A stretch of 64,000 nt of DNA from a bacterium (GTDB lineage Bacteria; Sysuimicrobiota; Sysuimicrobiia; Sysuimicrobiales; Segetimicrobiaceae): assembly GCA_035691305.1 (NCBI GenBank), contig DASSJF010000069.1, positions 1-64,000 on the forward strand, given 5' to 3'. Below, piece by piece: positions 1 to 64,000 of the stretch; within the stretch, counting starts at the first letter, position 1; each line of letters begins with the position of its first letter. The position numbers and the translations under genes were made by a program. The notes beneath the pieces were generated by a model. It worked only from the letters and a program-made list of their open reading frames with translations. It had not been told where the DNA came from and made no database searches.

Positions 1-795
1 GGCGGGCGGCTGCGGGGCGGCGGGGGCAGCCGGCGCCCGGTGGGGCTGTGCCGTGGCCCGGTGAGCGGGCGCGGAACGCTGGGTCTGCGCTTGGCTCGAG
101 GGAGCCGGCGGTTGCGGCTCGAGGGCGGGCCGCGCCGGCGCGCGGTCGTCGAGCCAGACGAACTGGCGCGGCGGCGAGCGACGGTCGAGCTCATAAAACG
201 CGCGATACAGCATCGTGGCCGTGTCGACGGCCTGCTTCGCGTGCTCGGCGCTCAGCAGCGCGTCGACCTGCGTCTCGCCGCCGGCCTGGGTATCTTCGTA
301 CCGGCCCTTGTAGTGCGTCAGCGTGTTGCGCCAGGACCGGAGCGTCGACAGCGCCGAGAGCTCCCTGCCGTCCTCGTCAAACGTACGGCCGGTCTTGCTC
401 ACCAGGCGCGTGACCTCGAGCCACTTGCCTTCGGGCGACATCCGATCGTAGTGCCGAAAGCGCGCGCCGAGGCGATCCTGCCCGACCATGTTGATGAACG
501 CCTCGACGGCAAAGTAGGCCATCAGCACGGCGAGCAGGCTGTGGGTGCGCTCCTGATCGCGATCCGGCGGCTTGGCCGCGGCGCCGCGCGCCGCGGACTC
601 GGCGTGCTCGCGGGCGAGCCGAAACATCACCTGCTCGAGATGCGTCCGTTCCCACGCCTGCTCTTCCGCGGCGCTCGCCGCCGAGGGCGTGGGCACCAGT
701 GTCGCGGGCGGGATGGGCGATCTCGCCGGCGGCCGCGCCGCCGGTGCCGACCCGCCCCCCCGCCGTCCACGGCGCCTCGGTCGGGGCGCGTTCAT
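1..795 (-). CDS. HEPN-like domain protein, C-terminus beyond window edge
   Basis: An open reading frame of 265 codons starts at ATG 795 and runs off the left edge, so the C-terminus is missing. Residues 1-45 are a basic, Pro/Ala-rich tail. Residues about 45-190 are helical and well formed, with a hydrophobic helix at 86-103 and R156-N157-T-L-T-H161, which fits the RNxxxH motif of HEPN domains (often RNases of toxin or defence systems, sometimes non-catalytic). From about residue 200 it becomes Pro/Ala/Gln-rich low complexity. It is divergent from mutS with 117 bp between them. The start is uncertain because no good Shine-Dalgarno (SD) sequence precedes ATG 795, and an in-frame GTG lies 24 bp upstream. 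The coding call rests on continuous protein-like composition in this frame; the HEPN assignment is a motif-level inference. Confidence 0.6.
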   Translation of the reverse strand, partial: MNAPRPRRRGRRGGGSAPAARPPARSPIPPATLVPTPSAASAAEEQAWERTHLEQVMFRLAREHAESAARGAAAKPPDRDQERTHSLLAVLMAYFAVEAFINMVGQDRLGARFRHYDRMSPEGKWLEVTRLVSKTGRTFDEDGRELSALSTLRSWRNTLTHYKGRYEDTQAGGETQVDALLSAEHAKQAVDTATMLYRAFYELDRRSPPRQFVWLDDRAPARPALEPQPPAPSSQAQTQRSAPAHRATAQPHRAPAAPAAPQPPA

Positions 796-912
796 TTCCG
801 TGTCGTGCGTCTCGTCCACCAGACACAGGTTCGCCGCGCGCGGAAGTTGGTCCCGCAACCCGCCGCCGGGATACGAACAGGACCCCCCTTCGGTGCGACG
901 AAGTCACAAGAA

Positions 913-3438
913 ATGACAGAGCTCACGCCCATGATGCGCCAGTACCAGGCGCTCAAGGATGAGCACCCGCGGGCGATCCTCCTCTTTCGGCTCGGCGACT
1001 TCTTCGAAGCGTTCTTCGACGACGCCCAGCTGGTGTCGCGGGAACTGCAGCTGACGCTGACCAGCCGGCCGGTCGCCAAGGGCACCCGCATCCCCATGTG
1101 CGGCATTCCGCATCATGCGCTGCCGACGTACCTTCGCCGTCTGATCGACCGCGGCCACCGCGTGGCGATCTGCGACCAGGTCGAGGATCCGCGGCAGGCC
1201 CGGACGCTCGTCCGGCGCGAGGTGGTGCGCGTCGTCACGCCCGGCACCGTAATCGAAGACGATCTGCTCACGGCGCGCGAGAACAACTTCGTCGCGGCGG
1301 CGGCCGCCCGGGGCGAGACGTGGGGCATCGCCCTCGCCGACGTGTCGACGGGCGAGTTCGTGGCCGCGCACGGCGCGGCGCCGCAGCGCCCCGGTGAGAT
1401 CCTCGCGCGGTGGCGCCCGAGGGAGCTCGTTGTGCCGGACCGCGACGGGGCCGGAGACGAGATCCCACCGACGTTTCCTGAGGAGACCGCGGCGGTGGTC
1501 ACGCCGTACGAGGCCTGGCGGTTTGATCCGGACGTCGCCGCGCGCGAACTCCGCGGTCATCTCGGTGTCGCCGCGCTCGACGCCTTCGGGCTCGACCACG
1601 CGCCGCTGGCCGCCGCGGCGGCCGGCGCGCTAATTCAGTATCTGCGCGCGACCCACCGCGGGTCGCTCGGCCACCTCCGCACGCTGCGCCTGCTCCGGTC
1701 CGGAGACGGCATGCTGGTCGACGACGCCACGCGCCGCGCGCTCGGCCTGTGGAGCTCGACGCGCGACGAAGCGCGCGGCCGTACGCTGCTCGATGTGATC
1801 GACCTCACGGAGACCGCGATGGGCGCGCGCCTCCTGCGGCGGTGGCTCGCGCAGCCGCTCGACAACGTGGACGCGATCGAGGGACGCCAGGACGCCGTCC
1901 AGTCGCTCGCGGAGACGGGTGCGATCCGCGAGCGGATCCGCGCCTCGCTGCGGGCCCTCGGCGACCTGGAGCGGATGCTCGGCCGGCTGAGCCACGACGC
2001 GGGCGGTCCCCGCGACCTCGCCGGGCTGCGCGACACCCTGGAGGCCGTCCCCGCGGTCGCGCCGGCGGCCGCGCCACTCGAGGCCCCGGCGCTGCGGCGG
2101 CTCATGCCCCTCCTCCTTCCCCCGCCCGGCCTCGCGGAGCGGCTCAGCCGGGCGCTCGCGGACGCCGTGCCGCTCTCGCCGCGGGACGGCGGCCTCGTCC
2201 GGCCCGGCTTCGACGCGGAAGTCGACCGGCTGCGCGACGGCGCGAAGGACGCCAAGGAATGGATGGCCGGGCGCGAGGCCGCGGAGCGGCAGCGTACCGG
2301 CATCCGCGGCCTTAAGGTCGGCTATAACCAGGTGATGGGTTACTACATCGAGGTCGGCAAGTCGCAGTCGCACCTCGTGCCGGCGGAATACGTGCGCAAG
2401 GGCACCCTCGCCGGCGCCGAGCGGTACATCACCGCGGAGATGAAAGAGCGCGAGGCGCTCATTCTGAGCGCCCAGGACAAGATCAACGCGCGCGAGTACG
2501 AGGTCTTCTGCGAACTGCGCGCCGCGGTGCGGGCGGAGACCGAACGCCTTCAAACCTGCGCACGCGCGCTGGCCGAGATGGACGTCTACGCCGCGCTGGC
2601 GGAAGTCGCGGTGCGCAACGCGTACGTCAGGCCCAAGGTCACCGCGGGCCGCGAGATCCGCGTCGTCGCGGGTCGCCATCCCGTCGTCGAGGAAGCGCTG
2701 GGACGGGAGCGGTTCGTCGCCAACGATGCGGCGCTCGGCACGGCCGGCCGCGACGTCCTCATCGTCACCGGGCCCAATTTCGGGGGCAAGAGCACGTTCA
2801 TCCGGCAGACCGCGCTCCTCGTTGTGCTGGCCCAGCTCGGCGGCTTCGTCCCCGCGCGCGAGGCGGAGATCGGGCTCGTCGACCGCATCTTCACGCGCGT
2901 CGGGGCGACCGACGATCTCGCCGCGGGCCGCAGCACGTTCCTCTCCGAGATGATCGAAGTGGCGCGGCTCCTGACCCAGGCGACGGAGCGCAGCCTGGTC
3001 ATCCTCGACGAGGTAGGCCGCGGCACGAGCACCTACGACGGTATGAGCCTGGCGTGGGCGGTCGTCGAGGATCTGCACGACCGCGTCCGCGCCCGCACGC
3101 TGTTCGCGACCCACTATCACGAACTGACGGAGCTGGCGTCCCAGCTCGATCGCGTCGCGAACGTCCAGGTGCTCGTGCGCGAAGAGGGCCACGACGTGGT
3201 GTTCCTGCACCGGGTGGCGGACGGCGCCGCGGCGTCGTCCTACGGCATCCACGTCGCCCGGCTCGCCGGGGTGCCCGACGCCGTGACCCGCCGCGCGCGC
3301 GAAGTCCTCGACGGCCTCGAGCGCGCGGCCGAAGGGACCCGGGGCGACTCGCGCCGCAAGCGCGGCGGCGGCCGGGCCCGGCCCGGGCCGTCGCGCGGTC
3401 AACAGCTCGTATTGCCCATGCCCCGCGACCGCCGGTGA
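913..3438 (+). CDS. mutS: DNA mismatch repair protein MutS
   Basis: An 841-residue MutS1-type protein, close to the usual family length. It recognises mismatches as a dimer and recruits MutL with ATP. Seen: the N-terminal mismatch-binding F30-F-E32 (F-x-E) motif in LGDFFEAFFDDA, connector, lever and clamp domains, and the C-terminal ABC-type ATPase. Its Walker A GPNFGGKST is at about 620-628 (Phe where Met is usual), followed by STFLSEM and the Walker B stretch VILDEVGRGTSTYDG. The frame is open far upstream, but that part is not protein-like; ATG 913 gives the canonical MutS N-terminus. The SD is weak. mutL follows after 7 bp, forming a mutSL unit. Confidence 0.97.
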   Translation: MTELTPMMRQYQALKDEHPRAILLFRLGDFFEAFFDDAQLVSRELQLTLTSRPVAKGTRIPMCGIPHHALPTYLRRLIDRGHRVAICDQVEDPRQARTLVRREVVRVVTPGTVIEDDLLTARENNFVAAAAARGETWGIALADVSTGEFVAAHGAAPQRPGEILARWRPRELVVPDRDGAGDEIPPTFPEETAAVVTPYEAWRFDPDVAARELRGHLGVAALDAFGLDHAPLAAAAAGALIQYLRATHRGSLGHLRTLRLLRSGDGMLVDDATRRALGLWSSTRDEARGRTLLDVIDLTETAMGARLLRRWLAQPLDNVDAIEGRQDAVQSLAETGAIRERIRASLRALGDLERMLGRLSHDAGGPRDLAGLRDTLEAVPAVAPAAAPLEAPALRRLMPLLLPPPGLAERLSRALADAVPLSPRDGGLVRPGFDAEVDRLRDGAKDAKEWMAGREAAERQRTGIRGLKVGYNQVMGYYIEVGKSQSHLVPAEYVRKGTLAGAERYITAEMKEREALILSAQDKINAREYEVFCELRAAVRAETERLQTCARALAEMDVYAALAEVAVRNAYVRPKVTAGREIRVVAGRHPVVEEALGRERFVANDAALGTAGRDVLIVTGPNFGGKSTFIRQTALLVVLAQLGGFVPAREAEIGLVDRIFTRVGATDDLAAGRSTFLSEMIEVARLLTQATERSLVILDEVGRGTSTYDGMSLAWAVVEDLHDRVRARTLFATHYHELTELASQLDRVANVQVLVREEGHDVVFLHRVADGAAASSYGIHVARLAGVPDAVTRRAREVLDGLERAAEGTRGDSRRKRGGGRARPGPSRGQQLVLPMPRDRR

Positions 3439-3445
3439 TCACGCG

Positions 3446-5242
3446 ATGGTCCGCCGCTTCGCCGCGGGCGATCAGGCGGCAGTGACGCGGCCCCGGATCG
3501 AGGTCCTCCCCCGGGCGGCCGCCGAGCGCATCGCCGCGGGCGAGGTCGTCGAGCGCCCCGCCTCGGTCGTCAAGGAACTCATCGAGAACAGCCTCGACGC
3601 GGGGGCGCGCCGCATCACCATCGAGATCGACGGCGCGGGCTCCCGGCTGATCCGGGTCAGCGACGACGGCGCCGGCATCCCGGCGGAGCAGCTCGCGCTC
3701 GCGTTCGAGCGGTTCGCGACCAGCAAGATCCGGTCCGCGGAGGACCTGCGCCGCGTGAACACCTACGGATTCCGGGGCGAAGCGCTGCCGAGCATCGCCG
3801 CGGTCGCCCGCGTCACGATCGTCACGCGGCCCGCAGGCGCAGACACCGCCGCCGCTCTCACGGTCGCGGGCGGCGCCCGGGCGGCCCCGGCCGCCGCCGG
3901 CGCCGCCGACGGCACCACCGTCACGGTCGAAAACCTCTTCTACAACACGCCCGCGCGGCGGCGCTTCCTGAAGTCCCCCGCGCGCGAAACCGCGGTGATC
4001 GTCGAGACGGTACAGGCGCTCGCGCTGGCCGCGCCGTCGGTGGCGTTTCGCCTCGTCGACGGCGACCGAGAGATCGCATGGATGCCGCCCGAGTCCTACG
4101 AGGACCGCGCCCGCCGCATACTGGGGGCAGCGCTGCGGGACCGCACGCTTCCGATCGACGCGCGCGGCCTCACCGGCATCACGGGTGTCCTGGGGACGCC
4201 GGAGGCGGCGCAGGCACGGCGCAGCCACCAGTGGTTTCTCGTGAACGGCCGTCCGGTGCGGAGTCCCATGCTGGCCCGCGCCCTGGACCAAGCCTATCAC
4301 ACGCTCATCCCGGAGGGCCGTGTCCCCGCCGCCGTGTTGCACGTACGGGTGCCGCAGGACTCAGTCGACGTTAACATTCACCCGCGGAAGGCCGAGGTGC
4401 GGTTCGCCGACGAGCGCCTCGTGTTCAACGACGTGGTGCGCGAGGTGCGGCGGGCGCTCCACGGAGCCGCCCTGGTCCACACGGCGCCCGACGCCGCCCG
4501 CTGGACCGGCGTCTTGCCCGCGCGCCGCGACGCCGGTGCGGGACTGATCGGCGCCGCGGCCGGCGTTGCCGAGTCCGCCTCAGGATATGGGCAGGGCACG
4601 GCCGCGGAGTTGGACGCCGTGTTGCCCGCGCTGTGGACGCCGCAGCCGCCGGTCGCGGCGTGGCCGTCGATCCGGGTGCTCGGCCAACTCGCGCTGACGT
4701 ACATTGTGGGCGAGGCGGGCGGAGATCTCGTGCTGGTCGACCAGCACGCGGCGCACGAGCGCGTGCTCTACGAGCGGCTGCTCGCGCGCCGGCGCGCCGG
4801 CGGCGCGCGGGCGCAGGGGCTCGTCACGCCCGCGGTCATGGAGCTGTCGCCGGCGGAGGCCGCCCTGCTCCCGGAACTTGCTGGCCCGCTCGCCGCACTC
4901 GGCTTCGAGGTGGAAGCCTTTGGACGCGCAACCGTCCGCCTGCGCGCGGTACCGGCGATCGCCGCGGACCGCGATGCGATTACCCTGTTCCGCGAGTGTC
5001 TCGCGGATCTCGGCGCCGGACGGGACGAACACGCGGGCCGCAGCCTCGAAGAGCGGCTCGCGATCGCAACGGCCTGCCACACCGCGGTGCGCGCCGGGGA
5101 CCGGCTGGACCAGACCAAGATGGCGGCGCTGCTGGAGGAACTGGCGCGCGCCGAGGACCCCTACTCGTGCTTCCACGGTCGCCCCACGATGGTACGCCTG
5201 CGGGGCCGTGACCTCGAGCGCTGGTTTTACCGGAAGGTGTAA
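3446..5242 (+). CDS. mutL: DNA mismatch repair protein MutL (endonuclease-type)
   Basis: 598 residues. A GHKL ATPase that links MutS to strand excision. The N-terminal ATPase has IAAGEVVERPASVVKELIENSLDAG and DDGAGI, then TYGFRGEAL. The C-terminal dimerisation domain carries DQHAAHERVLYE at about residue 432, which fits the DQHA(X)2E(X)4E metal-dependent nicking motif, and the companion motifs ACHTAVRAG and CFHGRP (usually CPHGRP). So this is a nicking MutL, as in bacteria without Dam/MutH. A GTG at 3482 would remove 12 poorly conserved residues and is an equally possible start. The last 16 bp overlap the 3' end of convergent miaB. Confidence 0.96.
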   Translation: MVRRFAAGDQAAVTRPRIEVLPRAAAERIAAGEVVERPASVVKELIENSLDAGARRITIEIDGAGSRLIRVSDDGAGIPAEQLALAFERFATSKIRSAEDLRRVNTYGFRGEALPSIAAVARVTIVTRPAGADTAAALTVAGGARAAPAAAGAADGTTVTVENLFYNTPARRRFLKSPARETAVIVETVQALALAAPSVAFRLVDGDREIAWMPPESYEDRARRILGAALRDRTLPIDARGLTGITGVLGTPEAAQARRSHQWFLVNGRPVRSPMLARALDQAYHTLIPEGRVPAAVLHVRVPQDSVDVNIHPRKAEVRFADERLVFNDVVREVRRALHGAALVHTAPDAARWTGVLPARRDAGAGLIGAAAGVAESASGYGQGTAAELDAVLPALWTPQPPVAAWPSIRVLGQLALTYIVGEAGGDLVLVDQHAAHERVLYERLLARRRAGGARAQGLVTPAVMELSPAEAALLPELAGPLAALGFEVEAFGRATVRLRAVPAIAADRDAITLFRECLADLGAGRDEHAGRSLEERLAIATACHTAVRAGDRLDQTKMAALLEELARAEDPYSCFHGRPTMVRLRGRDLERWFYRKV

Positions 5243-6582
5243 GAAGCCGGCGCCGGCTCGGCCGTCACGCGCGCCCCGCGCAGCACCCACGAACCGGCCT
5301 CGGCGATCTCCACGGGCAGGGTGCGAGCTATCAGCCCGGCCTCCCCGTCAAACGTCACGATCTTGTTCGTCCGCGTCCGCCCGAGCAGCCCGCCCTTGCG
5401 GCCCGGCTCTTCGACCAGCACATCCTGCACCGTGCCGACGAGCCGTCCGTTGATCTCCGCGGCGATCCGCTCCTGGAGGCGGTTGAGCGCCCCGAGCCGG
5501 CGGCGCTTGTCGCCGTCGGGCACCTGGTCGGGATAATCCGCCGCCGGCGTGCCGGCGCGCGGCGAGTACATCGCCGTGTTGACCGCGTCGAAGCGCAGGG
5601 CCTCGACAAAGCGCAGCGTTCGCTCGAACGCGGCCTCGGTCTCGCCCGGGAAGCCGACGATGACGTCGGTCGTCAGGCTCGCCCGCGGCATCGCGGTGCG
5701 AACGGCGTCCGCGGTTTCGCGGTACTGCGCCGCGGTATACGCGCGGTGCATCCGCCGGAGAATTTCGTCGTCGCCCGCCTGCACCGGCAGGTGGATGTGC
5801 TCGCACAGCTTCGGCAGCCGCGCGACGGTCTCGATCAACCGGCGCGTCATGTCCCGCGGGTGGCTGGTCGTGAAGCGGATCCGCTCGATCCCGTCGACCT
5901 CGTGGACCAGCTCGAGCAGTCCCGCGAGGTCGCGGCGCGGCGCGAGGTCGTGCCCGTAGCTGTCGACGTTCTGGCCGAGCAGCGTCACCTCGCGCACGCC
6001 CTGGTCGGCGAGGGCGCGGACCTCGGCGACGACGTCCTCCGGCGCGACGCTGCGCTCACGGCCCCGCACGTACGGCACGATGCAGAACGTGCAGAATTTG
6101 TTGCAGCCGTGGATGATGTTGACGAACGCGCGGACCGCGGCGGCGCCCGAGGCGGACGCCGGCAGCACCGGCAGCGGACGATCCGTGTCCGACCGGTCCC
6201 ATACCTCGTAGGCGGGCATGCAGCCGTCCCGCGCCTCGCGCAGCAGGTCGGGAAGCCGGTGGATGTTGTGGACGCCGAAGACCAGGTCGAGCCACGGCGC
6301 GCGCTCGAGCACACGCTCGCGCTCCTGCTGCACGAGGCAGCCCGCGACGCCGAGGAGCAGGCCGGGCCGCCGCCGCTTGAGGGCCCGCAGTTCGCCGAGG
6401 CGGCCGTAGGCGCGGTCCTCCGCCCCTTCGCGCACCGTGCAGGTGTTGAGGATGATGACGTCCGCGTCGGCCGGATCGTCGGCCGAGGTGTAGCCCATAC
6501 GCGCCAGCAACCCGGCCATCGCCTCCGAGTCGCGGACGTTCATCTGGCAGCCTTGTGTGATGATGTGAAACCGCTCAGCCAC
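5227..6582 (-). CDS. miaB: tRNA-2-methylthio-N6-dimethylallyladenosine synthase MiaB
   Basis: 451 residues from the chosen start. A radical-SAM methylthiotransferase that converts i6A37 to ms2i6A37 in tRNAs reading UNN codons. Domains in order: UPF0004 with the first cluster cysteines (TQGCQMN, LNTCTVRE, GVAGCLVQ), the radical SAM domain with C-x3-C-x2-C in GCNKFCTFC, and a C-terminal TRAM domain. GTG 6582 was chosen because GAGGGTGATC lies just upstream, a close match to the 16S anti-SD, and because AERFHIITQGCQMN is the usual MiaB N-terminus. ATG 6612 or 6663 would add unconserved residues. It overlaps the 3' end of mutL tail to tail. Confidence 0.95.
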   Translation of the reverse strand: MAERFHIITQGCQMNVRDSEAMAGLLARMGYTSADDPADADVIILNTCTVREGAEDRAYGRLGELRALKRRRPGLLLGVAGCLVQQERERVLERAPWLDLVFGVHNIHRLPDLLREARDGCMPAYEVWDRSDTDRPLPVLPASASGAAAVRAFVNIIHGCNKFCTFCIVPYVRGRERSVAPEDVVAEVRALADQGVREVTLLGQNVDSYGHDLAPRRDLAGLLELVHEVDGIERIRFTTSHPRDMTRRLIETVARLPKLCEHIHLPVQAGDDEILRRMHRAYTAAQYRETADAVRTAMPRASLTTDVIVGFPGETEAAFERTLRFVEALRFDAVNTAMYSPRAGTPAADYPDQVPDGDKRRRLGALNRLQERIAAEINGRLVGTVQDVLVEEPGRKGGLLGRTRTNKIVTFDGEAGLIARTLPVEIAEAGSWVLRGARVTAEPAPASYTFR

Positions 6583-6699
6583 CGCGATCACCCTCGCCGG
6601 AGAGGGTACCATAGGATTGACGTGTTCGCACGCCGGAGGAGTTTTTCGGCCTGCCCCGAACACCGCCCAACGACACGTGTGTCCCGGGAGGGACCAGCG

Positions 6700-7140
6700 A
6701 TGTCCAGGTACTTCGCAGTCTGCTCGAACCCCGAGTGCACCCGCTCGACGACCGCGCTCCGCGTCGACGCCCTGCCTGAAACCTGCGCCGAGTGCGGCTC
6801 TCCCATGGTGACCGCCTGCTGGAAGTGCGGCGCGGACGTTCCGGAGGCCGGCGCGTTATACTGCCGGGCATGCGGCGTTCCTCTAAAGCGGGTCCTGCCG
6901 CGGCGCGAGGCCGCCCCGCTGGTGCTCGTCTGCGGAAATCCGGAGTGCGACTGGGGCGTCACCGGCGTCTCGGCGGCCGCGATGCAAACGCGGTGCCCGC
7001 GCTGCGGGACAGAAGTGGCCGCGGACTGCTGGAAATGCGGCGCGCGGATCAGCGATCCGGAGCAGCATTACTGCGCGACGTGCGGCGTGCCGCTCAAGCG
7101 CGGCCTGCGGCGCGCGGCGGGGGGATCGTCCCGGCCCTAG
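6700..7140 (+). CDS. Tandem-duplicated zinc-ribbon protein
   Basis: 146 residues, with no recognised family beyond zinc ribbon. Eight CxxC or Cx4C half-sites are visible: C8/C13, C29/C32, C40/C43, C55/C58, then C78/C83, C99/C102, C110/C113, C125/C128. Every cysteine in the first half recurs exactly 70 residues later, so the protein is a clean internal duplication of a double zinc-ribbon unit. Each unit ends in CGVPLKR. It would bind about four zinc ions. No membrane segment or catalytic motif is visible; a nucleic-acid-binding or scaffold role is only a guess. Start ATG 6700 follows GGGAGGGACCAGCG. The reading frame is open much further upstream but is antisense to miaB there. Confidence 0.85.
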   Translation: MSRYFAVCSNPECTRSTTALRVDALPETCAECGSPMVTACWKCGADVPEAGALYCRACGVPLKRVLPRREAAPLVLVCGNPECDWGVTGVSAAAMQTRCPRCGTEVAADCWKCGARISDPEQHYCATCGVPLKRGLRRAAGGSSRP

Positions 7141-7170
7141 GTCCGCCGCGCGCCGACGCTCGCGCCGCGG

Positions 7171-7632
7171 TCACAGTGAGAAATCCACGAGCGCCGTGAC
7201 CCCGACGCCGTAGACACGGTGGAGCTTCCCCGGCAGCGGCGTCAGGCTATCCACCGGGATGAGCGCGCGCAGCCGGATCTGGTTCATAAATGATCCCTCG
7301 AGCTGCGCCACGGCCTGCACCTTGTCGAGCGACGCCTTCGGGCCCTGCACCTGCACCGCGCCGATGTAGGCGCCGCCGGACGTCCCCAGTCCTACGCCGA
7401 CGCTGATAATGGGCACGACCTTGGTGAGTTCCCTGTTCTGCGCCTGGTTGTTCAGCATCAGCGTGTTGATGGCCGAGTTGATTTGCGGCCCGAACTGCTT
7501 GACGACGTAGCCGATCCCGAACAGCTTGATGAGCGATCCGATCGAGACCTGAGCCGCCGCCGAACCGGCGGCGCCGGCCATGACCCCGACGATCACTCCG
7601 ACGGCGAACGCCCTCCGCCATGTGTTGCGCAT
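7171..7632 (-). CDS. Exported hypothetical protein
   Basis: 153 residues with a typical signal peptide: RNTWRR, then a hydrophobic Ala/Gly/Val stretch ending in SAAAQ, with probable cleavage near residue 28. The mature part has Gly-rich segments (VGVGLGTSGGAYIGAVQVQGP) and a hydrophobic C-terminus ending in VDFSL, compatible with a small beta-rich extracytoplasmic protein. ATG 7632 is supported by GGGAGGTGGGGGTA directly upstream; an in-frame ATG at 7671 lacks such a site. It stands alone between the convergent zinc-ribbon gene and the MFS gene. No function is assigned. Confidence 0.8.
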   Translation of the reverse strand: MRNTWRRAFAVGVIVGVMAGAAGSAAAQVSIGSLIKLFGIGYVVKQFGPQINSAINTLMLNNQAQNRELTKVVPIISVGVGLGTSGGAYIGAVQVQGPKASLDKVQAVAQLEGSFMNQIRLRALIPVDSLTPLPGKLHRVYGVGVTALVDFSL

Positions 7633-7689
7633 TACCCCCACCTCCCGCTCTCGACGCGCGTCGATGTCCATAGTAGCAGGTGACGGCGA

Positions 7690-9033
7690 TCAGATCACCT
7701 CGGCGCGAGATTCGGCCACCTCCTCGAGGCGGCGGCCGACCGTTTCTTCGCCGAACACGATCACGATCCCGATGGCGGCGACGAGGGACGCCGCGACGAC
7801 GCTCAGCGCCTGGAAGCGGCCGGTCGTCCACGTGTGCATGAGCGCCGCCAGCAGGAGCGGCGCCGCGATGCCCGCGGCGCGGCCGGCGGCCGACGCCCAA
7901 CCCGTCGCGGTCGCGCGGATGCGCGTCGGATACATCTCCGCCGCGTACGCCAGGATTACCGGCCACGACGCCAGCACCCCGCCGGCCAGCGCCCCGGCGC
8001 CCAGGACGAGAGCCGCCTCGCTGCGCGCGACGGCCACGACAACGGCGCCCGCCGCCGCCACCCCGAGCGCGGCAACGATGACGGGCTTCCGCCCGACGCG
8101 GTCGAGCGTGAACGTCGTGGCGACCGTCGCCGGCACCATCATCAACGCCACGAGCACCGACGCCTCCGCGGGACGCCACGCGCCGGCGGCGCCCAGCATC
8201 GCCGGAATCCAGATGATCGGTCCTTGGAACGCGCCGATCATCACGAACCAGACGCTCCATAGAAGAAACGACCGCCGGCGGAAGCGCGGACTCCAAAGTT
8301 CGCGCAGGTGCGCCGCCATCGACGCGGGCGACGCGGGCTCCTGATCGGGCAGGTCGAGCGCGACGCCGTACCGCTCGCCGAGCGCCGCCGTCAGCGCTTC
8401 CGCCTCTCCCCGCCGCCCGTGCGCGAGAAGAAAGCGCGGCGACTCCGGGATGAGCCGCGGGCCCGCGACCGCCAGCGCGAGCGGCAGCGCGCCGATCGCA
8501 AAGGTACCGCGCCAGCCGAGCGTTCCCGCGATCAGCACGCCGCCGACGCCCGCGACGACCCACCCCGTCGCCCAGAGCACCTGCGTCCATCCGAGCAGGG
8601 CGCCGCGGCGGGCCGCGGGCGCGAATTCGCTCACCAGGCTGGTCGCGACCGGAGTCACCCCGCCGAATCCGACGCCCATGAGCAGCATCGCGGCGACAAG
8701 CCACGCAAGCGTCGGGGCGGCGGCCGCGGCCGCGGCGGAGAGGCTGCTGCACGCGATCGTGAGTCCGAAGGCGCCGCGGCGTCCGATCGCGTCGGCGATG
8801 TAGCCGGCGCTCACGCCGCCGATCAGCTGACCGGCGCCGACGGCGGCGGTGATGAGACTCGCTTGTCCGGGACTGAGCCGCCACGCCGACGCAAGACCGA
8901 GCAGCGCGAAGCTTACGACGCCGAGCGTGATCCCGTTGGCCCCGTAGCCCAACCCGGCGATGAGCGTCACGCGGTGGTGCAGCGCGCGCCGGCGTACGCC
9001 GGTGGCGCCCGACGGCGGCCGCAGATCCCTCAC
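7690..9033 (-). CDS. MFS transporter (sugar/organic-acid porter-like)
   Basis: 447 residues with about twelve hydrophobic segments in two six-helix halves. Loop 2-3 holds GYIADAIGRRGA, the MFS G-x3-D-x2-GRR signature, and its second-half counterpart is DRVGRKPV. IPESPRFLL after TM6 is typical of the sugar-porter/AAHS (aromatic acid:H+) branches. The GTG start at 9033 overlaps the stop of the upstream flavin oxidase as GTGA, so translation is probably coupled. With glutaryl-CoA dehydrogenase and the amine oxidase upstream, the likely cargo is an amino acid or cyclic amine of that pathway (inference). Confidence 0.88.
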   Translation of the reverse strand: MRDLRPPSGATGVRRRALHHRVTLIAGLGYGANGITLGVVSFALLGLASAWRLSPGQASLITAAVGAGQLIGGVSAGYIADAIGRRGAFGLTIACSSLSAAAAAAAPTLAWLVAAMLLMGVGFGGVTPVATSLVSEFAPAARRGALLGWTQVLWATGWVVAGVGGVLIAGTLGWRGTFAIGALPLALAVAGPRLIPESPRFLLAHGRRGEAEALTAALGERYGVALDLPDQEPASPASMAAHLRELWSPRFRRRSFLLWSVWFVMIGAFQGPIIWIPAMLGAAGAWRPAEASVLVALMMVPATVATTFTLDRVGRKPVIVAALGVAAAGAVVVAVARSEAALVLGAGALAGGVLASWPVILAYAAEMYPTRIRATATGWASAAGRAAGIAAPLLLAALMHTWTTGRFQALSVVAASLVAAIGIVIVFGEETVGRRLEEVAESRAEVI

Positions 9034-10184
9034 GTCCGGAGCGGCGGCGCGGCGCTCGTGAATCGCGCGGGCGAGAGGAAGTCGATCGCGTGGGACGTCC
9101 GGCCGTCCACGGCGAGGTCGGCCAGAATCTCCCCGATTACAGGCGCGAACTTGAAGCCGTGGCCGCTGAACCCCGTCGCGTACACGAGCGCACGGTCCGC
9201 CGGCCGGTCCACGATAAAGTCCCAGTCGGGCGACATCGTGTATAGACAGGTTTCGGCCTCGAGCAGGCGGCCGGCCGCCGCGGGCAGGACGCGGCGCAGC
9301 ACCGCGCCGAGCCGCGCGATTTCGTCTTCTCCGACCGCGCGGCGGCAGGTCTCCGGGGTGCACGCCGGCCCGCGCTCGTGGATCGCGGCCTTGAGGCCGT
9401 GGCCGTCGCCGACCTCGGGGATGCCGTAGATGTTCGTCCCATCCATCTCGCAGATCCAGACCGGGCAGACGTCCGCGGACAGCAGCGCCGCCGCCTCGGC
9501 GAACGCGGGCGCAAACCAGGCGACGATGCGCCGCGTCGCCTCGATCGGAAGGGCCAGTTCGTTCAGCACGGACGGCGCCCACGGCCCCGCCGTCACGATG
9601 ACGGCCGCGGCCTCGTATCGACCGGCCGGCGTCTCGACGGCCGCGCCCTCGGACCCGGCCTCCCATCGCAGAACCGGCTGATCGTACCGAAGGTGGGCGC
9701 CCGCCCGGGTGGCCCCGCTCAGGTGCGCGAGCATGCAGGGATCCGGGAAGAGGACGCCGGCGTCCGGCTCGAACAGTCCGACCATGTCGTCCCGCGGCGT
9801 GAACAGCGGAAACCGCTTCCGCACGCCGGCGGGAGTCAGCAGCTCGTAGTCGATGCCGTGCATTCGGGCGCTGGCGACCGCCCCGTCGATCACGGCGGCG
9901 GACGTCGCTCCAAGCCACAAGCCGCCGGTCCGCTGGTAGACCGGCTCGACCGACTCTTCCGCCAGCTCCGCCCACAACTCGTACGCGCGCTGCAGCAGCG
10001 GCACGTACGCCGGGCTCTCGAAGTACGCCTTGCGGATGATACGCGTGAAACCGTGGGAGGATCCGAGGCGGTGCCCCGGCGGCAACCCGTCGAGACCCAG
10101 CACGCGGCGGCCGCGACGCGCTAGGTGGTACGCCGCGGCGCTCCCCATCGCGCCGAGCCCGACGACGATGGCGTCGTAGGTCAA
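9030..10184 (-). CDS. Monomeric sarcosine/pipecolate oxidase-family flavoenzyme
   Basis: 384 residues. Rossmann FAD motif GLGAMGSAAAYHL at the N-terminus, then SSHGFTRIIRKAY and, near the C-terminus, GFSGHGFKFAP, as in the MSOX/N-methyltryptophan oxidase/L-pipecolate oxidase family. The Cys in ETCLYTMSPDWDF is at the position that binds FAD covalently in this family. These enzymes oxidise secondary amino acids to imines, releasing H2O2. The next gene upstream is glutaryl-CoA dehydrogenase (22 bp gap), which favours pipecolate oxidation in lysine breakdown over sarcosine; that choice is an inference. It overlaps the MFS gene by 4 bp. Confidence 0.88.
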   Translation of the reverse strand: MTYDAIVVGLGAMGSAAAYHLARRGRRVLGLDGLPPGHRLGSSHGFTRIIRKAYFESPAYVPLLQRAYELWAELAEESVEPVYQRTGGLWLGATSAAVIDGAVASARMHGIDYELLTPAGVRKRFPLFTPRDDMVGLFEPDAGVLFPDPCMLAHLSGATRAGAHLRYDQPVLRWEAGSEGAAVETPAGRYEAAAVIVTAGPWAPSVLNELALPIEATRRIVAWFAPAFAEAAALLSADVCPVWICEMDGTNIYGIPEVGDGHGLKAAIHERGPACTPETCRRAVGEDEIARLGAVLRRVLPAAAGRLLEAETCLYTMSPDWDFIVDRPADRALVYATGFSGHGFKFAPVIGEILADLAVDGRTSHAIDFLSPARFTSAAPPLRT

Positions 10185-10206
10185 CGGCGCCGCCGCTCCC
10201 GGACGG

Positions 10207-11454
10207 TCACTCGCCTCGCCGCATCCCTTTCGTCGCGTCCGCGACGGTCACGGCGCCTCGGCCCGCCTCCGGCTGAGGCACGCCGAACGCGTCGAACCCG
10301 GTGATGTCGCGCCCCAGGATCAGCGTGTGGACGTCGTAGGTACCCTCGTACGTGTCGACCGTCTCGAGGTTCGCGGCGTGGCGCATCGCGTGGTACTCGA
10401 GCGTAATCCCGTAGCCGCCGAGGATGCTGCGCGCCGAGCGCGCGATGTTGAGGGCGGCGCGCACGTTGTTACGCTTGGCGAGGCTGACCTGCGTGTACGC
10501 GAGCGTGCCGGCGTCTTTGAGCCGTCCCAGGTGGTACGCGAGGAGCTGCGCCTTCGTGATCTCGGTCAGCATGTCGACCAGGCGTTCCTGCATCAACTGG
10601 GTCGCAGCGATCGGGCGCCCGAACGCGACCCGCTCTTTCGCGTAGGCAAGCGCCTCCTCGTAGCAGGCCGCCGCCGCGCCGATCGCGCCCCACGCGATCC
10701 CGTAGCGGGCCTGCGTCAGGCAGCGCAGCGCCGCGCCCAGCCCCGTCGCCCGCGGCAGCGCGTCGGCCTCCGGGACGAACACGTCCTCCAGCACCAACTC
10801 GCTGGTCACCGACGCCCGCATCGAGGCCTTCGTGTGGATGTCGTGCGCGCTGAACCCCTTCGCGTGCGGATCGGCGAGAAACCCCCGAATCACGCCTTCC
10901 TCGTCCTTGGCCCAGATCAGCGCCACGTCGGCGAGCGAACCGTTCGTGATCCACATCTTGGTGCCGGTGAGCGCCCAGCCGCCCGGACGACGCCGCGCCC
11001 GCGTCTGCATCGCGGCGGGATCGCTGCCGGCGGTCGGCTCCGTCAGCCCGAAGCAGCCCAGCTTTTCGCCCGCGGCCATCGCCGGCAGCCACCGCCGGCG
11101 CTGCTCCTCGCTGCCGAATTCGTAGATCGGGTACATGACAAGCGCGCCCTGGACCGACGCGAACGACCGAAGGCCGCTGTCGCCGCGTTCGAGCTCCTGC
11201 ATCATCAGGCCGTAGGCGACGTTGCTTACGCCGGCGCAGCCGTACTCTTGCGGCAGGTTGGCGCCGTAGACGCGGAGCGCGCCGAGCGACGCGATCAGCT
11301 CGCGCGGAAACTCGCCCGCGAGCCACGCCCGGCCGATGCGCGGGATCACCTCTTTGTCCACCAGGCGGGCGATCGTATCGCGGGTGAGCCGCTCGTCCTC
11401 GGTCAGGAGTTCTTCGATTCCGAAGTAGTCGGGGCGGCGACCGGACTGCGGCAT
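10207..11454 (-). CDS. gcdH: Glutaryl-CoA dehydrogenase (acyl-CoA dehydrogenase family)
   Basis: 415 residues. FAD-dependent oxidative decarboxylation of glutaryl-CoA to crotonyl-CoA, the late step of lysine/tryptophan catabolism. Seen: GCFGLTEPTAGSDP (FAD and substrate loop), WITNGSLAD, and ARYGIAWGA. The C-terminal block has EYHAMRHAANLETVDTYEGTYDVH; the Glu of TYEGT is the catalytic base and the surrounding text is diagnostic of GCDH rather than short-chain dehydrogenases. It is the first gene of a three-gene minus-strand unit with the flavin oxidase and the MFS carrier. A GGAG-type SD lies just upstream of ATG 11454. Confidence 0.93.
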   Translation of the reverse strand: MPQSGRRPDYFGIEELLTEDERLTRDTIARLVDKEVIPRIGRAWLAGEFPRELIASLGALRVYGANLPQEYGCAGVSNVAYGLMMQELERGDSGLRSFASVQGALVMYPIYEFGSEEQRRRWLPAMAAGEKLGCFGLTEPTAGSDPAAMQTRARRRPGGWALTGTKMWITNGSLADVALIWAKDEEGVIRGFLADPHAKGFSAHDIHTKASMRASVTSELVLEDVFVPEADALPRATGLGAALRCLTQARYGIAWGAIGAAAACYEEALAYAKERVAFGRPIAATQLMQERLVDMLTEITKAQLLAYHLGRLKDAGTLAYTQVSLAKRNNVRAALNIARSARSILGGYGITLEYHAMRHAANLETVDTYEGTYDVHTLILGRDITGFDAFGVPQPEAGRGAVTVADATKGMRRGE

Positions 11455-11551
11455 GGGCGATCTCCTCCGCTCGTGTCCTGCGCCTACGGCTTCAATGCCG
11501 CGTCGGGGCGGACCTGTGCGCGGTCGCGATCAGGAGTCCGGAATGCAGAGT

Positions 11552-12817
11552 TCAGTGGCCGCGCAGCAGCTGCACGGTCGTGAGCACGCCGAGGGCGAGC
11601 GTCAATAGAACGGTGCCCCCGGCCACGATGTTCGCCACCGGACCGTTGCGGTGTCCGCGGACGACCGCCGGGTCGTTGCAGAGCATCAGCAGCACGAGAA
11701 ACAACGGCGCGAGCAGGAGTCCGTTGACGACGCTGGACCAGAACATCAACGCAACCGGCGGGATGCCTGCGAGGGCGACCACGGCCCCCACCAGCAGCGC
11801 CCCCGCGAGGAGCATGTAGAATCCGCGGGCTTGCCAGACGCGCTTGTCGAGCCCCTCGGCCCAGCCCAGCACCTCGGCCAGCGTGTACGCGGAGCACGCG
11901 ACCATCACCGGGATAGCCATGATTCCGCTGACGAAGAAGCCGAGCGCGAACAGCAGCGTCGCGAGCGGACCCGCCACCGGGCGCAGCGTCTGCGCCGCCT
12001 CGAGCACCGTTCCAATTCCGGCGGCGCCCGCCGGGATCACCACCGCCGCCGCGAGAATGATGAAGTAGAAGACGAGATTGGCGTAGATCATACCGGTGGC
12101 GACGTCCAGCCGTTCCCCGGCTAGATCGGCGACGCGGCGGTGGGCTTCCACCTCCTCGGTCGTCTGCCAGAAGAACATGTACGGCGTCAACGTCGCGCCG
12201 AGTAGCGCCAGCGCCGCCGCCAGGTACGTCGGCGCGAACCGGAAGTGCGGGAGGAACGTCGCTTCCAACACGCTCGCCCACCGCGGGCGGACGACAAACC
12301 CGACGGCGACGTAGAGCAGAAAGAGCGGCGTGAGGATCAGCAGCACCCGGCTCACCGCCTCGTAGCCCGCGCCGAAGAGCAGCGCGCCGAGTAGCACCGC
12401 GATCGGCACGACCCACCAGACCCACGGCACGCCGGTCAGCAGCTGCACGGCGGACGCGGTGCCGGAGAGATCCGCGCCGATCGTGATGACGTTCGAGAAC
12501 AGCGTCGGGATCACGATCACGAGGGCCGCCGCGGTCCCGTACCGGCGGCAGAGCAGGCGTCCGATTCCGCGCTTGCCCACGATGCCGAGCCGCGCGGACA
12601 TGTCTTCGAGGTAGTAGAGGATCGGGGTCGAAAGCAGCATGAGCCACAGCAGGCTGAAACCGGTGGTAGCGCCGATCTGAATGTAGGTGATGACGCCGGC
12701 GGGGTCGTTGTCGGCGGCGCCGGAGACGACGCCCGGCCCCATCACCCGGAAAAACCGCCGCCACGTCCGCCGATGATGACGCGGGCGTCTCTCCGGCCGG
12801 GAGGCGACGGCAGGCAC
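11552..12817 (-). CDS. NRAMP-related divalent metal transporter (divergent)
   Basis: 421 residues with about eleven hydrophobic segments. TM1 carries AADNDPAGVITY where classical NRAMPs have DPGN, and TM6 reads LGATLTPYMFFWQTTEE where classical proteins have the metal-ligand MPH. It therefore belongs to the divergent NRAMP branch in which the soft Met ligand is not conserved, and could prefer Mg2+ or another ion over Mn2+/Fe2+. That preference is inferred, not shown. The start is GTG 12817 without a good SD. A long upstream region with two strong hairpins and a small ORF could form its leader. Confidence 0.85.
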   Translation of the reverse strand: MPAVASRPERRPRHHRRTWRRFFRVMGPGVVSGAADNDPAGVITYIQIGATTGFSLLWLMLLSTPILYYLEDMSARLGIVGKRGIGRLLCRRYGTAAALVIVIPTLFSNVITIGADLSGTASAVQLLTGVPWVWWVVPIAVLLGALLFGAGYEAVSRVLLILTPLFLLYVAVGFVVRPRWASVLEATFLPHFRFAPTYLAAALALLGATLTPYMFFWQTTEEVEAHRRVADLAGERLDVATGMIYANLVFYFIILAAAVVIPAGAAGIGTVLEAAQTLRPVAGPLATLLFALGFFVSGIMAIPVMVACSAYTLAEVLGWAEGLDKRVWQARGFYMLLAGALLVGAVVALAGIPPVALMFWSSVVNGLLLAPLFLVLLMLCNDPAVVRGHRNGPVANIVAGGTVLLTLALGVLTTVQLLRGH

Positions 12818-12896
12818 AGCGTGATCGGTTCAGGTCTCGAACGCGAGGTCCCTGCTCCGTCCCAGCCGTTGCCCGGCCGTCTCTCGATAGAACACG

Positions 12897-12932
12897 CGAG
12901 GCCGGCGGCGCGTTCGCGCGCCGCCGGCCTCG
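12897..12932 (-). terminator. 16-bp perfect hairpin upstream of the NRAMP-like gene
   Basis: Arms CGAGGCCGGCGGCGCG and its exact complement enclose a 4-base loop. It ends 80 bp before the NRAMP GTG. No clear U-run follows on the minus strand, so it may act as an attenuator or a stabilising structure rather than a standard intrinsic terminator. Confidence 0.55.
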
Positions 12933-13032
12933 CCATCAGATTCTCGTTACCCTCGCTCCCGCCTTCGCGACTCTCAGTCGCCTGTGTTGGGGGACACGTC
13001 CCCTTGTCGGAAGGGCTGCGAGGGGTTCGCTT

Positions 13033-13067
13033 GGAGCGGCGGAAGGATTCGGGCCCGCCGCCGCTCC
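13033..13067 (-). terminator. Hairpin directly after the Arg-rich small ORF
   Basis: A 10-bp stem (GGAGCGGCGG with CCGCCGCTCC) and a 15-base loop begin one base after the stop of the 22-codon ORF. It lacks a U-run. Its position suggests termination or attenuation linked to translation of that ORF. Confidence 0.45.
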
Positions 13068-13068
13068 G

Positions 13069-13137
13069 TTACTGCTTCGGTGGCCGCTCCTCGGCTGTGC
13101 CCGTATTTCGACGTGACCGACGCGTTCTTGCCCGCAT
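13069..13137 (-). CDS. Arg-rich 22-residue small ORF (leader peptide or small basic protein)
   Basis: ATG 13137 is preceded by AAGGAGGCGGGACG, one of the strongest SDs in the window, and about 70 nt further upstream by a good promoter. The product starts MRARTRRSRRN and ends ERPPKQ: eight arginines in 22 residues. A hairpin starts right after the stop and the NRAMP-like gene follows 250 bp later. It could be a leader peptide for that gene, or a separate small nucleic-acid-binding protein comparable in size to the short ribosomal protein bTHX, although no real sequence match is visible. Supported by signals only. Confidence 0.4.
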   Translation of the reverse strand: MRARTRRSRRNTGTAEERPPKQ

Positions 13138-13213
13138 CGTCCCGCCTCCTTGTTCAATCCTGCCGACGGCCCCGGTTATTGGCCGTACGCACCGGCAGCA
13201 CGTTCAAGCCTAT

Positions 13214-13243
13214 TGTCTGCCCGAGCCGCTGGATCTGTCAATC
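13214..13243 (-). promoter_or_regulatory. Promoter for the small ORF / NRAMP leader
   Basis: TTGACA (13243-13238), an 18-bp spacer, then GACAAT (13219-13214) on the minus strand. The -35 is a perfect sigma-70 match and the -10 matches four of six bases. Predicted start near 13207, giving a 70-nt untranslated region before the Arg-rich ORF. Confidence 0.55.
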
Positions 13244-13307
13244 CCCGCGATGCCGCGTCCGAGACGATTGTGCGCGGTTTCTCGCCAATGATACGCTGAA
13301 GACCGTG

Positions 13308-14804
13308 ATGGCCTCGCCGGACGTAGGATATGGACGCCGTACATTGGTCTTCATCGCCGTGGCCGTCCTGATTGCGGCGCACGTATTGTGGCAGGCGTGG
13401 GCCATCGGCGCCGCGCCATACCCGGCCCGCTACGATTACGACGAGGGCGTCTACGCCGAGACGGCGGCGGTTTCGGCCGGCTACCGCCTCTACCAGACCG
13501 TCTTCCTGAGTCAACCGCCTCTGCTCATCGAGGTTCTCCGCCGTGCGTTCGATCTCTTCGGCCGATCGCTCGAAACCGCGCGCGGCGTGGTGGTCGCCTT
13601 TTCGGCGCTGTGGCTGGCGGCGCTAGCGGCGGCCGCCGCACGCGCCGGCGGGCATCGCGCGGCCCTCTGGGTCGTCGTCATCGCCGGATCGGCACCCGCA
13701 TTCGCCCTGGCGGCGCACACGGTGCAGATGGAAGCGCCGTCGGAAGCGCTTGCGGCGTCCGCCGTCGCCCTCGCGCTCACTGCGGGCGGCGCCAGCTCCA
13801 AGGACGGTCTTGCCCGCGCCGCCGGTTGGCTGTGGGCCGGAACCGGCGCGGCCGCGGGGCTGGCCGTGATGACGAAGTTCACCGCCGCCACATGCCTCGT
13901 GCCCATCGCCGTCATCGCTCTGGTCGGATCCGGCAGGCCGTCGGCAGGCGCGGCCGCATTTCGCACAGCCGCGCTGGGTGCCGGAGGCGCGGCGGCGGCC
14001 GCCGCCGCGATGTTGTGGACGGGAAGTCCGCCGGGTGCGATGTGGCACCAGGCTGTGGAGTTCCACAGTGCCGTCGCGCGGGTGACCGCCGTCGACCCGA
14101 CCCGCACGGCGTCGCTGCTTCTCGGCTTCGGCCTGGCGAACTGGCTGCTTGTCCTCGTCGGACTTGGCGGTTTGGTCTCTGCCGGCACAGCCCGGCGCGG
14201 CGGCCGGGTGCCGGGCGACCACGCCGCGCGGTGGGCGATCGCGGCCTGGCTGGGCACCGATCTCGCGGCAGCCTTCCTCTGGAGGCCGGTCTGGCCCCAC
14301 CACCTCGTCATTCTCGTCGCCCCGCTCGCGCTACTCGGCGGTACGGCGATCGAGACATGGGCTCCGTCCCCCCAAAACAGCGGCACGTCGCCGGTGATCC
14401 GGGGAGCCGGCGGGGCGATCCTGATCGTCGCGTGGCTCGCGGCGTTGATGGGGACCGCGGCGGCGATCATGCCGGAGACGTCCAGCACGCTGCGTGCCGC
14501 CGCGGCCGCGACGGCGCGCCGCGTACCGCCCGGCGGGTGGGTGGTGGCGGATGACCCGATCGTGCCGTTCCTCGCCGGACGCGACGTCCCGCCGCAGTTG
14601 TGCGATACGTCCGAGATGCGAACAGGTGCGGGATGGATCACCGAGGGCGATCTCACCGCGGCGCTGGCTGATCCGCGGGTGCGGGCGCTCGTATTGTGGC
14701 GGGGGACATTTCGTCGCGCGTTTCCGGGCTTCGTCGCCCGCGCGTCAAGGGCCCTCTCCGTCCGCTGGAACGCGGGAGACGAACGCGTGATTCTCGCGCG
14801 CTGA
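13308..14804 (+). CDS. GT-C family glycosyltransferase (ArnT/PMT-like membrane protein)
   Basis: 498 residues with many hydrophobic helices. An N-terminal TM is followed by an extracytoplasmic loop ARYDYDEGVYAETA, the Asp/Glu-containing loop that marks dolichol- or polyprenyl-phosphate-sugar glycosyltransferases of the GT39/GT83 type. These move sugars from a lipid carrier to proteins or envelope lipids outside the membrane. The C-terminal 130 residues form a soluble-like segment (VVADDPIVPFLAGRDVPPQL). ATG 13308 was chosen because the open frame upstream is not protein-like; GTG 13305 is adjacent. It is followed after about 100 bp by an ABC permease pair with no clear functional link. Confidence 0.8.
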   Translation: MASPDVGYGRRTLVFIAVAVLIAAHVLWQAWAIGAAPYPARYDYDEGVYAETAAVSAGYRLYQTVFLSQPPLLIEVLRRAFDLFGRSLETARGVVVAFSALWLAALAAAAARAGGHRAALWVVVIAGSAPAFALAAHTVQMEAPSEALAASAVALALTAGGASSKDGLARAAGWLWAGTGAAAGLAVMTKFTAATCLVPIAVIALVGSGRPSAGAAAFRTAALGAGGAAAAAAAMLWTGSPPGAMWHQAVEFHSAVARVTAVDPTRTASLLLGFGLANWLLVLVGLGGLVSAGTARRGGRVPGDHAARWAIAAWLGTDLAAAFLWRPVWPHHLVILVAPLALLGGTAIETWAPSPQNSGTSPVIRGAGGAILIVAWLAALMGTAAAIMPETSSTLRAAAAATARRVPPGGWVVADDPIVPFLAGRDVPPQLCDTSEMRTGAGWITEGDLTAALADPRVRALVLWRGTFRRAFPGFVARASRALSVRWNAGDERVILAR

Positions 14805-14908
14805 GCCGGATGGTCTTGACGCCGCGCGGCGTCGCCCAAGACGTCCGCGGTCTCATCGCCGTCCCACCAGCGCAGGAGTTGTTTCGACAAAATGGGAAGA
14901 CCGAGGCG

Positions 14909-15856
14909 ATGTTGCACGTCATGCCCGCCGCGTCCGACGTCCGCGCCGGCGCGCCGTCCCACGGCCGGGGCCAAAGCGGCAGCGCGCGGCGCAGACACGA
15001 AATCCGCGTGGCCTACTGGCTGCTCGCGCCCGCGACGGTCCTCGTCCTCGGCGTCCTCGCCTATCCCCTGGCGTGGGAGATCTGGACGAGCCTCACCGAT
15101 TCGTTCGTCGGCAACTCGACCACCACGTTCGTCGGGCTGGCCAACTACGTCGAACTGGTCCGCGATCCGGCATTCTGGCGCGGCGCGGCGAACGCGATTG
15201 GGTATCTCGTGATTACGACAGTGCTGAAGCTTGCCGTCGGCGTCGGGGCGGCGCTGCTTCTGGCGCGCCCGTCCCGGATGCGGCCGCTCGCGTTCCTCGC
15301 GGCGTTTCTGCCCTGGGCCTATCCGTCCGGCCTCGCACTCGTGGGATGGTATTGGTTCATGATCCCGCCGCTTCACACGGTGTACTCGGCCGCGATGTCG
15401 GACGCCCGCTACTGGTTCGACGGCATCTTCGGCGACGGCACGTGGCGGTTTTCGACGCTCATCGTCTTCAACGCGTGGCGCGGCGGCTCGTTCGTCGGCG
15501 TCTTCCTGCTCGCGGCGCTCAACGGCATCCCCCAGGATCTCTTCGACTACGCGTCGCTCGAGGTCAAGAGCGGATGGCGGCGGTTCTGGTACGTTACGGT
15601 GCCGATCCTGCGGCCGTTTTTGGCGTTGGCGGCGTTCCTCGCCATCGTCAGCGCGGTGAGTGATCTCGGCAACGTCTATATGCTCTCGGGACTTCGGATT
15701 ACCTATTCGGTGACGTGGACGGAGGCGTTCCAGCTCGCGATCATCGGCGGGCTGTGGGGCAAAGCCGCCGCGGAGGCGCTCATCCTCCTGCCCGTCCTCG
15801 GCGCCATTCTGTACCTCTGCTACCGTCTGTTCGAACCGCTCGAGGAGCTCGCGTGA
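14909..15856 (+). CDS. ABC transporter permease, carbohydrate type (MalF/UgpA-like)
   Basis: 315 residues with about six TM helices and the cytoplasmic EAA loop seen as DLFDYASLEVKSGWRRFW, then YVTVPILRP. It is the first half of a membrane channel for a CUT1-type importer. ATG 14909 follows GACCGAGGCG; ATG 14921 is an alternative and the open frame further upstream is not protein-like. Its partner starts inside its stop codon (GTGA). No binding protein or ATPase gene accompanies the pair. Confidence 0.88.
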   Translation: MLHVMPAASDVRAGAPSHGRGQSGSARRRHEIRVAYWLLAPATVLVLGVLAYPLAWEIWTSLTDSFVGNSTTTFVGLANYVELVRDPAFWRGAANAIGYLVITTVLKLAVGVGAALLLARPSRMRPLAFLAAFLPWAYPSGLALVGWYWFMIPPLHTVYSAAMSDARYWFDGIFGDGTWRFSTLIVFNAWRGGSFVGVFLLAALNGIPQDLFDYASLEVKSGWRRFWYVTVPILRPFLALAAFLAIVSAVSDLGNVYMLSGLRITYSVTWTEAFQLAIIGGLWGKAAAEALILLPVLGAILYLCYRLFEPLEELA

Positions 15857-16728
15857 AGACCGCGATTCGCCGGCGCGTCTCGAGCGGCATGCACGTCGTG
15901 CTGCTCCTGCTACTCGCCGCCTACAGCATCTTCCCGATCTACATGATGACGATCGAATCGTTGAAGACGGTCGAGGAGGACGTCTACGGCAGCCCGTTCA
16001 TCGTCCGGCATCCCACGACGGAATGGTACGAGGGCCTGTTTGAAGAGCAGGGCTGGCTGTCGCATAAGGGCACCGTGATGACCAAGGTCGTGCCGTTCAT
16101 GGTATGGGCGAAGAACACCGGCATCGCGTTTGCCTGGGCGCTCGCGCTGATCCTCGGCACGAGCCTCGCGGCGGGCTACGCGCTCGGCCGGCTGCGGCCG
16201 CCCGGATGGCGCGCCTGGCGGCGCCTCCTGCTGGCGACGTTTCTCGTGCCGCAGACGATCCTGTTTCTGCCCCTCTACCAGCTCGTCTACCACGCGCGTC
16301 TGGACGACAATTTAGGCGCCCTCGTGCTGACGTATCCGATGCTGACCGTACCGTTCTGCGTGTGGTTGTTCTCGGCGTACTTTCAGAAACTATCGCCGGA
16401 CATCGAAGACTCCGCCTACATCGAGGGCGCGAGCCGCCTCACCGCGTTTTTTCGCATCGTCCTACCGATGAGCTGGCCCGTCGCCGTGGCCTGCGGCCTC
16501 TTCGCGCTCGGCGTGATCAGCAGCGACTTCATGCTCGCGGGCGTCTTCCTGCCGAACACATGGCATCAGACGATCGCCGTGGGCCTCGCAACGATGGACG
16601 TCAGCCTGGAGGATCTGACCGTCGTCTCCGGCGTCAGCCTCGGGGGCCTGCCGGTCCTGCTCGTCGCCGCGGCCCTCGCCACGACGTATGTACGCGGCCT
16701 CACCGCCGCGATGCTCGAAGGCGCCTGA
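15853..16728 (+). CDS. ABC transporter permease, carbohydrate type (MalG/UgpE-like)
   Basis: 291 residues with six TM helices and the EAA loop IEDSAYIEGASRLTAFFR, then IVLPMSWP. The GTG start at 15853 overlaps the stop of the previous permease by 4 bp, so the two should be made in equal amounts. An unusual periplasmic insertion (about residues 45-80, with a Trp/Glu/Lys-rich stretch) follows TM1. The downstream gene starts 14 bp later. Confidence 0.88.
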   Translation: MKTAIRRRVSSGMHVVLLLLLAAYSIFPIYMMTIESLKTVEEDVYGSPFIVRHPTTEWYEGLFEEQGWLSHKGTVMTKVVPFMVWAKNTGIAFAWALALILGTSLAAGYALGRLRPPGWRAWRRLLLATFLVPQTILFLPLYQLVYHARLDDNLGALVLTYPMLTVPFCVWLFSAYFQKLSPDIEDSAYIEGASRLTAFFRIVLPMSWPVAVACGLFALGVISSDFMLAGVFLPNTWHQTIAVGLATMDVSLEDLTVVSGVSLGGLPVLLVAAALATTYVRGLTAAMLEGA

Positions 16729-16742
16729 ACATCGCGGCCGTC

Positions 16743-17468
16743 ATGAGCCGTCCGCGGCGGATCGGCATGATCACGCCCTCATCCAACACGGTCGTCGAGC
16801 CGCTGACGGCGCGGATGCTCGAGCCGCTCGGCGACGCCGTCTCGCTGCACTTCACGCGGATCCGGGTGACGCGGATCGCCCTCGACGCGGGCTCGCTCGG
16901 ACAGTTCGACGACGCGCCCATGGTGGAGGCCGCGCGCCTGCTGGCCGACGCGGGCATGGACGTGATCGCCTGGAACGGCACCTCGGGGTCGTGGAAGGGG
17001 CTCGACGCCGACCGCGCGCTCGTCCGGCGGCTCGAAGCGGAAACGGGGGTCCCCGCCACGACGTCGACCCTCGACCTCCTGGAAGCCTGCCGGGCGCTCG
17101 GCATCACGCGGTGCGGCCTCGCCACGCCGTATCTAGCGGAGATCCACGAGGCGATCCGGCGCGTCTACACCGCGGCCGGCCTCGAGGTCGTGGCGTCCGC
17201 CTGCCTCGGGGTCACGGTCAACAAAGAGTTTGCCGAGGTGCCGCGGCCGCGGGTGGCCGCGCTGCTGCGCGCGGTCGCCGTCCCGGACGCGGAGGGAATC
17301 GTGACGGTCTGCACCAACTTCGCCGCGGCGGCGGTGATCGACGAAGTGGAACGCGAGACCCGCCGGCCGGTCGTCGACTCGCTCGCCGCGACGGCGTGGC
17401 GGACGCTCCGGCTGGCCGGGATTCGCGCGCCGCTGCCGGGCTTCGGACGGTTGTTCGTCCTCGACTGA
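16743..17468 (+). CDS. Asp/Glu racemase-superfamily enzyme with one catalytic Cys (arylmalonate decarboxylase/maleate isomerase-like)
   Basis: 241 residues. The N-terminus RIGMITPSSNTVVEP is typical of the maleate isomerase/arylmalonate decarboxylase branch. Racemases and isomerases use two cysteines, one per half. Here the first-half position reads AWNGTSGSW (Gly in place of Cys), while the second-half Cys is present in TVCTNFAAA. Bordetella arylmalonate decarboxylase likewise has Gly and a single Cys, so a malonate-type decarboxylase or C-C lyase is more likely than a racemase (inference). It sits 14 bp after the permease pair and convergent to the dehydrogenase/amidohydrolase operon. Confidence 0.82.
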   Translation: MSRPRRIGMITPSSNTVVEPLTARMLEPLGDAVSLHFTRIRVTRIALDAGSLGQFDDAPMVEAARLLADAGMDVIAWNGTSGSWKGLDADRALVRRLEAETGVPATTSTLDLLEACRALGITRCGLATPYLAEIHEAIRRVYTAAGLEVVASACLGVTVNKEFAEVPRPRVAALLRAVAVPDAEGIVTVCTNFAAAAVIDEVERETRRPVVDSLAATAWRTLRLAGIRAPLPGFGRLFVLD

Positions 17469-17506
17469 GGACCCGCCCCGGGAACCGGCGGCGGGGGCCG
17501 TCCGTC

Positions 17507-18352
17507 TCAGACCCGGTCTCGCGCGGCGCCCGCCAACTCGCGTGTGAGACCAAGGATCAACTGCGACGCGAGGCCGAGCATCGGCGCCGGCACACCCGCC
17601 TCGCGCGCGGTTTGCAACGCCAGGCCGGTGTCCTTGACCAGGATATCGAGCGACGTCCCGCGCGGGTAAGTCTCGAGCCACTCGCGGGCCACCGGCCAGT
17701 GCTCGACGACCCAGGTCGTGCCGGTGCAGGTGCGGAGGACGTTCCACACGGCTTCGGCACGCATCCCCGCGACGCCGGTCAGGTTCGCCATCTCGCGGGC
17801 GGCGAGGAGGCTGACGGTGAGCAGCACTTGGTTGGCCATCTTCACGGTCGTGCCCGCGCCCGCCTCGCCGACGTGCTCGATCTGCGTCCCCATCGCCGCG
17901 AGCACCGGACGGGCGGCCTCGACATCGGCGGCGACGCCGCCGACGATGATGGTCAGCGTCCCGTCCTCGGCCCTGGCCCGGCCGCCGCTGACGGGGGCAT
18001 CGAGGAAGCGAAATCCGCGGCGTGACGCCGCGTCGGCGAGACGGCGCACGCACGGCACCCCGACGGTACTCATGACGGTGAGCAGCGTCCCGGCCCTCGC
18101 GCGTGCGAGGACGCCGACCTCGCCGAACATCACGGACTCCGCCTGCGCCGGCGTTCTGACCATAATGATCGTCGCGTCGGCCGACGCCGCCGCGTCACCC
18201 GCGGACGCCGCCGCCTGACCGCCCGCCTCCGCCAGCCGCCCGACGGCCTCGGCCCGCACGTCGTACCCGGCGACGCGAAAGCCGGCGCCGAGGAGCCGGC
18301 GCGCCATGGGCAGCCCCATCTCGCCGAGCCCGATCATCGCTACGGTCGTCAC
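17507..18352 (-). CDS. NAD(P)-dependent beta-hydroxyacid dehydrogenase (3-hydroxyisobutyrate/tartronate-semialdehyde family)
   Basis: 281 residues. Rossmann motif GLGEMGLPMARRLL at the start, the substrate loop DAPVSGGRARAEDGTL, and the catalytic region GAGTTVKMANQ with the conserved Lys and Asn. Members reduce or oxidise 3-hydroxy acids such as 3-hydroxyisobutyrate, tartronate semialdehyde or succinic semialdehyde; the exact substrate cannot be read from sequence. It is the last gene of the importer-amidohydrolase operon; its ATG overlaps the amidohydrolase stop by 4 bp (ATGA). Confidence 0.9.
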   Translation of the reverse strand: MTTVAMIGLGEMGLPMARRLLGAGFRVAGYDVRAEAVGRLAEAGGQAAASAGDAAASADATIIMVRTPAQAESVMFGEVGVLARARAGTLLTVMSTVGVPCVRRLADAASRRGFRFLDAPVSGGRARAEDGTLTIIVGGVAADVEAARPVLAAMGTQIEHVGEAGAGTTVKMANQVLLTVSLLAAREMANLTGVAGMRAEAVWNVLRTCTGTTWVVEHWPVAREWLETYPRGTSLDILVKDTGLALQTAREAGVPAPMLGLASQLILGLTRELAGAARDRV

Positions 18353-19536
18353 GTCGGGGTCACCTCCCCCGCGGGCCGCGTGCCCGCGTGATACACGATT
18401 CGTCCATCGCGCACAACCATCCGCACCCGTCCCAGCGCACGGACGTCGGCGAGCGGATCACCTTCGACCGCGATGACGTCGGCGACCTTGCCGGGCTCAA
18501 GCGTCCCCAGGCGGTCGCCGGCGCCGAGCGCGGCCGCCGGCCAGGCGGTCGCCGCCCGAATCGCCCGCATCGGCGTCTCGCCCAACGTAACCGCCCAGAC
18601 GGCCTCGTCCGCCAACCGGCCGTGCACCGCGTCTGTCCCGAGCACGTAGCGCAGCCGCCGCGCGATGACCTTGCGGGCGGTCTCGCACGCGTCACGGCCG
18701 AGGCGCTCGAGCCGCGCGCGCTCCTCGGTCACGTCTCCGAACGCGTGCGCGTGCGGACCGCACAAGACGCCGAGGGTAAGCGTGATCAACGTGCCGCTCC
18801 GGGCGATCAGATCCAAGTCCGCGTCCGTGAGAAACCATCCGTGCTCGAGGACGTCGAGCCCGCCGCCGATCGCAGTCGCGACACCGGCCCCGCCGAGGAG
18901 GTGGGCGGCCACCGGCCGGCCGGCGGCGTGGGCGCGCCGCGCCGCGGCGGCCACGTGGGCTTCGCCGTAGTAGCACGTGGTGGGTTCTTGCGCCGGGTCC
19001 CCCACGCCGTCGGAAACGAACAATTTCACGAGGTCGACGCCCTCGGCGAGGTTCCGCTCTACCGCCCGGCCGATCTCCTCGGGATCGTCCGTGGTTACCG
19101 AGACGACGGCGCCGCCGCCCCCGCGGGACGACTTGATCGCCCGCCCGGCCACAAAGAGCCGCGGCCCGACGACCCGGCCCGCCTCGATTTGGGCGCGGAG
19201 CCGGAGGTCCAGTCCCCCGATGTCCCCGCACAGCCGCGCCGTTGTCACGCCCGCGCGCAGGTCGTCTTGAAGGCGGCCGACGGCCTCGCCCGCGGCGACG
19301 GGTCCCGGCGCGTGGGCCTGCCCGCGAAGATCGCCGCGGCGGGTGTCGATGCCGGCGTGCGTGTGGAAGTCCACGAGGCCGGGCAAGAGCGTGCAGCCCG
19401 GCAGCGACACGTCAAACTCCCCCGGGCCGGCGGCGTCCGGCGGCGCGACGCGGCCGTTCGTGATGCACAGGCGCCCCGGACGATGCGCGCCTTCCGCGAC
19501 GCCGTCGATCAGCCCGTCCGCCTCGAGCCGGAGCAC
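18349..19536 (-). CDS. Metal-dependent amidohydrolase (imidazolonepropionase-like)
   Basis: 395 residues. Ligands of the amidohydrolase barrel are visible in order: HTH in GLVDFHTHAG, Lys in LVKLFVSDG (carboxylated Lys position), His in AAHLLGG, His in LEHGWF and Asp in LGTDAVHG. N- and C-terminal beta-sandwich strands flank the barrel (LPGCTLLPG; PGKVADVIAVEGDPLADV). It hydrolyses an amide or cyclic amide, probably of the compound imported by the two permeases and binding protein directly upstream (7-bp gap). The stop overlaps the dehydrogenase start. Confidence 0.88.
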   Translation of the reverse strand: MLRLEADGLIDGVAEGAHRPGRLCITNGRVAPPDAAGPGEFDVSLPGCTLLPGLVDFHTHAGIDTRRGDLRGQAHAPGPVAAGEAVGRLQDDLRAGVTTARLCGDIGGLDLRLRAQIEAGRVVGPRLFVAGRAIKSSRGGGGAVVSVTTDDPEEIGRAVERNLAEGVDLVKLFVSDGVGDPAQEPTTCYYGEAHVAAAARRAHAAGRPVAAHLLGGAGVATAIGGGLDVLEHGWFLTDADLDLIARSGTLITLTLGVLCGPHAHAFGDVTEERARLERLGRDACETARKVIARRLRYVLGTDAVHGRLADEAVWAVTLGETPMRAIRAATAWPAAALGAGDRLGTLEPGKVADVIAVEGDPLADVRALGRVRMVVRDGRIVYHAGTRPAGEVTPT

Positions 19537-19543
19537 CGGGGAC

Positions 19544-20443
19544 CTACTTGACGGCGGCGCTGGTGATCCCTGAGATGAACTGGTCCAGGAAGAAACTGTA
19601 GAGGATCGCCACCGGGACGCCGACGATCAGCGCGCCGGCCATGAGCGACCCCCAGAAATACACGTCGCCGCGGATGAGGTCGCTGGCAACCCCGAGCGGC
19701 ACCGGCTTCTGGTCCGACACCGAGACGAAGACCAGCGAATACAAGAAGTCCTGCATCGTAAGCGTGAACGCGAAGATTACGGCGGTCAGGATCCCGGCGA
19801 GGCTTACGGGAAGCACCGTCCGGATCAGGGCGCCGAGCCGCCCGCACCCGTCCACGAGCGCCGCCTCCTCGATCTCCCGGGGCACGGTCTTGAAGAAGCC
19901 GGAGAGCAGCCAGGTGCAGTACGGGACCGTGAACGTCGGATACACGAGTACGAGCGCCCACTTCGTGTCGATCAGGTGGGTCATCGCGACGACCCGCGAG
20001 AGCGGTATGAACAGCAGGATCGGCGGGATCAGGTAACCGAGGAAGATCGCGATGCCCATGTTCTCGGCGCCGGGCAGCCCGAGCCGCGCGAGCGAGTACC
20101 CGGCCGGCACCCCGACCAGCAGGGTGATCAGCGAAACCGACGCCGCGATCTCGATCGTATTCGTGATCCAGTACCCGTAGTACGTATGCTGGAAGAGGTA
20201 CGTGAAGTGCTCCCACGTGGGCGGCTGGTGGAACCACAGCGGGAACACGGTCGGGTTGACCAGATCCGCGTCCGTCTTGAACGCGGTGATCGCCATCCAG
20301 AACACCGGGAAGACCGCGATCAGGAAAAACGGCAGGAAGCCGAGGTAAATCAGCAGTTGCCGGCGGAGCTCCCGCGCCCGTGCCCGCCGCTCCTGCAGAT
20401 CCGCCGCGGGGGCGCGGTCTCCCAGCACGCCGACGCTGCTCAC
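19544..20443 (-). CDS. ABC transporter permease, carbohydrate type (UgpE/MalG-like)
   Basis: 299 residues, six TM helices. The EAA loop is EIEEAALVDGCGRLGALIR, then TVLPVSLAG. GTG 20443 overlaps the stop of the partner permease (GTGA). The open frame continues upstream but is only the antisense-like shadow of that partner. It forms the import channel with the gene upstream and is served by the binding protein at 21451-22794. Confidence 0.9.
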   Translation of the reverse strand: MSSVGVLGDRAPAADLQERRARARELRRQLLIYLGFLPFFLIAVFPVFWMAITAFKTDADLVNPTVFPLWFHQPPTWEHFTYLFQHTYYGYWITNTIEIAASVSLITLLVGVPAGYSLARLGLPGAENMGIAIFLGYLIPPILLFIPLSRVVAMTHLIDTKWALVLVYPTFTVPYCTWLLSGFFKTVPREIEEAALVDGCGRLGALIRTVLPVSLAGILTAVIFAFTLTMQDFLYSLVFVSVSDQKPVPLGVASDLIRGDVYFWGSLMAGALIVGVPVAILYSFFLDQFISGITSAAVK

Positions 20444-21354
20444 AGCGCCTCGCGTCTCCGGAGGTTGCGCAGCAGCAGATAGACGACCGGCAGCAGGATC
20501 GGGAACAATACGAGGGAGATCGCGGCGCCGCGGCCGAGCGCGCCGGCCTGGATGCCGATCTCGAACGCCTTCGTCGGCAGGATCTCCGTCGAGCCCATCG
20601 GCCCGCCGAACGTCAGCAGGTAGACGATGCTGATGTCGGACAAGGTAAACACGGTGTCGAACAGGAGGCCGACGAAGAGGATCGGGGCGATCACCGGGAT
20701 GATGATGAAGCGGTACCGCGTGAGAAACGTCGCCCCGTCCACCTTCGCGGCGTCGAGCAGCTCGACCGGCACCGCGGACATCCCGGCCATCAGCACGATC
20801 GCCGCGAACGGAAACCCCCGCCAGACGTTGACCGAGATCACGGCCGCCATCGCGAGCCCCGGCTCGCCGAGCCAGTTCGGCCATCCTTGGATCAGGTGCA
20901 ACCGGGTCCCGACGTAGTTGATCGCGCTGAACTGCGGGTCGTACATCCACTTCCAGGCAAGCGCGCTGATCGCGACCGGCAACGTCCAGGGGATGACGAC
21001 GAGCGACCGGATCAACTTCTTCCCGCGCACTTCCTGGACCAGCAGAAACGCCATCAGGGTGCCGAGGATGATCTTGAAGATTCCCGCGACGACCGTGAAC
21101 ACGATCGAATTCCGGAGGGCCTGCCGGAACGACCCGTCGTTGAAAATCGCGACGAAGTTCGCCAGGCCGACGTAGCTCGCGACCTGGTTGCCGACGGTCG
21201 CGTCGCTCAACGCGAGGTACAGCGAGAAGAAGAACGGGATCCCGACGAGCAGCACCATGTAAAGAACCGCCGGCGCGAGGAGCGAATAGCCGAACACCAG
21301 GCGCTCTCGCGTAAACGCACGACGGCGGGCGGTCGGGTGTCCGCCCCCCAGCAA
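20440..21354 (-). CDS. ABC transporter permease, carbohydrate type (UgpA/MalF-like)
   Basis: 304 residues, six TM helices, with the EAA loop ELLDAAKVDGATFLTRYRF, then IIIPVIAP. A hairpin at 21410-21437 separates it from the binding-protein gene, the usual arrangement for making more binding protein than channel. No ATPase of the MsmX/UgpC type is encoded in this window, so the importer probably borrows one from elsewhere. Confidence 0.9.
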   Translation of the reverse strand: MLGGGHPTARRRAFTRERLVFGYSLLAPAVLYMVLLVGIPFFFSLYLALSDATVGNQVASYVGLANFVAIFNDGSFRQALRNSIVFTVVAGIFKIILGTLMAFLLVQEVRGKKLIRSLVVIPWTLPVAISALAWKWMYDPQFSAINYVGTRLHLIQGWPNWLGEPGLAMAAVISVNVWRGFPFAAIVLMAGMSAVPVELLDAAKVDGATFLTRYRFIIIPVIAPILFVGLLFDTVFTLSDISIVYLLTFGGPMGSTEILPTKAFEIGIQAGALGRGAAISLVLFPILLPVVYLLLRNLRRREAL

Positions 21355-21409
21355 CTCGACGTCGGCTACGCGCGGCTGCGCCGTGATCGGGTGACCTCGC
21401 CGGAGGAAT

Positions 21410-21437
21410 CCCGGGGGAGCCTCAACGGCCCCCCGGG
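21410..21437 (-). terminator. Hairpin between binding-protein and permease genes
   Basis: CCCGGGGG-A-GCC pairs with GGCCCCCCGGG across the loop TCAAC, about 13 bp after the binding-protein stop on the minus strand. It probably protects the upstream mRNA or causes partial termination. Confidence 0.6.
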
Positions 21438-21450
21438 ACGCGCTAACGGC

Positions 21451-22794
21451 CTACTTGTACTTCGCGTAGATACCCTTAATTTGCCCCAGACCCCACTTGA
21501 TCGAACTCTCCAGGCTCTCCCCGTGGCAGTATCGCGCCAGCATATCCGGAACGACGAAGGTCGAGAGCACCTCGGACGCCGGCGCCGTGGCGGGCCCGGG
21601 GTAACCGAACACCAGCGCGATCTTGTCCCAGTCCTGAATCAGCTCCAGCTTGGGCAGGTGCGCGCCGAGGCCGGGCATCGGCTTCGCGTACCACTTCTTG
21701 AGGTACGGCATGTTGTAGCCCTTGCTGGCCGAGAGCGAGAACTTCACGTCCGCGCCGTAGGCCTCGAGGAACGCCTTCGCCGCGGCCTGGTTCTTCGAGA
21801 ACTTCCAGACGCCGAGGATCGTCGGGTCGACGACCGCGGCGCTGCGGACGGAGCCCTTCGGTTCGCCGCCCGGCACGCCGGCGTTGATGTTGCCGAACAG
21901 CGTCGGGTTGCTCGTCTCCACCGAGAAGAGCGACGAGAGCGCGTCGTGGATGTAGATTGCGACGCCGGAGTCGAGGTACCGGTTGTCCGAGACGTTGTCC
22001 CAGGAGAACACTTCGGAGGTCATGCCGTCCGACCAGAGCGCCTTGCTGAACTGCATCGCGTCGCGGAGCGCCTTCGAGTCCCACGCCAGTTCCTTGCCGG
22101 ACGGGTCGGTTTCGTGCACGCCGAAGGCGTAGAACACCGCCCGCCAGTTGTGGTTGGAGTCGTTGCAGTGAGAGATCGCGAATCCCGCCGGATGGCCCTT
22201 CGACTTGCCGATCCGCGCCGCCGTGCGCAGATTCTCCCACGTGCTCGGCGCCGGACAATTGTACTGCTGCCACAGATCGGCGCGCCACATCATCGGCTGC
22301 GGAATGTAGAACTCCGGCATCGCGTACCACTGGCCGTTGACGACGCAGCAGTTCTTCGCCATCGAGATCCAGCCGCCCCCGTCCTGGCCGAGCTTGTTGC
22401 AGATGTCCGAGACGTCGACCATGTTCTTGTAGTAGAGGGTCGTCTGAATCTGGCCGTTCATCTGAAAGATGTCGTGGCCGGCGCCGGCGGCCAGTTCGGA
22501 CGCGATCCGGGCGGGCAACTGGTCGATCGGAATGTGGTCCACGCGGACGGTGACCGCGTTCGCGACACCCCAATCGTTGGCGTACTTGTCGAACGCGGTG
22601 TCGTACGCGGGCACGAAGTGGCTCCAGGTCAAGATCCGAAGGGACGATCCGCGGATCTGAGCCGGCGCGGCACCCGCTTTCCACGGTGCGACAAGACGCG
22701 ATGCCCCCGCCCCGGCGAGACCCGCCCCGGCCGCCGTCAGCAGCCGCCGACGGGTCAGGGTCCGAGCAAACTGCTTCACTGCACGTTTCGCCAT
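21451..22794 (-). CDS. ABC transporter substrate-binding protein, family 1, Tat-type signal
   Basis: 447 residues. The N-terminus has a twin-arginine-like signal (TRRRLLTAAGAGLAGAG), so it is probably exported folded by Tat. The mature part has the two-lobe family-1 (MalE/UgpB-like) pattern: LRILTWSHFVPAYDTAFDKY at the start and the hinge-region GGWISMAKN. It should bring a sugar or sugar-like ligand to the two permeases downstream. ATG 22794 was chosen for the G-rich SD AGGGGGTGTGGGG; an upstream in-frame start gives no signal peptide at the terminus. Confidence 0.92.
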   Translation of the reverse strand: MAKRAVKQFARTLTRRRLLTAAGAGLAGAGASRLVAPWKAGAAPAQIRGSSLRILTWSHFVPAYDTAFDKYANDWGVANAVTVRVDHIPIDQLPARIASELAAGAGHDIFQMNGQIQTTLYYKNMVDVSDICNKLGQDGGGWISMAKNCCVVNGQWYAMPEFYIPQPMMWRADLWQQYNCPAPSTWENLRTAARIGKSKGHPAGFAISHCNDSNHNWRAVFYAFGVHETDPSGKELAWDSKALRDAMQFSKALWSDGMTSEVFSWDNVSDNRYLDSGVAIYIHDALSSLFSVETSNPTLFGNINAGVPGGEPKGSVRSAAVVDPTILGVWKFSKNQAAAKAFLEAYGADVKFSLSASKGYNMPYLKKWYAKPMPGLGAHLPKLELIQDWDKIALVFGYPGPATAPASEVLSTFVVPDMLARYCHGESLESSIKWGLGQIKGIYAKYK

Positions 22795-22928
22795 CCCCAC
22801 ACCCCCTGTGGCACTTTGTCCACCCCGACGATCGCGCGCGGAAGCCACACACTCACCCGACGCGCCGCCGTAACCTGCAGTACGACGACGTTCGAAAACG
22901 GGTTCTTTGGAGCAAGCCTACGTGGTGG

Positions 22929-22946
22929 GCCGGGGTTCGCCCCGGC
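22929..22946. terminator. Short hairpin GCCGGGG-TTCG-CCCCGGC
   Basis: A perfect 7-bp stem with a TTCG tetraloop, in the 242-bp gap between the ATPase stop (minus) and the binding-protein start. It lies about 90 bp past the ATPase stop and could end the efflux operon transcript. There is no U-run. The rest of this gap shows nothing I can identify. Confidence 0.4.
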
Positions 22947-23036
22947 TTCCGGGGACTCCTCCTGCGATGCCGGCGCTGACGGGTGACCGTCCAAAGTGGA
23001 CACCTCACGATTGGTCGGTCCCCGCAAGGGGCGCCG

Positions 23037-23897
23037 TCACTCGGCCCAGCGGCCGAGACGCCGGGCCTGGGTGACGATCGCCTGAGTATACGGGTGCTGC
23101 GGAGAGGCGAACAGCGTGCGGGTCTCGGCCGATTCGACGATCCGGCCGCCGCGCATGACGTGGACGAGATCGGCCGTCTGCGCGACGACCCCAAGGTCGT
23201 GGGTGATGAGCAGGAGCGCCATTCCCAGGTCGCGCTGAAGGCGCGCGAGGAGATCCAGGATCTGCGCCTGGACCGTGACGTCGAGCGCCGCGGTCGGCTC
23301 GTCGGCGATCAGGAGGTCCGGGCCGGGCGCGACCGCGCCGGCGATCAACACCCGCTGGCGCTGGCCGCCCGACAACTCGTGCGGATACCGCCGGAAAAAC
23401 GTCCCGTCGAGGCCGACACGCGTCAGCGCCTCGACGGCCCGTTCCCGCGCGCCGCGCCGGCCGAGGTGGGCGACGATGCCCTCCATGACCTGGTCGCCGG
23501 CGGTCATGAGCGGGTCGAGCGCGGCCCCGGGCTCCTGGAAGATCATGGCGACGCGGCGTCCCCGGACCGCGGTCAGTTCGCGCTCCGACATCGCGGTAAG
23601 GTCGAGCCCGTCGAGCAGAATCCGGCCCGCCGTAATGCGGGCCGGCACCGGGAACAGCTTCAAGACGGCATAGGCGGTCATCGACTTGCCCGCCCCGGAG
23701 GCGCCGACGAGGGCGGCCGTGCGCCCCGCCGGAACCACGAGGGAGACGTCCTCGAGAATCGGCAGCAGGCCGGGCGCGCGTCCCGCCCCCGGTTGCGGAG
23801 CGCGCTCGAGCGCGACGCTCAGGCCGTCGACGCGCAGCTCCCCGCGTGGAGCCGGCGGCCGATCTGGCGCCGCGCCGGACGCGGCAGGGGTGGGCAC
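23037..23897 (-). CDS. Orphan ABC ATPase, oligopeptide/nickel type (DppD/OppD-like)
   Basis: 286 residues. Walker A GASGAGKS, Q-loop IFQEPGAALDPL, signature LSGGQRQR, Walker B LLIADEPTAALD and the H-loop LLITHDLG. FQEPGAALDP and the C-terminal HPYTQAIV are typical of the Opp/Dpp ATPases. It is shorter than the usual 320-330 residues and has no OppF partner, permease or binding protein nearby. It begins 13 bp after the RND pump gene, so it appears to be the last gene of the MerR-MFP-RND operon. Its partner membrane protein is unknown. Confidence 0.88.
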   Translation of the reverse strand: MPTPAASGAAPDRPPAPRGELRVDGLSVALERAPQPGAGRAPGLLPILEDVSLVVPAGRTAALVGASGAGKSMTAYAVLKLFPVPARITAGRILLDGLDLTAMSERELTAVRGRRVAMIFQEPGAALDPLMTAGDQVMEGIVAHLGRRGARERAVEALTRVGLDGTFFRRYPHELSGGQRQRVLIAGAVAPGPDLLIADEPTAALDVTVQAQILDLLARLQRDLGMALLLITHDLGVVAQTADLVHVMRGGRIVESAETRTLFASPQHPYTQAIVTQARRLGRWAE

Positions 23898-23910
23898 CGG
23901 GGCCGCGGTG

Positions 23911-26900
23911 CTACGCTTCGGTGCGCCGGCGTCGCGGCAGCAGGCGCTCGAAGAACACGTACAGGACCGGGATCAGCAGCAACGTGAGCCCGGTGCTGAC
24001 CGTCAGGCCGCCGATCACCGCGCGCGCGAGCGGCATGTTGGTCTCGCTGCCCTCGCCGAGGCCGGTGGCCATCGGAATCATGCCGAGGATCGTCGCGATG
24101 GCCGTCATCAGAATAGGACGCAGCCGGATGCGGCCCGCCTGCAGCACGGCCTCGTGGGCCGGCATCCCCTGCTCCTGCATCTTGTTGGCGTAGTCGACGA
24201 GCAGGATGCCGTTGCTTACGACGACGCCGATCATCGTGATGACGCCCATGAAGGAGATGATGGACAGTGTCGTATGCGTGAGCAAGAGCATCCAGATCAC
24301 GCCGATGAACCCCAGCGGAACGGCGAACATGATGATGAACGGATCCACGAGCGACATGAACTGGCTCGCCATGATCATGTAGACGAGCATCAGCGCGAGC
24401 AGCAGCGCGAAGCCGAGGCTCGAGAAGGCGCCCTGCTGCTGCTCGGTCTGGCCCGCCATGTGGTAGGTAAAGCCTTCGGGGAACGAGGTGCGGTCGAGCG
24501 CGCGAATGACGTCCTGGGACACCGCGCCGAGCGGCCGGTTGATGACGTTGGCGGTCACGTCGATGACGCGCTGCTCGTTCTTCCGGCTGATCTGCAGCGG
24601 CTGGCTGCCGAGGGTGATCCGGGCGACGTCGCGCAGCAGGATCGGCACCATCGGCTGCGTCGTGCCCGCCGGCGTGGGCGCGCCCGCGGGGGGATCGGCG
24701 AGCACGTTGAGCGGGACGCCGCCGAGGTCCTCCGGATGCGACCGGTGGGCGTCCTGCAGCCGCACGACGATGTTGTACTCGTTGCCGGTGACCGGATCGA
24801 TGAACTGGCTCGCCGTGGCGACGTTGCCGGCCATCGCGGTGTTGACGGCGCTGGCGATGTCCGCCGAGGAGAGCCCGAGCTGCGCGGCCTTCTCCTGGTC
24901 GATGTTGACGTTGAAGTTCGGGTACTGTCCGCGCGGCGTGATCTGGACGTCCGCGGTCCCCTCGATACCGGAGACCATCGCGGCCACCTGCTGCGCCAAC
25001 TGCGCGCCGGCCTGCTGATTGTATCCGATGAGCTGGATGTCGATCGGCGCCCTCGCCCCCACGTTGACGATGCGGTGTTCGAGCCCGCCCACGTCGAGGA
25101 ACATCAGCACGCCGGGGAACTTGCCGTTGAGCGCCGCGCGGACCGCGTTGGCCCACTCCGTCGAGGAGTGGCGCCGCCGCGTCGGCGGCACGAGCCGGAT
25201 CTCGACGCTGCCGTAGTTCGGACCGGCGTTCGAACCGAACCCCCCGGGGTTGGCGCCGGTATTTGTGTAGATCGCCAGGACATCTTTCGCCGGCACCGTC
25301 CGGCGGACGACGTCGGCGATCTGCTCGACGATGTTGGACGCCGTCTGGACCGCGGTGCCCTGCGGCACCTGCGCGTCCACCGAGAACTGACTCTCGTCCG
25401 TATCGGGGAAGAATTCGCTGCCGATGCCCCGGGCCGCCACGAGGGAAACCAGGAAGACCAGCGCGATGCCGGCCACAACGGGACCGGCGTGGACCAGCGT
25501 CCACCTGAGCGCCCGCTGATACCGCTCGTCCAGGCCGTCCATGATCCCCTCGCTCCACCGCACGAAGCGCGCCGCGGCGCCCTGCCCCTGAGGACCGGCC
25601 GTGTTCGCGCGGAGGAACCTAATGCTGAGGATCGGGTCCATCGTCATCGAGACGACGTAGGAGGCGGACAGCGCAAACACGATCGTCAGCGCCATCGGCA
25701 CGAACAGCCGCTGCGAGATGCCGCTCAAGAACACCACCGGGAAGAACACGGCGATCGTCGTCGCGGTGGACGCCAGCACGGGAAGGCCCACTTCCTGGGT
25801 GGCCGTCAGCACCGCCTGCAGCACCGGCGTCCCGGGTTTCGATAAATGCCGGGTGATGTTCTCCCGAACGACGATGGCGTCGTCGACCAACCGGCCCATC
25901 GCGAGGGTGAGGCCGCCGAGCGTGAAGATATTGAGCCCCTGCCCCGTGAAGTACAACAGCAGCAGCGCCGTCGCGACCGACAGCGGAATGCCGACGCCGA
26001 TGATCACGAGACTCCAGAGGCTGCGCAGGAAGACCAGCACCACGAGGAAGGTCAGGAAGGCGCCGATGAGGGCCTCGCGCTCCAGCGTTGCGATCGCCGC
26101 CCGGATGTACTGCGACTGATCGAAGCCGACCTGCAGCGTCACCCCCCGCGGGATGCCCGACAGATGCGGCAGCGCCTTCCGCAGCTCGTCGACCACCTGG
26201 ATCGTGTTGGCGTCCGGTTCGCGCAGCACGAACATGGTGACGCCGGGCTTGCCGTTGATCCGCACGATCTGCGCCTGGTCCGCCGCCGCGTCCTGCACCT
26301 GCGCGACGTCTCCGACGTGGATCGGAACGCCGTTGCGTGTCGCGAGGACGACGTTCCGGATCGCCGGCACGCTCTGCACCAGGCTGGGAACGTTGAGCTG
26401 ATAGTCGATGCGGTTATTCCGGAGGTCGCCGGACGGAATGAGGGCGTTGTACTTCGAGATCCCGGTGATGACATTCTGCAGCGTCATCCCGGTCGCGACC
26501 AGCCGGGTGGGGTCCACGTTGACGTTGAGCTGGCGGACGAGCCCGCCGTTCACAAACGCCTGCGACACGCCGGGGAGGCGCTCCAGTTGCGGCTCGATCG
26601 TGTTGTAGCCAAGGTCGTACAGCTGGCGCGCGTCGAGGCCGCCGCCGCCGACCACGACCTGCGCGACCGGGATGTTGGAGATGTCGAATTTCACGACGAA
26701 CGGCTGGGTGACGCCCGGCGGCAGGGTGCGCATCACGCGCTGAACGTTCTGAATGACCTCGACTTCGGCGTTGTTGAGATCCGTGCCCCAGTCAAACCAC
26801 ACCTGGATGTTGGTCGTGCCCGTCCGCGTCGTCGAAAGCATCTGCTGGACGCCGGCGACGCGCGTCATGGCCTGTTCGAGCGGATACGTGACGGTCCGCT

Positions 26901-27078
26901 CCATCGTCTCCGGGCTCGCCCCGCTGTACTGGGCGGAGACGGAGATAACGGGAACGGTGATCTTCGGGAACAGGTCGCGCGGGAGGCGCTGCAGGGCGAT
27001 GGTGCTCAGCACCACGACCGCGATGCAGACCATGAAGATCGCGATCGGATTCTTGGTGGCCGCGCGGGTTAGAAACAT
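23911..27078 (-). CDS. RND multidrug efflux transporter (AcrB/SwrC-like, HAE1 type)
   Basis: 1055 residues, full length. N-terminal TM1 with NPIAIFMVCIAVV, two large periplasmic loops, and TM4 GRLVDDAIVVREN with the paired Asp of the proton relay. The TM10 stretch VVSNGILLVDYANK has Ser-Asn where AcrB has Lys-Asn; this resembles the Bacillus SwrC branch rather than AcrB. It exports hydrophobic compounds at the expense of the proton gradient together with the membrane-fusion protein upstream (76-bp gap). A strong SD (GAGGAGAAGGGAG) precedes ATG 27078. No outer-membrane channel gene is nearby. Confidence 0.95.
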   Translation of the reverse strand: MFLTRAATKNPIAIFMVCIAVVVLSTIALQRLPRDLFPKITVPVISVSAQYSGASPETMERTVTYPLEQAMTRVAGVQQMLSTTRTGTTNIQVWFDWGTDLNNAEVEVIQNVQRVMRTLPPGVTQPFVVKFDISNIPVAQVVVGGGGLDARQLYDLGYNTIEPQLERLPGVSQAFVNGGLVRQLNVNVDPTRLVATGMTLQNVITGISKYNALIPSGDLRNNRIDYQLNVPSLVQSVPAIRNVVLATRNGVPIHVGDVAQVQDAAADQAQIVRINGKPGVTMFVLREPDANTIQVVDELRKALPHLSGIPRGVTLQVGFDQSQYIRAAIATLEREALIGAFLTFLVVLVFLRSLWSLVIIGVGIPLSVATALLLLYFTGQGLNIFTLGGLTLAMGRLVDDAIVVRENITRHLSKPGTPVLQAVLTATQEVGLPVLASTATTIAVFFPVVFLSGISQRLFVPMALTIVFALSASYVVSMTMDPILSIRFLRANTAGPQGQGAAARFVRWSEGIMDGLDERYQRALRWTLVHAGPVVAGIALVFLVSLVAARGIGSEFFPDTDESQFSVDAQVPQGTAVQTASNIVEQIADVVRRTVPAKDVLAIYTNTGANPGGFGSNAGPNYGSVEIRLVPPTRRRHSSTEWANAVRAALNGKFPGVLMFLDVGGLEHRIVNVGARAPIDIQLIGYNQQAGAQLAQQVAAMVSGIEGTADVQITPRGQYPNFNVNIDQEKAAQLGLSSADIASAVNTAMAGNVATASQFIDPVTGNEYNIVVRLQDAHRSHPEDLGGVPLNVLADPPAGAPTPAGTTQPMVPILLRDVARITLGSQPLQISRKNEQRVIDVTANVINRPLGAVSQDVIRALDRTSFPEGFTYHMAGQTEQQQGAFSSLGFALLLALMLVYMIMASQFMSLVDPFIIMFAVPLGFIGVIWMLLLTHTTLSIISFMGVITMIGVVVSNGILLVDYANKMQEQGMPAHEAVLQAGRIRLRPILMTAIATILGMIPMATGLGEGSETNMPLARAVIGGLTVSTGLTLLLIPVLYVFFERLLPRRRRTEA

Positions 27079-27154
27079 CGCGCTCCCTTCTCCTCGGCCA
27101 CCGCCGTCGATATCATGGCAGCCGGCGAGGCGGCCGTAAGGCGGTCCGCCGGCA

Positions 27155-28492
27155 TCAGGGCGCCCCCGCGGACGGCGCGGCGGTGCGCACCGGCTGGTTC
27201 TGCCGGACGAGATCGGCGCCGCGGACGATCAGCGTGTCCGTCGTCTCCAAACCGCCGATGATCTCGATGACTTCTCCGGTCGCTTGTCCCACGTTGACGT
27301 ACTGCTGCACGGACTTGCCGCTCTCGACGAGCCAGACCCAGTGCTGGGAACCGGAGGACTGCACCGCCGACAGCGGCACGACGAGTGCCGGCCGCGAGCC
27401 GGCCGACAGCTGCGCCGTCGCGTACATCCCCGGGCGCAGCAGGTGCTGCGGGTTATCGATGTCGACCTCGACCTGCACCGTTCGGGTCACCGGATCGACG
27501 CCGCCGGCGATCCGGCTGATCGCGCCCGGAAAGACCCGGCCCGGATAGGCGTCGATCAGGATGTTCACCGCGTCGCCCTTGCGAATCATCGGAAGGTCCG
27601 GCGATCCGACGTTTACCACGACGTCGAGATGGTCGAGGTCCGCGATGGTGAGAATGGACGTCGACGTGCCGGGGGTCACGTAGGAGCCGGGATCGAGCTG
27701 CCGGCTGACGACCACGCCGGAGAACGGCGCCGTGATCGTGGCGTACTGCAGCTGCACGCGCGCGTTCTCGAGCGCCGCGGCGGCGTTGTTCGCGAGCGCC
27801 TGCTGCGTCTTGACCTGCGACGCCGCGGCGGCCTCTTGCTGGCGCGCCGCGTCGACCTGCGCCCGAGCCTGTCCCACCTGCGCCCGCGAGGCGTCGAGCG
27901 TCGCCTGGGCCGTCACCACCTGCGCCTTGGCGTCGTCGAGGTTCTGCTGGGCGATCGCGCCCTGTTTGGCCAGCGCGTCGGTGCGGTTGTAGGTCGCCTG
28001 CATGTTCGCGAGCGACGCCTCCGCCTTGACCACCGCCGCGTTCGCGCTCGCGACGCCGGCCTCGGCGTTGACCCGCTGCGCCCGCGCCGCCGCCAGCTGC
28101 GCCTGCGACGTCTGTACCGCGGTTTCGGCGGCGGTCAGCGAGGCCTGGGCCTGTGCGACCTGGGCGTCGAGCTGCGCGTGGTCGATCAACGCCAGCACCT
28201 GGCCCTGCCTTACCGGGTCGCCGGGCCGCACCGTCACGGCCAGTAGATACCCGGACGTTTTCGGGAAAATCACCGACTGCGTAAGGGACGTGATGCTCGC
28301 CGTCAGCTGCAGCGTCCGCGCGAGGGACCGGCGCTGTGCGTGACCGGTCACGACGAGCGGCGCCTGCCGCCGGCTTCCGCCGCTCTGTGCGGCCGGGGGG
28401 GTTGGCTTGAGTGTCGCCCCGCGGCTGACCACGAGGCCGGCCGCGAGCACGATCGCCGCGACGACCACCCAGATCCAGACCGTTCGCTTCAC
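27155..28492 (-). CDS. Membrane-fusion protein of RND efflux system (HlyD/AcrA family)
   Basis: 445 residues. An N-terminal membrane anchor (WIWVVVAAIVLAAGLVV), the lipoyl half-motifs (GYLLAVTVRPGDPVRQGQVLALID, and APFSGVVVSRQLDPGSYV) around a long Ala/Gln-rich coiled coil of about 150 residues, then beta-barrel and membrane-proximal domains. It links the inner-membrane pump to the envelope. The GTG start overlaps the merR stop (GTGA). It has no lipobox, so it is anchored by the N-terminal helix. Confidence 0.93.
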   Translation of the reverse strand: MKRTVWIWVVVAAIVLAAGLVVSRGATLKPTPPAAQSGGSRRQAPLVVTGHAQRRSLARTLQLTASITSLTQSVIFPKTSGYLLAVTVRPGDPVRQGQVLALIDHAQLDAQVAQAQASLTAAETAVQTSQAQLAAARAQRVNAEAGVASANAAVVKAEASLANMQATYNRTDALAKQGAIAQQNLDDAKAQVVTAQATLDASRAQVGQARAQVDAARQQEAAAASQVKTQQALANNAAAALENARVQLQYATITAPFSGVVVSRQLDPGSYVTPGTSTSILTIADLDHLDVVVNVGSPDLPMIRKGDAVNILIDAYPGRVFPGAISRIAGGVDPVTRTVQVEVDIDNPQHLLRPGMYATAQLSAGSRPALVVPLSAVQSSGSQHWVWLVESGKSVQQYVNVGQATGEVIEIIGGLETTDTLIVRGADLVRQNQPVRTAAPSAGAP

Positions 28493-29025
28493 CGCTCGCC
28501 TCCCGCCCTGTTCACCGCGGAGCGTCCCCCTTCGGGGACCAGCCCGCGGTATGCGCGGGCGTCGCCGGCCGCGGACGCGGCCTTCAGCCTGACCGCGGTT
28601 CCGCTCCCGTTCTTGAGGAGGCGCCGCAGATCACGCACGTGCCGGCCCAACTTTCGTCCGAACTCGGTCAGCTGGTCGATCTTTTCCTGAACGGAGCAGG
28701 CCTGCGCCTCAGCCACCGAGAGCGCCTGTTCGAGCGCGGCGCGCCGGGCCGGCTCGTCGGGTGCCCGACTCGCCGCGGCGAGGTGACGCTTGCGCGCGTC
28801 ATCGGCGTCCAACAGCCTTTTGATCTCGCTCAGCGAAAGACCGAGCAGCCGCTTGAGTTCTTTGATCTCCTCGATGCGCTCGAGATCGCCCGCGGTGTAT
28901 AGCCGCTGCCCGCCCGCCAGCCGTTCGCTGGGGACGAGCAGGCCGATCTCGTCGTAATAGTGGAGGGTCCGAGGAGTCAAACCGGTGACATGACAGACTT
29001 CCCCGATTTGATAGAAGTTTCCCAT
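28489..29025 (-). CDS. MerR-family transcriptional regulator of the efflux operon
   Basis: 178 residues. The N-terminal winged helix YQIGEVCHVTGLTPRTLHYYDEIGLLVPS is a textbook MerR DNA-binding domain, with the wing GGQRLYTAGDLERI. A long dimerisation coiled coil follows, then a short basic C-terminal tail with no metal-binding cysteine pair. It therefore resembles drug-sensing MerR/TipAL-type regulators rather than metal sensors. First gene of the merR-MFP-RND-ATPase operon and probably autoregulated from the promoter just upstream. Only 8 bases separate the -10 box from ATG, so the mRNA is likely leaderless. Confidence 0.93.
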   Translation of the reverse strand: MGNFYQIGEVCHVTGLTPRTLHYYDEIGLLVPSERLAGGQRLYTAGDLERIEEIKELKRLLGLSLSEIKRLLDADDARKRHLAAASRAPDEPARRAALEQALSVAEAQACSVQEKIDQLTEFGRKLGRHVRDLRRLLKNGSGTAVRLKAASAAGDARAYRGLVPEGGRSAVNRAGGER

Positions 29026-29033
29026 GCTGCGCC

Positions 29034-29063
29034 ATTGTAGGGAGGCCCTGACGTTCGTGTCAA
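29034..29063 (-). promoter_or_regulatory. Promoter of the MerR efflux operon
   Basis: TTGACA (29063-29058), an 18-bp spacer and TACAAT (29039-29034) on the minus strand, the best sigma-70 match in the window. Dyads AGGGCCTCCCT and TGAC-N6-GTCA lie in or across the spacer, where MerR proteins bind. Predicted transcription start is within about 3 bases of the merR ATG. Confidence 0.75.
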
Positions 29064-29276
29064 TACCCTGCCGTGTGCGTTAGGTCGCGGTCAACTTCGG
29101 GCGGCCGCGGGATGAGCGCGGAAGGTGCGACTACGATAAAAACTACACGCCACTCGTCACAAAGTCATGAACTGCGTGGCGCGTTCGGAGCCGAGGGTTC
29201 CGCGGCGCCCGCATTAAAGACACTCGAAGGAACCCCCGCGGGTGACCCGTCTTGACGCGACGAGAGGTGATGTCAG

Positions 29277-29678
29277 GTGGCAGCGCCGATTTCCGAACCC
29301 GTTCGCAAGTTTCTCGAGAAGCCGAACTTCGCCGTGCTCGCCACGCGCGGAATCGGCGACCTCCAGGCCACGCCGATGTGGTTCCTGTACGAAGGCGGAC
29401 AGGTCATCCTCAACTCGTCCCAAGGACGCGTCAAGTTGCGCAACATGCACAAACACCCGGAAGTCGCGCTCGCGATCGTCGACCGGGAAAATCCCTATCA
29501 GTACGTGCAGATCAAGGGCGTGGTCACGGCGTTCGACGAAAAGAGCGGCGCGCGGGACATCGACCGTCTCTCGCAACGCTACGTCGGCAGCCCGTACGCC
29601 TATCCGGACGGTGACGCGCCGGAGAAGCGCGTGACGATCCGGATCACGCCGTCGAAGGTCACGACGATGGGGTTCTAA
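29277..29678 (+). CDS. PPOX-class F420-dependent/FMN-binding split-barrel protein
   Basis: 133 residues, a single split-barrel domain of the pyridoxamine-phosphate-oxidase-like superfamily. Visible: FLEKPNFAVLATRGIGDLQATPMWFLY at the start, then RVKLRNMHKHPEVALAIVD and PYQYVQIKG, as in Rv1155-type F420-dependent enzymes. The cofactor (F420 or FMN) cannot be decided here. The start is GTG 29277, placed by GAGAGGTGAT upstream. It ends one base from the convergent CoA-transferase stop. Confidence 0.85.
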   Translation: MAAPISEPVRKFLEKPNFAVLATRGIGDLQATPMWFLYEGGQVILNSSQGRVKLRNMHKHPEVALAIVDRENPYQYVQIKGVVTAFDEKSGARDIDRLSQRYVGSPYAYPDGDAPEKRVTIRITPSKVTTMGF

Positions 29679-29679
29679 A

Positions 29680-30888
29680 CTAGACCGCGCCCGCGGTACG
29701 AAGCCGCGCGATCTCCTCCGCGCCGTACCCGAGCTCAGCCAGCACTTCGTCCGTGTGCTGGCCGAGCAGCGGCGGCGCAAGGCGCAGCGCCGCCGGCGTC
29801 TCCGAGAACCGGAACGCTGTGCCCACCGTGCGCAGCACCCCGTACGCCGGGTGCTGGAGCGCCGCGTCGAGGTCCAGTGCCTGGACCTGGGGGTCCTCGA
29901 AAACCTCCGCGAGGCCGCGCACCGGACCCGCGGGCACGCCGGCGGGCTCAAGACGCTCGATCCACGACGCCGCCGGCCCCGCCCCAAACCGGCGCGCGAG
30001 ATCCGCGACGAGCTCGCCGCGGTGTTCCACGCGGCCGGCGTTCGTCGCGAGCCGCGCGTCGGCGCCGTGCGGGAGTCCCAGCGCGCGGCAGAATCGCCGC
30101 CACTGCTCGTCCGTTCCGACGGCGACGAGAAACCAGCGTCCGTCGGATCCCCGAAACGCCTGGTACGGCACCAGGTTGGGGTGCCCCGACCCCGACGGCT
30201 GCGGCTGCCGGCCGGTCGCAAAGTAGCTCTGCGCCGCGTACGTCATCCAGGCGACGCCCGTGCCGAGCAGCGAGCAGTCGATCCGCTGCCCCAGCCCCGT
30301 CCGCTCGCGCGCATAGAGGGCCGCGAGAATCGCGCCCAGCGCCGAGGAGCCGGTCGCGAGGTCGATCACCGCGACGCCGACGCGCACCGGGGCGCCTCCG
30401 GCCTCGCCGGTCGTGGACATCAGCCCGGTCGCGCCTTGCATCAGCAGGTCGTAGCCGAGTTTATTCGCGTCCGGCCCGACCGGCCCGAATCCCGAGATCG
30501 AACAGTAGATCAGACGCGGATTGACCCGCGACAGCGTCTCCCAGTCGGCGCCGAGCGCGGCCTGGGTGCCCGGCCGGAAGTTTTCCAAGAAGACATCGGC
30601 GCCGCGCACGAGCCGCTCGAGGACCGCGCGGCCGGCCTCGGCGCTCAGATTCAAGGTCAGGCTGCGCTTGTTGCGGTTGATGGACAGGTAATACGTCGCA
30701 TCGCGGCCCGTGCCGGCGGGCTGTTCGAGGAACGGCGGGCCCCACGCGCGCGTCTCATCGCCGCCGCCGGGGCGCTCCACCTTGACGACATCCGCGCCGA
30801 GGTCCCCGAGCAGCATGCCACAAAATGGTCCGGCAAGGATGCGCGATGCGTCGACGACGCGCAGACCGGTGAGCGGAGCGGCGGTCAT
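29680..30888 (-). CDS. CaiB/BaiF-type CoA transferase (class III)
   Basis: 402 residues. Moves CoA between carboxylic acids (formyl-CoA, crotonobetainyl-CoA, benzylsuccinyl-CoA and similar). Seen: GLRVVDASRILAGPFCGMLLGDLGADVVKVE at the N-terminus, NRNKRSLTLNL, and GYDLLMQ with the catalytic Asp. The C-terminal HP-x-YG block is also present. ATG 30888 follows AAAGGAATCCGT; the open frame further upstream is not protein-like. The substrate cannot be predicted; no other CoA pathway gene adjoins it. Confidence 0.9.
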   Translation of the reverse strand: MTAAPLTGLRVVDASRILAGPFCGMLLGDLGADVVKVERPGGGDETRAWGPPFLEQPAGTGRDATYYLSINRNKRSLTLNLSAEAGRAVLERLVRGADVFLENFRPGTQAALGADWETLSRVNPRLIYCSISGFGPVGPDANKLGYDLLMQGATGLMSTTGEAGGAPVRVGVAVIDLATGSSALGAILAALYARERTGLGQRIDCSLLGTGVAWMTYAAQSYFATGRQPQPSGSGHPNLVPYQAFRGSDGRWFLVAVGTDEQWRRFCRALGLPHGADARLATNAGRVEHRGELVADLARRFGAGPAASWIERLEPAGVPAGPVRGLAEVFEDPQVQALDLDAALQHPAYGVLRTVGTAFRFSETPAALRLAPPLLGQHTDEVLAELGYGAEEIARLRTAGAV

Positions 30889-30969
30889 ACGGATTCCTTT
30901 GGTCCGCGAGACGCCACTCCCTCTGAGAACGCCGCCGGCGGCGGTTGCGTATACACTGGTAAGGCCACC

Positions 30970-31323
30970 ATGAACCGCATCGAGCGTCTCGGGCCTCCCG
31001 TCCGCGCGGCGATGGCAGGTATCATTGCCGTGGCCCTCGTATGCGCGGTGCTCCTGGCCGCGGCGTCCAGCGCGAGAGCCTCCGGCCCGCACGCGCCGTC
31101 GCGCGCGAGGACGTTGGACTGGCTCACGTGGGTACCCGACGATTTCCCCGGCCCCGACTTCCCCGCGGCGGACGCGGCCGCCCTCGCCGCCGAATCGCCG
31201 TCGGGCACACCGCCGTGGCGGCGGCCCCAGGACGGCCCCGCCGGCGCGCCCTGTGAGCGCCCCACTCCGTCTCACATTACGCGGATCTCACTCCCGCCAC
31301 CCGAGGACCCGATCCGGCCCTAA
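30970..31323 (+). CDS. Small exported Pro-rich hypothetical protein
   Basis: 117 residues. A signal peptide or anchor at residues 12-36 (hydrophobic Ala/Val/Leu run ending in SARASG), then an acidic/Pro-rich mature part (WLTWVPDDFPGPDFP) with one Cys and no recognised domain. TAAGG precedes ATG 30970. The third codon positions are strongly GC-biased, as in neighbouring genes, which supports coding. It is divergent from the CoA transferase. Confidence 0.55.
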   Translation: MNRIERLGPPVRAAMAGIIAVALVCAVLLAAASSARASGPHAPSRARTLDWLTWVPDDFPGPDFPAADAAALAAESPSGTPPWRRPQDGPAGAPCERPTPSHITRISLPPPEDPIRP

Positions 31324-31381
31324 CGCTCAACCGCACCGGCTCGACGGGCGAATGAACGCCCGCGGCCTCGGGAGGAACACC

Positions 31382-31717
31382 ATGGGATGGTTTGACAGAC
31401 TGCGCGTAGGCGCGGGCCGCCGGCCCGTGCAGGTCGTCGCGCGCATCGCCGACGACCCGAAGATCACAGCGGAAAACGGCTCGACGTTTATGGTCTTTCA
31501 TCTCGAGGAGGTTCCCGGCAAAGAATTTCGTCTGCGCATGCTCCCCACGACACCCAAGCGGCGTCAAGGCGACCGCGTGGACGTGACGTACACGGAAGTC
31601 GACGCCGGGATTGCGCGCGTCGAAGGGTTGACGGCGGCGCCCGACGCTCAGGCGGTCCGGCGCCGAAACCAAGAATATCTGGCCAGTATCGAAGCGACCC
31701 GAGACGGTCAGAGGTAG
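31382..31717 (+). CDS. Conserved-looking hypothetical protein, small beta-rich
   Basis: 111 residues, no signal peptide or membrane segment. Alternating hydrophobic strands (VQVVARIAD, TFMVFHLEEV, EFRLRMLP, RVDVTYTEV, IARVEGL) suggest a small OB-fold-like barrel followed by a C-terminal charged helix. GGGAGGAACACC precedes ATG 31382, a good SD. A bidirectional terminator follows 13 bp after the stop. Function unknown. Confidence 0.75.
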   Translation: MGWFDRLRVGAGRRPVQVVARIADDPKITAENGSTFMVFHLEEVPGKEFRLRMLPTTPKRRQGDRVDVTYTEVDAGIARVEGLTAAPDAQAVRRRNQEYLASIEATRDGQR

Positions 31718-31730
31718 GCGGTCGCGCCTT

Positions 31731-31759
31731 AGAGGGGTCCGGAGATTTCGGACCCCTCT
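31731..31759. terminator. Bidirectional terminator between a plus-strand gene and selC
   Basis: A perfect 11-bp stem, AGAGGGGTCCG / CGGACCCCTCT, with loop GAGATTT. It lies just past the plus-strand hypothetical gene and, on the minus strand, about 20 bp past the 3' end of tRNA-Sec, so it can serve both. Confidence 0.75.
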
Positions 31760-31779
31760 ATATCACACGCCACGTTACT

Positions 31780-31874
31780 TGGCGGAGGGGTGTGGGAATC
31801 GAACCCACCGCGAACCCGAAGGGCCCGCCGCTGATTTTGAAGACCAGGAGACCCACCAGGATCCATGCCCCTCC
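31780..31874 (-). tRNA. selC: tRNA-Sec (anticodon UCA)
   Basis: A 95-nt tRNA read on the minus strand. The acceptor GGAGGGG pairs with CCCCTCC, followed by discriminator G and encoded CCA. The anticodon arm CTGGT-CTTCAAA-ATCAG carries UCA. It has a long GC-rich variable arm (GGCGGGCCCTTCGGGTT region) and the T arm GTGGG-TTCGATT-CCCAC. UCA anticodon, long extra arm and an extended acceptor/T stack are diagnostic of selenocysteine tRNA. The eighth acceptor pair appears to be a C-A mismatch. selA and selB lie 2-5 kb away on the same strand. Confidence 0.95.
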
Positions 31875-31902
31875 ACGATCGGTAACGCTTCGATCCGGCG
31901 TC

Positions 31903-31931
31903 TTGTACCCCCCTCTCCTCCGTGCTATTCT
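31903..31931 (+). promoter_or_regulatory. Sigma-70-like promoter upstream of the DUF3048 gene
   Basis: TTGTAC (31903-31908), a 17-bp spacer, and TATTCT (31926-31931). The start would be near 31938, about 65 nt before the chosen GTG of the lipoprotein gene. Confidence 0.55.
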
Positions 31932-32003
31932 CGGGCGGCGGCTATGGCGGCGCAGGCCCCGTACGGGCAAGAAACCGGCCGCGCATTCGGGAAACAACGA
32001 AGT

Positions 32004-33065
32004 GTGAGTCATCACGTGACCCCCCCCTCGGCGAAAGCGCGTCCGCGATTCACGTCGATTCTCGCAGCGCTGACACTCGCGGCCGTCCTCGGCCTCAGCG
32101 CCTGCGCGGTGCGCCCAACGTCCCGAGCGCCTCACCCGTACCCCACCGTGATCCCCACAGTTGTCGACAGCCCGCTCGACGGACGGCCCGTGCCGCGGGG
32201 GGCGGCGCCGCAACGGCCTCTCGCGATCATCGTCGAGAACCATCCGGAGGCCCGGCCGCAGTGGGGCCTGTCGCGCGCGGCGCGCGTCTACGAATCCCTG
32301 ACGGAAGGCCCCATCACCCGGTACCTCGCGCTGTTCGGCCCGCAGGACGTCGACCGAGTGGGTCCGGTCCGGTCGATCCGCACGCAGTTTCTCAACTATG
32401 TCATGGAGACCGGCGCGGCGCTCGCGCACGTCGGCGGGAACGAGGACGCCCTCGATCTGATCCCGGAACTGCACGTGACCAACCTCGACGAGTTCCGCTT
32501 CCCGGGGGCGTACCGGCGCATTCCGCGCCCCGGCATCGCGTACGAGCACACGATGTTCACCTCGACCGCGGCGCTTCGCGACGTGGCGGACGAGCACGGC
32601 TGGGGCGAATGGGCCGCGGTTGCACATCCGGCCTGGAAGGACGACGCGCCCCTGTCTCAGCGCCCGGCCGCGCAGGCCGTCACGATCAACTTCTCGGATC
32701 CGCTCTACCGCGTGCGCTGGCTCTACCGCCGGGACACCAACGACTACGTGCGCGAGCTGGCGGGCAGGCCCGACGTCGACGCCGGCACCGGCACGGTGCT
32801 GCGCGCCGCCACGGTCTCGATCATGGTCGTCCCGCGCGTCGAGGGACGGACGCATATCCACGAAGACACGTGGACCTACGACGACGTCGGCTCCGGCCCG
32901 GCCTGGGTGGTCGAAGACGGCGTGGTCACGCCCGCGACCTGGCACAAGCCCTCCCGCGGCGCGCGGCTCTTCTTCACCGACCGCGGCGGCGCGGAGATCG
33001 CGATGGACCGCGGCCCGCAGTGGATCGAGATCGTTCCGCCTACGGTGACGCCGGTTTTCGAGTAG
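32004..33065 (+). CDS. DUF3048 (YerB-like) lipoprotein
   Basis: 353 residues. A basic n-region, hydrophobic core and the lipobox LSAC mark a lipoprotein signal. The rest matches the two-part DUF3048 architecture: an N-terminal part with PLAIIVENHPEARPQWGLSR and the stretch from ESLTEGPITRYLALF to DRVGPVRSIRT, and a C-terminal part with TWHKPSRGARLFF. The role of DUF3048 proteins is unknown; YerB is their Bacillus member. GTG 32004 was chosen for a normal signal length; GTG 32016 is possible and ATG 31944 would add 20 residues before the basic region. Confidence 0.85.
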   Translation: MSHHVTPPSAKARPRFTSILAALTLAAVLGLSACAVRPTSRAPHPYPTVIPTVVDSPLDGRPVPRGAAPQRPLAIIVENHPEARPQWGLSRAARVYESLTEGPITRYLALFGPQDVDRVGPVRSIRTQFLNYVMETGAALAHVGGNEDALDLIPELHVTNLDEFRFPGAYRRIPRPGIAYEHTMFTSTAALRDVADEHGWGEWAAVAHPAWKDDAPLSQRPAAQAVTINFSDPLYRVRWLYRRDTNDYVRELAGRPDVDAGTGTVLRAATVSIMVVPRVEGRTHIHEDTWTYDDVGSGPAWVVEDGVVTPATWHKPSRGARLFFTDRGGAEIAMDRGPQWIEIVPPTVTPVFE

Positions 33066-33091
33066 CCCCGCCGCCGGAGCGCCCGTTCGGA

Positions 33092-33119
33092 GAGCGGCGC
33101 CGTGGTTACGGCGCCGCTC
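33092..33119 (+). terminator. Hairpin after the DUF3048 gene
   Basis: A perfect 12-bp stem GAGCGGCGCCGT / ACGGCGCCGCTC with a GGTT loop, 26 bp past the stop. It is followed by CCCTTGA, with no real U-run. Confidence 0.6.
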
Positions 33120-33185
33120 CCTTGAGGAACAATTTACTGACCGGTCTCCGGGCGGAGCAGGTTTCCAAAGGAGGCTATCCTCACT

Positions 33186-33602
33186 ATGGCTCACGGGATT
33201 TTCGCGTCCCCACGCACCGCCGGCAGGATTCTGCTGACGGCAATCGTTCTGTTGACCTTCGCGAGCACGGCGGCGATGGCACAGACCGCGCCGCCGCCCG
33301 CCCCGCCGTCTTATCCGTCGCAACCGGCACAGCCCGCGCAACCGTCTTATCCGTCGCAACCGGCGCAGCCCGCGCAACCGTCCTATCCGTCGCAACCGGC
33401 GCAGCCCGCGCCGCCGTCACAGCCCGCCCAACCGGCGCAGCCGTCGCAACCGCCGGCCCCGAGCGGATCCGTCCTCGGCATGAGCACGACGGCGGCGGTG
33501 ATCGTGGGACTGATCATCGTGCTGATCATCATCGTGGCGATCGTCGCGATTTCCCGCAGCAGTGCCGGCAGCAGCACGACGGTCACTCGGGACCGTCTGT
33601 AG
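33186..33602 (+). CDS. Exported Pro/Gln repeat protein with C-terminal membrane anchor
   Basis: 138 residues in three parts. A signal peptide (residues 1-32, ending AAMAQ) is followed by a Pro-rich stalk with three copies of the 12-residue unit SYPSQPAQPAQP. A strongly hydrophobic helix (AAVIVGLIIVLIIIVAIVAI) then precedes a short Ser/Thr/Arg tail. The layout suggests an envelope-spanning or surface stalk protein. AAAGGAGG lies 12 bases before ATG 33186. No family is recognised. Confidence 0.75.
   Translation: MAHGIFASPRTAGRILLTAIVLLTFASTAAMAQTAPPPAPPSYPSQPAQPAQPSYPSQPAQPAQPSYPSQPAQPAPPSQPAQPAQPSQPPAPSGSVLGMSTTAAVIVGLIIVLIIIVAIVAISRSSAGSSTTVTRDRL
33306..33413 (+). repeat. Three 36-bp in-frame tandem repeats
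   Basis: Units starting at 33306, 33342 and 33378 are nearly identical and each encodes 12 residues of the Pro-rich stalk. This is an in-frame minisatellite, not a CRISPR: there are no spacers. Copy number may vary between strains. Confidence 0.9.
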
Positions 33603-33628
33603 GCGAGAGAAGACAGGCTGGCGAAAAG

Positions 33629-33663
33629 CGCGCCGCGCGGCCGCACCCCGGCCGCGCGGCGCG
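33629..33663 (-). terminator. Strong terminator at the end of the selAB operon
   Basis: A perfect 15-bp stem (CGCGCCGCGCGGCCG and complement) with a 5-base loop. On the minus strand it is followed by CTTTTCGCC and lies about 36 bp after the selB stop. It could also end the plus-strand Pro-rich gene. Confidence 0.75.
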
Positions 33664-33698
33664 TATCGGGTAGAGAGCCCTCGCTCCCTACCCTCTCT

Positions 33699-35681
33699 TT
33701 ACGCCGGGCTCGCGTCCGACGCCGGCGCCGTCCGAATCAGCACGCGCTTGTCGCCGACCCGGCGCGTCACACGCCGTGCGTCGAAGTACTCCAACAGCGC
33801 CAAGGTGAACTTCCGGCTGCTTCCGAGGAGGTCGCGAAGCGACGCGACGGTGATCTCTCCCTCCCGTTCGAGATGCGCCCGAACGCGCGCCTCCACGTCG
33901 GCGAGAACGTCGCGGTGGAACACCACCCCGCCGCCGGCGTCGATGAGGACGGCCTCATCCAGCAGCGCGGCGAACATCCGCTCCGCGGCGCCGCGATCCG
34001 CGGCGCGGGCCAGCACGTCCGCGCGGTCCGGCGGGGCATAGCGCCCGTCGCGGTACGCCCGCTCGATCTCACGCGCGGCGGCCCCGTCCGCGGCGCCGCG
34101 CTGGGGGACGAACCCGCGCGCCCGCACGTACCCCCCGGCGAGTTCCACGTCACCCGCCGCGGCCAGCGCGTCGAAAACGTGCCCGTACAGGCGGTCGTCC
34201 CCGCCGGCAAACGCCCGTGCTTTGAGCTCGTCCCGCGGCAGCCCGATACGCCACGGCGCCTCCGCGTGGCCCGCGGCCAGCGCCCGGAGCACCGCCTCCC
34301 GCACACCGGCGGCTACGGACGCGGCGAACAGCCGCCCTCGAACGGCGATGATCTGTCCGGCGGCGGCGACCGCCTCGGCCTCGACGGCGACGCGGTCGCG
34401 GGTCTCGCCGAGCAGCGGCGCAAGCGAGTCCACGGACGTCCCGGCCGTCCCGGCCGCGCGGATCGCGCCCGTCAGCCGCACGTCGAGCCCGGAGGTTTCG
34501 AGCGCCGCGATCTCCGCGGCGGCGGCGGGCCCGCGGCGGCGCAGCGGCGCGGGCGCGGCGATCACTTCCCCGCCGCCGATCGTCGTCATCGGCGAGTAGC
34601 GGCGCAAGACGAACGGATCGCCCCGCAGCGCGACGGCCGGCCGCTCCAAGAGGATCTGCGCGGCCGCCGACTCGCCGGGTTCGAGTTGGTCTCGGTCCGC
34701 GAGCCGCACCCGCCCGATGACCTCGTCCGCGGCAATGTACACCCGCACGCGTCCGCGGTCCCGGAGGGGCGGCGCGCCGCGGAGCAGCCGGATGCGCGCG
34801 TCGAGCACGCGCGCCGGCGCGATCGTGCCCGGGGATGCGAGCACGTCGCCCCGCCGCACGTCGTCCTTGCCGACGCCGGCGAGGTTCAGCGCGACCCGCT
34901 GGCCCGCGGCGGCCTCGCCGACCACGGCGCCGTGGCTCTGCAGCCCGCGCACGCGGACCTCCCGCCGGCCCGGCAACAGTTCCAGCAGATCGCCGGCGTC
35001 GATGCGCCCGCTCCACAGCGTGCCGGTGACCACGGTGCCGAAGCCTTCCATCGTGAAGCTGCGGTCGACGGGCAGGCGGGCCGGGGCGGCGAGGTCGCGG
35101 GCCGGCGCCTCTCCGAGCGCGCGGCCGATCGCGGCGACGAGATCCGCCAGGCCGGCGCCCGTGCGCGCGGAGACCCGGAGGACCGGCGCGCCCTCGAGAA
35201 ACGTCCCGGCGACCAGCGCACGCAGGTCGTCCTCGACGAGCGCGAGCCACTCCGGATCCGGCGCGAGGTCCATCTTGTTCAGCACGACGATGCCGCGCCT
35301 GACGTGCAGGAAGCGCAGGATGTCGAGGTGCTCCCGCGTCTGGGGCATCACGCCCTCGTCGGCGGCGACGACGAGCAGGACGAGGTCGAGCCCGGCCGCG
35401 CCGGCGAGCATGTTCTTCACGAGACGCTCGTGTCCCGGGACGTCCACGACGCCGACGCGGCGGCCGCCCGGGAGGTCGAGATGGGCGAAGCCGAGGTCGA
35501 TCGTCATGCCGCGGCGCCTCTCTTCTTCCAGACGGTCGGGGTCGATGCCGGTGAGCGCGCGGACGAGGGCGCTCTTGCCGTGATCGATGTGCCCCGCGGT
35601 ACCGATGACCCCGGCTCGGGGAGCGCCCCGCGGCGGTGTGATTTCATGATGGCCGGCCGCCTGCCGGCCGGCGCGGCTCAT
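33699..35681 (-). CDS. selB: Selenocysteine-specific elongation factor SelB
   Basis: 660 residues. Delivers Sec-tRNA to UGA codons marked by a SECIS hairpin. The N-terminal EF-Tu-like GTPase shows [11 protein letters not shown] (G1), [10 protein letters not shown] (G2), DVPGHERLV (G3) and NKMD (G4). Beta-barrel domains follow ([16 protein letters not shown]), then the C-terminal winged-helix repeats that bind SECIS RNA ([24 protein letters not shown] region). ATG 35681 lies 7 bp past the selA stop; the frame is open further upstream inside selA but is not protein-like there. A short N-terminal tail of about 20 residues precedes G1. Confidence 0.96.
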
Positions 35682-35688
35682 CCGACCG

Positions 35689-37098
35689 TCAGGTGGAGGG
35701 AGTGGCGGGCGGCGACGCGGCCGCCTGCAGCGCGGAGAGCAGCGGTTCGATGTCCTCCGCTTCGAGCGTCCGCACGTCCAGCAGCAGCCGGTCCTCCGCG
35801 ATCCGGGCGAATACCGGCGGCCGGCTTCGGCGCAGCCGTCGGTCCCACACTTCGGGCCCATCGTGCGCCGGACGCAGCGCCACCGCCCACGACCGGAGTT
35901 CCGCGCCCGGCAGCGCCCCGCCGCCCGCCTCCGAGACCGTCTGTACGACGTCGACGTCCGCGGCGCCCGCCAGGCGGCCGGCGACGCGCCCCGCGAGATC
36001 CCGCGCCGCGGCCTCGAGCGCGGGCGCCTCCCGCGCCAGCATGCGCAGCACCGGCACGTCGTTCCACACACCGTCGGGATCGCGATACAGCCGCAGCGTG
36101 GCTTCGAGCGCGGCGAGATCGAGCTTGTCGATGCGCATCGCGCGCGCGAGCGGATGGGCACGGATCCGCGCCAGCGCCTCTCGGCGGCCCACGATGAGCC
36201 CGGCCTGCGGTCCACCGAGCAGCTTGTCGCCGCTCGCGGTCACGACGTCGACGCCCGCGGCAACCGCGGCGGTCACCGTCGGTTCGGCGGGAAGCCCGCG
36301 GGCGCCGAGGTCCACGAGGGCGCCGCTCCCCATGTCGAACAGCACGGGGACGCCGGCGCGGCGGCCGAGCGACACCAGTTCGTCCGCGCCGACATCGTGC
36401 ACGAACCCGCGCATGGCGAAGTTGCTGCGGTGCACCTTGGCCAGCAGCGCCGACTCCGGCGTGAGCGCCGCCTCGTAGTCGTGCAGATACGTCTTGTTGG
36501 TCGTCCCGACCTCGACGAGCCGGCAGCCGCCGGCGGCCATGATATCGGGCATCCGGAAGCTGCCGCCGATCTCGACCAGCTCGCCGCGCGACACGATGAC
36601 GTCGCGGCCGCGGGCCAGCGACGTCAGCGCGAGCAGCACGGCGGCGGCGTTGTTGTTGACGGCGAGCGCCTCCTCGGCGCCGGTGAGTTCACGCAGCAGG
36701 CCGGCGACGTGCGCCTGCCGCGAGCCCCGCACCCCCGTGGAGGCGTCAATCTCGAGGACGGCGTACCCCGCGGCTTCCGCGGCCGCGCGCCGGGCCGCCT
36801 CGGCGAGCGGGGCCCGCCCCAGATTGGTGTGCAGGACGATGCCGGTGGCGTTGATCGCGCGGGTGAGCGACGGAGCCGCGCGCTCGGCGAGCAGTGCCCG
36901 GGTCTCGACCACGAGGCTCTCTACGGTGGCCGCGCTCCCGCCGGGTGACGCGGCCAGCCGGCGCCGGGCCCGGTCGACGGCTTCGCGCGCGCAGGAGACG
37001 ACGAGGCGGCGCGGATGCCGGCCGAGGTCGCCGGAGGCTTCGAGGCTCTGCAGCAGCCGCTCAATCGAGGGCAGCCGCCGGAACGACGAGTGATTCAT
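35689..37098 (-). CDS. selA: L-seryl-tRNA(Sec) selenium transferase SelA
   Basis: 469 residues. A PLP enzyme converting Ser-tRNA(Sec) to Sec-tRNA(Sec). Seen: ATGIVLHTNLGRAPL, the NNNAAAVLLAL stretch, SRGELVEIGGSFRMPDIM, VGTTNKTYLHDYE, FDMGSGAL and the PLP lysine in SGDKLLGGPQAG. Length and motifs are fully canonical. It is followed by selB after 7 bp and preceded by a small zinc-ribbon membrane protein (12-bp gap). Confidence 0.97.
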   Translation of the reverse strand: MNHSSFRRLPSIERLLQSLEASGDLGRHPRRLVVSCAREAVDRARRRLAASPGGSAATVESLVVETRALLAERAAPSLTRAINATGIVLHTNLGRAPLAEAARRAAAEAAGYAVLEIDASTGVRGSRQAHVAGLLRELTGAEEALAVNNNAAAVLLALTSLARGRDVIVSRGELVEIGGSFRMPDIMAAGGCRLVEVGTTNKTYLHDYEAALTPESALLAKVHRSNFAMRGFVHDVGADELVSLGRRAGVPVLFDMGSGALVDLGARGLPAEPTVTAAVAAGVDVVTASGDKLLGGPQAGLIVGRREALARIRAHPLARAMRIDKLDLAALEATLRLYRDPDGVWNDVPVLRMLAREAPALEAAARDLAGRVAGRLAGAADVDVVQTVSEAGGGALPGAELRSWAVALRPAHDGPEVWDRRLRRSRPPVFARIAEDRLLLDVRTLEAEDIEPLLSALQAAASPPATPST

Positions 37099-37110
37099 CG
37101 TGGACCGCCG

Positions 37111-37326
37111 CTACCTGACGAGGAAGCCGAGCCCGAGGCCGACCGCGATCACGATGGCGGCCACCCACACGATCCTCGTGAGATCGTAGGAGACGCGCCC
37201 GCGCAGCTCGCCTTCGGTTTCGCGGGGCGCGCCCGCCGCGGCACCCGCGGGCCGCAGACGCGCGCCGCACGCCCGGCAGACGATCTTGCCCTCCGGATTC
37301 TCGACCCCGCATCGGGGACAACGCAT
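37111..37326 (-). CDS. Small zinc-ribbon, C-terminally membrane-anchored protein
   Basis: 71 residues. The N-terminal zinc ribbon MRCPRCGVENPEGKIVCRACGA (split pairs C3/C6 and C17/C20) is joined by an Ala/Gly linker to a single C-terminal TM helix (IVWVAAIVIAVGLGLGFLV). The ribbon should face the cytoplasm. ATG 37326 is favoured over ATG 37332 because GGAGG then sits 8 bases upstream. It lies 12 bp before selA and may be co-transcribed, but no link to selenium is known. Confidence 0.75.
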   Translation of the reverse strand: MRCPRCGVENPEGKIVCRACGARLRPAGAAAGAPRETEGELRGRVSYDLTRIVWVAAIVIAVGLGLGFLVR

Positions 37327-37370
37327 GCCCATACCCTCCGCAACCGGCGGCGGTGGCCGCCGTGTCCATT

Positions 37371-38231
37371 CTACTGCGCCGGCACGCCCAGTTGCTGCCA
37401 CCGCGCGCGCAGTGCCGCGACCGCTTCCGGCGGCACCGCGACGCTGCCGAGCGGCACGCGCGTCGCCTGGCCTCCGCCGTGGAAATCGGTGCCGCCCGTC
37501 GCGACGAGGCCGTGGCGGCGGGCCACCTCGAGATAGCGCGTCGTCATCTCGGGGGTATGGTCCGGATAGTACACTTCGAGGCCGGCGAGGCCGTGCGCGA
37601 CGAGCGTCGGCACGCGCTCGATCACGGGACCGCTCGAGGCCCACCCGGGATGCGCGAGCACCGGCACCCCGCCCGCGGCGAGCACGGCTTCGACCGCCTC
37701 CTCGGGCGACAGCTTGATCCGCGGCACGTACGCGGGGCCGCGGCGGTCCAGGAACCGCTCGAACGCCTCCTGCACCGTGGCGACCCGGCGCGCTTCCACG
37801 AGCGCGCGCGCGACGTGCGGCCGCCCGACCGACGCGCCGGCCGCAATCGCCTGCACCCGCTCCCACGCCACAGGTACCCCGAGCGCGCGCAGTTTGTCGA
37901 CCATCGTGCGGGCGCGGTCCACGCGCCCCGCCCGCATCCGTGCGAGGAACGCCTGGAAGGCGGCGCGGGCGAAATCCACATAGTAGCCGAGCATGTGGAC
38001 TTCGTGCTCGTCGACGTCCGTGTTGATCTCGACGCCGGGAATGACCTCGATGTGGACGCGCCGTCCCTCCGCGATCGCCTCCTCGAGGCCGGCGGTCGTG
38101 TCGTGGTCCGTGAGGGCGAGCGTCCCCACGCCGTGCTCCCGGGCGGCTCTGACGAGGCGCGCAGGCGGGAGCAGCCCGTCCGACGCGGTGCTGTGGGTGT
38201 GGAGATCCGTTCGGGGCCCTAGCCGCCCCAC
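37371..38231 (-). CDS. PHP-domain phosphoesterase (TrpH/YciV-like)
   Basis: 286 residues from GTG 38231. The metal ligands of the PHP family are all visible: DLHTHSTASDG, TDHDT, EVHMLGYY, LAHPG and GGTDFHG. Closest in character to TrpH/YciV (RNase AM), a 5'-3' exonuclease or 3',5'-nucleoside bisphosphate phosphatase. An in-frame ATG at 38357 would add a Ser/Arg-rich tail and overlap spoVS, so it is less likely. There is no good SD for GTG 38231, so the start is uncertain. Confidence 0.85.
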   Translation of the reverse strand: MGRLGPRTDLHTHSTASDGLLPPARLVRAAREHGVGTLALTDHDTTAGLEEAIAEGRRVHIEVIPGVEINTDVDEHEVHMLGYYVDFARAAFQAFLARMRAGRVDRARTMVDKLRALGVPVAWERVQAIAAGASVGRPHVARALVEARRVATVQEAFERFLDRRGPAYVPRIKLSPEEAVEAVLAAGGVPVLAHPGWASSGPVIERVPTLVAHGLAGLEVYYPDHTPEMTTRYLEVARRHGLVATGGTDFHGGGQATRVPLGSVAVPPEAVAALRARWQQLGVPAQ

Positions 38232-38307
38232 GGGTATCGGGGATGAGCGTCCGCGAGATGCATCGCGGTTCGCGTTCGATCCGGCTTTCAGCGCGCGGCG
38301 CCGCCCT

Positions 38308-38607
38308 CTATCTGGGTGAGACGATGAGCTTGATCGCCGTCCGGTCCTGCCCGTCAATCTGCACGTCCGCGAACGCCGGCACGCACACCAGGTCGAGGCC
38401 GCTCGGCGCCACGTAGCCGCGCGCGATCGCGATCGCCTTGATCGCCTGGTTGATGGCAGCCGCGCCGATCGCCTGCAGCTCCGCGGTCCCCCGCTCTCGG
38501 ACCACGCCGGCCAAGGCGCCCGCGACGGCGGTCGGATTCGACTTGGCGGCGACCTTGAGCACGTCGGCGGTGCCGGTCGATTTCACTGCGACCTTGAGCA
38601 TCTCCAT
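38308..38607 (-). CDS. spoVS: Stage V sporulation protein S (SpoVS)
   Basis: 99 residues; the family is usually about 86. The core AKSNPTAVAGALAGVVRERG to AIARGYVAPSGLDLVC and IDGQDRTAIKLIV is unmistakable SpoVS, an Alba-like small protein found in sporulating and non-sporulating Terrabacteria. The N-terminus is unusual: MLKVAVKST is followed 13 residues later by VLKVAAKSN, an apparent duplication of the first beta strand. ATG 38607 has GAGGAGG 8 bases upstream; the internal GTG at the second copy would give the standard length but lacks an SD. Same strand and order as rny-ymdB-spoVS clusters elsewhere. Confidence 0.94.
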   Translation of the reverse strand: MEMLKVAVKSTGTADVLKVAAKSNPTAVAGALAGVVRERGTAELQAIGAAAINQAIKAIAIARGYVAPSGLDLVCVPAFADVQIDGQDRTAIKLIVSPR

Positions 38608-38720
38608 GCTTCGAGCCTCCTCGAGGGAGAGCGTCGACTGTGGCGTGACGTCCGTTGCTCTGATGACATCGCGGCCGGCGAGAACCGGTCCGCCGGCGGT
38701 GTGGCTGGCGAAGCCTGCTG

Positions 38721-38748
38721 ATTCGCGAGTCCTGTTCACAATCCCTCC
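38721..38748 (-). promoter_or_regulatory. Possible sigma-H-like promoter of spoVS
   Basis: GGAGGGATT (38748-38740), then 12 bases, then CGCGAATCA on the minus strand. This resembles the Bacillus sigma-H pattern RnAGGAwWW/RnnGAATww, with one mismatch in each half. spoVS is sigma-H dependent in B. subtilis. Weak evidence. Confidence 0.3.
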
Positions 38749-38780
38749 CAGGAGGCGAACGTACGTACGAAAACCTGTTC

Positions 38781-38803
38781 GACTTAGCCAGGTTGACTTA
38801 GCC
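38781..38803. repeat. Direct repeat GACTTAGCC in the spoVS upstream region
   Basis: Two copies (38781-38789 and 38795-38803), 14 bp apart, in the 215-bp gap between spoVS and ymdB. On the minus strand the units read GGCTAAGTC, one followed by GAACA and one by AACCT. Possibly a regulator site. Confidence 0.35.
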
Positions 38804-38822
38804 GATACCGGCCGCGCTCGGT

Positions 38823-39605
38823 TCACTCCTCCACCCGGTTGACGCGCCGGATCGCGGCCGCGTGGCCCGTTTGCGCATCGATCTCCACGAGCACACCGTT
38901 CAGCTGCACCGGCCCCGATGCGACCTCGAACCGCGCCGGCAGCAGCGTGAGAAACCGCGGCAGCACGGTCTCACGGCTCATGCCGATGATCGAGTCGCGC
39001 GGCCCGGTCATCCCGGCGTCCGTGATGAACGCCGTGCCGCCCGGCAGCACGCGCTCGTCCGCGGTCTGGACGTGCGTGTGCGTCCCGATCACCGCGGACA
39101 CACGTCCGTCGAGGTGCCATGCCAGCGCCGCCTTCTCCGACGTGGCCTCCGCGTGCATGTCGACGACGATCACGGGCGTCTCCGCCCGCAGCCGCTCCGC
39201 CTCTTCGCGGGCGTAGTCGAACGGCGAGAGGAGCGGCTGCATGAAGGCGCGGCCTTCCAGGTTGAGCACGCCGACGCGCGCGCCCCCGGCCGCGGCGAAG
39301 ACCGCCGCCCCGCGCCCCGGCGCGCCGGCGGGGTAGTTGCCCGGACGCAGGAGGCGGGGCTCGGCGTCGAGGAGCGCCGGCGCTTCGCGGGTGTGCCAGA
39401 TGTGGTTGCCGCCGGTGACGACGTCGGCGCCGGCGTCGATCAGGTCCTTGAACGTCTCCGGCGTGACGCCGAACCCGCCCGCGGAATTCTCGCCGTTCGC
39501 GATCACGAAGTCGGCCCCCAACTCGCGCCGGAGCGCCGGCAGCCACTGGGTGACCGCCCGGCGCCCCGGACGTCCGACCACGTCTCCGACGAACAACACC
39601 TTCAT
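38823..39605 (-). CDS. ymdB: YmdB-family (TIGR00282) metallophosphoesterase
   Basis: 260 residues. Hydrolyses 2',3'-cyclic nucleotides in characterised members and affects biofilm and RNA turnover in Bacillus. All metal ligands are visible: D8 in FVGDVVG, E39-N40 in ANGENSAGG, N67-H68 in GGNHIW, His in DMHAEATSEK, and two His in IGTHTHVQTAD. It sits 27 bp after rny, the common rny-ymdB-spoVS order. Confidence 0.95.
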   Translation of the reverse strand: MKVLFVGDVVGRPGRRAVTQWLPALRRELGADFVIANGENSAGGFGVTPETFKDLIDAGADVVTGGNHIWHTREAPALLDAEPRLLRPGNYPAGAPGRGAAVFAAAGGARVGVLNLEGRAFMQPLLSPFDYAREEAERLRAETPVIVVDMHAEATSEKAALAWHLDGRVSAVIGTHTHVQTADERVLPGGTAFITDAGMTGPRDSIIGMSRETVLPRFLTLLPARFEVASGPVQLNGVLVEIDAQTGHAAAIRRVNRVEE

Positions 39606-39632
39606 CCGCGGCTCTTGCCTGGAGCGGGCCGG

Positions 39633-41192
39633 CTACTTCGCGTACTCGACGGCGCGGGTCTCGCGCAGCACCGTCACTTTGATCTGGCCGGGGTACTCGA
39701 GTTCCTCCTCGATCTTCTTGGCCATCTCCCGCGCGAGCAGCGCTGCGGCGGGGTCATCGATTTCCTGCGGCCGCACCAGCACGCGAATCTCGCGGCCCGC
39801 CTGAATCGCGTACGCGCGATCCACGCCGGTGAACGATGTCGCGATCCGCTCCAGGTTCTCCAGGCGCTTGACGTACATCTCGACGGTTTCCTTGCGCGCT
39901 CCGGGACGCGACGCCGAAATGGCGTCGGCGGCGGCGACCAGGATCGCCTCCAGACAGGTGGCCTCCGCGTCCCCATGGTGATAGGCGATCGCGTTGAGGA
40001 CCTCCGGCGACTCGTGGTACCGGCGCGCCACGTCCATACCGATGTCGCTGTGGGTGCCCTCGATCTCGTGCGTAAGCGCCTTGCCGATGTCGTGCAGCAT
40101 GCCCGCCCGCCGCGCCAGCTCCGGGTCCGCGTCGAGCTGTGTCGCCATGAGCCCGGCGAGCAGGGCGACCTCGATCGAGTGCTGCAGCAGATTCTGACCG
40201 TAGCTGAACCGGAAGTTGAGCCGGCCGAGCAGCTTGAGCTCCTCGGGATGCAGGCCGTGGACGCCCGCCTCGAAGGCGGCGCGCTCGCCGGCCTCGCGGA
40301 TGCGGGTGTCGAGATCGCGCTGCGCCTTCTCCACCATCTCCTCGATCCGTGCCGGATGAATCCGGCCGTCGGCGAGAAGCTTCTCCAGCGTGACCTTCGC
40401 GATCTCGCGCCGGATCGGGTCGAACGACGACAGCGTCACAGACTCCGGCGTGTCGTCGATGATGAAGTCGACGCCGGTCAGACTCTCGAGCGCGCGGATG
40501 TTCCGGCCCTCGCGCCCGATGATCCGGCCTTTCATCTCCTCGTTGGGCAGCGGGATCACGGACACGGTGACCTCCGCGGTATGGTCCGCGGCGCACCGCT
40601 GGATCGCGAGCGCCACGACCTCCCGCGCCCGCCGCTCCGCGTCTTCCCGGGCTTCCGCCTCGATCTTGCGCGCGGTCTGCGCCACTTCGTGGCGGATCTC
40701 CGACTCGGCGCGCTGCAACAATTCCTGTTTGGCCTGCTCCAGCGTAAGCGCGCTGACCCGCTCGAGCTCACGCTGCTGTGCGTCGTGCAGTTGCTGCACG
40801 TCTTCCCGGACCTTGGTGACCTCCTGCTCTCGCTGGGCGAGGGCCTGATCGCGCTTCTCGAGCGTTTCCAACTTCCGGTCCAGCATTTCCTCACGCTGGA
40901 CCACACGCCGCTCAAGACGCTGCAGCTCGGCGCGCTGCTCCCGAATCTCCCGTTCGGCGTCCCGTTTGATCCGGAACGCCTCGTCCCTGGCTTCTAGGAG
41001 CGCTTCTCGCTGCTTGCTCTCCGCCTCCCGTTGCCCAGCCTGCTTTGCCTCGTCGAGAATCCGCCGGGCGGCCTCTTCGGCACTGCCGATCTTCGCCTCC
41101 CCGGCGTACTTGCGCAGAAGGTACCCAAGCAGGAAGAGTGCCAACCCGATCACGCCGGCCACAAGGTACTGGACGGTGCTCGTGGTGGTCAC
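39633..41192 (-). CDS. rny: Ribonuclease Y
   Basis: 519 residues, the normal RNase Y size. A single N-terminal membrane anchor ([18 protein letters not shown]) is followed by a long coiled coil (about 40-200). The KH domain is next ([17 protein letters not shown]), then the HD domain with the catalytic HD in [11 protein letters not shown] and HHGDAEA. It is the membrane-bound endoribonuclease that starts mRNA decay. GTG 41192 gives the normal N-terminus, though GAGGGG lies very close; a TTG at 41255 would add 21 hydrophilic residues before the anchor. Confidence 0.96.
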
Positions 41193-41422
41193 CCCCTCTT
41201 GGTGTTGCGTAGTGCGTCGCTGCTGGCCTGTGAGACCTCCATCCCGGCCCCGCAAAGAGCCGATGACTCATATGCCGGTGCGATCGCCTATCACGGACCT
41301 TCAGAAAAGATCACGGTTCCTGAACATCGGCGCTACAATTGCAACTTATTCTATCCCGCGCCGCGCCGGAGGGCAACACCCGTTTGCCCCGCATCCGGGG
41401 ACACCGCCCCGGCGTATAGGAG

Positions 41423-41428
41423 TATAGT
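41423..41428 (+). promoter_or_regulatory. Probable -10 box of the SCO1-like gene
   Basis: TATAGT in the divergent gap between rny and the SCO1-like gene, 29 bp before its ATG. No strong -35 is visible (GGGACA lies 19 bp upstream). Confidence 0.4.
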
Positions 41429-41457
41429 ATGGAAGGACGGCGGTGAAAGGAGCGGCG

Positions 41458-42102
41458 ATGACGAACGCGGGGCGACCAGTTGTCAGACGGTGGTGGTGGA
41501 TCGCCGCCGCCCTCATCGTGATCCTGGCCGGCGCCGGCTGGTACGCCCGGAGTCGGCTCGCGCCGCCGCCGCTCCAGGGCGCGGTGCTGACCCCGTCCGT
41601 CGGCGCCTACGACTTCCGGCTGCCCGACGCCGAAGGGCGGACAGTCTCGCTGGCCGCACTGCGGGGCAAGGTTGTTGTGCTCACCTTTCTCTACGCACAT
41701 TGTCCCGACTACTGTCCGCTGGTCGCCGACCAGATCGCCAAGGTCCATGCCCAACTCGGCCCGCTAGGCGACAAAGTGGCGTTTGTCGCCGTCAGCGTTG
41801 ATCCGTCGGGCGACACGCCGGAGGCCGTCCGGGAGTTTCTGCGGGCGCACCACGTCGACGGCGTGCTGACGTATGTCCGCGGCACGGGCGCGCAGCTGCG
41901 GCCGGTCTGGGCGCATTACTTTGTCGCGAGCGACGGGCAGGACGGGATCTCGGCAAGCCACGCCGCGGCGGTCGGGGTCAGCCATACCACGATCGTGTAC
42001 GTCATCGATCCGCAGGGACAGGTCCGCGTCTTTCTGCCTGCCAATTTCGATGCCAACGATCTCCTGACGGACGTGCGTCTGCTGGCAAGGAGCGCGCGTT
42101 AG
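41458..42102 (+). CDS. SCO1/SenC/PrrC-family thioredoxin-like protein
   Basis: 214 residues with an N-terminal membrane anchor (WWWIAAALIVILAGAGW). The extracytoplasmic thioredoxin fold carries CPDYC (the Cx3C copper site) and the downstream His in GVSHTTIVYVID, the three copper ligands of Sco proteins. These deliver copper to the CuA site of cytochrome oxidase or act as thiol reductases. No oxidase genes are in the window. ATG 41458 is chosen because AAAGGAG sits 5 bases upstream. It ends 5 bp from the convergent YhaN-like gene. Confidence 0.92.
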   Translation: MTNAGRPVVRRWWWIAAALIVILAGAGWYARSRLAPPPLQGAVLTPSVGAYDFRLPDAEGRTVSLAALRGKVVVLTFLYAHCPDYCPLVADQIAKVHAQLGPLGDKVAFVAVSVDPSGDTPEAVREFLRAHHVDGVLTYVRGTGAQLRPVWAHYFVASDGQDGISASHAAAVGVSHTTIVYVIDPQGQVRVFLPANFDANDLLTDVRLLARSAR

Positions 42103-42107
42103 CGCCG

Positions 42108-44297
42108 TTACGAAACCGTCGAGGAAGGCGCCGCCGGCGCGGGCTCCGCTGACGCGCGGCGTTCGACCAGCACCGCGATGTGGTCGGCGTAGGGATCGTA
42201 CTCCGTCTTGCAAGTGAACAGGAAGATCTGCCGGCCCCGTGCGATGGCGCGCAGGAACGTCATGGCCGACGCCCGCCGGTCGTCGTCGTACGCGAGGAAC
42301 GGATCGTCGAGGAACAGCGGCGGCTGCCGGCCGTCGGCCAGGAGATCGGCGAGCCCGAGCCGCAGCGCAAGATAACACTGGTCCACCCCGCCGCTGCCGA
42401 TCTCGCGGGCCGAGACGTCCGCCCAGTCCTTGGGCGGGCCGACCCAAACGCGCGGCGCGAGCGTTAGCTCGTCGACCGTGATGCGATCGTACGCGCCGTT
42501 CGACAGCCGGCGCAGGTATCCGCTCGCCAGCTCCTCGAGGCGGGCCCGGCCGGGCACGATCGTCGCACGGTGGGCGCGGTCAAGCACGTCGTGTGTAAGC
42601 CGGAGGGCCTCGACCTGGCGCTGCTGCCGCGCAAGCCGCCCCTCCGTGTCGGCGAGTTCCTCTTCCACGCGCGCGAGGGCCTCGTGCGGCGACCGTCCGG
42701 CGAGCCGTCCCTCGAGGCGCTGCACGGCTGCCCTCTCCTGGTCGAGCGCCTGTCGCCGGTGATGGGCCTCGAGCTGCCGCCGCTGGAAGGCCGCGGCCTC
42801 CAGCCGCCGCAGCGCGAGATCGGGCTCCTCCCGCTGCGCCTGCACCGCGCCGAGCTCGGTCAGCGCGTGCCGGTGCTCGTCGGCGATGGCGTCGCGCGAC
42901 TGCCCGCCCAGCAGGCCTTCGAGCAGCCGGCCGGCCGCGCGCCCGCGTTCGCGCGCCTCACGTGCCGCCGTGCGCCGGGCGATAGCCGCGTCGATGGAGT
43001 CCACGCCGAGGGCCGACAGATCGCGCCGCACCGTGTCGGCCGCGGCACCCGCCTGCTCCCGCAGCCGTTCGAGCACACGGCGGGCCTGCTCGACGCGCTG
43101 CCGGTTCTCGAGATCGCTCCGTCGTCCGAGCGCGGCGGCGCGTCCCCGCAGATAGAGCAGCCCGAGGCCCGCCGCGGCCGCGGCCGCGAGAGAGATCCCG
43201 CCCGCAACTTGATGGTGCGCCGCGAGCAGCGCGACCCCCGCGACGCCGGCCGCGCCGGCAAGCCCCGCGAGCGTCCAAAGACCGGCGGCCGGGCGCGCCG
43301 CCGGTCCCTGCCGTGGCGCGTCCGCGCCCGCGGGCGTCCCGGTGGCTCCGGCATCCGCCTGTTCCGCCTGCTGCCGCAGCACGTCCGCCCGCGCCGCGGC
43401 CTGCTGCAGCGCGGCCAGCGTCTCATCCGGAATGTCTTGGAGGCGCCGCGCCGGGTCGCGGCCGGCCGCGGCGAGATCGCGCGCGGCGGCGTCAATCCGC
43501 TCGAGCCGCGCCGACAGATCGGCGGCGCGGCGTCCCACATCATCCCACCGCCGATCCAGCTCCAGGAGCCGCCGGTTGGCCGCGAGCAGCGCCTCGTCCT
43601 CCGCGACGGCGACCTCCAACTGGTTGATCCGCGCCCCCCGCAGCTCGCGCTCGGACGCAGCCCCCTCGATCTCCTTGACCTCCGCGGCGAGGCGCTGCCG
43701 CTCGTCGGTCAGCATCTTGAGCCGATCCTGCCCGCGCTTCAGCGGCCCCGGCGCCGATGCCGGGCGGCCGCGCAACCCGACTTCCTGGCGCCGGATCCAT
43801 TCGGCAACGGCCCGCAGCACGCGCACCGCATCGCCGTCGGTGCCGGTCATGATTCGCGAGAGATGCGCGCCGATCTCGCGTGATTCATCCTGCACCGCGG
43901 CGAGCTGCCACTGTCCGATGTGCGCCGTCGCGCGGAATAGGGCGAGACTCCCGAAGCCGAGCAGCGCCGCGACCCGCGCCGCCACGTCCTTCGACGCTTC
44001 CCACTCGCCCCCGCCCGCCCGAAGCAGCGTCTTCTGCGAGGCGAAGTCCTTGCGCAGCTCGTAGCGGCGGCCGTCCGCCTCGAACTCGAGCGTCACCTCG
44101 CCGTCGCCCTCGCCCCACGGCCGGTAGCTCTTCGCCTCCGAGGGGCGGATGGGAAACAGCGCCGCGGAGAACGCAAGGTGCAGCGTGGACTTGCCGGCGT
44201 CGTTCCGACCGCGCACAACATTGAGGCCGGGCGCGAACGCGAAGTCCCCGTCTCCCAACCCGCGGAACGCCCGCACCCGCACGCGCCGGATGATCAT
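42108..44297 (-). CDS. YhaN/SbcC-like SMC-type ATPase with two central membrane helices
   Basis: 729 residues. The Rad50/SbcC-type head is split: Walker A GRNDAGKST at 30-38 and, near the C-terminus, the Walker B/D-loop LFLDDPFLAYDD preceded by the signature-like REIGSGGVDQ. Between them lie coiled-coil arms and, at about 340-384, two hydrophobic helices (LWTLAGLAGAAGVAGVALL and ISLAAAAAAGLGLLYL), as in Firmicute YhaN. No zinc-hook CxxC was seen at the apex. The arms therefore probably end in the membrane. Its ATG overlaps the stop of the SbcD/YhaO-like nuclease gene (ATGA). Last gene of the recA operon. Confidence 0.88.
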   Translation of the reverse strand: MIIRRVRVRAFRGLGDGDFAFAPGLNVVRGRNDAGKSTLHLAFSAALFPIRPSEAKSYRPWGEGDGEVTLEFEADGRRYELRKDFASQKTLLRAGGGEWEASKDVAARVAALLGFGSLALFRATAHIGQWQLAAVQDESREIGAHLSRIMTGTDGDAVRVLRAVAEWIRRQEVGLRGRPASAPGPLKRGQDRLKMLTDERQRLAAEVKEIEGAASERELRGARINQLEVAVAEDEALLAANRRLLELDRRWDDVGRRAADLSARLERIDAAARDLAAAGRDPARRLQDIPDETLAALQQAAARADVLRQQAEQADAGATGTPAGADAPRQGPAARPAAGLWTLAGLAGAAGVAGVALLAAHHQVAGGISLAAAAAAGLGLLYLRGRAAALGRRSDLENRQRVEQARRVLERLREQAGAAADTVRRDLSALGVDSIDAAIARRTAAREARERGRAAGRLLEGLLGGQSRDAIADEHRHALTELGAVQAQREEPDLALRRLEAAAFQRRQLEAHHRRQALDQERAAVQRLEGRLAGRSPHEALARVEEELADTEGRLARQQRQVEALRLTHDVLDRAHRATIVPGRARLEELASGYLRRLSNGAYDRITVDELTLAPRVWVGPPKDWADVSAREIGSGGVDQCYLALRLGLADLLADGRQPPLFLDDPFLAYDDDRRASAMTFLRAIARGRQIFLFTCKTEYDPYADHIAVLVERRASAEPAPAAPSSTVS

Positions 44298-45424
44298 CCG
44301 GGCAGCTCCATCGTGCCCTGGAGCAGCGCCACGCCGTAGGCGAGCGCTTCCTCGGCGAGCGCGCGCTCATCGCCCTCCCGCGAGGCGATCTGCTCGCGCA
44401 TCTCGCGGACGAATCGGCCGATCACGGTGTGTTCGGAGTACTGGCCAGGGTCGGCGACATCGGGCCGCAGGCTCGACTCATCGCGCAGGTCGAGCCGGAA
44501 GAACAGCGGCCCGAGCTCCTCGCGCAGGCGCTCCGCCAGCACGCGGGTATCGAGGCCGCCGAGGCCGGTCAGCACGAGGCGCAGCGCCAGGTCGGCGTCG
44601 GCGTGCTCGCGGAGGCGCCGGGCGATCGCCTCGGTGTCGCCCGCGGTGGCAAGATCGACGGTGACGCGCTCGCTGCGGCGGCGGCCCACCCGGCGCCGCT
44701 CGACCTCCGCGCGGCCCGGCTCCCGGATCGTGACCAGCAGCACGTGGCCCGATTGACCCTCGTCGAGATCGATCATCTCCGGCGCGCCGCTGTACCACGC
44801 GGCCACACCGCCAGCGGAGACGTCCTGCGCCGAATGCCAGTCGCCCAGCGCGAGGTAGTCGACCGCGCTTCCCGCGATCTCGCGCGGGGTGATCATCGTG
44901 AACTGGGCCTCGAACTCGGGCCGCTCCACGCTGCCGTGCGCGAGTGCCACCTGGTAGCGCGTCTGCCGCCGGACCGGAAGGCCCGCGAGCGGACTCTCCG
45001 CGGAGAGTCGCCGCGGCGCCGAGCGGCCCACGACCGTGAGGTCGCGGTCGACGACGACGCGCTCGCCGAGCTGCTGTCCAAACACGGTCAGGCCAGGGCA
45101 GCGGCGCTCGAGATCGGTCCACACGCCGGCGCTGCCCTCGCCGAGCGGATCGTGGTTCCCGGCGATCGCGCACACCGGGATCCCCGCCTGCCCCAGCCGG
45201 CCGAATTGCTCGGCGGCGAACGGCGCGTGCACGCGGGCCGCGGCGACGGAATCGAACAGGTCGCCGGCAACCAGCACCACGTCGACGCGCTCGGCGACAG
45301 CCAGGTCGACGACGCGGGTCAGCGTCTCGCGCAGCTGCCGCCGGTGCTCCGGCCCCCGGTCGCCGAGGACTTTGAACGTCGCGCCGAGGTGAACGTCGGA
45401 CGTGTGCAGGAGGCGCAGGCTCAT
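44294..45424 (-). CDS. SbcD/Mre11/YhaO-like DNA exonuclease
   Basis: 376 residues. Calcineurin-like phosphodiesterase motifs in order: TSDVHLG, AGDLFDS, AGNHDP, LAHGS and GDWHS, the Mn2+ site of Mre11/SbcD nucleases. The C-terminal half is a capping and ATPase-binding region. It pairs with the YhaN-like ATPase that overlaps its stop and would process DNA ends or hairpins. The ATG overlaps the helicase stop (ATGA). Confidence 0.92.
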   Translation of the reverse strand: MSLRLLHTSDVHLGATFKVLGDRGPEHRRQLRETLTRVVDLAVAERVDVVLVAGDLFDSVAAARVHAPFAAEQFGRLGQAGIPVCAIAGNHDPLGEGSAGVWTDLERRCPGLTVFGQQLGERVVVDRDLTVVGRSAPRRLSAESPLAGLPVRRQTRYQVALAHGSVERPEFEAQFTMITPREIAGSAVDYLALGDWHSAQDVSAGGVAAWYSGAPEMIDLDEGQSGHVLLVTIREPGRAEVERRRVGRRRSERVTVDLATAGDTEAIARRLREHADADLALRLVLTGLGGLDTRVLAERLREELGPLFFRLDLRDESSLRPDVADPGQYSEHTVIGRFVREMREQIASREGDERALAEEALAYGVALLQGTMELPG

Positions 45425-48400
45425 TCCGCGGCCGTGAACGGGCAGATCTGGTTGAACGCGCAGTAGGGGCAGGCCCGGTAGGCGTCCGGCGTCGCCGGGA
45501 ACTGGCGGGCCCGGATGCCGGCGGCCGCCCGCTCGATCATCTCGCGCGCCTCGGCCACGTCGTCGGCGTCCTTGTGCGCGCGGCCGACCATGACCTCGCG
45601 GCCGAGGAAATGCAGCTCGACGCGATCGGGCAGGCGGCCGAGGACTTCCCGGTAGGCGAGCGAGTAGATGGCGAGCTGCTCGCTGTCGCGCGTGCGCCGG
45701 TCGGCGTCCTCCTGCGTCCGCACGTCGGTGCTCTTGAAGTCGATGACGACGACCTCATCGCCGCGGATGTCCACGCGATCCCAACGGCCGCGCACGTACG
45801 CGCCGCCGGAGCGGAACCGGAATTCCCGCTCGACGAAGGTCGGCACGGTCCCCCCGGCCTCCTGGTAGGCGAAGAAGCGGCGCAGCACCGCGCGGCCCTC
45901 TTCGAGGCGCCGGTCCTCGTGCTCGCGGCTGAGGAAGCCTTCGCTGATCCACGCACGCTCCAGCGTGGCGACGAGATCGTCGGCGGTCACCGGCTGCCGC
46001 CGCGCGCGCCGCCGGTTGTACTCCTGCACCGCTTCGTGCAGGGCCGCGCCGTAGGCGATGCGGTGGTCGCGCAGGATCGGCACACGCAGCACGTGGATGT
46101 ACCGGTACTTGTACGGGCAGGTCGTGTAATCGTCGACCTGACGGAACGACAGCGGCACCGGATCGTCCGACGGCGGCAGCAACACGATCGGCCCTTCCGC
46201 GGGCTCGGGGGGCGGCGCGTGCCGCTCGACCGCCTGCGCGGGCGAGGGCGGCGCGGCGGCCGGCTCGACCCTCGGCAGGTCCAGCGCTTCCAGCACAAAG
46301 CGGCTCGGCTTCCGGCGCCGCACGCCGCCGTAGTCCCAGGCGCCGGTGAGATACAACTCCCGGCGCGCGCGCGTCATCCCGACGTAGCAAAGGCGCCGCT
46401 CTTCCTGAACGTGGAAATCGCCCGACGGGAGAAGGTCGCGCATCAGCGCGTCCGGCAGCGCGAGCGGCTCGCGGCGCGCGCGCGACGGAAACTTGTCGGC
46501 GACCAGGCTCACGAGGAAGACCACCGGAAACTCCAGTCCCTTCGCCTTGTGGACGGTGAGCACGCGGACGGCGTCGATGTCGGCCTCCGACTCGGCCGTC
46601 GCCGGATCGTCGCCGGCCTCGATCAGCAATTCCAGGTACTCGACGAACGCGGGCACGCGATCGACCTTGGCCGTGGCGCCGTACCGGGCGACGAGGTCGA
46701 AGAACCGGGCGATGTTGGCGACGCGGTGTGCGTCGCCCGCATCCTCCGACGACGCGAGCCGATGGACGTACCCGGTGCAGGTCACCGCGTACTCGTAGAG
46801 CACACGGCCGGTCGGCATCTTGGCCGCGAGGCGCCCCATCGACTCAAGGTCCTCCACGATCCGCGCAATCACCGCCCGGCCGGGCGCCGAGACCTCGAGA
46901 TCCTCGAGACGCGGCAGCATGCGGTACACCTGGTGGAGCGAGCGGTTGCGCCGCTGGCCGTAGCTGGTGCAGAGCGCGAGATCGGCCGGCGGCACGTCGT
47001 AGAACGGCGAGGCGCTCAACAGGTACAGCGACATGCTGTCGTTCGGGTGCGCGAGCACGCGCAGAAACGCGGTGAGGAACCGGATCTCCTCGCGATCGTA
47101 GAGGCCTCGCGTCCCGGTGAACGTGAACGGGATGCCCTTCATGTTGAGCGCCCGCAAGAACGGGTCGGCGTCCCGGTTGGCCCGCACGAGGATCGCGATG
47201 TCGTGATAGCGCCAGCGGCCGGTCCGCACCGCATCGTCGATCCGGCCCGCCACGTCCTCGGCCTCTTCCGCCAGGGTCTCGAACTGGTGGTGGCGCGGCA
47301 GCTGTCCCGCCTCGGGCACGGCGGCGCGCAGCCGTTTGTCGATGCCGTGCCGCACCTCGAGCCGGTCGGGGTCGTTGTGTCGGATCAGGCGGTAGGCCGC
47401 GTCGAGGATCAGCTGCGTCGAACGAAAGTTGCGCGTGAGCACGACCATCCGCGCGTCGGGGTACGCGTCCGTGAAGTACGAGATATTGCTGTACGACGCA
47501 CCGCGCCACCGGTAGATGGCCTGGTCGTCGTCGGCCACGACCGTCAGGTTGCGGTGGCCGCCCGCCAGCAGCTTGACGAGCTCGAACTGCGCGAAGTTGG
47601 TGTCCTGGAATTCGTCGACGAGGATGTGGCGGAACTGCGACCGGTACTGCGCCAGCACCGACGGATGCTGCCGCAGGAGGCGCAGCGTCAGCACGATCAG
47701 GTCGCCGAAGTCGACGCAGCCGGCCTCGGCCAGCATCGCCTGGTAGGCCCGGTACGTCCCCGCGATCTCGCGCTGCTGCCGCGCCTGCTCGGCGAGCGCC
47801 GGGTTGTCCGGCTGCGCCGCCGACTCCGCGGCAAGACGGGCGGCGTAGGCGTCGTAGTCGTCGGGCGTGACGTCCTCGTCTTTCGCGCGGCTCCAGAGCG
47901 TGATAAGCGCGTCGACGTGGCGGGTCGGGTCGCCGAGCGGCCGGAAGTAGTCGAGCGGTAGCTGAAACAGCCGCTCGCGCACGAAGATGACCTGCTCGGG
48001 GCGGCTCAACACCCGAAAGTCCGGCGTCAGCCCGAGGTGGAGGGCGTTCTCTCGCAGTACCCGATCGCCGAAGGCGTGAAACGTACTGATCCAGGTGTCG
48101 GTGTACCCGTACGGGACGAACCGGTCGACTCGCTCCTCCATCTCGGCCGCCGCGCGGTCGGTGAAGGTAAGGGCCAGAATCTCGCTCGGCCGGGCGCCTC
48201 GCGTCGCGATCAGATGCGCTATGCGGCGTGTGACCACGGCGGTCTTGCCGGTGCCCGCCCCCGCGACAATGAGCAGCGGCCCGGCGGCATGCGTGACCGC
48301 GTCCCGCTGCTCGTCCGTCAGACCCGCCAGAATCTCATCGGCGCGTGACGCCGGCTCCGGCGCGTCCACGACGGGCCCCGCGTCGAGTAGCGTGCCGGCG

Positions 48401-48510
48401 CCGCTCGGCGCGGCCGGGTCGCCGGGGGAGAGGCCGAGGGGAAGCTGACCTATGTCCGCGCCGCCGGGCGCGGGTCGCGTCTCGCGCCCGCTACGCATCC
48501 GAGCTTTCAC
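45421..48510 (-). CDS. UvrD/PcrA-like helicase fused to an Fe-S PD-(D/E)XK nuclease
   Basis: 1029 residues. SF1A helicase motifs: Q motif LTDEQRDAV, Walker A GAGTGKT at 84-90, Walker B ILVDEFQDT, VADDDQAIYRWRGA, LTRNFRST, TVHKAKGLEFPVVF and the motif VI region YVGMTRARRELYL. After about residue 760 a RecB/AddB-like nuclease follows: TTCPYKYRY, then RWDRVDIRGDEVVVIDFKS (catalytic D-ExK-like core), and CPYCAFNQICP. The single upstream Cys plus this Cx2Cx5C set fits an Fe-S cluster as in AddB/AdnB/Cas4. It likely resects double-strand breaks. GTG 48510 overlaps recX by 20 bp. Confidence 0.93.
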   Translation of the reverse strand: MKARMRSGRETRPAPGGADIGQLPLGLSPGDPAAPSGAGTLLDAGPVVDAPEPASRADEILAGLTDEQRDAVTHAAGPLLIVAGAGTGKTAVVTRRIAHLIATRGARPSEILALTFTDRAAAEMEERVDRFVPYGYTDTWISTFHAFGDRVLRENALHLGLTPDFRVLSRPEQVIFVRERLFQLPLDYFRPLGDPTRHVDALITLWSRAKDEDVTPDDYDAYAARLAAESAAQPDNPALAEQARQQREIAGTYRAYQAMLAEAGCVDFGDLIVLTLRLLRQHPSVLAQYRSQFRHILVDEFQDTNFAQFELVKLLAGGHRNLTVVADDDQAIYRWRGASYSNISYFTDAYPDARMVVLTRNFRSTQLILDAAYRLIRHNDPDRLEVRHGIDKRLRAAVPEAGQLPRHHQFETLAEEAEDVAGRIDDAVRTGRWRYHDIAILVRANRDADPFLRALNMKGIPFTFTGTRGLYDREEIRFLTAFLRVLAHPNDSMSLYLLSASPFYDVPPADLALCTSYGQRRNRSLHQVYRMLPRLEDLEVSAPGRAVIARIVEDLESMGRLAAKMPTGRVLYEYAVTCTGYVHRLASSEDAGDAHRVANIARFFDLVARYGATAKVDRVPAFVEYLELLIEAGDDPATAESEADIDAVRVLTVHKAKGLEFPVVFLVSLVADKFPSRARREPLALPDALMRDLLPSGDFHVQEERRLCYVGMTRARRELYLTGAWDYGGVRRRKPSRFVLEALDLPRVEPAAAPPSPAQAVERHAPPPEPAEGPIVLLPPSDDPVPLSFRQVDDYTTCPYKYRYIHVLRVPILRDHRIAYGAALHEAVQEYNRRRARRQPVTADDLVATLERAWISEGFLSREHEDRRLEEGRAVLRRFFAYQEAGGTVPTFVEREFRFRSGGAYVRGRWDRVDIRGDEVVVIDFKSTDVRTQEDADRRTRDSEQLAIYSLAYREVLGRLPDRVELHFLGREVMVGRAHKDADDVAEAREMIERAAAGIRARQFPATPDAYRACPYCAFNQICPFTAAE

Positions 48511-49267
48511 GGCTCCGTTGCACCGTCCGAAGAACGTGTGCGATCGTTGGTGCGGCGAATCCCCGGCGCTGGAGGAGACCGGCCAGCCGCCGGACCTTTA
48601 CCTCCCACGCGAGATGTGCGTAGCCGCGGAGCCGGCGCTCGGCGAGATCGCGCGCGCGCCGTTCTTCTGCGGCCGCGGCATCTTCTTCTCCGTACACCTC
48701 GCGAATCGCCTGCTCGATCACCGGCGCGGCGACACCTTTTTCGCGCAATTCCGAACGCAGCCGCAGGGCGCCGCACGCGCGCACGGCGAGACGGCCGCGC
48801 ACCCACGTTCGCGCGAACTCGAGATCGTCGAGATAGCCGTCCACGGTCAGATCGCGGACGACCTGTGCAGCCGCCTCCGGCGCTACGCCGGCGCGCCGCA
48901 GACGGGCCCGCAGATCGGCGATGCTGCGCGGCCGAGCGCCCAGCAGACGGAGCGCAACCTCGCGCGCGCACCGGCACGCATCCCGGTGTTCAAGGTGTGC
49001 CAGCACCGCCGGCGCGAGCACAAGGCCGGGCTCCAGCCCGAGCCGAGCGACCTCCTCGGCGTCCACGCGAAGCCGGCGTCCGCCGTCCAACACGAGCCAT
49101 CGAACCTCGCCCGCGCTCGACCCTCCGGCCGTCCGAAGGAGCGCGATGCGCGCCGGCTCCGCGGCGTCGAGAGCCGGCCCCCCGGACGACGCGCGGCCGA
49201 CACCGTCAGAACGGTGTCGGCCGCGAGACCGGTACCGGACCGCAGGGTCCCGCCCTGCGCCGCTCAC
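48491..49267 (-). CDS. recX: Regulatory protein RecX
   Basis: 258 residues from GTG 49267. Helical RecX repeats are visible ([59 protein letters not shown]), with the N-terminal strand region [20 protein letters not shown]. RecX binds RecA filaments and limits their activity. GTG 49267 overlaps the recA stop (GTGA) and is the only in-frame start before the conserved region, but a 15-bp hairpin lies in its first 25 codons, which is odd for coding sequence. The true start is therefore uncertain. Confidence 0.85.
49192..49225 (-). terminator. 15-bp perfect hairpin at the recA/recX junction
   Basis: CGCGGCCGACACCGT pairs exactly with ACGGTGTCGGCCGCG around a 4-base loop, starting 38 bp after the recA stop. 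There is no U-run. It could give partial termination so that recX and the downstream repair genes are made in lower amounts than recA. Confidence 0.6.
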
Positions 49268-50412
49268 CGCTGGGCGCGAGGCGCCACTCCCTTCACCACC
49301 GCGGCAGCCACAGGCTCGCGCCGGCCGTCCCCGGACGGCGCGATGTGCTTGGCCTCGGGAGCGACGCCGTTGCTGTTGCCGTTCGGCGACCCGTCGGGTG
49401 CGGGTACGGTGGGCGACGGCGACCGCGCGATGCCCAGTTTCTCGCGTGTCCTGGCCTCGATCTCGCGCGCCAGTTCGGGGTTCGTCTCGAGAAACTCGCG
49501 CGCGTTGTCGCGGCCCTGCCCCATCTTCATGTCCTTGTAGGCGAACCAAGTCCCTGTCCGCGAGACCACGCCGTGGAGGGCGGCCGTGTCGAGCAGGCTC
49601 CCCGCCTTGCTGATGCCCCGCGGGAAGATGATGTCGGCTTCGCAGTCCCGGAACGGCGCGGCGAGCTTGTTCTTGACGACCTTGACCCGCACGCGCTGGC
49701 CGATCACCTGGTCGCCCGACTTGAGCGACTCCGTCCGGCGGATCTCCATGCGCACCGAGGCGTAGAACTTGAGCGCGCGGCCCCCGCTCGTGACCTCGGG
49801 GTTGCCGAACATGATGCCCACCTTCTCGCGCAGCTGGTTGATGAAAATGACGGTGGTGTGGGACTTGCTGATCGCGCCGACGAGCTTCCGCATCGCCTGC
49901 GACATGAGCCGCGCCTGCAGGCCGACGTGCGCGTCGCCCATCTCCCCGTCCAGTTCCGCGCGCGGGACGAGCGCCGCTACGGAGTCGACTACGATCACGT
50001 CGATCGCGCCGGACCGCACCAACATCTCGGCGATCTCGAGCGCCTGCTCACCGGAATCCGGCTGGGAGATCAGGAGGTTGTCGATGTCGACGCCGACGTT
50101 GCGGGCGTACTCGGTGTTGAGCGCATGTTCGGCGTCGATGAACGCGCCGACGCCGCCCTCGCGCTGCGCCTCCGCAACGATATGATACCCGAGCGTCGTC
50201 TTGCCCGACGACTCGGGGCCGTAGATCTCCACGATCCGGCCGCGCGGCACACCACCTACGCCGAGCGCGGCATCGAGCGCGAGCACGCCGGTCGGAATCA
50301 CGTCGACGCTCAGCTTGGCCTGGTGCTCGCCGAGCTTCATGATGGACCCCTTGCCGAACTGTTTCTCGATCTGGGCGAGGGCGAGATCCAGGGCACGCTG
50401 CCGTTCGTTCAT
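49264..50412 (-). CDS. recA: Recombinase RecA
   Basis: 382 residues. Walker [28 protein letters not shown] (Walker B), the L1/L2 DNA-binding loops ([37 protein letters not shown]) and INQLREKVG. The C-terminal tail beyond about 335 is Pro/Gly/Ala-rich and unusually poor in the acidic residues found in E. coli. It drives strand exchange and LexA cleavage. It has its own promoter with an SOS box and is followed by recX and three repair genes. cinA and thpR lie upstream, as in many bacteria. Confidence 0.98.
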
Positions 50413-50482
50413 CTAGAAGCACCGTCCTTCGCCGCGTCGACGGCCGCTGATGCGACTTTTCGTGTAATAAATTCGTGGCTAC

Positions 50483-50511
50483 AAGGTACCAAACACTTGT
50501 TCGTCTGTCAA
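50483..50511 (-). promoter_or_regulatory. recA promoter
   Basis: TTGACA (50511-50506), a 17-bp spacer and TACCTT (50488-50483) on the minus strand, within the 157-bp recA-thpR gap. The 5' leader would be about 65 nt. The spacer contains the SOS box. Confidence 0.7.
50490..50503 (-). promoter_or_regulatory. LexA (SOS) operator in the recA promoter
   Basis: CGAACAAGTGTTTG on the minus strand. It matches the Gram-positive/actinobacterial SOS box CGAAC-N4-GTTCG at all but one base and sits between the -35 and -10 boxes, the ideal place for repression. Confidence 0.75.
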
Positions 50512-50569
50512 GCCACGGCGTGAACTTTCCCCAGCCACTAAGTTATCGCGGAAAGACTTCGCCACCATG

Positions 50570-51175
50570 CTACCCGGCACCCCGGCTGCCCTCTCCAAGA
50601 CGCCCCGTGGCGACCACGGTGTGGACCGGCTCGAACGCGCCGAGCACGCTGTTGACCACGACCAGTTCGGTCACCGGCTGCTCACCGATCACCACGCGGG
50701 CAAGCGCCTCTTGCTCTCGCGTAAGATCGGGCGGCCGGCCCTGCCCCCGCGTGCGCGCGAGCGTTAGATGCGGCGAGAACGGGCGGGGATCCAACGGGAT
50801 TCGGCGGTCGCGCAGCGCCGCCGCGAGCGATCCGGCGAGTGCGGCCAGCCGATCGGCGCCGGCCGTCACCCCCACCCACACGATGCGCGGCGCGGCCGGC
50901 GACGGAAACGCCCCAAGACCCGCGAAAGTGACGGTGAACGGCGCGGTAGAGGCCGCGGCGACCCGTGCCGCCTCGGCTGCATCCTCGACTTGACGCACCG
51001 TGATGTCACCGAGAAACTGCAGCGTCAGATGGAGATGTGACGGGGACACCCAGCGGAGCCGATCCGCGGACGCCGTGAGCGGCCCGCGCATCCGCGACGC
51101 GGCCGTGCGAATGTCCGGCCCGAGCAAAACCGCGATGAAGGTGCGACGGCGATCCTCGTCTGTGCCGCGGCTCAC
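50570..51175 (-). CDS. thpR: RNA 2',3'-cyclic phosphodiesterase (2H family)
   Basis: 201 residues. Two HxTx catalytic motifs, HLTLQF and HLTLAR, in the two lobes of the 2H fold, with the N-terminus RTFIAVLLGPDIR. It opens 2',3'-cyclic phosphates at RNA ends; historically annotated as 2'-5' RNA ligase. GTG 51175 overlaps the cinA stop (GTGA). The cinA-thpR-recA neighbourhood is widespread. Confidence 0.92.
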   Translation of the reverse strand: MSRGTDEDRRRTFIAVLLGPDIRTAASRMRGPLTASADRLRWVSPSHLHLTLQFLGDITVRQVEDAAEAARVAAASTAPFTVTFAGLGAFPSPAAPRIVWVGVTAGADRLAALAGSLAAALRDRRIPLDPRPFSPHLTLARTRGQGRPPDLTREQEALARVVIGEQPVTELVVVNSVLGAFEPVHTVVATGRLGEGSRGAG

Positions 51176-52437
51176 CGCGGCCCGCGGTCTCCGCGGTCGA
51201 GGAGATGAAGCCGGATCATGTCGAGCGAGGTCTGCGACGCCAGGTACTGCACGCCCTGGCGGCCGGGCTCGGTGCCGTAGCGCATCTCCCGGACGTCTGT
51301 GCCGTCGCGGTGCGCGAGCGCGATGAACACCAGGCCGACGGGCTTCTCCGGCGTGCCGCCGGTCGGTCCGGCGATGCCTGTCACGGCGATCGCAAGATCC
51401 GTCTCCGCGTGGGCGCGCGCGCCCTCCACCATGGCGCGCGCCACTTCCGCGCTCACCGCGCCGTGCCGTGTGATCAGATCGGCCGGCACCCCGAGCCACC
51501 GGTTCTTCGCCGCGTTGCTGTAGGCAACCACACCGCCGTCGAGATACATCGACGCGCCCGCGGTCCGGGTGAGACGGTGGGCGAGCAGCCCGCCCGTACA
51601 CGATTCCGCGACGGCGATCGTGAGGCCGGCGTCGGCCAGCAGGCGGGCGACGGTCTCTTCGAGCGTCTGCTCGCCGACGGCGTAGAGCGCGTGGCCGAGG
51701 CGCTCGCGGATCCGGAGTTCCGTCTCGTCCAGCAGCCCGTCGACGTCGGCCTCCTGGCCGCGTGCGGTGACGCGCAGATGGCATTCGCCGGTGTGCGCGT
51801 ACGGCGCGATCGTCGGGTTGGTGCCGGCGCGCATCAGGTCGCGAACGCGGTCTTCCACGATGGACTCGCCGAGCGCCACCCGCAGGATCCGCGAGCGGAT
51901 GACGTCCGTCCCGGCGAGCCCGCGCTCGCGCAGGAACGGAATCACGTGATCCTCGATCATCCCTTTCATTTCGCGGGGTACCCCCGGGGTGAAGATGAGC
52001 ATCTTCCCCTCGTGCTCGACGATCACGCCGGGCGCGCTGCCGCGGGTGTTTGGGATCATGTGGGCGCCGCGCGGCATCATGGCCTGCTTCACCTGCTGGC
52101 TCGACAGCGGGCGGTTGCGCCGGTGAAAGAACTCCTGCACGTGGGTCCACGCCTCTTCATTGCGCTCCATCGGGAGGCCGAGCGCCTCCGCGACGGCGGC
52201 GACCGTGAGGTCGTCGTCGGTGGGACCGAGGCCGCCGGTGGCGACGATGAGATCGACGCGGTTGAGCGCCTGGCGGAACACTTCCTGCACGCGCCCGACG
52301 TTGTCGCCCACGGTCGACCGGTAGAACACCGCGATCCCGGCCGCCGCGAGCACGTTGCACAACCAAACGGCGTTGGTGTCCGTAATCTGCCCGAGCAGAT
52401 GCTCGGTACCGACGGAGATGAGTTCCGCGCGCGTCAT
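51172..52437 (-). CDS. cinA: CinA-like protein: ADP-ribose pyrophosphatase / nicotinamide-nucleotide amidase
   Basis: 421 residues. The N-terminal MoCF-like COG1058 domain has ISVGTEHLLGQITDTNA and ATGGLGPTDDDLT. The C-terminal PncC amidase domain starts near residue 260, with VAESCTGGLLAHRLT and VTGIAGPTGGTPEKPVG. It recycles pyridine nucleotides (NMN deamidation) in full-length bacterial homologues; the link to competence is historical. thpR overlaps its stop. Confidence 0.95.
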   Translation of the reverse strand: MTRAELISVGTEHLLGQITDTNAVWLCNVLAAAGIAVFYRSTVGDNVGRVQEVFRQALNRVDLIVATGGLGPTDDDLTVAAVAEALGLPMERNEEAWTHVQEFFHRRNRPLSSQQVKQAMMPRGAHMIPNTRGSAPGVIVEHEGKMLIFTPGVPREMKGMIEDHVIPFLRERGLAGTDVIRSRILRVALGESIVEDRVRDLMRAGTNPTIAPYAHTGECHLRVTARGQEADVDGLLDETELRIRERLGHALYAVGEQTLEETVARLLADAGLTIAVAESCTGGLLAHRLTRTAGASMYLDGGVVAYSNAAKNRWLGVPADLITRHGAVSAEVARAMVEGARAHAETDLAIAVTGIAGPTGGTPEKPVGLVFIALAHRDGTDVREMRYGTEPGRQGVQYLASQTSLDMIRLHLLDRGDRGPR

Positions 52438-52480
52438 CGGGTAAGCGCCTCTCCGCGTCTCAGGTCCGCCACGGGTGCCG

Positions 52481-53500
52481 TCACTGATGTTCCTGCGGCT
52501 GCGGACCCGTGGGCGTGACGACGGGGGCCTGAGGGGGCGAAGGTTTGGGCGGAGCGGGCTGCGCGGGCGCGGCCGGCGGCGGCGAGGGTACCGCGGCGGG
52601 CGCGACCGGCGGCGGCGCGGGTGCCGCGGCAGGCGCGCCGCTGGAAAACGTCCGCTCGACGACGTCGCCGGGGTTGCCGAGGCGACCGAGCGGCTGTCCG
52701 TTCACAGAGAGATCCAATGCGCTCGCGTTGCCGAGGCGGACGCTGACCTGGTGCTTTCCATGCCAGACCTGGTGGTCGCCCGCGCTCAAGAACCCCTCGA
52801 AGACCACGGCGCCGTCCGAGACCACGCGGACCCACGATCGGTCCGTGGCCTGCGCGCTCACCACGATCCCCTGTGCGCCGGTCGTCGTGACCGCTTGGGT
52901 GCCGCTGGTCGCGGGCGTGCCGGAGGTGGGGGTGACCATCTGGCCCGCGGTGGTGGATCCCGGCGCCGTTCCCTGCTGACCGCCCGACGCGGGCGTCACC
53001 GCGGACGCGCCGGACGGCGCCCCGCCGGGCGGCGAACCGGCGGCGGGGACGCTCGGGATCGAGACCTCCGGATGCGGACGCGTCGCGGCGAACTGACGCA
53101 GCTGACCCACGAGGATATAGGCCAGTACCACCGCGCCGGCGACGAACACGACGGCGATCGCGGTGACGATCCGGCGAAGCCGCGACCGCGGGTTGGCCGG
53201 CGTGATCCGCACCTCCACCGGCCGCGGGACGGTCGCGGGTGCCGCGCGCACCGCGCCGGCGCCCGGCGCGGGCGCGGCGTACAAACCCAGGATCTCGTCG
53301 ACGGAGATACCGAGCTGGCGCGCGTACGATGCCAGGAATCCGCGTACGTAGGTGGGGCCGGGGAGCTCGTCCCACGCTTCGCGCTCGAGGGCTTCCAGGT
53401 AGTGCCGCTTGATGCGCGTCGCCGCCTCGATGTCCTCGAGCGTCAGACCACGGGCCGCACGCGCGTTGCGAAGACGTTCACCGATACCGACTGACGCCAT
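52481..53500 (-). CDS. RodZ-like helix-turn-helix membrane protein (HTH_25, DUF4115)
   Basis: 339 residues. The N-terminal HTH_25 domain has IGERLRNARAARGLTLEDIE and FLASYARQLGISVDEIL. A single TM helix follows (IVTAIAVVFVAGAVVLAYILV, around 115-135), then a Thr/Gly/Pro-rich linker. The DUF4115 beta domain comes next (VVSAQATDRSWVRVVSDG, HQVWHGKHQVSVRLGNASAL), then a long Pro/Ala tail. RodZ links MreB to the cell wall; whether this does so is unknown. ATG 53500 starts directly at the HTH; no SD is visible. Confidence 0.88.
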   Translation of the reverse strand: MASVGIGERLRNARAARGLTLEDIEAATRIKRHYLEALEREAWDELPGPTYVRGFLASYARQLGISVDEILGLYAAPAPGAGAVRAAPATVPRPVEVRITPANPRSRLRRIVTAIAVVFVAGAVVLAYILVGQLRQFAATRPHPEVSIPSVPAAGSPPGGAPSGASAVTPASGGQQGTAPGSTTAGQMVTPTSGTPATSGTQAVTTTGAQGIVVSAQATDRSWVRVVSDGAVVFEGFLSAGDHQVWHGKHQVSVRLGNASALDLSVNGQPLGRLGNPGDVVERTFSSGAPAAAPAPPPVAPAAVPSPPPAAPAQPAPPKPSPPQAPVVTPTGPQPQEHQ

Positions 53501-53598
53501 GGCGTTGCGATGTTCTGGGGGCCGGGAGACGTTTCCTCCGGTACACACGGCCGCCGCGGCGATCGCTCGATCGACCGTACGCGGCGGCGGGCGCGCCG

Positions 53599-56175
53599 CT
53601 ACGAGGCGTCCTCCACCATCGCCGCGGCGCGCGCCCGGCCGCGGGACGCGGCGTCGGGCGCCGCGCCGTCCCCGCCTGCATCCGCCGCCGGCGCGGCCCG
53701 GAGGAGACGCTCGAGATCGTCGAGACCGACCAGCAGCTCGCGCGGGCTGGAGCCCTGCGAGGGGCCCACGATGCCCCGCTCTTCCATCTGATCGACGAGG
53801 CGGGCCGCCCGCACGTAGCCGATGCGCATCTTGCGCTGGAGCAGCGACACCGACGCGTATCCGGCGCGCACGACCAGCCGCGCCGCGTCGGCCAGCAGTG
53901 CGTCCCGACCCGGGGCCTCCTCCGCGGCCTCGCCGGCCGTGGCCTGCAACAGCGCGTCCACGTAGGCGGGCTCGCCCTGCGTGCGCCAGAACTGCACGAG
54001 GCGCTCGGTCTCGGCGTCGCTGATGAAGGCGCCCTGCACGCGGGTGGGCCGGACCGCGCCGAGCGGTGAGAAGAGCATGTCGCCGCGGCCGAGCAGCTTC
54101 TCCGCGCCGGGGTGGTCCAGAATCGTCCGGCTGTCTACCTGCGACGACACGGAAAACGCGATGCGCGAGGGAATGTTGGCTTTGATGAGACCGGTGATGA
54201 CGTCGACGGAAGGCCGCTGCGTCGCGACGAGCAGATGGATCCCGGTCGCGCGGGTCATCTGCGCGAGCCGGCAGATGATCTCCTCGAAATCGGCCGGCGC
54301 CACCATCATCAGATCCGCCAACTCGTCGATAATAATGAGGATGAACGCGAGCGGCCGGTCCGGATGGCTGGCGTTGAACGCCTGGATGTTCCGCACGCCA
54401 TCCTTCGCGAACATCTCGTAGCGGCTCTCCATCTCCTGGATCGCCCATCGCAATTTTGCGGCGGCCTCCCGCGCGCCCGTAACGACCGGACTCAGCAGGT
54501 GCGGGATTCCGTTGTAGTTCGTCAACTCCACGCGCTTGGGGTCGATCATCAGAAAGCGCGCCTGCTCCGGGGTGGCCCGGAAGAGGATGCTGGCAATCAT
54601 GGCATTGAGCATGACGCTCTTGCCCGCGCCGGTGGCGCCCGCGATCAGCAGGTGCGGCATCGCGATGAGATCCGCCACGATCGGCGTGCCCGCGATTCCC
54701 TTGCCGACGCCGACCGTGAGCGGCGAGGTCGTCGCGTGCGTAAACTCGTCGCTGGCGAGAATCTCGCGCAAGTGGACGAGGCTCGGCCGTTCGTTGGGCA
54801 ACTCGACGCCGATCGCAGACTTGCCGGGAATCGGTGCCTCGAGCCGGACGCTGCTCGCCGCGAGCGACAGCGCGATATCGTTTTGCAGACTCGTAATCTT
54901 CTGCACCTTGACGCCGGGGGCCGGCTGCAGCTCATACCGCGTGACGACGGGTCCGGTCTCCCAGCGAATGACCCTGGCCTCGACGCCGAAGCTCGCGAGG
55001 GTGCGCTCGAGGTTGCGGGCCACCTCATCCGGATCGACCTTTCCGGCCTTCGCCTTCGCCGCGTACGCGTCGAGGATCGAGAGGTCCGGCACGACGTAGG
55101 CCCGGCGCGCCTCGGCCGGAAACGGCAGCGATTCCTGCGCAACGCCGGCGCGCCGCCGTTTAGAGCGCCGCGACGAAGACGGCGCTCCCGACGAGGCCGC
55201 CTCGGCGGGCGGCGTAAGATCCGGGGCACCATCCACGGCGGTGGTGCGCTCCGCGAACGGGGCGTCGGACCCCGGCACCTCGCCCTGAGCGGCCTCGTCG
55301 GGCAAGGCACCCTCGGGAATCGCCGCGTCAAGCTCGCCGGCGCCGTCCTTCCCCTCCTCCGCCGCCAGGAGCGGTGATTCACTTTCGGACGCCGCGGAGA
55401 CCGCAGGCGTGGCGGACGCGATGGGGAGCGCCGGAGCGGCCGCGGGTCTGCGCAGCGCGCGCACCGCCGCGGCCGCTCCGGTCGCGGCCCGCAGCGTCAG
55501 GCGTCCCGCGAACGACGGCAACGCCCGCGCGGCCCGCCATGCGAGGCGCCCGAGCGCCCGAACCCCGGCGAGCGCTATGAGCAGCAGCCACACAGCGGCG
55601 CGCCCGAGCGAGATCGACGCGGCGCCGCCCCACGCCGCGAACGCGCGGCCCGCGCGCGCGGCGGCCCGGCCCGACCCGAGGAACAGCGTCAGGCCGAACT
55701 TCCCGAGGTCGTCGACCGAACGGCCCCACAGCAGCATCGCCGCGGCCACGGCGCCGCCAGCCGTCGCAAGCCACAAGCCCGGCTCGCCGGTGACCCGCCG
55801 GAGCACGAGCGTCAGCAACGCGCCCGCGTACCCTCCGCCCTTGCGGCCCGACGCGGCAAGCAGCTCTCGCCCCGCGGGATAGCGGAGATGGAGAGCGACG
55901 AGAACGACGGTCCATCCGCTGAGCAGGCCCCAAATTCGCGCGCTCAATGCGAAGTTGCCCCGCGCGAGCACGACGAGACCGACGAGCAGGCAGAGGAACG
56001 GAAGCGCCCAGAGTCCGAGGCCGAATGCCTGGCCGCCGCGCGCCGCAATGAACCGCGGCAGCGGCGCGTGCTGGTGCGGAAAAAGGCTGACCCCGATGAG
56101 GAAGGCGAGCGCGATGAGCCCCGCGCCTACCGCCCGCGCGTAACCGAACTGGGACGACGCCTTGTGCTTCGGCAC
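53599..56175 (-). CDS. ftsK: DNA translocase FtsK/SpoIIIE
   Basis: 858 residues. An N-terminal membrane domain of about four TM helices is followed by a variable Ala/Glu/Ser linker. The motor domain has Walker A GATGAGKS, the Walker B region AFILIIIDELADLMM and LLVATQRPSVDVITGLIKAN. A C-terminal gamma winged helix (SVSLLQRKMRIGYVRAARLVDQMEERGIVGP) should read polar KOPS-type sequences. It pumps chromosome DNA through the division septum. Confidence 0.96.
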   Translation of the reverse strand: MPKHKASSQFGYARAVGAGLIALAFLIGVSLFPHQHAPLPRFIAARGGQAFGLGLWALPFLCLLVGLVVLARGNFALSARIWGLLSGWTVVLVALHLRYPAGRELLAASGRKGGGYAGALLTLVLRRVTGEPGLWLATAGGAVAAAMLLWGRSVDDLGKFGLTLFLGSGRAAARAGRAFAAWGGAASISLGRAAVWLLLIALAGVRALGRLAWRAARALPSFAGRLTLRAATGAAAAVRALRRPAAAPALPIASATPAVSAASESESPLLAAEEGKDGAGELDAAIPEGALPDEAAQGEVPGSDAPFAERTTAVDGAPDLTPPAEAASSGAPSSSRRSKRRRAGVAQESLPFPAEARRAYVVPDLSILDAYAAKAKAGKVDPDEVARNLERTLASFGVEARVIRWETGPVVTRYELQPAPGVKVQKITSLQNDIALSLAASSVRLEAPIPGKSAIGVELPNERPSLVHLREILASDEFTHATTSPLTVGVGKGIAGTPIVADLIAMPHLLIAGATGAGKSVMLNAMIASILFRATPEQARFLMIDPKRVELTNYNGIPHLLSPVVTGAREAAAKLRWAIQEMESRYEMFAKDGVRNIQAFNASHPDRPLAFILIIIDELADLMMVAPADFEEIICRLAQMTRATGIHLLVATQRPSVDVITGLIKANIPSRIAFSVSSQVDSRTILDHPGAEKLLGRGDMLFSPLGAVRPTRVQGAFISDAETERLVQFWRTQGEPAYVDALLQATAGEAAEEAPGRDALLADAARLVVRAGYASVSLLQRKMRIGYVRAARLVDQMEERGIVGPSQGSSPRELLVGLDDLERLLRAAPAADAGGDGAAPDAASRGRARAAAMVEDAS

Positions 56176-56229
56176 TGGCGGCCTCCTATGCTGCGACGCA
56201 ATACGACGACGGCCGTCCTACGACGAGTG

Positions 56230-58026
56230 CTACACCTCGACGAGCATCGGCAGGATCATCGGCTGCCGGTGCGTCTTCTCAAACAGATACCGTCCCAGCG
56301 CCTCCCGTATGGCCGACCTGACGGCCGCCCATTCGGTGGTGCCGCGCTCGCGGCACCGGGCGACCGTTTCCACGATCCGCTTCTTCGAGTCTTCGATCAG
56401 TTCGCCGGACTCGCGCACGTAAATGAACCCGCGCGACACGATGTCCGGCGGCATCAGCAACTCGCCGGTTTGGCGGTCGATCGCTACGAGAGCGATCAAG
56501 ACGCCGTCCTTGGCCAGCTGCCGGCGGTCCCGCAGCACGATCGGGCCCACCCCGCCGAGCCCGTCCACCAGCACGGAGCCAGCATCCACCGTCCCCGCGC
56601 GGATGAGCCGGTCCGCGGAGGCGGCGACGACCTGCCCATTCTCCGCTACCAGGCTGCGTTCCTCCGGCACGCCGACCGACGATGCCAGACGCCGGTTGAG
56701 GACCAGGTGCCGGTACTCGCCGTGCACGGGAAGGAAACAGCGCGGCTTCAATAGCGTGAGCATCAACTTCAGTTCTTCCTGACAGGCGTGTCCGGACGCG
56801 TGGACGGGCCCGCCGTGGAGGACCTCCGCGCCCTGCCGGTACAACTGGTCGATCGTACGGGCGACCATGCCTTCGTTGCCCGGTATCGGCGTGGCCGCCA
56901 GGATCACCGTGTCGCCCGCCCGCACGGCGACCGACCGGTGCTGGCCCGTCGCCATGCGGCTGAGGGCGGACATCGGCTCGCCCTGGCTGCCCGTCGTCAG
57001 GATCATCACGTGGGCGTCCGCGAGGGACTTGAGGTGCTCAACCGGCACCATCGCCCCGCGGGGGATCCGCAGCACACCGAGCTCGGAGGCGATTTGCACA
57101 GTGTCGACCATGCTCCGACCGACGACGGCGACCTTGCGCCCGTGGCGGCCTGCCGTCTCGAAGGCCTGCTGCAGCCGGTGCACGTTGCTGGCGAACGTCG
57201 TCAGCAACACCCGGCCGCGCGCCCGCCCGACGATCTCGTCCAGCGCGGCGCCCACCACGCGCTCCGACGGCGCGTAGCCGGGCCGCTCGACGTTGGTCGA
57301 ATCCATCAATAAAAGACGGACACCCGCCTCGCCGATCTCCGCCAGCCGGGCGAAGTCGGTGGGCGGCTCGCCGATGGGGGTCTGGTCGAACTTGAAATCC
57401 GCGCTCGAGACGAGCGTGCCGGCGGGGGTGCGCACGACGACCGCGCACGCCTGCGGAATGCTGTGGTTGACGTGCACCAACTCGACGTCGAACGGCCCTA
57501 CGCGGAACGGCCGCCGCGTCTCGCAGGGGACCGCGCGCATCGCGGGCGTGTCGGGCGTCTCTTCCACCCGCCGCCGCGCGAGGCCGAGCGTCAGCGGCAT
57601 GCCGTACACCGGCACCGAGGCGGCGCGGAGCAGATACGGGAGACTGCCGACGTGGTCTTCGTGGCCGTGGCTCAGCACGACCCCGTGGATCGTGCCCGCC
57701 TGCTCGAACGCCCGGTAGTCCGGAATGACGAAGTCGATGCCGAGATCCTCTTCGTCCGGAAACATCAATCCCGCGTCGATGAGGAGGCAATCGCGGCCGA
57801 CGCGGACGATCGTGCAGTTCTTCCCGATCTCACCGAGGCCGCCGAGGGGAATCACTTCGAGGACCGGCCCCGGGGACGGCCGTCGCTGCGGCGCGCGGGG
57901 CGCGGACGTCTGGCGTTGCGGGACCGCGCCCCGGTCGCCCGCCGGCGTGCGGTGCCGCCGGCGGCGACGCGACCGTACGCGCTGGTCGTCGGGTACCGTC
58001 GTCCGGTTTGGCTGTTCGGGGCTCAC
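56230..58026 (-). CDS. rnj: Ribonuclease J
   Basis: 598 residues. A beta-CASP metallo-beta-lactamase RNase with 5'-3' exo- and endonuclease activity. HGHEDHVG is the zinc motif, with HVNHSIPQA, SSADFKFDQTP and PVHGEYRHL. An Arg/Pro-rich N-terminal tail of about 50 residues (RSRRRRRHR) precedes the conserved LEVIPLGGLGEIGKN, longer than in Bacillus and reminiscent of actinobacterial and cyanobacterial RNase J. The start is GTG 58026. With RNase Y in the window, RNA decay is Firmicute-like. Confidence 0.96.
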   Translation of the reverse strand: MSPEQPNRTTVPDDQRVRSRRRRRHRTPAGDRGAVPQRQTSAPRAPQRRPSPGPVLEVIPLGGLGEIGKNCTIVRVGRDCLLIDAGLMFPDEEDLGIDFVIPDYRAFEQAGTIHGVVLSHGHEDHVGSLPYLLRAASVPVYGMPLTLGLARRRVEETPDTPAMRAVPCETRRPFRVGPFDVELVHVNHSIPQACAVVVRTPAGTLVSSADFKFDQTPIGEPPTDFARLAEIGEAGVRLLLMDSTNVERPGYAPSERVVGAALDEIVGRARGRVLLTTFASNVHRLQQAFETAGRHGRKVAVVGRSMVDTVQIASELGVLRIPRGAMVPVEHLKSLADAHVMILTTGSQGEPMSALSRMATGQHRSVAVRAGDTVILAATPIPGNEGMVARTIDQLYRQGAEVLHGGPVHASGHACQEELKLMLTLLKPRCFLPVHGEYRHLVLNRRLASSVGVPEERSLVAENGQVVAASADRLIRAGTVDAGSVLVDGLGGVGPIVLRDRRQLAKDGVLIALVAIDRQTGELLMPPDIVSRGFIYVRESGELIEDSKKRIVETVARCRERGTTEWAAVRSAIREALGRYLFEKTHRQPMILPMLVEV

Positions 58027-58125
58027 GTGCGCGTCAATTTACGAAACGAGGCTCGAACACCTGCCGGGCCGGCCGACTGCGGCCGCCGACTGCGGCCCCG
58101 GTGGCGCGGAGCAGGGACGGCGCGT

Positions 58126-58740
58126 TCATCCGCGGGCTTCGACCGCACCGGCGTCGCGAAGCACACGCTTGAGGGCACCCATGTCCCGGAAGAGTAGAGG
58201 CCGCACGCCCGGGTTGTGCAGCGCGTAGGACGGATGGTACAGCGGTAGAATGGTGCAGCCCCGTCCCGGTTGGGGTGACCCGTGGCATTCACCGATCGCG
58301 GCGTGCGGCAGAAACGCGGCCAGCGCATGCCGGCCGAGCGTCACGATTACGCGGGGCCGGATGATCTCGACTTGGGTCTCGAGCCAGACGCGGCAGGCTT
58401 CGATCTCGCGGGCGTGGGGCGGCCGGTCGTGCCCCGAGGGGGTGTGCGTCGCCGCGCGGTGTTTGACGACGTTCGTGATGTAGACGTCTTCCCGCCGGAG
58501 CCCCGCGTGCGCCAGCAGCTCCTCGAGCAGGCGGCCGGCGCGGCCCACGAACGGCCGGCCGGAAAGGTCCTCCTGCCGGCCCGGGCCTTCCCCCACAACC
58601 ATGACCGCGGCACGAGGAGCCCCTTCGCCCGGCACGGGATGCGTGGCGAGCCGCCACAGCGGGCAGCGTCGGCACCGCGCCACCCGGCGGCATAGTGCCG
58701 CCAGCCGTTCTTCTCTTCGCTCCCGCGCCACGCCCACCAT
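58126..58740 (-). CDS. Family 4 uracil-DNA glycosylase (Fe-S)
   Basis: 204 residues from ATG 58740. Removes uracil from DNA. Motif A is seen as GEGPGRQEDLSGRPFVGRAG and the C-terminal motif as HPSYAL. Fe-S cysteines fit C-x2-C in CRRCPL plus ACRVWLE and RGCTILPL. Family 4 enzymes are common in thermophiles and Terrabacteria. An in-frame start at 58845 would read through a terminator-like hairpin and is unlikely. Confidence 0.92.
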   Translation of the reverse strand: MVGVARERREERLAALCRRVARCRRCPLWRLATHPVPGEGAPRAAVMVVGEGPGRQEDLSGRPFVGRAGRLLEELLAHAGLRREDVYITNVVKHRAATHTPSGHDRPPHAREIEACRVWLETQVEIIRPRVIVTLGRHALAAFLPHAAIGECHGSPQPGRGCTILPLYHPSYALHNPGVRPLLFRDMGALKRVLRDAGAVEARG

Positions 58741-58768
58741 AATAGCGAAAACACGGGCGCCTACATCG

Positions 58769-58800
58769 GAGGAGCCGGTTCCCCTCGGAACCGGCTCCTC
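58769..58800 (-). terminator. 14-bp perfect hairpin between an exported-protein gene and the UDG gene
   Basis: GAGGAGCCGGTTCC and its exact complement around CCTC, about 50 bp after the stop of the minus-strand exported protein and 29 bp before the UDG start. No U-run. Likely a terminator for the upstream gene. Confidence 0.6.
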
Positions 58801-58850
58801 AGAACGCGCCGCGGCCGGCGACCGCGAGGAGGACAAACGGTGCACGGCGG

Positions 58851-59315
58851 TTAGTTGACGAACGCGACCCGCATTTGCTGCAGGAACCGGCTCCGCGTGT
58901 TCGCGTCGCGGATCCGCAGCGCGTCCTCATCGCTGACAACCACGTCGGTCTTGAAGTTGGAGAGCGCCGGCCCGGTCACGCCGATCGCGAACACTACGAG
59001 CGGGCGCGGGCCCACGCGGTTGGCCGTCTCGGGCGTCGGCGCGTATTCCACGATGCCGTAGCGCTCGGCGAAGTCGTCGTTGAGCTGGCCCGGCTTCCAC
59101 CAGCCGCGCCCGTAGATGATTTCACCCGCGGGCGACAGCACCGCGGGACTGATCGACCGGTCGAGATGGATCGCGCGGACCACGATCACGAGCCCGGTGT
59201 ACGATCCGGGCTGCGCCGACGCGCGCTGCGCGAACCCCGGTGCCGCCAGCAGCGCCGCCACAGCCGCCACCGCCACCCAACGAGCCGTCTTTGGTGCGAT
59301 GCCTCTCCGCCGCAT
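58851..59315 (-). CDS. Exported hypothetical protein
   Basis: 154 residues from ATG 59315. The signal peptide RRRGIAPKTARWVAVAAVAALLAAPGFA ends near SAQ (positions split here: basic 1-11, hydrophobic 12-28). The mature part contains GLVIVVRAIHLDRSISPAVL, GEIIYGRGWW and a C-terminal DEDALRIRDANTRSRFLQQM, with no metal or catalytic motif I recognise. The G-rich GGGGGGCGGCGGGC lies before ATG 59315; ATG 59342 is an alternative without an SD. Confidence 0.8.
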   Translation of the reverse strand: MRRRGIAPKTARWVAVAAVAALLAAPGFAQRASAQPGSYTGLVIVVRAIHLDRSISPAVLSPAGEIIYGRGWWKPGQLNDDFAERYGIVEYAPTPETANRVGPRPLVVFAIGVTGPALSNFKTDVVVSDEDALRIRDANTRSRFLQQMRVAFVN

Positions 59316-59471
59316 GCCCGCCGCCCCCCGTTCGATCGTCATACGCTACTGTGGATGCCCAGAAGGCGCGGTGGGCAGCGCTTTCGTTCAGAAAAATCAC
59401 AAGTAGCTCATATGTGTGAACGCGTTCGATTGTGAAGAGCCCCAAGGGTGTGAAGACGGCCGCCCGGGTGC

Positions 59472-60146
59472 CTACCCTGTCTCGGCCGCCTGCGCGGCCC
59501 GGACTGCTTCGCCGCGGCGCCGCGACTCGTTGGCGTAGCGGATGGTCCAGAGGATCAGCGCGATCGTGATGCCGTTGGACTCGATGGGGCCGACGACCAG
59601 AACCTGGGGAACCGTCAGCGTCAGCACGAGCACGACCTTCAATAAAAACTCCCCGAGCCATCCCAGTCCCCAGACAATCGTCATTACCCGGAAGACGCGG
59701 CGGGCCCCGGGTCGCTCCCAGACCGCGTTGAACGCGGCGATCTTCGCGGGATCGTGGCCCGTGCTGAAATCCCGGCCGACGAAAAACAAGAGCGGCCGCG
59801 GCCAGAGAAGCGACGACAGGCAAACGAGAGCCAGCGCGCCGGTCACGAACGACTCGCGAATCAGCAGCAGCTTCTCGTCGCCGGTGACGAAAGCGGTCGC
59901 GGCCCCGACCGCGATGCCGACCACGATGACGATGCCAATAATGTCGAGCGTTCGGCTCTTGGCCAGGCTCACCAAGTTATTGAGAACCGGGAACATCCCC
60001 GACAGGAGCAACGCGGTGACCGCCGGCATCTGCGGGACGTGCCCGCGCAGGTATTGGTACGTCACGTACGGGCACGCGATGTCGAGCACGAGGATGGGCA
60101 AAAAGCTGCGCACGCCCAGCCCCCCTCCGGACCGCTGGGCGGCCAT
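59472..60146 (-). CDS. Integral membrane protein, VC0807/YciB-like
   Basis: 224 residues with five or six hydrophobic helices. The pattern resembles VC0807-family and septation-protein-A-like proteins: LPILVLDIACPYVTYQYL, the SGMFPVLNNLVSLAKSRTLD loop and FFVGRDFSTG, ending in a charged tail. No function is established. It lies 49 bp downstream of dapA on the same strand. Confidence 0.78.
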   Translation of the reverse strand: MAAQRSGGGLGVRSFLPILVLDIACPYVTYQYLRGHVPQMPAVTALLLSGMFPVLNNLVSLAKSRTLDIIGIVIVVGIAVGAATAFVTGDEKLLLIRESFVTGALALVCLSSLLWPRPLLFFVGRDFSTGHDPAKIAAFNAVWERPGARRVFRVMTIVWGLGWLGEFLLKVVLVLTLTVPQVLVVGPIESNGITIALILWTIRYANESRRRGEAVRAAQAAETG

Positions 60147-60195
60147 CGCGCCATCCCCCCGACTTGCGCGGAGTGCCGGTCGGTGACCCGGGGCG

Positions 60196-61089
60196 CTACG
60201 CGGGCACCGCGGTCGGCGCCAGCTCCTTCAGCACCCCCGCGATCTGCTCCCGCTCTTTCGCCGTGACTTCGACCATCGGCAGACGCAGACCGCCCGCGTC
60301 GAAGCCCGTCATCGCGAGCGCGGCCTTCACCGGCGTCGGGTTCGTCGTGATGAACAAAACCTTGAACAGCGGCCACAACCTCATGTGGATTGTCTGCGCC
60401 TTCCGGACGTCGCCCGCCTCGAACGCGAGGATCATCTCCTTGATCTCGCGCCCCGCGATGTGCGACGCGACGCTCACGATCCCGTAGCCTCCAACGGCGA
60501 GCAGCGGAAGTGTCAGGCTGTCGTCGCCGCTGTAGAGCCTGAACGAGGGCGGCGTCAGCTTGCGGATCTGCGACATCTGGTCGAGGCTGCCGCTCGCCTC
60601 TTTGACCGCGACGATATTCGGGACCTCGGCGAGACGGGCAATCGTGGCCGGCTCGCAGTTGACCGACGTCCGGCCCTGAATATTGTAAAGCATCACCGGC
60701 AGGCGCGTGCTCTCGGCGATCGCGCGAAAGTGCCGGTACAGCCCTTCCTGCGACGGCTTGTTGTAGTAGGGGTTGACGAGCAGGACGCCATCACAGCCGA
60801 TCTGCTCCGCTTCCTTCGTGAGATGGATGCTGTGTGCGGTATCGTACGTCCCGGTCCCCGCGATCACCGCCGTCTGCGGGCGGACGGCTTCGCGGACCGT
60901 ACGGAACATCCGGATCTTCTCTTCATCGCTCAGCGTCGGCGACTCGCCCGTCGTCCCGCAGACCACGAGGCCGTCCGAGCCGTGATCGACCAGGCGCTTC
61001 GCAAGGGAGGCCGCCTTCGCGTAATCGACCGCGAGGGACTTATCCATCGGCGTCACCATCGCCGTGATCACACGCCCAAACTCCGCCAT
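60196..61089 (-). CDS. dapA: 4-hydroxy-tetrahydrodipicolinate synthase
   Basis: 297 residues. Condenses pyruvate with aspartate semialdehyde, the first committed step of lysine/diaminopimelate synthesis. Seen: GTTGESPTL, GTGTYDTAHSI, LLVNPYYNKPSQEGLYRHF, YNIQGRTSVN with the catalytic Tyr, and the Schiff-base Lys in VAVKEASG. ATG 61089 is placed by AGGGGGTGACCGGG; GTG 61098 is 9 bp upstream. Part of the dapB-asd-dapA run. Confidence 0.96.
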   Translation of the reverse strand: MAEFGRVITAMVTPMDKSLAVDYAKAASLAKRLVDHGSDGLVVCGTTGESPTLSDEEKIRMFRTVREAVRPQTAVIAGTGTYDTAHSIHLTKEAEQIGCDGVLLVNPYYNKPSQEGLYRHFRAIAESTRLPVMLYNIQGRTSVNCEPATIARLAEVPNIVAVKEASGSLDQMSQIRKLTPPSFRLYSGDDSLTLPLLAVGGYGIVSVASHIAGREIKEMILAFEAGDVRKAQTIHMRLWPLFKVLFITTNPTPVKAALAMTGFDAGGLRLPMVEVTAKEREQIAGVLKELAPTAVPA

Positions 61090-61216
61090 CCCGGTCACCC
61101 CCTTGCCTTGATGTTGGTGGAGACGTTCACCCCTCGGGCGCCGCCTCCTTCACCGTTTCCGTGACAAACGTCTTTTCCGGTCTCCGCGGGACCGCCCGCG
61201 CCTTCGCGCCTCCCGC

Positions 61217-62245
61217 CTACGCGCGGGCGCCCGCGAGCAGCCCATCGCGTACGAGTGTTTCCGCGATCTGCACGGTGTTGAGCGCGGCGCCCTTCCACAG
61301 ATTGTCGGTCACCGCGAAGAACGCGAGACAACCCGCGGCGTCGGTGCGGATGCGCCCGACATAGCAGGGCTCGCGGTCCGACGCCGCGATCGCGGTCGGA
61401 ATGTCGCCCGCGGCCGGATCGTCGACCACCTCCACGCCCGGAGCGCCGGCCAGCAACTCACGGGCCCGCACCGCAGACAGCGGCTCGGCGAACTCGGCGT
61501 GCGCGGCGACGCCGTGCGCCCGCAGCGTCGGGACGCGGACGCAGGTGGCGCCGCAGACGAGGTCGGGTGCGTCGAGCATCTTGCGAAGCTCGGCCTGCAT
61601 TTTCGCCTCTTCGCTCGTGTGCGCGCCGCGCAGCGAGCCGACGGCCGGGATGATGTTGAGCGCCAGCGGATGCCTGGGCGATGCTTCGCCGCGGGGCGCC
61701 TGCGGGGCGCGGCCCGTCGCGGCGGCTTCCTTCAACTCCGCCCACAACTGGTCGAGCCCGCGCTGGCCGGCGCCGGATGCGGACTGATACGAACACGCGA
61801 TCAACCGCCTGAGATGCGCCGCCCGGTGGAGCGGCGCGAGCGGCACCGCCACCGTCGCCGTCGTGCAGTTCGGATTGGCGATGATCCGCCGTGACGCGCG
61901 CCGGAGCGCGTGTGCGTTAACTTCCGGAATCACCAGCGGGACGCCGTCGGCCATCCGGAACGCGGCGGAGTTGTCGATCGCCCAGGCGCCTCGCGCCGCG
62001 GCGACGGGCACCCACTCCGCGGCCGCCTCGTCCGGCGTGTCGAAGATCGCGACGTCAACGCCGTCGAAGACCTCCGGCGCGATCGGCTCGACCACGTTCG
62101 GCCCGATGCGCTGCCCGGCCGACCGCGTCGTCGCCACGGTCCGCAGCCGCGCGACCGGAAACCGCCGCGACTCCAAGATCCGCAGCACCTCGCGGCCGAC
62201 GGCGCCCGTCGCGCCGACGACCGCTACTCGATAGCCCCCTGCCAT
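61217..62245 (-). CDS. asd: Aspartate-semialdehyde dehydrogenase
   Basis: 342 residues. NADPH-dependent reduction of aspartyl phosphate to the semialdehyde used by DapA. Nucleotide motif VVGATGAVGREVL, the catalytic Cys in NPNCTT, YQSASGAGQRG and the C-terminal VGRIRTD. ATG 62245 follows GGAGGTG; an upstream ATG 62281 would overlap dapB. Located 25 bp after dapB. Confidence 0.96.
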   Translation of the reverse strand: MAGGYRVAVVGATGAVGREVLRILESRRFPVARLRTVATTRSAGQRIGPNVVEPIAPEVFDGVDVAIFDTPDEAAAEWVPVAAARGAWAIDNSAAFRMADGVPLVIPEVNAHALRRASRRIIANPNCTTATVAVPLAPLHRAAHLRRLIACSYQSASGAGQRGLDQLWAELKEAAATGRAPQAPRGEASPRHPLALNIIPAVGSLRGAHTSEEAKMQAELRKMLDAPDLVCGATCVRVPTLRAHGVAAHAEFAEPLSAVRARELLAGAPGVEVVDDPAAGDIPTAIAASDREPCYVGRIRTDAAGCLAFFAVTDNLWKGAALNTVQIAETLVRDGLLAGARA

Positions 62246-62270
62246 CACGACACCTCCATTCGCCCGGTGC

Positions 62271-63077
62271 TCAGAGATCAAGCAGATGCTCGAGGCCCTC
62301 CACGAAGGTCCGGAGGGTCCCCGCCTTTTGGATCGCCAGCACCACCCCGGGCATGAAACAGTCCTCGCTCACGGAGTCGTGCCGAATCGAGAGCGTCTGC
62401 CCGGCGCCCCCGAAGAGCACCTCTTGGTGGGCGACCAGGCCGGGCAGCCGGACGCTGTGCACGTGGATTCCCTCGATCACCCCGCCGCGGGCGCCCGGGA
62501 CCTGCTCGGTCTCCCGGACCGCCGGCGCGGGCGCCGGACCCCGCGCCGCCGCCACCAGGCGCGCCGTCCGCGCCGCCGTCCCCGACGGCGCGTCCCGCTT
62601 TCGATCGTGGTGAAGCTCCGTGATCTCGACGTGCGGGAAGAAGCGGGCCGCCCGCCCCGCGAACTCCATCATCAAGAGCGCCCCGACCGCGAAGTTCGGC
62701 GCGAGCAGCACCCCGGTCTCCTCCGCCGCGGCGCGCGCCGCAAGCAGCGCGAGAGCGTCCGCCGACAGGCCCGTCGCACCGATGATCGACGGCACGTGGT
62801 GGTCCAGCGCGACCTCGGCGTGCGCGGCCGCCGCGTCGCCGTGGCTGAAGTCGACGAGCACCGTCGGCCGCGCGGTGAGGAAGATCTGGCCGAGATCCGC
62901 GCCGACCTGCACGCCGATCGCGCCCGCGCCGGCGACGACGCCGGCATCCTGCCCGAGCGCGCTCGTCCGCCCAAGCGCGCCGACAAGCGTCATGTCGTCC
63001 CGCCGCGCGATCGTCCGCACCGCGGCCCGTCCCATCCGCCCCGCCGCGCCCGCCACGACGACCCTATGCATCGCCAT
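62271..63077 (-). CDS. dapB: 4-hydroxy-tetrahydrodipicolinate reductase
   Basis: 268 residues. NAD(P)H-dependent reduction of the DapA product. Seen: VAGAAGRMGRAAV (nucleotide binding), VDFSHGDAA and the signature ELHHDRKRDAPSGTA with the catalytic His pair and Lys. The start overlaps the end of the M16 peptidase gene by 14 bp. GGAG lies 9 bases before ATG 63077. Confidence 0.96.
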   Translation of the reverse strand: MAMHRVVVAGAAGRMGRAAVRTIARRDDMTLVGALGRTSALGQDAGVVAGAGAIGVQVGADLGQIFLTARPTVLVDFSHGDAAAAHAEVALDHHVPSIIGATGLSADALALLAARAAAEETGVLLAPNFAVGALLMMEFAGRAARFFPHVEITELHHDRKRDAPSGTAARTARLVAAARGPAPAPAVRETEQVPGARGGVIEGIHVHSVRLPGLVAHQEVLFGGAGQTLSIRHDSVSEDCFMPGVVLAIQKAGTLRTFVEGLEHLLDL

Positions 63078-64000
63078 CCTGCACCGCTCCCTCGAGGGCT
63101 TTTGTCAACTCTCGGTACTGGTCGAACGGCCCGACTGCCGCAAACGTGAACGCCGCCGGGTCGAGAACGGTGCCGGCGACGCGGCGCACGTCCGTCTCCG
63201 TCACTCCGTCCACGGCGGCGAGGATCTCGTCGAGCGTAAACTGGCGGCCGAAGTACTGCTCCGACCGCGCGAGCTTGGACATCCGGCTCCCCGGCGTCTC
63301 GAGGTCCAGCATCAGGCCGCCCTTGAGCGATTCCTTCGCGCGGGCGACGTCGTCTAACGGAAGCCCCCGGCGCGCCTCGGCGAGGATCCGGACGGTGAGC
63401 CGGACCACGTCCACGCACGTCCCCGGGCTCGTGCCCGCGTAGACCACGAAGGCGCCGGTGTCGCGATAGGCGGCGTGATAGGCGGAGATGGAGTAGGCGA
63501 GACCCCGCTCCTCGCGGATCTCCTGGAAGAGCCGGCTGCTCATGCCGCCGCCGAGCGCCGTCTCCAGCACCGCCATGACGTAGCGGTCGGGGTGGTTCTG
63601 CGGCAGGCCCGGCGCGCCGAGACACAGGTGGACCTGCTCGACGTCCTTGGTCCGGAACGCGGCCGCCCGCCGGGCGGCCGGCACGGTGAGCGCGGCCGGA
63701 CGGGCCGCGCCGTTCCAGGCGCCGAGCGCGCGGCCGACACGACCGACGACCTCGTCGTGGTCCAGCTGACCGGCCGCGGCGACGAGCGACACGCCCGGCC
63801 GGTACCGCGCCTCCATGAACGCCCGCAGCTCGGACGGGCCCAGACCGCCGACGCTCGCCGCACTCCCCGCGACCGGCCACCCGAGCGGATGGCCCGGCCA
63901 CAGCGCGGCCGCGAAAACGTCGTGCACGAGATCGTCTGGCGCGTCCTCGTAGCTCGCGATCTCCTCGAGGATCACCTGTCGCTCCCGGTCCATCGCCGCG
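63064..64000 (-). CDS. M16-family zinc peptidase, N-terminus beyond window edge
   Basis: 312 residues are visible and the frame is open through the right edge, so the N-terminal part with the HxxEH zinc motif is outside. The first visible region VILEEIASYEDAPDD contains the third zinc-ligand Glu, followed by HPLGWPVAGSAASV. The C-terminal half has the Arg-Tyr pocket RLFQEIREERGLAYSISAYH. It resembles Bacillus YmxG/MlpA, which also precedes the dap genes. The ATG at 63993 is internal, not the start. Confidence 0.92.
   Translation of the reverse strand, partial: AAMDRERQVILEEIASYEDAPDDLVHDVFAAALWPGHPLGWPVAGSAASVGGLGPSELRAFMEARYRPGVSLVAAAGQLDHDEVVGRVGRALGAWNGAARPAALTVPAARRAAAFRTKDVEQVHLCLGAPGLPQNHPDRYVMAVLETALGGGMSSRLFQEIREERGLAYSISAYHAAYRDTGAFVVYAGTSPGTCVDVVRLTVRILAEARRGLPLDDVARAKESLKGGLMLDLETPGSRMSKLARSEQYFGRQFTLDEILAAVDGVTETDVRRVAGTVLDPAAFTFAAVGPFDQYRELTKALEGAVQDGDA

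Follow-up and report, generated by a model that had tools for sequence, protein, structure and literature searches.

The DNA analyzed here, a 64,000-nucleotide stretch from a member of the Segetimicrobiaceae (hereafter the window), carries on its minus strand a promoter, a 22-codon open reading frame (ORF) and a series of RNA hairpins ahead of a gene cluster headed by an NRAMP-family transporter gene. We see an even chance that this region forms the 5′ leader of an operon for glutarate/glutaryl-CoA catabolism, in which the ribosome and its nascent peptide would sense a metabolite of the pathway; arrest, ligand and read-through would all belong to this reading. To our knowledge, few leader peptides that sense small molecules are known, mostly from model bacteria, and the literature searched yielded no paper on a leader peptide of glutarate or glutaryl-CoA metabolism. 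The present case offers clear comparative support for both a peptide and its RNA partner, in the uncultured phylum Sysuimicrobiota, and it corrects a tempting misreading, since the leader does not follow the NRAMP-like gene that adjoins it in the window.

Anatomy and conservation of the leader

The arrangement of promoter, mini-ORF and hairpins is real and far from what chance would produce. Direct reading of the window finds all of the elements described in an earlier note on this DNA at the places first given, on the minus strand (Table 1). The TTGACA promoter, the Arg-rich ORF with its AAGGAGG, the hairpin touching the ORF's stop codon and the NRAMP-like nature of the gene downstream could all be confirmed. 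A perfect hairpin, given as 16 bp long and 80 bp before the transporter gene, is likewise present, but it has 17 pairs, and 78 nt separate its end from the GTG at 12817. Absent from that description was a three-way junction located between the two hairpins, which we call A and T.

Table 1. Features of the leader and of the genes that follow it, in window coordinates.
Feature	Position	Strand	Details
Sigma70-type promoter, TTGACA-18-GACAAT	13212..13241	-	Same promoter type in 9/9 leaders
-35 element, TTGACA	13241-13236	-	18-nt spacer to GACAAT at 13217-13212
Shine-Dalgarno (SD) sequence of the mini-ORF, AAGGAGG	13145..13151	-	Direct reading; GGAGG-type SD in relatives
Leader peptide ORF, MRARTRRSRRNTGTAEERPPKQ, 22 codons + TAA	13069..13137	-	ATG at 13137; stop at 13071-13069
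Hairpin A	13033..13067	-	Starts one base past the stop codon; 5/10 pairs with two-sided compensatory changes
Three-way junction RNA	12949..13026	-	Covariation in P1, P2 and P3
Helices of the junction	P1 about 13026-13006 with 12966-12949; P2 13003-12990; P3 12981-12967	-	
Hairpin T, terminator-like	12896..12933	-	17 bp, 4-nt loop, tail GTGTTCTATC
NRAMP-family transporter	11552..12817	-	GTG start; first operon gene here; Pfam Nramp 4e-72
Glutaryl-CoA dehydrogenase (GCDH)	10207..11454	-	Pfam acyl-CoA dehydrogenase domains; PDB 2eba
FAD-dependent amine oxidase, sarcosine / N-methyltryptophan oxidase family	9030..10184	-	NF008425, 403 bits vs cut-off 257; PDB 7exs, sarcosine oxidase
MFS transporter (Sugar_tr)	7690..9024	-	Pfam; start codon not fixed

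The promoter is the sole sigma70-like site between 12600 and 13500, where shuffled sequences lead to an expectation of 0.2. Around each of the nine leaders known to us (see below), a scan from -130 to +420 relative to the mini-ORF start found no further sigma70-like promoter; in G007 and other genomes where the gap to the first gene is long, this stretch stops short of that gene. With one such promoter per scanned stretch, placed before the mini-ORF, expression of the operon probably implies read-through of the leader. On the opposite strand, a long ORF for a PMT_2-type glycosyltransferase (12984-14804, plus strand) spans the leader; the gene probably starts near 13308, outside the leader, and a divergent reading frame resembling it occurs in several relatives.

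The mini-ORF is exactly 22 codons long, with zero indels, in 9/9 genomes, and in one of them (G004) a start one codon earlier is also possible. The encoded peptide is rich in arginine (4-8 Arg codons of 22), with the core S[RK]xNTxxxxE[TR]PPK. Across the nine genomes, the invariant residues are M1, R2, S8, N11, T12, E17, P19, P20 and K21; position 9 holds either R or K, and position 18 either T or R. Codons differ beneath constant residues, with CGT, CGC, CGG or AGG at R9 (the R or K position), AAT or AAC at N11, and CCA, CCG or CCC at P19. Nonsynonymous divergence is lower than synonymous divergence in this set (pN 0.26, pS 0.49), and amino-acid similarity across species is greatest in frame 0. 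Because of this frame-0 conservation, the excess of pS over pN and the codon variation under constant residues, the ORF is very probably translated, with selection acting on the peptide. The comparative evidence thus describes a short, SD-bearing ORF before an operon whose amino acids are under selection, as in a cis-regulatory leader peptide. A different Arg-rich mini-ORF with a GGAGG sequence (MRGTRRHRGASAR, followed by a stop codon) is found in G005 before a distant NRAMP paralogue (39% identical; locus L010, about 1381-1422), and no RNA similarity to the leader was found in that mini-ORF region.

The RNA downstream of the mini-ORF is conserved as structure. Two-sided compensatory changes are present in 17 of the 31 pairs in a sequence-based alignment of eight leaders, and in 18/31 in a model-based alignment of nine, which leans towards structure; none of 500 shuffles reaches the latter count. 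The covariation score, computed from nine sequences of one family that are all from metagenome-assembled genomes and in several cases closely related, is 0.479, compared with 0.271 for shuffled alignments (0/500) and at most 0.183 when pairing partners are slid by 1-3 columns. The held-out leader of G003 keeps 28 of the 31 pairs of the whole model, and in seven of these both bases have changed. Conservation of the ORF and hairpins in relatives had been named in the earlier note as a check on its proposal, and on this point the leader is decisively upheld. Judged from the aligned leaders, the promoter drives a transcript that carries a translated 22-residue peptide, followed by hairpin A, the three-way junction and hairpin T.

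Strong covariation in P1-P3 and preservation of the fold within the family could also point to a metabolite riboswitch or protein-binding RNA, in which the junction would bind a ligand or an antitermination protein and the mini-ORF would only couple translation; no other candidate to control hairpin T is apparent. In the alignment, however, the P2 and P3 loops and the junctions are not strongly conserved, unlike aptamer cores, and P1 overlaps hairpin T in 0/9 leaders. Searches of the window and three relatives against Rfam, at gathering and relaxed thresholds, returned only chance-level matches to the leader below gathering score and none to a curated family, in agreement with the earlier statement that known metal riboswitch cores were not recognized. 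Such an RNA would also leave the amino-acid conservation of the peptide unexplained, and we regard this reading as unlikely. The sole match at gathering level in the window is a selenocysteine tRNA (31784-31874, minus strand, 68.7 bits), because of which the lineage probably uses selenocysteine.

Of the hairpin stems found in the 64-kb window, that of hairpin T is the longest. A hairpin of 12-17 pairs occupies the matching place in relatives, about 122-138 nt past the mini-ORF stop, with a clade-specific sequence; a strong hairpin is present in 9/9 leaders, the G001 copy having a mismatch and being located by hand. Runs of at least four T residues follow it only in G002, G003 and G008 (about 3/9). 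A role as intrinsic terminator is likely, but it falls short of being established because clear T-rich tails are confined to these three. A second terminator-like hairpin in the window, at 33628-33664, is a GC hairpin of 16 pairs whose tail, read on the minus strand, is TTTTC.

Distribution of the leader and the genes behind it

The complete cassette (TTGACA promoter, 22-codon ORF, post-stop hairpin, three-way junction and terminator-like hairpin) is present in 9 of 12 genomes of the family Segetimicrobiaceae (Sysuimicrobiota), in one copy each: the window genome (G000), G001, G002, G003, G004, G005, G007, G008 and G009. Leaders adjoining NRAMP genes were found in G001, G002 and G004; a DNA search of the family located the cassette of G009, before a gene other than NRAMP; and inspection of GCDH loci added those of G005, G007 and G008. 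A covariance model of these eight leaders then found the ninth, in G003, at 100 bits and outside its training set. Among 43 genomes of the phylum, the model gave nothing convincing in the other 34, and its best matches outside the family score about 20 bits, compared with 100-153 for the leaders. An exact pattern built on the ORF's 3′ half was run GTDB-wide, on a collection with a single genome per species (84,980 species); it matched only four records from the family and, by chance, one locus that lacks the RNA (L077). Absence of the cassette from G010 and G011 may reflect genome incompleteness (64 and 68%). G006 has no leader before its CoA-transferase gene (L068, about 2860-2930, leader's strand). 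A search by eye for a degenerate leader there yielded only a TACAAT -10-like box close to the gene, which would fit a deletion of the leader.

For the dehydrogenase gene in the window (10207-11454), nine of the ten best PDB chains are GCDH or putative GCDH, at 399-478 bits, headed by 2eba (putative glutaryl-CoA dehydrogenase, 478 bits), and the next group reaches 247 bits, the score of the best chain carrying neither the GCDH name nor that of an unassigned acyl-CoA dehydrogenase. The CoA-transferase found in relatives has as its closest PDB entries 9br6/9br7 (343 bits), which are SUGCT, succinate-hydroxymethylglutarate CoA-transferase. SUGCT functions in glutarate activation.

Gene order behind the leader varies among genomes. 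The window has leader-NRAMP-GCDH-DAO-MFS, and G002 leader-NRAMP-GCDH with a DAO-family ORF next; G001 has leader-NRAMP-MFS-GCDH, and G004 is similar, as read from its reading frames. The order is leader-GCDH-MFS in G007 and G009, leader-GCDH in G005 and leader-CoA-transferase III-GCDH in G008. In G003, a CoA-transferase III gene follows the leader, and GCDH lies several kilobases off behind inserted genes; in every other leader-bearing genome, GCDH is in the same cluster downstream of the leader. The first gene is thus NRAMP in four genomes, GCDH in three and a SUGCT-like CoA-transferase in two, and all nine leaders stand before GCDH, a SUGCT-like CoA-transferase or an NRAMP-GCDH operon. In several genomes, the MFS gene is followed by a gene for a small protein with a signal-peptide-like start and the ending LHRVYGVGVTA(L/I)VDF (L074 10337-10864, L072 5861-6409 and L100 10444-10917, leader's strand).

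With its own promoter, SD, stop codon and terminator-like hairpin, and a conserved Arg-rich peptide, the cassette might instead be an independent small gene, making a short terminated transcript (for a small protein, or an sRNA of dual function) whose place before the operon is incidental. Against this, it is always co-directional with and 5′ of the glutaryl-CoA gene set, in 9/9 cases despite three different first genes, and the scanned stretch holds no further sigma70-like promoter for the operon; we consider this explanation quite unlikely. From its genomic positions, the cassette has been inherited as a unit and has stayed 5′ of the glutaryl-CoA genes, whichever set of them stands first.

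The leader and NRAMP dissociate in both directions. Five leaders have no NRAMP gene beside them, NRAMP being absent in G005, G007 and G009 and located elsewhere in G003 and G008, and the five NRAMP orthologues outside the operon (in G003, G006, G008, G010 and G011) have no leader. By this pattern of co-occurrence, the leader tracks the glutarate/glutaryl-CoA genes and not NRAMP.

The same pattern bears on the reading in the earlier note, of a leader of the mgtA/mgtL type that would sense Mg2+ or Mn2+ for a metal transporter. Metal-site signatures are DxxN-A/CxxM in Mn/Fe NRAMPs and DxxG-TxxA/T in the Mg2+-transporting NRMTs (PMC8806188). The window NRAMP does not have the canonical Mn/Fe signature; its own is DxxG-AxxT, in which DPAG is present and A-T-L-T replaces TxxA/T in 8/8 aligned orthologues, ruling it out as an NRMT Mg transporter. 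Its best PDB match is nonetheless the Mg transporter EleNRMT (7qia), and the peptide has Pro residues near its end, as an mgtL-like leader would. Given the two-way dissociation, a signature of neither the Mn/Fe nor the NRMT type and the lack of a metal riboswitch, we abandon the metal-sensing proposal as highly improbable. The window genome encodes a second NRAMP-family protein, 34% identical to the one in the window (G000:C83:10764-11936), and proteins like it in related genomes have the NRMT-like signature DxxG-TxxA.

The proposed switch

In the reading that we prefer, the sensor would be the ribosome translating the leader peptide. In the presence of a metabolite of the pathway, such as glutarate, glutaryl-CoA, lysine or a compound made from lysine, termination would stall at the mini-ORF stop codon, and the stalled ribosome would cover the base of hairpin A together with a C-rich stretch past the stop. 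RNA polymerase could then pass a premature stop, exerted by Rho at the C-rich stretch and/or by hairpin T, and continue into the operon. The three-way junction would serve as a folding or protein-binding element of the switch, and the NRAMP-like protein as one of the operon's transporters. The C-richest 28 nt do start 16-35 nt past the mini-ORF stop in 9/9 leaders, an enrichment that is individually non-significant (fractions 0.046-0.55) and confounded by C-rich helix arms. Since the searches gave no conserved antiterminator and no match to a known metal riboswitch or any other Rfam family, the ligand and the read-through mechanism are only what we infer.

The succession of leader ORF, hairpin at the stop codon and terminator-like hairpin, together with the many Arg codons, would also suit a classical ribosome-mediated attenuator, in which codon-specific stalling in the mini-ORF toggles an antiterminator against hairpin T. 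The leader-peptide architecture proposed in the earlier note survives in that promoter, conserved mini-ORF and hairpins lead the operon, but classical attenuation through a mutually exclusive antiterminator found no support. Duplex energies between the 5′ arm of hairpin T and the upstream RNA exceed those of shuffles in 0/9 leaders (best fraction 0.26), and masking a ribosome footprint never dissolves hairpin T; these two results together disfavor classical attenuation. In addition, the Arg codons are mixed, Arg gives way to other residues at several positions, the invariant N, T, E, PP and K form no amino-acid run, and the operon is not one for amino-acid biosynthesis. We therefore judge classical attenuation very unlikely. 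The missing complementarity to hairpin T above shuffles and its persistence in the ribosome-mask folding predictions count against the metabolite-sensing switch as well. Its most specific form, a dedicated nascent-peptide sensor of glutarate, glutaryl-CoA or a lysine-derived metabolite, in which a 22-residue arrest peptide and a new structured RNA would switch a glutarate-catabolism operon, is offered tentatively and is in our view a possibility of less than even standing.

Comparison with known leaders

Amino-acid attenuators of the trp/his type have a leader ORF, a hairpin at its end and a terminator-like hairpin, all of which are shared by the leader described here, but the latter has no run of regulatory codons and no antiterminator pairing, and its genes are catabolic. 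The MgtL/mgtA leader likewise combines an ORF and RNA structure upstream of a transporter gene with Pro residues in the peptide. These features are shared too, and the differences lie in the peptide itself, the lack of a metal-transporter linkage across genomes and the lack of a metal signature.

For the operon, a parallel exists in pxpTABC/ycsG, where an NRAMP-family protein is also encoded in a catabolic operon; PxpT/YcsG is described as needed for growth on 5-oxoproline (PMC13274462), and a rival report presents YcsG as a Mn importer (PMC10448178). The pathway is different there, regulation falls to a GntR repressor, which in C. glutamicum is PxpR, and the available text of those reports describes no leader peptide. 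The NRAMP-like gene in the window, with neither of the known metal-site signatures, adds to the question of what NRAMPs of catabolic operons carry.

In architecture, the leader is best read as nearer to TnaC than to mgtL, by analogy with a peptide conserved up to its stop codon before a catabolic operon. TnaC is a 24-residue peptide that stalls at its own stop codon ahead of such an operon; W12 is needed, and the arrest at the stop codon blocks Rho (PMC8429421). Both peptides are short (24 and 22 residues), precede a catabolic operon with a transporter, and have conserved residues at two places, close to the C terminus and some 10-14 positions earlier (PMC8429421); here, as in TnaC, invariant residues run up to the stop codon. 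In tnaC, a C-rich region with the rut site comes directly after the stop; the C-richest stretch of the present leaders lies at a corresponding place, but the signal is weak. The two peptides have no sequence similarity, and the present one has no Trp. Its leader has in addition a covarying three-way junction and a terminator-like hairpin, and for arrest and Rho we infer roles only. Tryptophan stalls the termination of TnaC; by analogy, a metabolite of the glutarate/glutaryl-CoA pathway could do so here.

Follow-up and report, generated by a model that had tools for sequence, protein, structure and literature searches.

Multitask ATPases are represented by MsmX of Bacillus subtilis and MsmK of Streptococcus pneumoniae in PMC7658222. 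PMC8603345 gives D77, R104, E110 and K154 as signature residues of such ATPases, and also presents UspABC of Mycobacterium tuberculosis, a CUT1 importer that lacks a dedicated ATPase gene and is proposed to borrow another's. The EAA-X3-G motif is described for the maltose importer MalFGK2-E in PMC3150292.

The locus analysed here, from a soil bacterium of the Segetimicrobiaceae, holds two CUT1 permease pairs, P1 (P1a-P1b) and P2 (P2a-P2b), and a solute-binding protein, SBP. Like MsmX and MsmK, its candidate motor, encoded on contig C82, is a MalK-type orphan ATPase whose gene stands apart from the many ATPase-less CUT1 importers of the genome, and it matches MsmX over the full length, with 3/4 signature residues identical in the alignment. 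Unlike them, it belongs to the phylum Sysuimicrobiota, carries Q in place of K154, and is encoded beside a gene for a PGI C-terminal domain and near a GH57 gene; its sharing, moreover, is predicted. P1 resembles UspABC in having no ATPase gene of its own, but UspABC includes a binding protein (UspC), and none is encoded beside P1. P1a aligns nearly end to end with SugA of the LpqY-SugABC trehalose importer, from which it differs in lacking the EAA glycine, and in the Segetimicrobiaceae P1 also lacks SBP and ATPase genes of its own. As in MalFGK2-E, there are two permeases, a MalK-type ATPase with an OB domain and a binding protein with an MBP-like fold, whereas the proposed unlinked shared ATPase, the second permease pair and the altered coupling helix of one subunit set the locus apart. 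In the open-access literature searched, no description of the cluster was found by title or abstract, nor any papers on the EAA loop with its conserved glycine or on Segetimicrobium.

Layout of the locus

In the window, the whole 64-kb stretch of DNA that was analysed, the plus strand encodes P1a (14909-15856), a CUT1 A-type (UgpA/SugA-like) permease whose EAA coupling loop has no glycine, and P1b (15853-16728), a CUT1 B-type (MalG/GlcU-like) permease with a normal EAA glycine, the two genes overlapping by 4 bases. Both are MalF/MalG-type permeases, as expected of a CUT1 pair; against PF00528, P1b scored above the cut-off and P1a, at 22.8 bits, slightly below it (26.4), and NCBIfam classed P1a as UgpA/GlcT-like. 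An enzyme of the arylmalonate decarboxylase/EutA/maleate isomerase superfamily (AMD, 16743-17468) is also encoded on the plus strand. The minus strand carries an NAD-binding beta-hydroxyacid dehydrogenase of the 3-hydroxyisobutyrate dehydrogenase family (17507-18352), an amidohydrolase-family enzyme resembling Xaa-Pro dipeptidase and imidazolonepropionase (18349-19536), the B-type permease P2b (19544-20443), the A-type permease P2a (20440-21354) and SBP, an extracellular solute-binding protein (SBP_bac_8/SBP_bac_1; 21451-22794). P2a and P2b are MalF/MalG-type permeases with normal EAA motifs and SBP is of the sugar type, the composition expected of a CUT1 system, and together they would make up an ABC importer of the CUT1 type that takes in a glycoside-like solute. 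The genes and their strands agree with an earlier sequence-only reading, and its observations that no MsmX/UgpC-type ATPase gene adjoins either permease pair and no SBP gene adjoins the plus-strand pair also hold. An OppD/DppD-type ABC ATPase gene (23037-23897, minus strand) lies upstream of SBP, just outside this interval, and was judged not to be part of the importer.

A stand-alone MalK-type ATPase

The same reading had suggested a shared, stand-alone MsmX-type ATPase, and a search of the genome for such a gene identified one. Exactly one OB_MalK-domain ATPase is encoded in the genome (G000), at positions 48540-49631 of C82, a different contig from that of the importers. It is a full-length MalK-type NBD with an OB regulatory domain, has no adjoining permease or SBP gene, and counts B. 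subtilis MsmX (435 bits) among its PDB matches. Thirteen CUT1 permease pairs in the genome have no ATPase in their operons, namely P1, P2 and 11 others, each of the latter with an SBP; the other TOBE_2 ATPases (7/7) each share an operon with dedicated permease and binding protein genes. These pairs were counted with the MalG model, which scored 45/45 candidates; a PF00528 inventory scored 150 of 192 candidates, with Opp-type permeases ranked at the top, and was therefore not used for counts. Each of the 12 family genomes has an ortholog of the C82 ATPase. Nine of the 11 relatives encode it at 83-93% identity and full or nearly full length, and G008 and G011 have it in pieces; within the stretches read, no copy has a directly adjoining permease, and the stand-alone position is seen order-wide.

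Taken together, the lone ATPase against 13 ATPase-less pairs, the orthologs throughout the family, the alignment to MsmX and the order-wide stand-alone position support a shared ATPase well. Judging from gene content, P1 and P2 very probably have one common, distantly encoded ATPase, which is a known kind of arrangement. We propose that the C82 ATPase would energise P1, P2 and the 11 other CUT1 pairs, which would explain why no ATPase gene stands beside P1 or P2.

Another ATPase could be absent from the assembly, because this is a MAG of 87 contigs at 96.33% completeness, with room for an unseen dedicated motor. We regard this as very improbable: the family genomes read show no dedicated ATPase linked to the cluster, G002 likewise has a single OB_MalK ATPase, and of nine additional MalK-type ATPases read in other relatives, eight are encoded next to the complete permease pair of a dedicated importer, while the remaining one, close to the end of its contig, has part of a permease gene beside it. 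It is extremely improbable that the OppD-type ATPase energises both importers, even though its gene shares the strand of SBP and begins some 240 bases away on the upstream side, since it scores as YejF/NikD/DppD and not as MalK type, and follows an RND pump gene in the four relatives showing both (G002, G003, G005 and G006). Other genes separate it from SBP in G003 and G006, and none was found in the stretches of G004 and G008, where the importers are still present. Its association with the RND pump operon was the reason for rejecting this ATPase as the motor.

Linkage of P1 and P2 in Segetimicrobiaceae and Rokubacteria

Ten family genomes bear P1; in eight of them P1, P2 and SBP form one contiguous block, and in the remaining two the contig ends directly after P1. 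The arrangement is therefore not a matter of chance. All testable loci link P1 to P2, both in the family (8/8) and in Rokubacteria (12/12). SBP is found on the contig of P1 at 29 of 34 Rokubacteria P1 places, and is convergent in all 29. The order in G004 is SBP-P2a-P2b-P1a-P1b, in one direction and without the enzymes, and G225 has P1 and P2 with no SBP within the 20 kb read. Co-occurrence in relatives, which the sequence-only reading had put forward as a check, thus extends to P1, P2 and SBP across both groups, and not to the enzymes. Dedicated ATPases linked to each importer in related genomes, which it had named as a refuting observation, were not seen inside the family, but in Rokubacteria a MalK-type ATPase gene precedes P1a in 15/15 loci and is common to up to three permease pairs. 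These P1-linked ATPases form a clade sister to the stand-alone orphan ATPases.

In the Segetimicrobiaceae stretches read, no SBP of its own adjoins P1; in 2 of the 15 Rokubacteria loci (L063 and L067), the ATPase and P1a genes are separated by one for a Peripla_BP_6-type binding protein. A protein at L118:3842-5146 matched PF13416 in one search and gave no Pfam match in two others. The gene caller trims some starts and missed the SBP of L073, which was recovered by tblastn. L058-L061 and L069 duplicate contigs already included and were omitted from the EAA counts, with L069 representing its duplicated contig among the 15 Rokubacteria loci; L077 (28% identity) and L078 (23%) are general permeases and were also omitted.

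The coupling motif of P1a

The EAA-X3-G motif is present in P1b and absent from P1a. Its glycine is replaced in all 27 P1a proteins, as against 0/68 other A-type permeases (50 and 18 further controls) and 0/77 B-type permeases, and the P1a coupling helix reads E-[VASTC]-[KR] where others have D-G-A. The further controls came from 20 loci, 19 of which gave a protein; one of these (L020) is itself a P1a, leaving 18. A row labelled P2a (L049_15) is actually P3a, and the totals are unaffected. This predicted contact point for the motor is thus altered in P1a and kept so across two bacterial phyla, and losing the glycine could leave coupling weak or abolish it. Purifying selection acts on P1 (dN/dS 0.07-0.39), whose periplasmic loops are not far below the membrane segments in conservation. 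The profile alignment of P1a to SugA, the closest solved A-type permease, reached an E value of 1e-36.

Associated enzymes and the substrate

The identities of the three enzymes are at the superfamily level only, from PDB and NCBIfam. AMD scored below the cut-offs of the NCBIfam equivalogs for EutA (121.5 of 318 bits) and arylmalonate decarboxylase (95.8 of 225), which places it in the superfamily only. It has one catalytic-type Cys (C190), with G79 at the other Cys position of two-Cys members. In the contiguous family loci, AMD is present in 5/8, the dehydrogenase in 7/8 and the amidohydrolase in 6/8; all three are absent from G004 and from the 15 Rokubacteria loci. Because of this patchiness the enzymes are no guide to the substrate, and inferring it from them was rejected; they may act on what is imported, but only in some members. 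The predicted structure of SBP groups with binders of di- and oligosaccharides and glycosides, weakly suggesting a glycoside-type ligand because the mean pLDDT of the model is 67. The common substrate proposed earlier, a sugar-acid amide or malonate, thus finds no support, given enzymes that the cluster can dispense with and a binding protein modelled as a glycoside-type binder.

Discussion

The shared-ATPase arrangement is already known, and the new part of this locus is P1, which is linked to P2, has no regular SBP of its own and has an altered EAA glycine. We propose that P1a-P1b is a second, co-conserved permease pair and that one SBP would serve both P1 and P2. P1a would dock the ATPase through the altered coupling helix observed in its sequence and P1b through a normal one, and the coupling might then be asymmetric. 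The explanation as a whole, with P2 and SBP as an importer, P1 as a second pair, the C82 ATPase common to both and SBP feeding both, is modestly favoured. P1 is probably a functional transporter; that it takes its solute from the SBP used by P2 is suggested tentatively, from gene arrangement.

It is somewhat unlikely that P1 instead uses an unlinked SBP and imports a different solute, its position beside P2 reflecting co-regulation only. A possible surplus SBP, a PF13416 match at C82:180060-180890 next to a different importer already provided with an SBP, would fit this reading, but it was unconfirmed by hmmscan. Rokubacteria loci, several of which carry more than one SBP, often hold two or three SBPx genes, but no surplus SBP recurs beside P1, and P1 adjoins P2 in all testable loci of two phyla. 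We consider it distinctly unlikely that P1 has lost substrate import and become a sensor, an exporter-like channel or an assembly partner, with the altered helix recording the change. The replacement of the glycine in every P1a and the lack of a regular SBP are consistent with such a loss, whereas the normal motif of P1b, the purifying selection, periplasmic loops nearly as conserved as the membrane segments and the ATPase gene before P1 in Rokubacteria argue against it. A more specific version of the proposed transporter role, in which P1 is a type I importer without its own SBP, with a common ATPase and one rewired helix, so that a single SBP supplies two permeases that differ in how strongly they are coupled, is rather unlikely; if true, Segetimicrobiaceae and Rokubacteria would have, for example, one fast and one tightly coupled route.

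The stand-alone ATPase would answer the puzzle of the missing ATPase and extend the multitask arrangement to Sysuimicrobiota, with an orphan gene conserved across the order. P1, in which the EAA glycine of a single subunit has changed naturally and the change is conserved, offers a ready test of the role of this glycine in coupling, and P1 and P2 together a test of whether one SBP can serve two permeases.

Organization of the interval

The interval contains eight genes, three on the plus strand and five on the minus strand, on contig C69 of a MAG of 87 contigs (3.58 Mb, 96.33% complete). The plus strand carries the CUT1-type permease pair P1, consisting of A-type P1a (14909-15856) and B-type P1b (15853-16728), followed by AMD (16743-17468), an enzyme of the arylmalonate decarboxylase/EutA/maleate isomerase superfamily. 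On the minus strand lie genes for a beta-hydroxyacid dehydrogenase (17507-18352) and an amidohydrolase (18349-19536), a second permease pair, P2b (19544-20443) and P2a (20440-21354), and the solute-binding protein SBP (21451-22794). The genes within both pairs overlap by 4 bases, and these overlaps point to probable translational coupling.

P1a was found in 10 of the 12 family genomes, including that of the window (E < 1e-100); the two others, G010 and G011, are only 64% and 68% complete. In eight of the ten, P1, P2 and SBP lie in one contiguous stretch; the contigs of G007 and G009 stop directly after P1b. The sequence-only reading had described the first importer as devoid of a binding protein, and this was borne out: no SBP of the kind beside P2 was found on the far side of P1 in any of the ten. 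The gene order in G004 is SBP-P2a-P2b-P1a-P1b, in one direction, with the enzymes absent. Two relatives, G006 (L042:5018-8663) and G003 (L043:6667-10318), have two tandem P1 pairs with a single SBP.

A single stand-alone MalK-type ATPase

A candidate for the shared ATPase that had been suggested for both importers, a stand-alone gene of the MsmX type, was recovered in the genome search. The TOBE_2 profile (PF08402) detected eight ATPases and the OB_MalK profile (PF17912) only one, at C82:49242-49406; the remaining seven TOBE_2 ATPases are each encoded in an operon that also includes genes for permeases and a binding protein. The 19.9 kb read around the OB_MalK ATPase (364 aa) contain neither a permease nor an SBP gene. 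Besides P1 and P2, 11 CUT1 pairs were counted using a MalG model, an SBP model and the stretches read, every one with an SBP and without an ATPase in its operon, giving 13 pairs versus one MalK-type ATPase. The sole ABC ATPase in the stretches of the 11 pairs (L113:10734-11351, 205 aa) adjoins a 251-aa gene and is ~2 kb from the importer genes, with another gene in between. A possible second binding protein adjoins a CUT1 importer on contig C82 (L118:3842-5149), with a PF13416 match in the SBP-model search versus no Pfam hit in two other searches. It is well supported that one ATPase is common to the CUT1 pairs that have none of their own.

Orthologs of this orphan ATPase are present in 12 of 12 family genomes, with 83-93% identity in nine of the 11 relatives and fragments in G008 (at a contig end) and G011. 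None of the 11 orthologs has a CUT1 permease or SBP gene as an immediate neighbour in the stretch read; in G005, an SBP-like gene lies ~4.7 kb away. Nine further MalK-type ATPases were read in relatives: eight lie beside both permease genes, and the ninth (L161), near a contig end, has part of one beside it. Across the order, 28 of the 30 best OB_MalK loci have no permease homolog within 1.5 kb. In a 68-row tree, built by a quick method and with some long branches, the orphan ATPases form a single group (SH-aLRT 98) whose sister group (99) is made up of the ATPases from the Rokubacteria clusters described below, and the family's operon-linked MalK-type ATPases fall outside it.

Bacillus subtilis MsmX matches the protein along its length (435 bits). 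The multitask ATPase signature given in PMC8603345 includes D77, R104, E110 and K154; the first three are identical here, and K154 is replaced by Q. An orphan ATPase serving importers without one is the arrangement of MsmX and MsmK (PMC7658222). The missing-ATPase part of the cluster is ordinary in kind. A term search of the main text of the paper describing Sysuimicrobiota (PMC11604079) returned no mention of ABC transporters or MsmX. The orphan gene and its orthologs (L050, L150-L160) adjoin a gene for a PGI C-terminal (SIS) domain, with a GH57 branching enzyme gene nearby; this order is conserved in most relatives, suggesting a link to sugar storage.

P1a has an altered EAA motif

The EAA-X3-G motif is the permease-ATPase contact (PMC3150292). 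Among 77 aligned A-type permeases, all 50 that are not P1a carry G at the glycine position, where the 27 P1a sequences have V (9), T (7), S (6), A (3) or C (2). Just before it, every P1a has E (27/27), against D in 45/50 of the others; just after it, K or R stands in 24/27 P1a, and the others all have A, C or T (50/50). G is retained in all 77 B-type permeases, P1b included, and in all 18 further A-type permeases of other relatives.

NG86 dN/dS, with high dS in several genome pairs, was 0.17-0.39 for P1a and 0.07-0.28 for P1b (four pairs), and 0.07-0.16 for P2 and 0.10-0.36 for SBP (three pairs). Both genes of P1 evolve under purifying selection. In P1, as in P2, conservation is somewhat lower in the periplasmic loops than in the membrane segments. 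The change therefore looks like a retained, altered docking site rather than decay.

The cluster in Rokubacteria

A P1a alignment scan covered 84,980 species' genomes; it was not exhaustive, as only sequences matching either of two short patterns exactly could be picked up. Of the 21 loci obtained, 15 belong to Rokubacteria and four to the family, and two encode unrelated permeases. In 15/15 Rokubacteria loci, P1a is preceded by a MalK-type ATPase gene, and upstream, where the contig reaches, lies a third importer comprising the pair P3 and one to three further binding proteins. P2 faces P1 in all 12 loci with enough sequence; the remaining three end too early. In these clusters (L062-L076), a single MalK-type ATPase is encoded together with three CUT1 pairs and two to four binding proteins. 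Among 95 genomes of the phylum, P1a occurs in 34, SBP in 35 and both in 31. In 29 of the 34 P1a places, the contig also carries SBP no more than 15 kb away, each time in convergent orientation; of the other five, four have P1 at the end of a contig (G198, G212, G233 and G237), and in G225, P2 is present and SBP was not found in the stretch read.

Two of the 15 loci carry a Peripla_BP_6 gene, a type distinct from CUT1 SBPs, between the ATPase and P1a (L063:2287-3465 and L067:8787-10034). In L069, one NHL-repeat protein and one small cupin-like protein are encoded between P1 and P2.

Ligand, enzymes and neighbouring genes

The predicted SBP structure (mean pLDDT 67, pTM 0.71) matched sugar-binding proteins, among them binders of beta-1,2-glucooligosaccharide, maltose, cellobiose and sulfoquinovosyl ligands, and also a dinucleotide binder, with VIA-align Z scores of up to 28.8 across the matches. 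Because identity was only 12-18%, a glycoside-like ligand is a guess at class level. Between the window SBP and those of G002 and G001 (L047:4358-5689 and L048:12740-13900), identity falls from 0.93-0.95 to 0.42-0.45 across two successive 40-column blocks, which suggests that a segment has been swapped or is evolving fast.

Both equivalog scores of AMD are under the cut-off. In five orthologs a single Cys, C190, is kept, together with Gly G79 at the position of the second Cys in two-Cys superfamily members. Among the eight contiguous family loci, AMD occurs in five, the dehydrogenase in seven and the amidohydrolase in six; none of the three was found in any of the 15 Rokubacteria loci. They may act on the imported compound in Segetimicrobiaceae only.

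Next to the cluster (23037-28492, minus strand), an ABC ATPase of the OppD/DppD type, unaccompanied by Opp permeases, adjoins an AcrB-type RND pump, an HlyD-type adaptor and a MerR regulator. Linkage of an ABC ATPase to an RND pump is unusual; the pairing recurs in G002, G003, G005 and G006.

In the overall picture, the two permease pairs would share a single SBP and a single borrowed ATPase, with the common use of SBP by P1 and P2 as the least certain step. The P1 pair is the novelty of the cluster and deserves testing.
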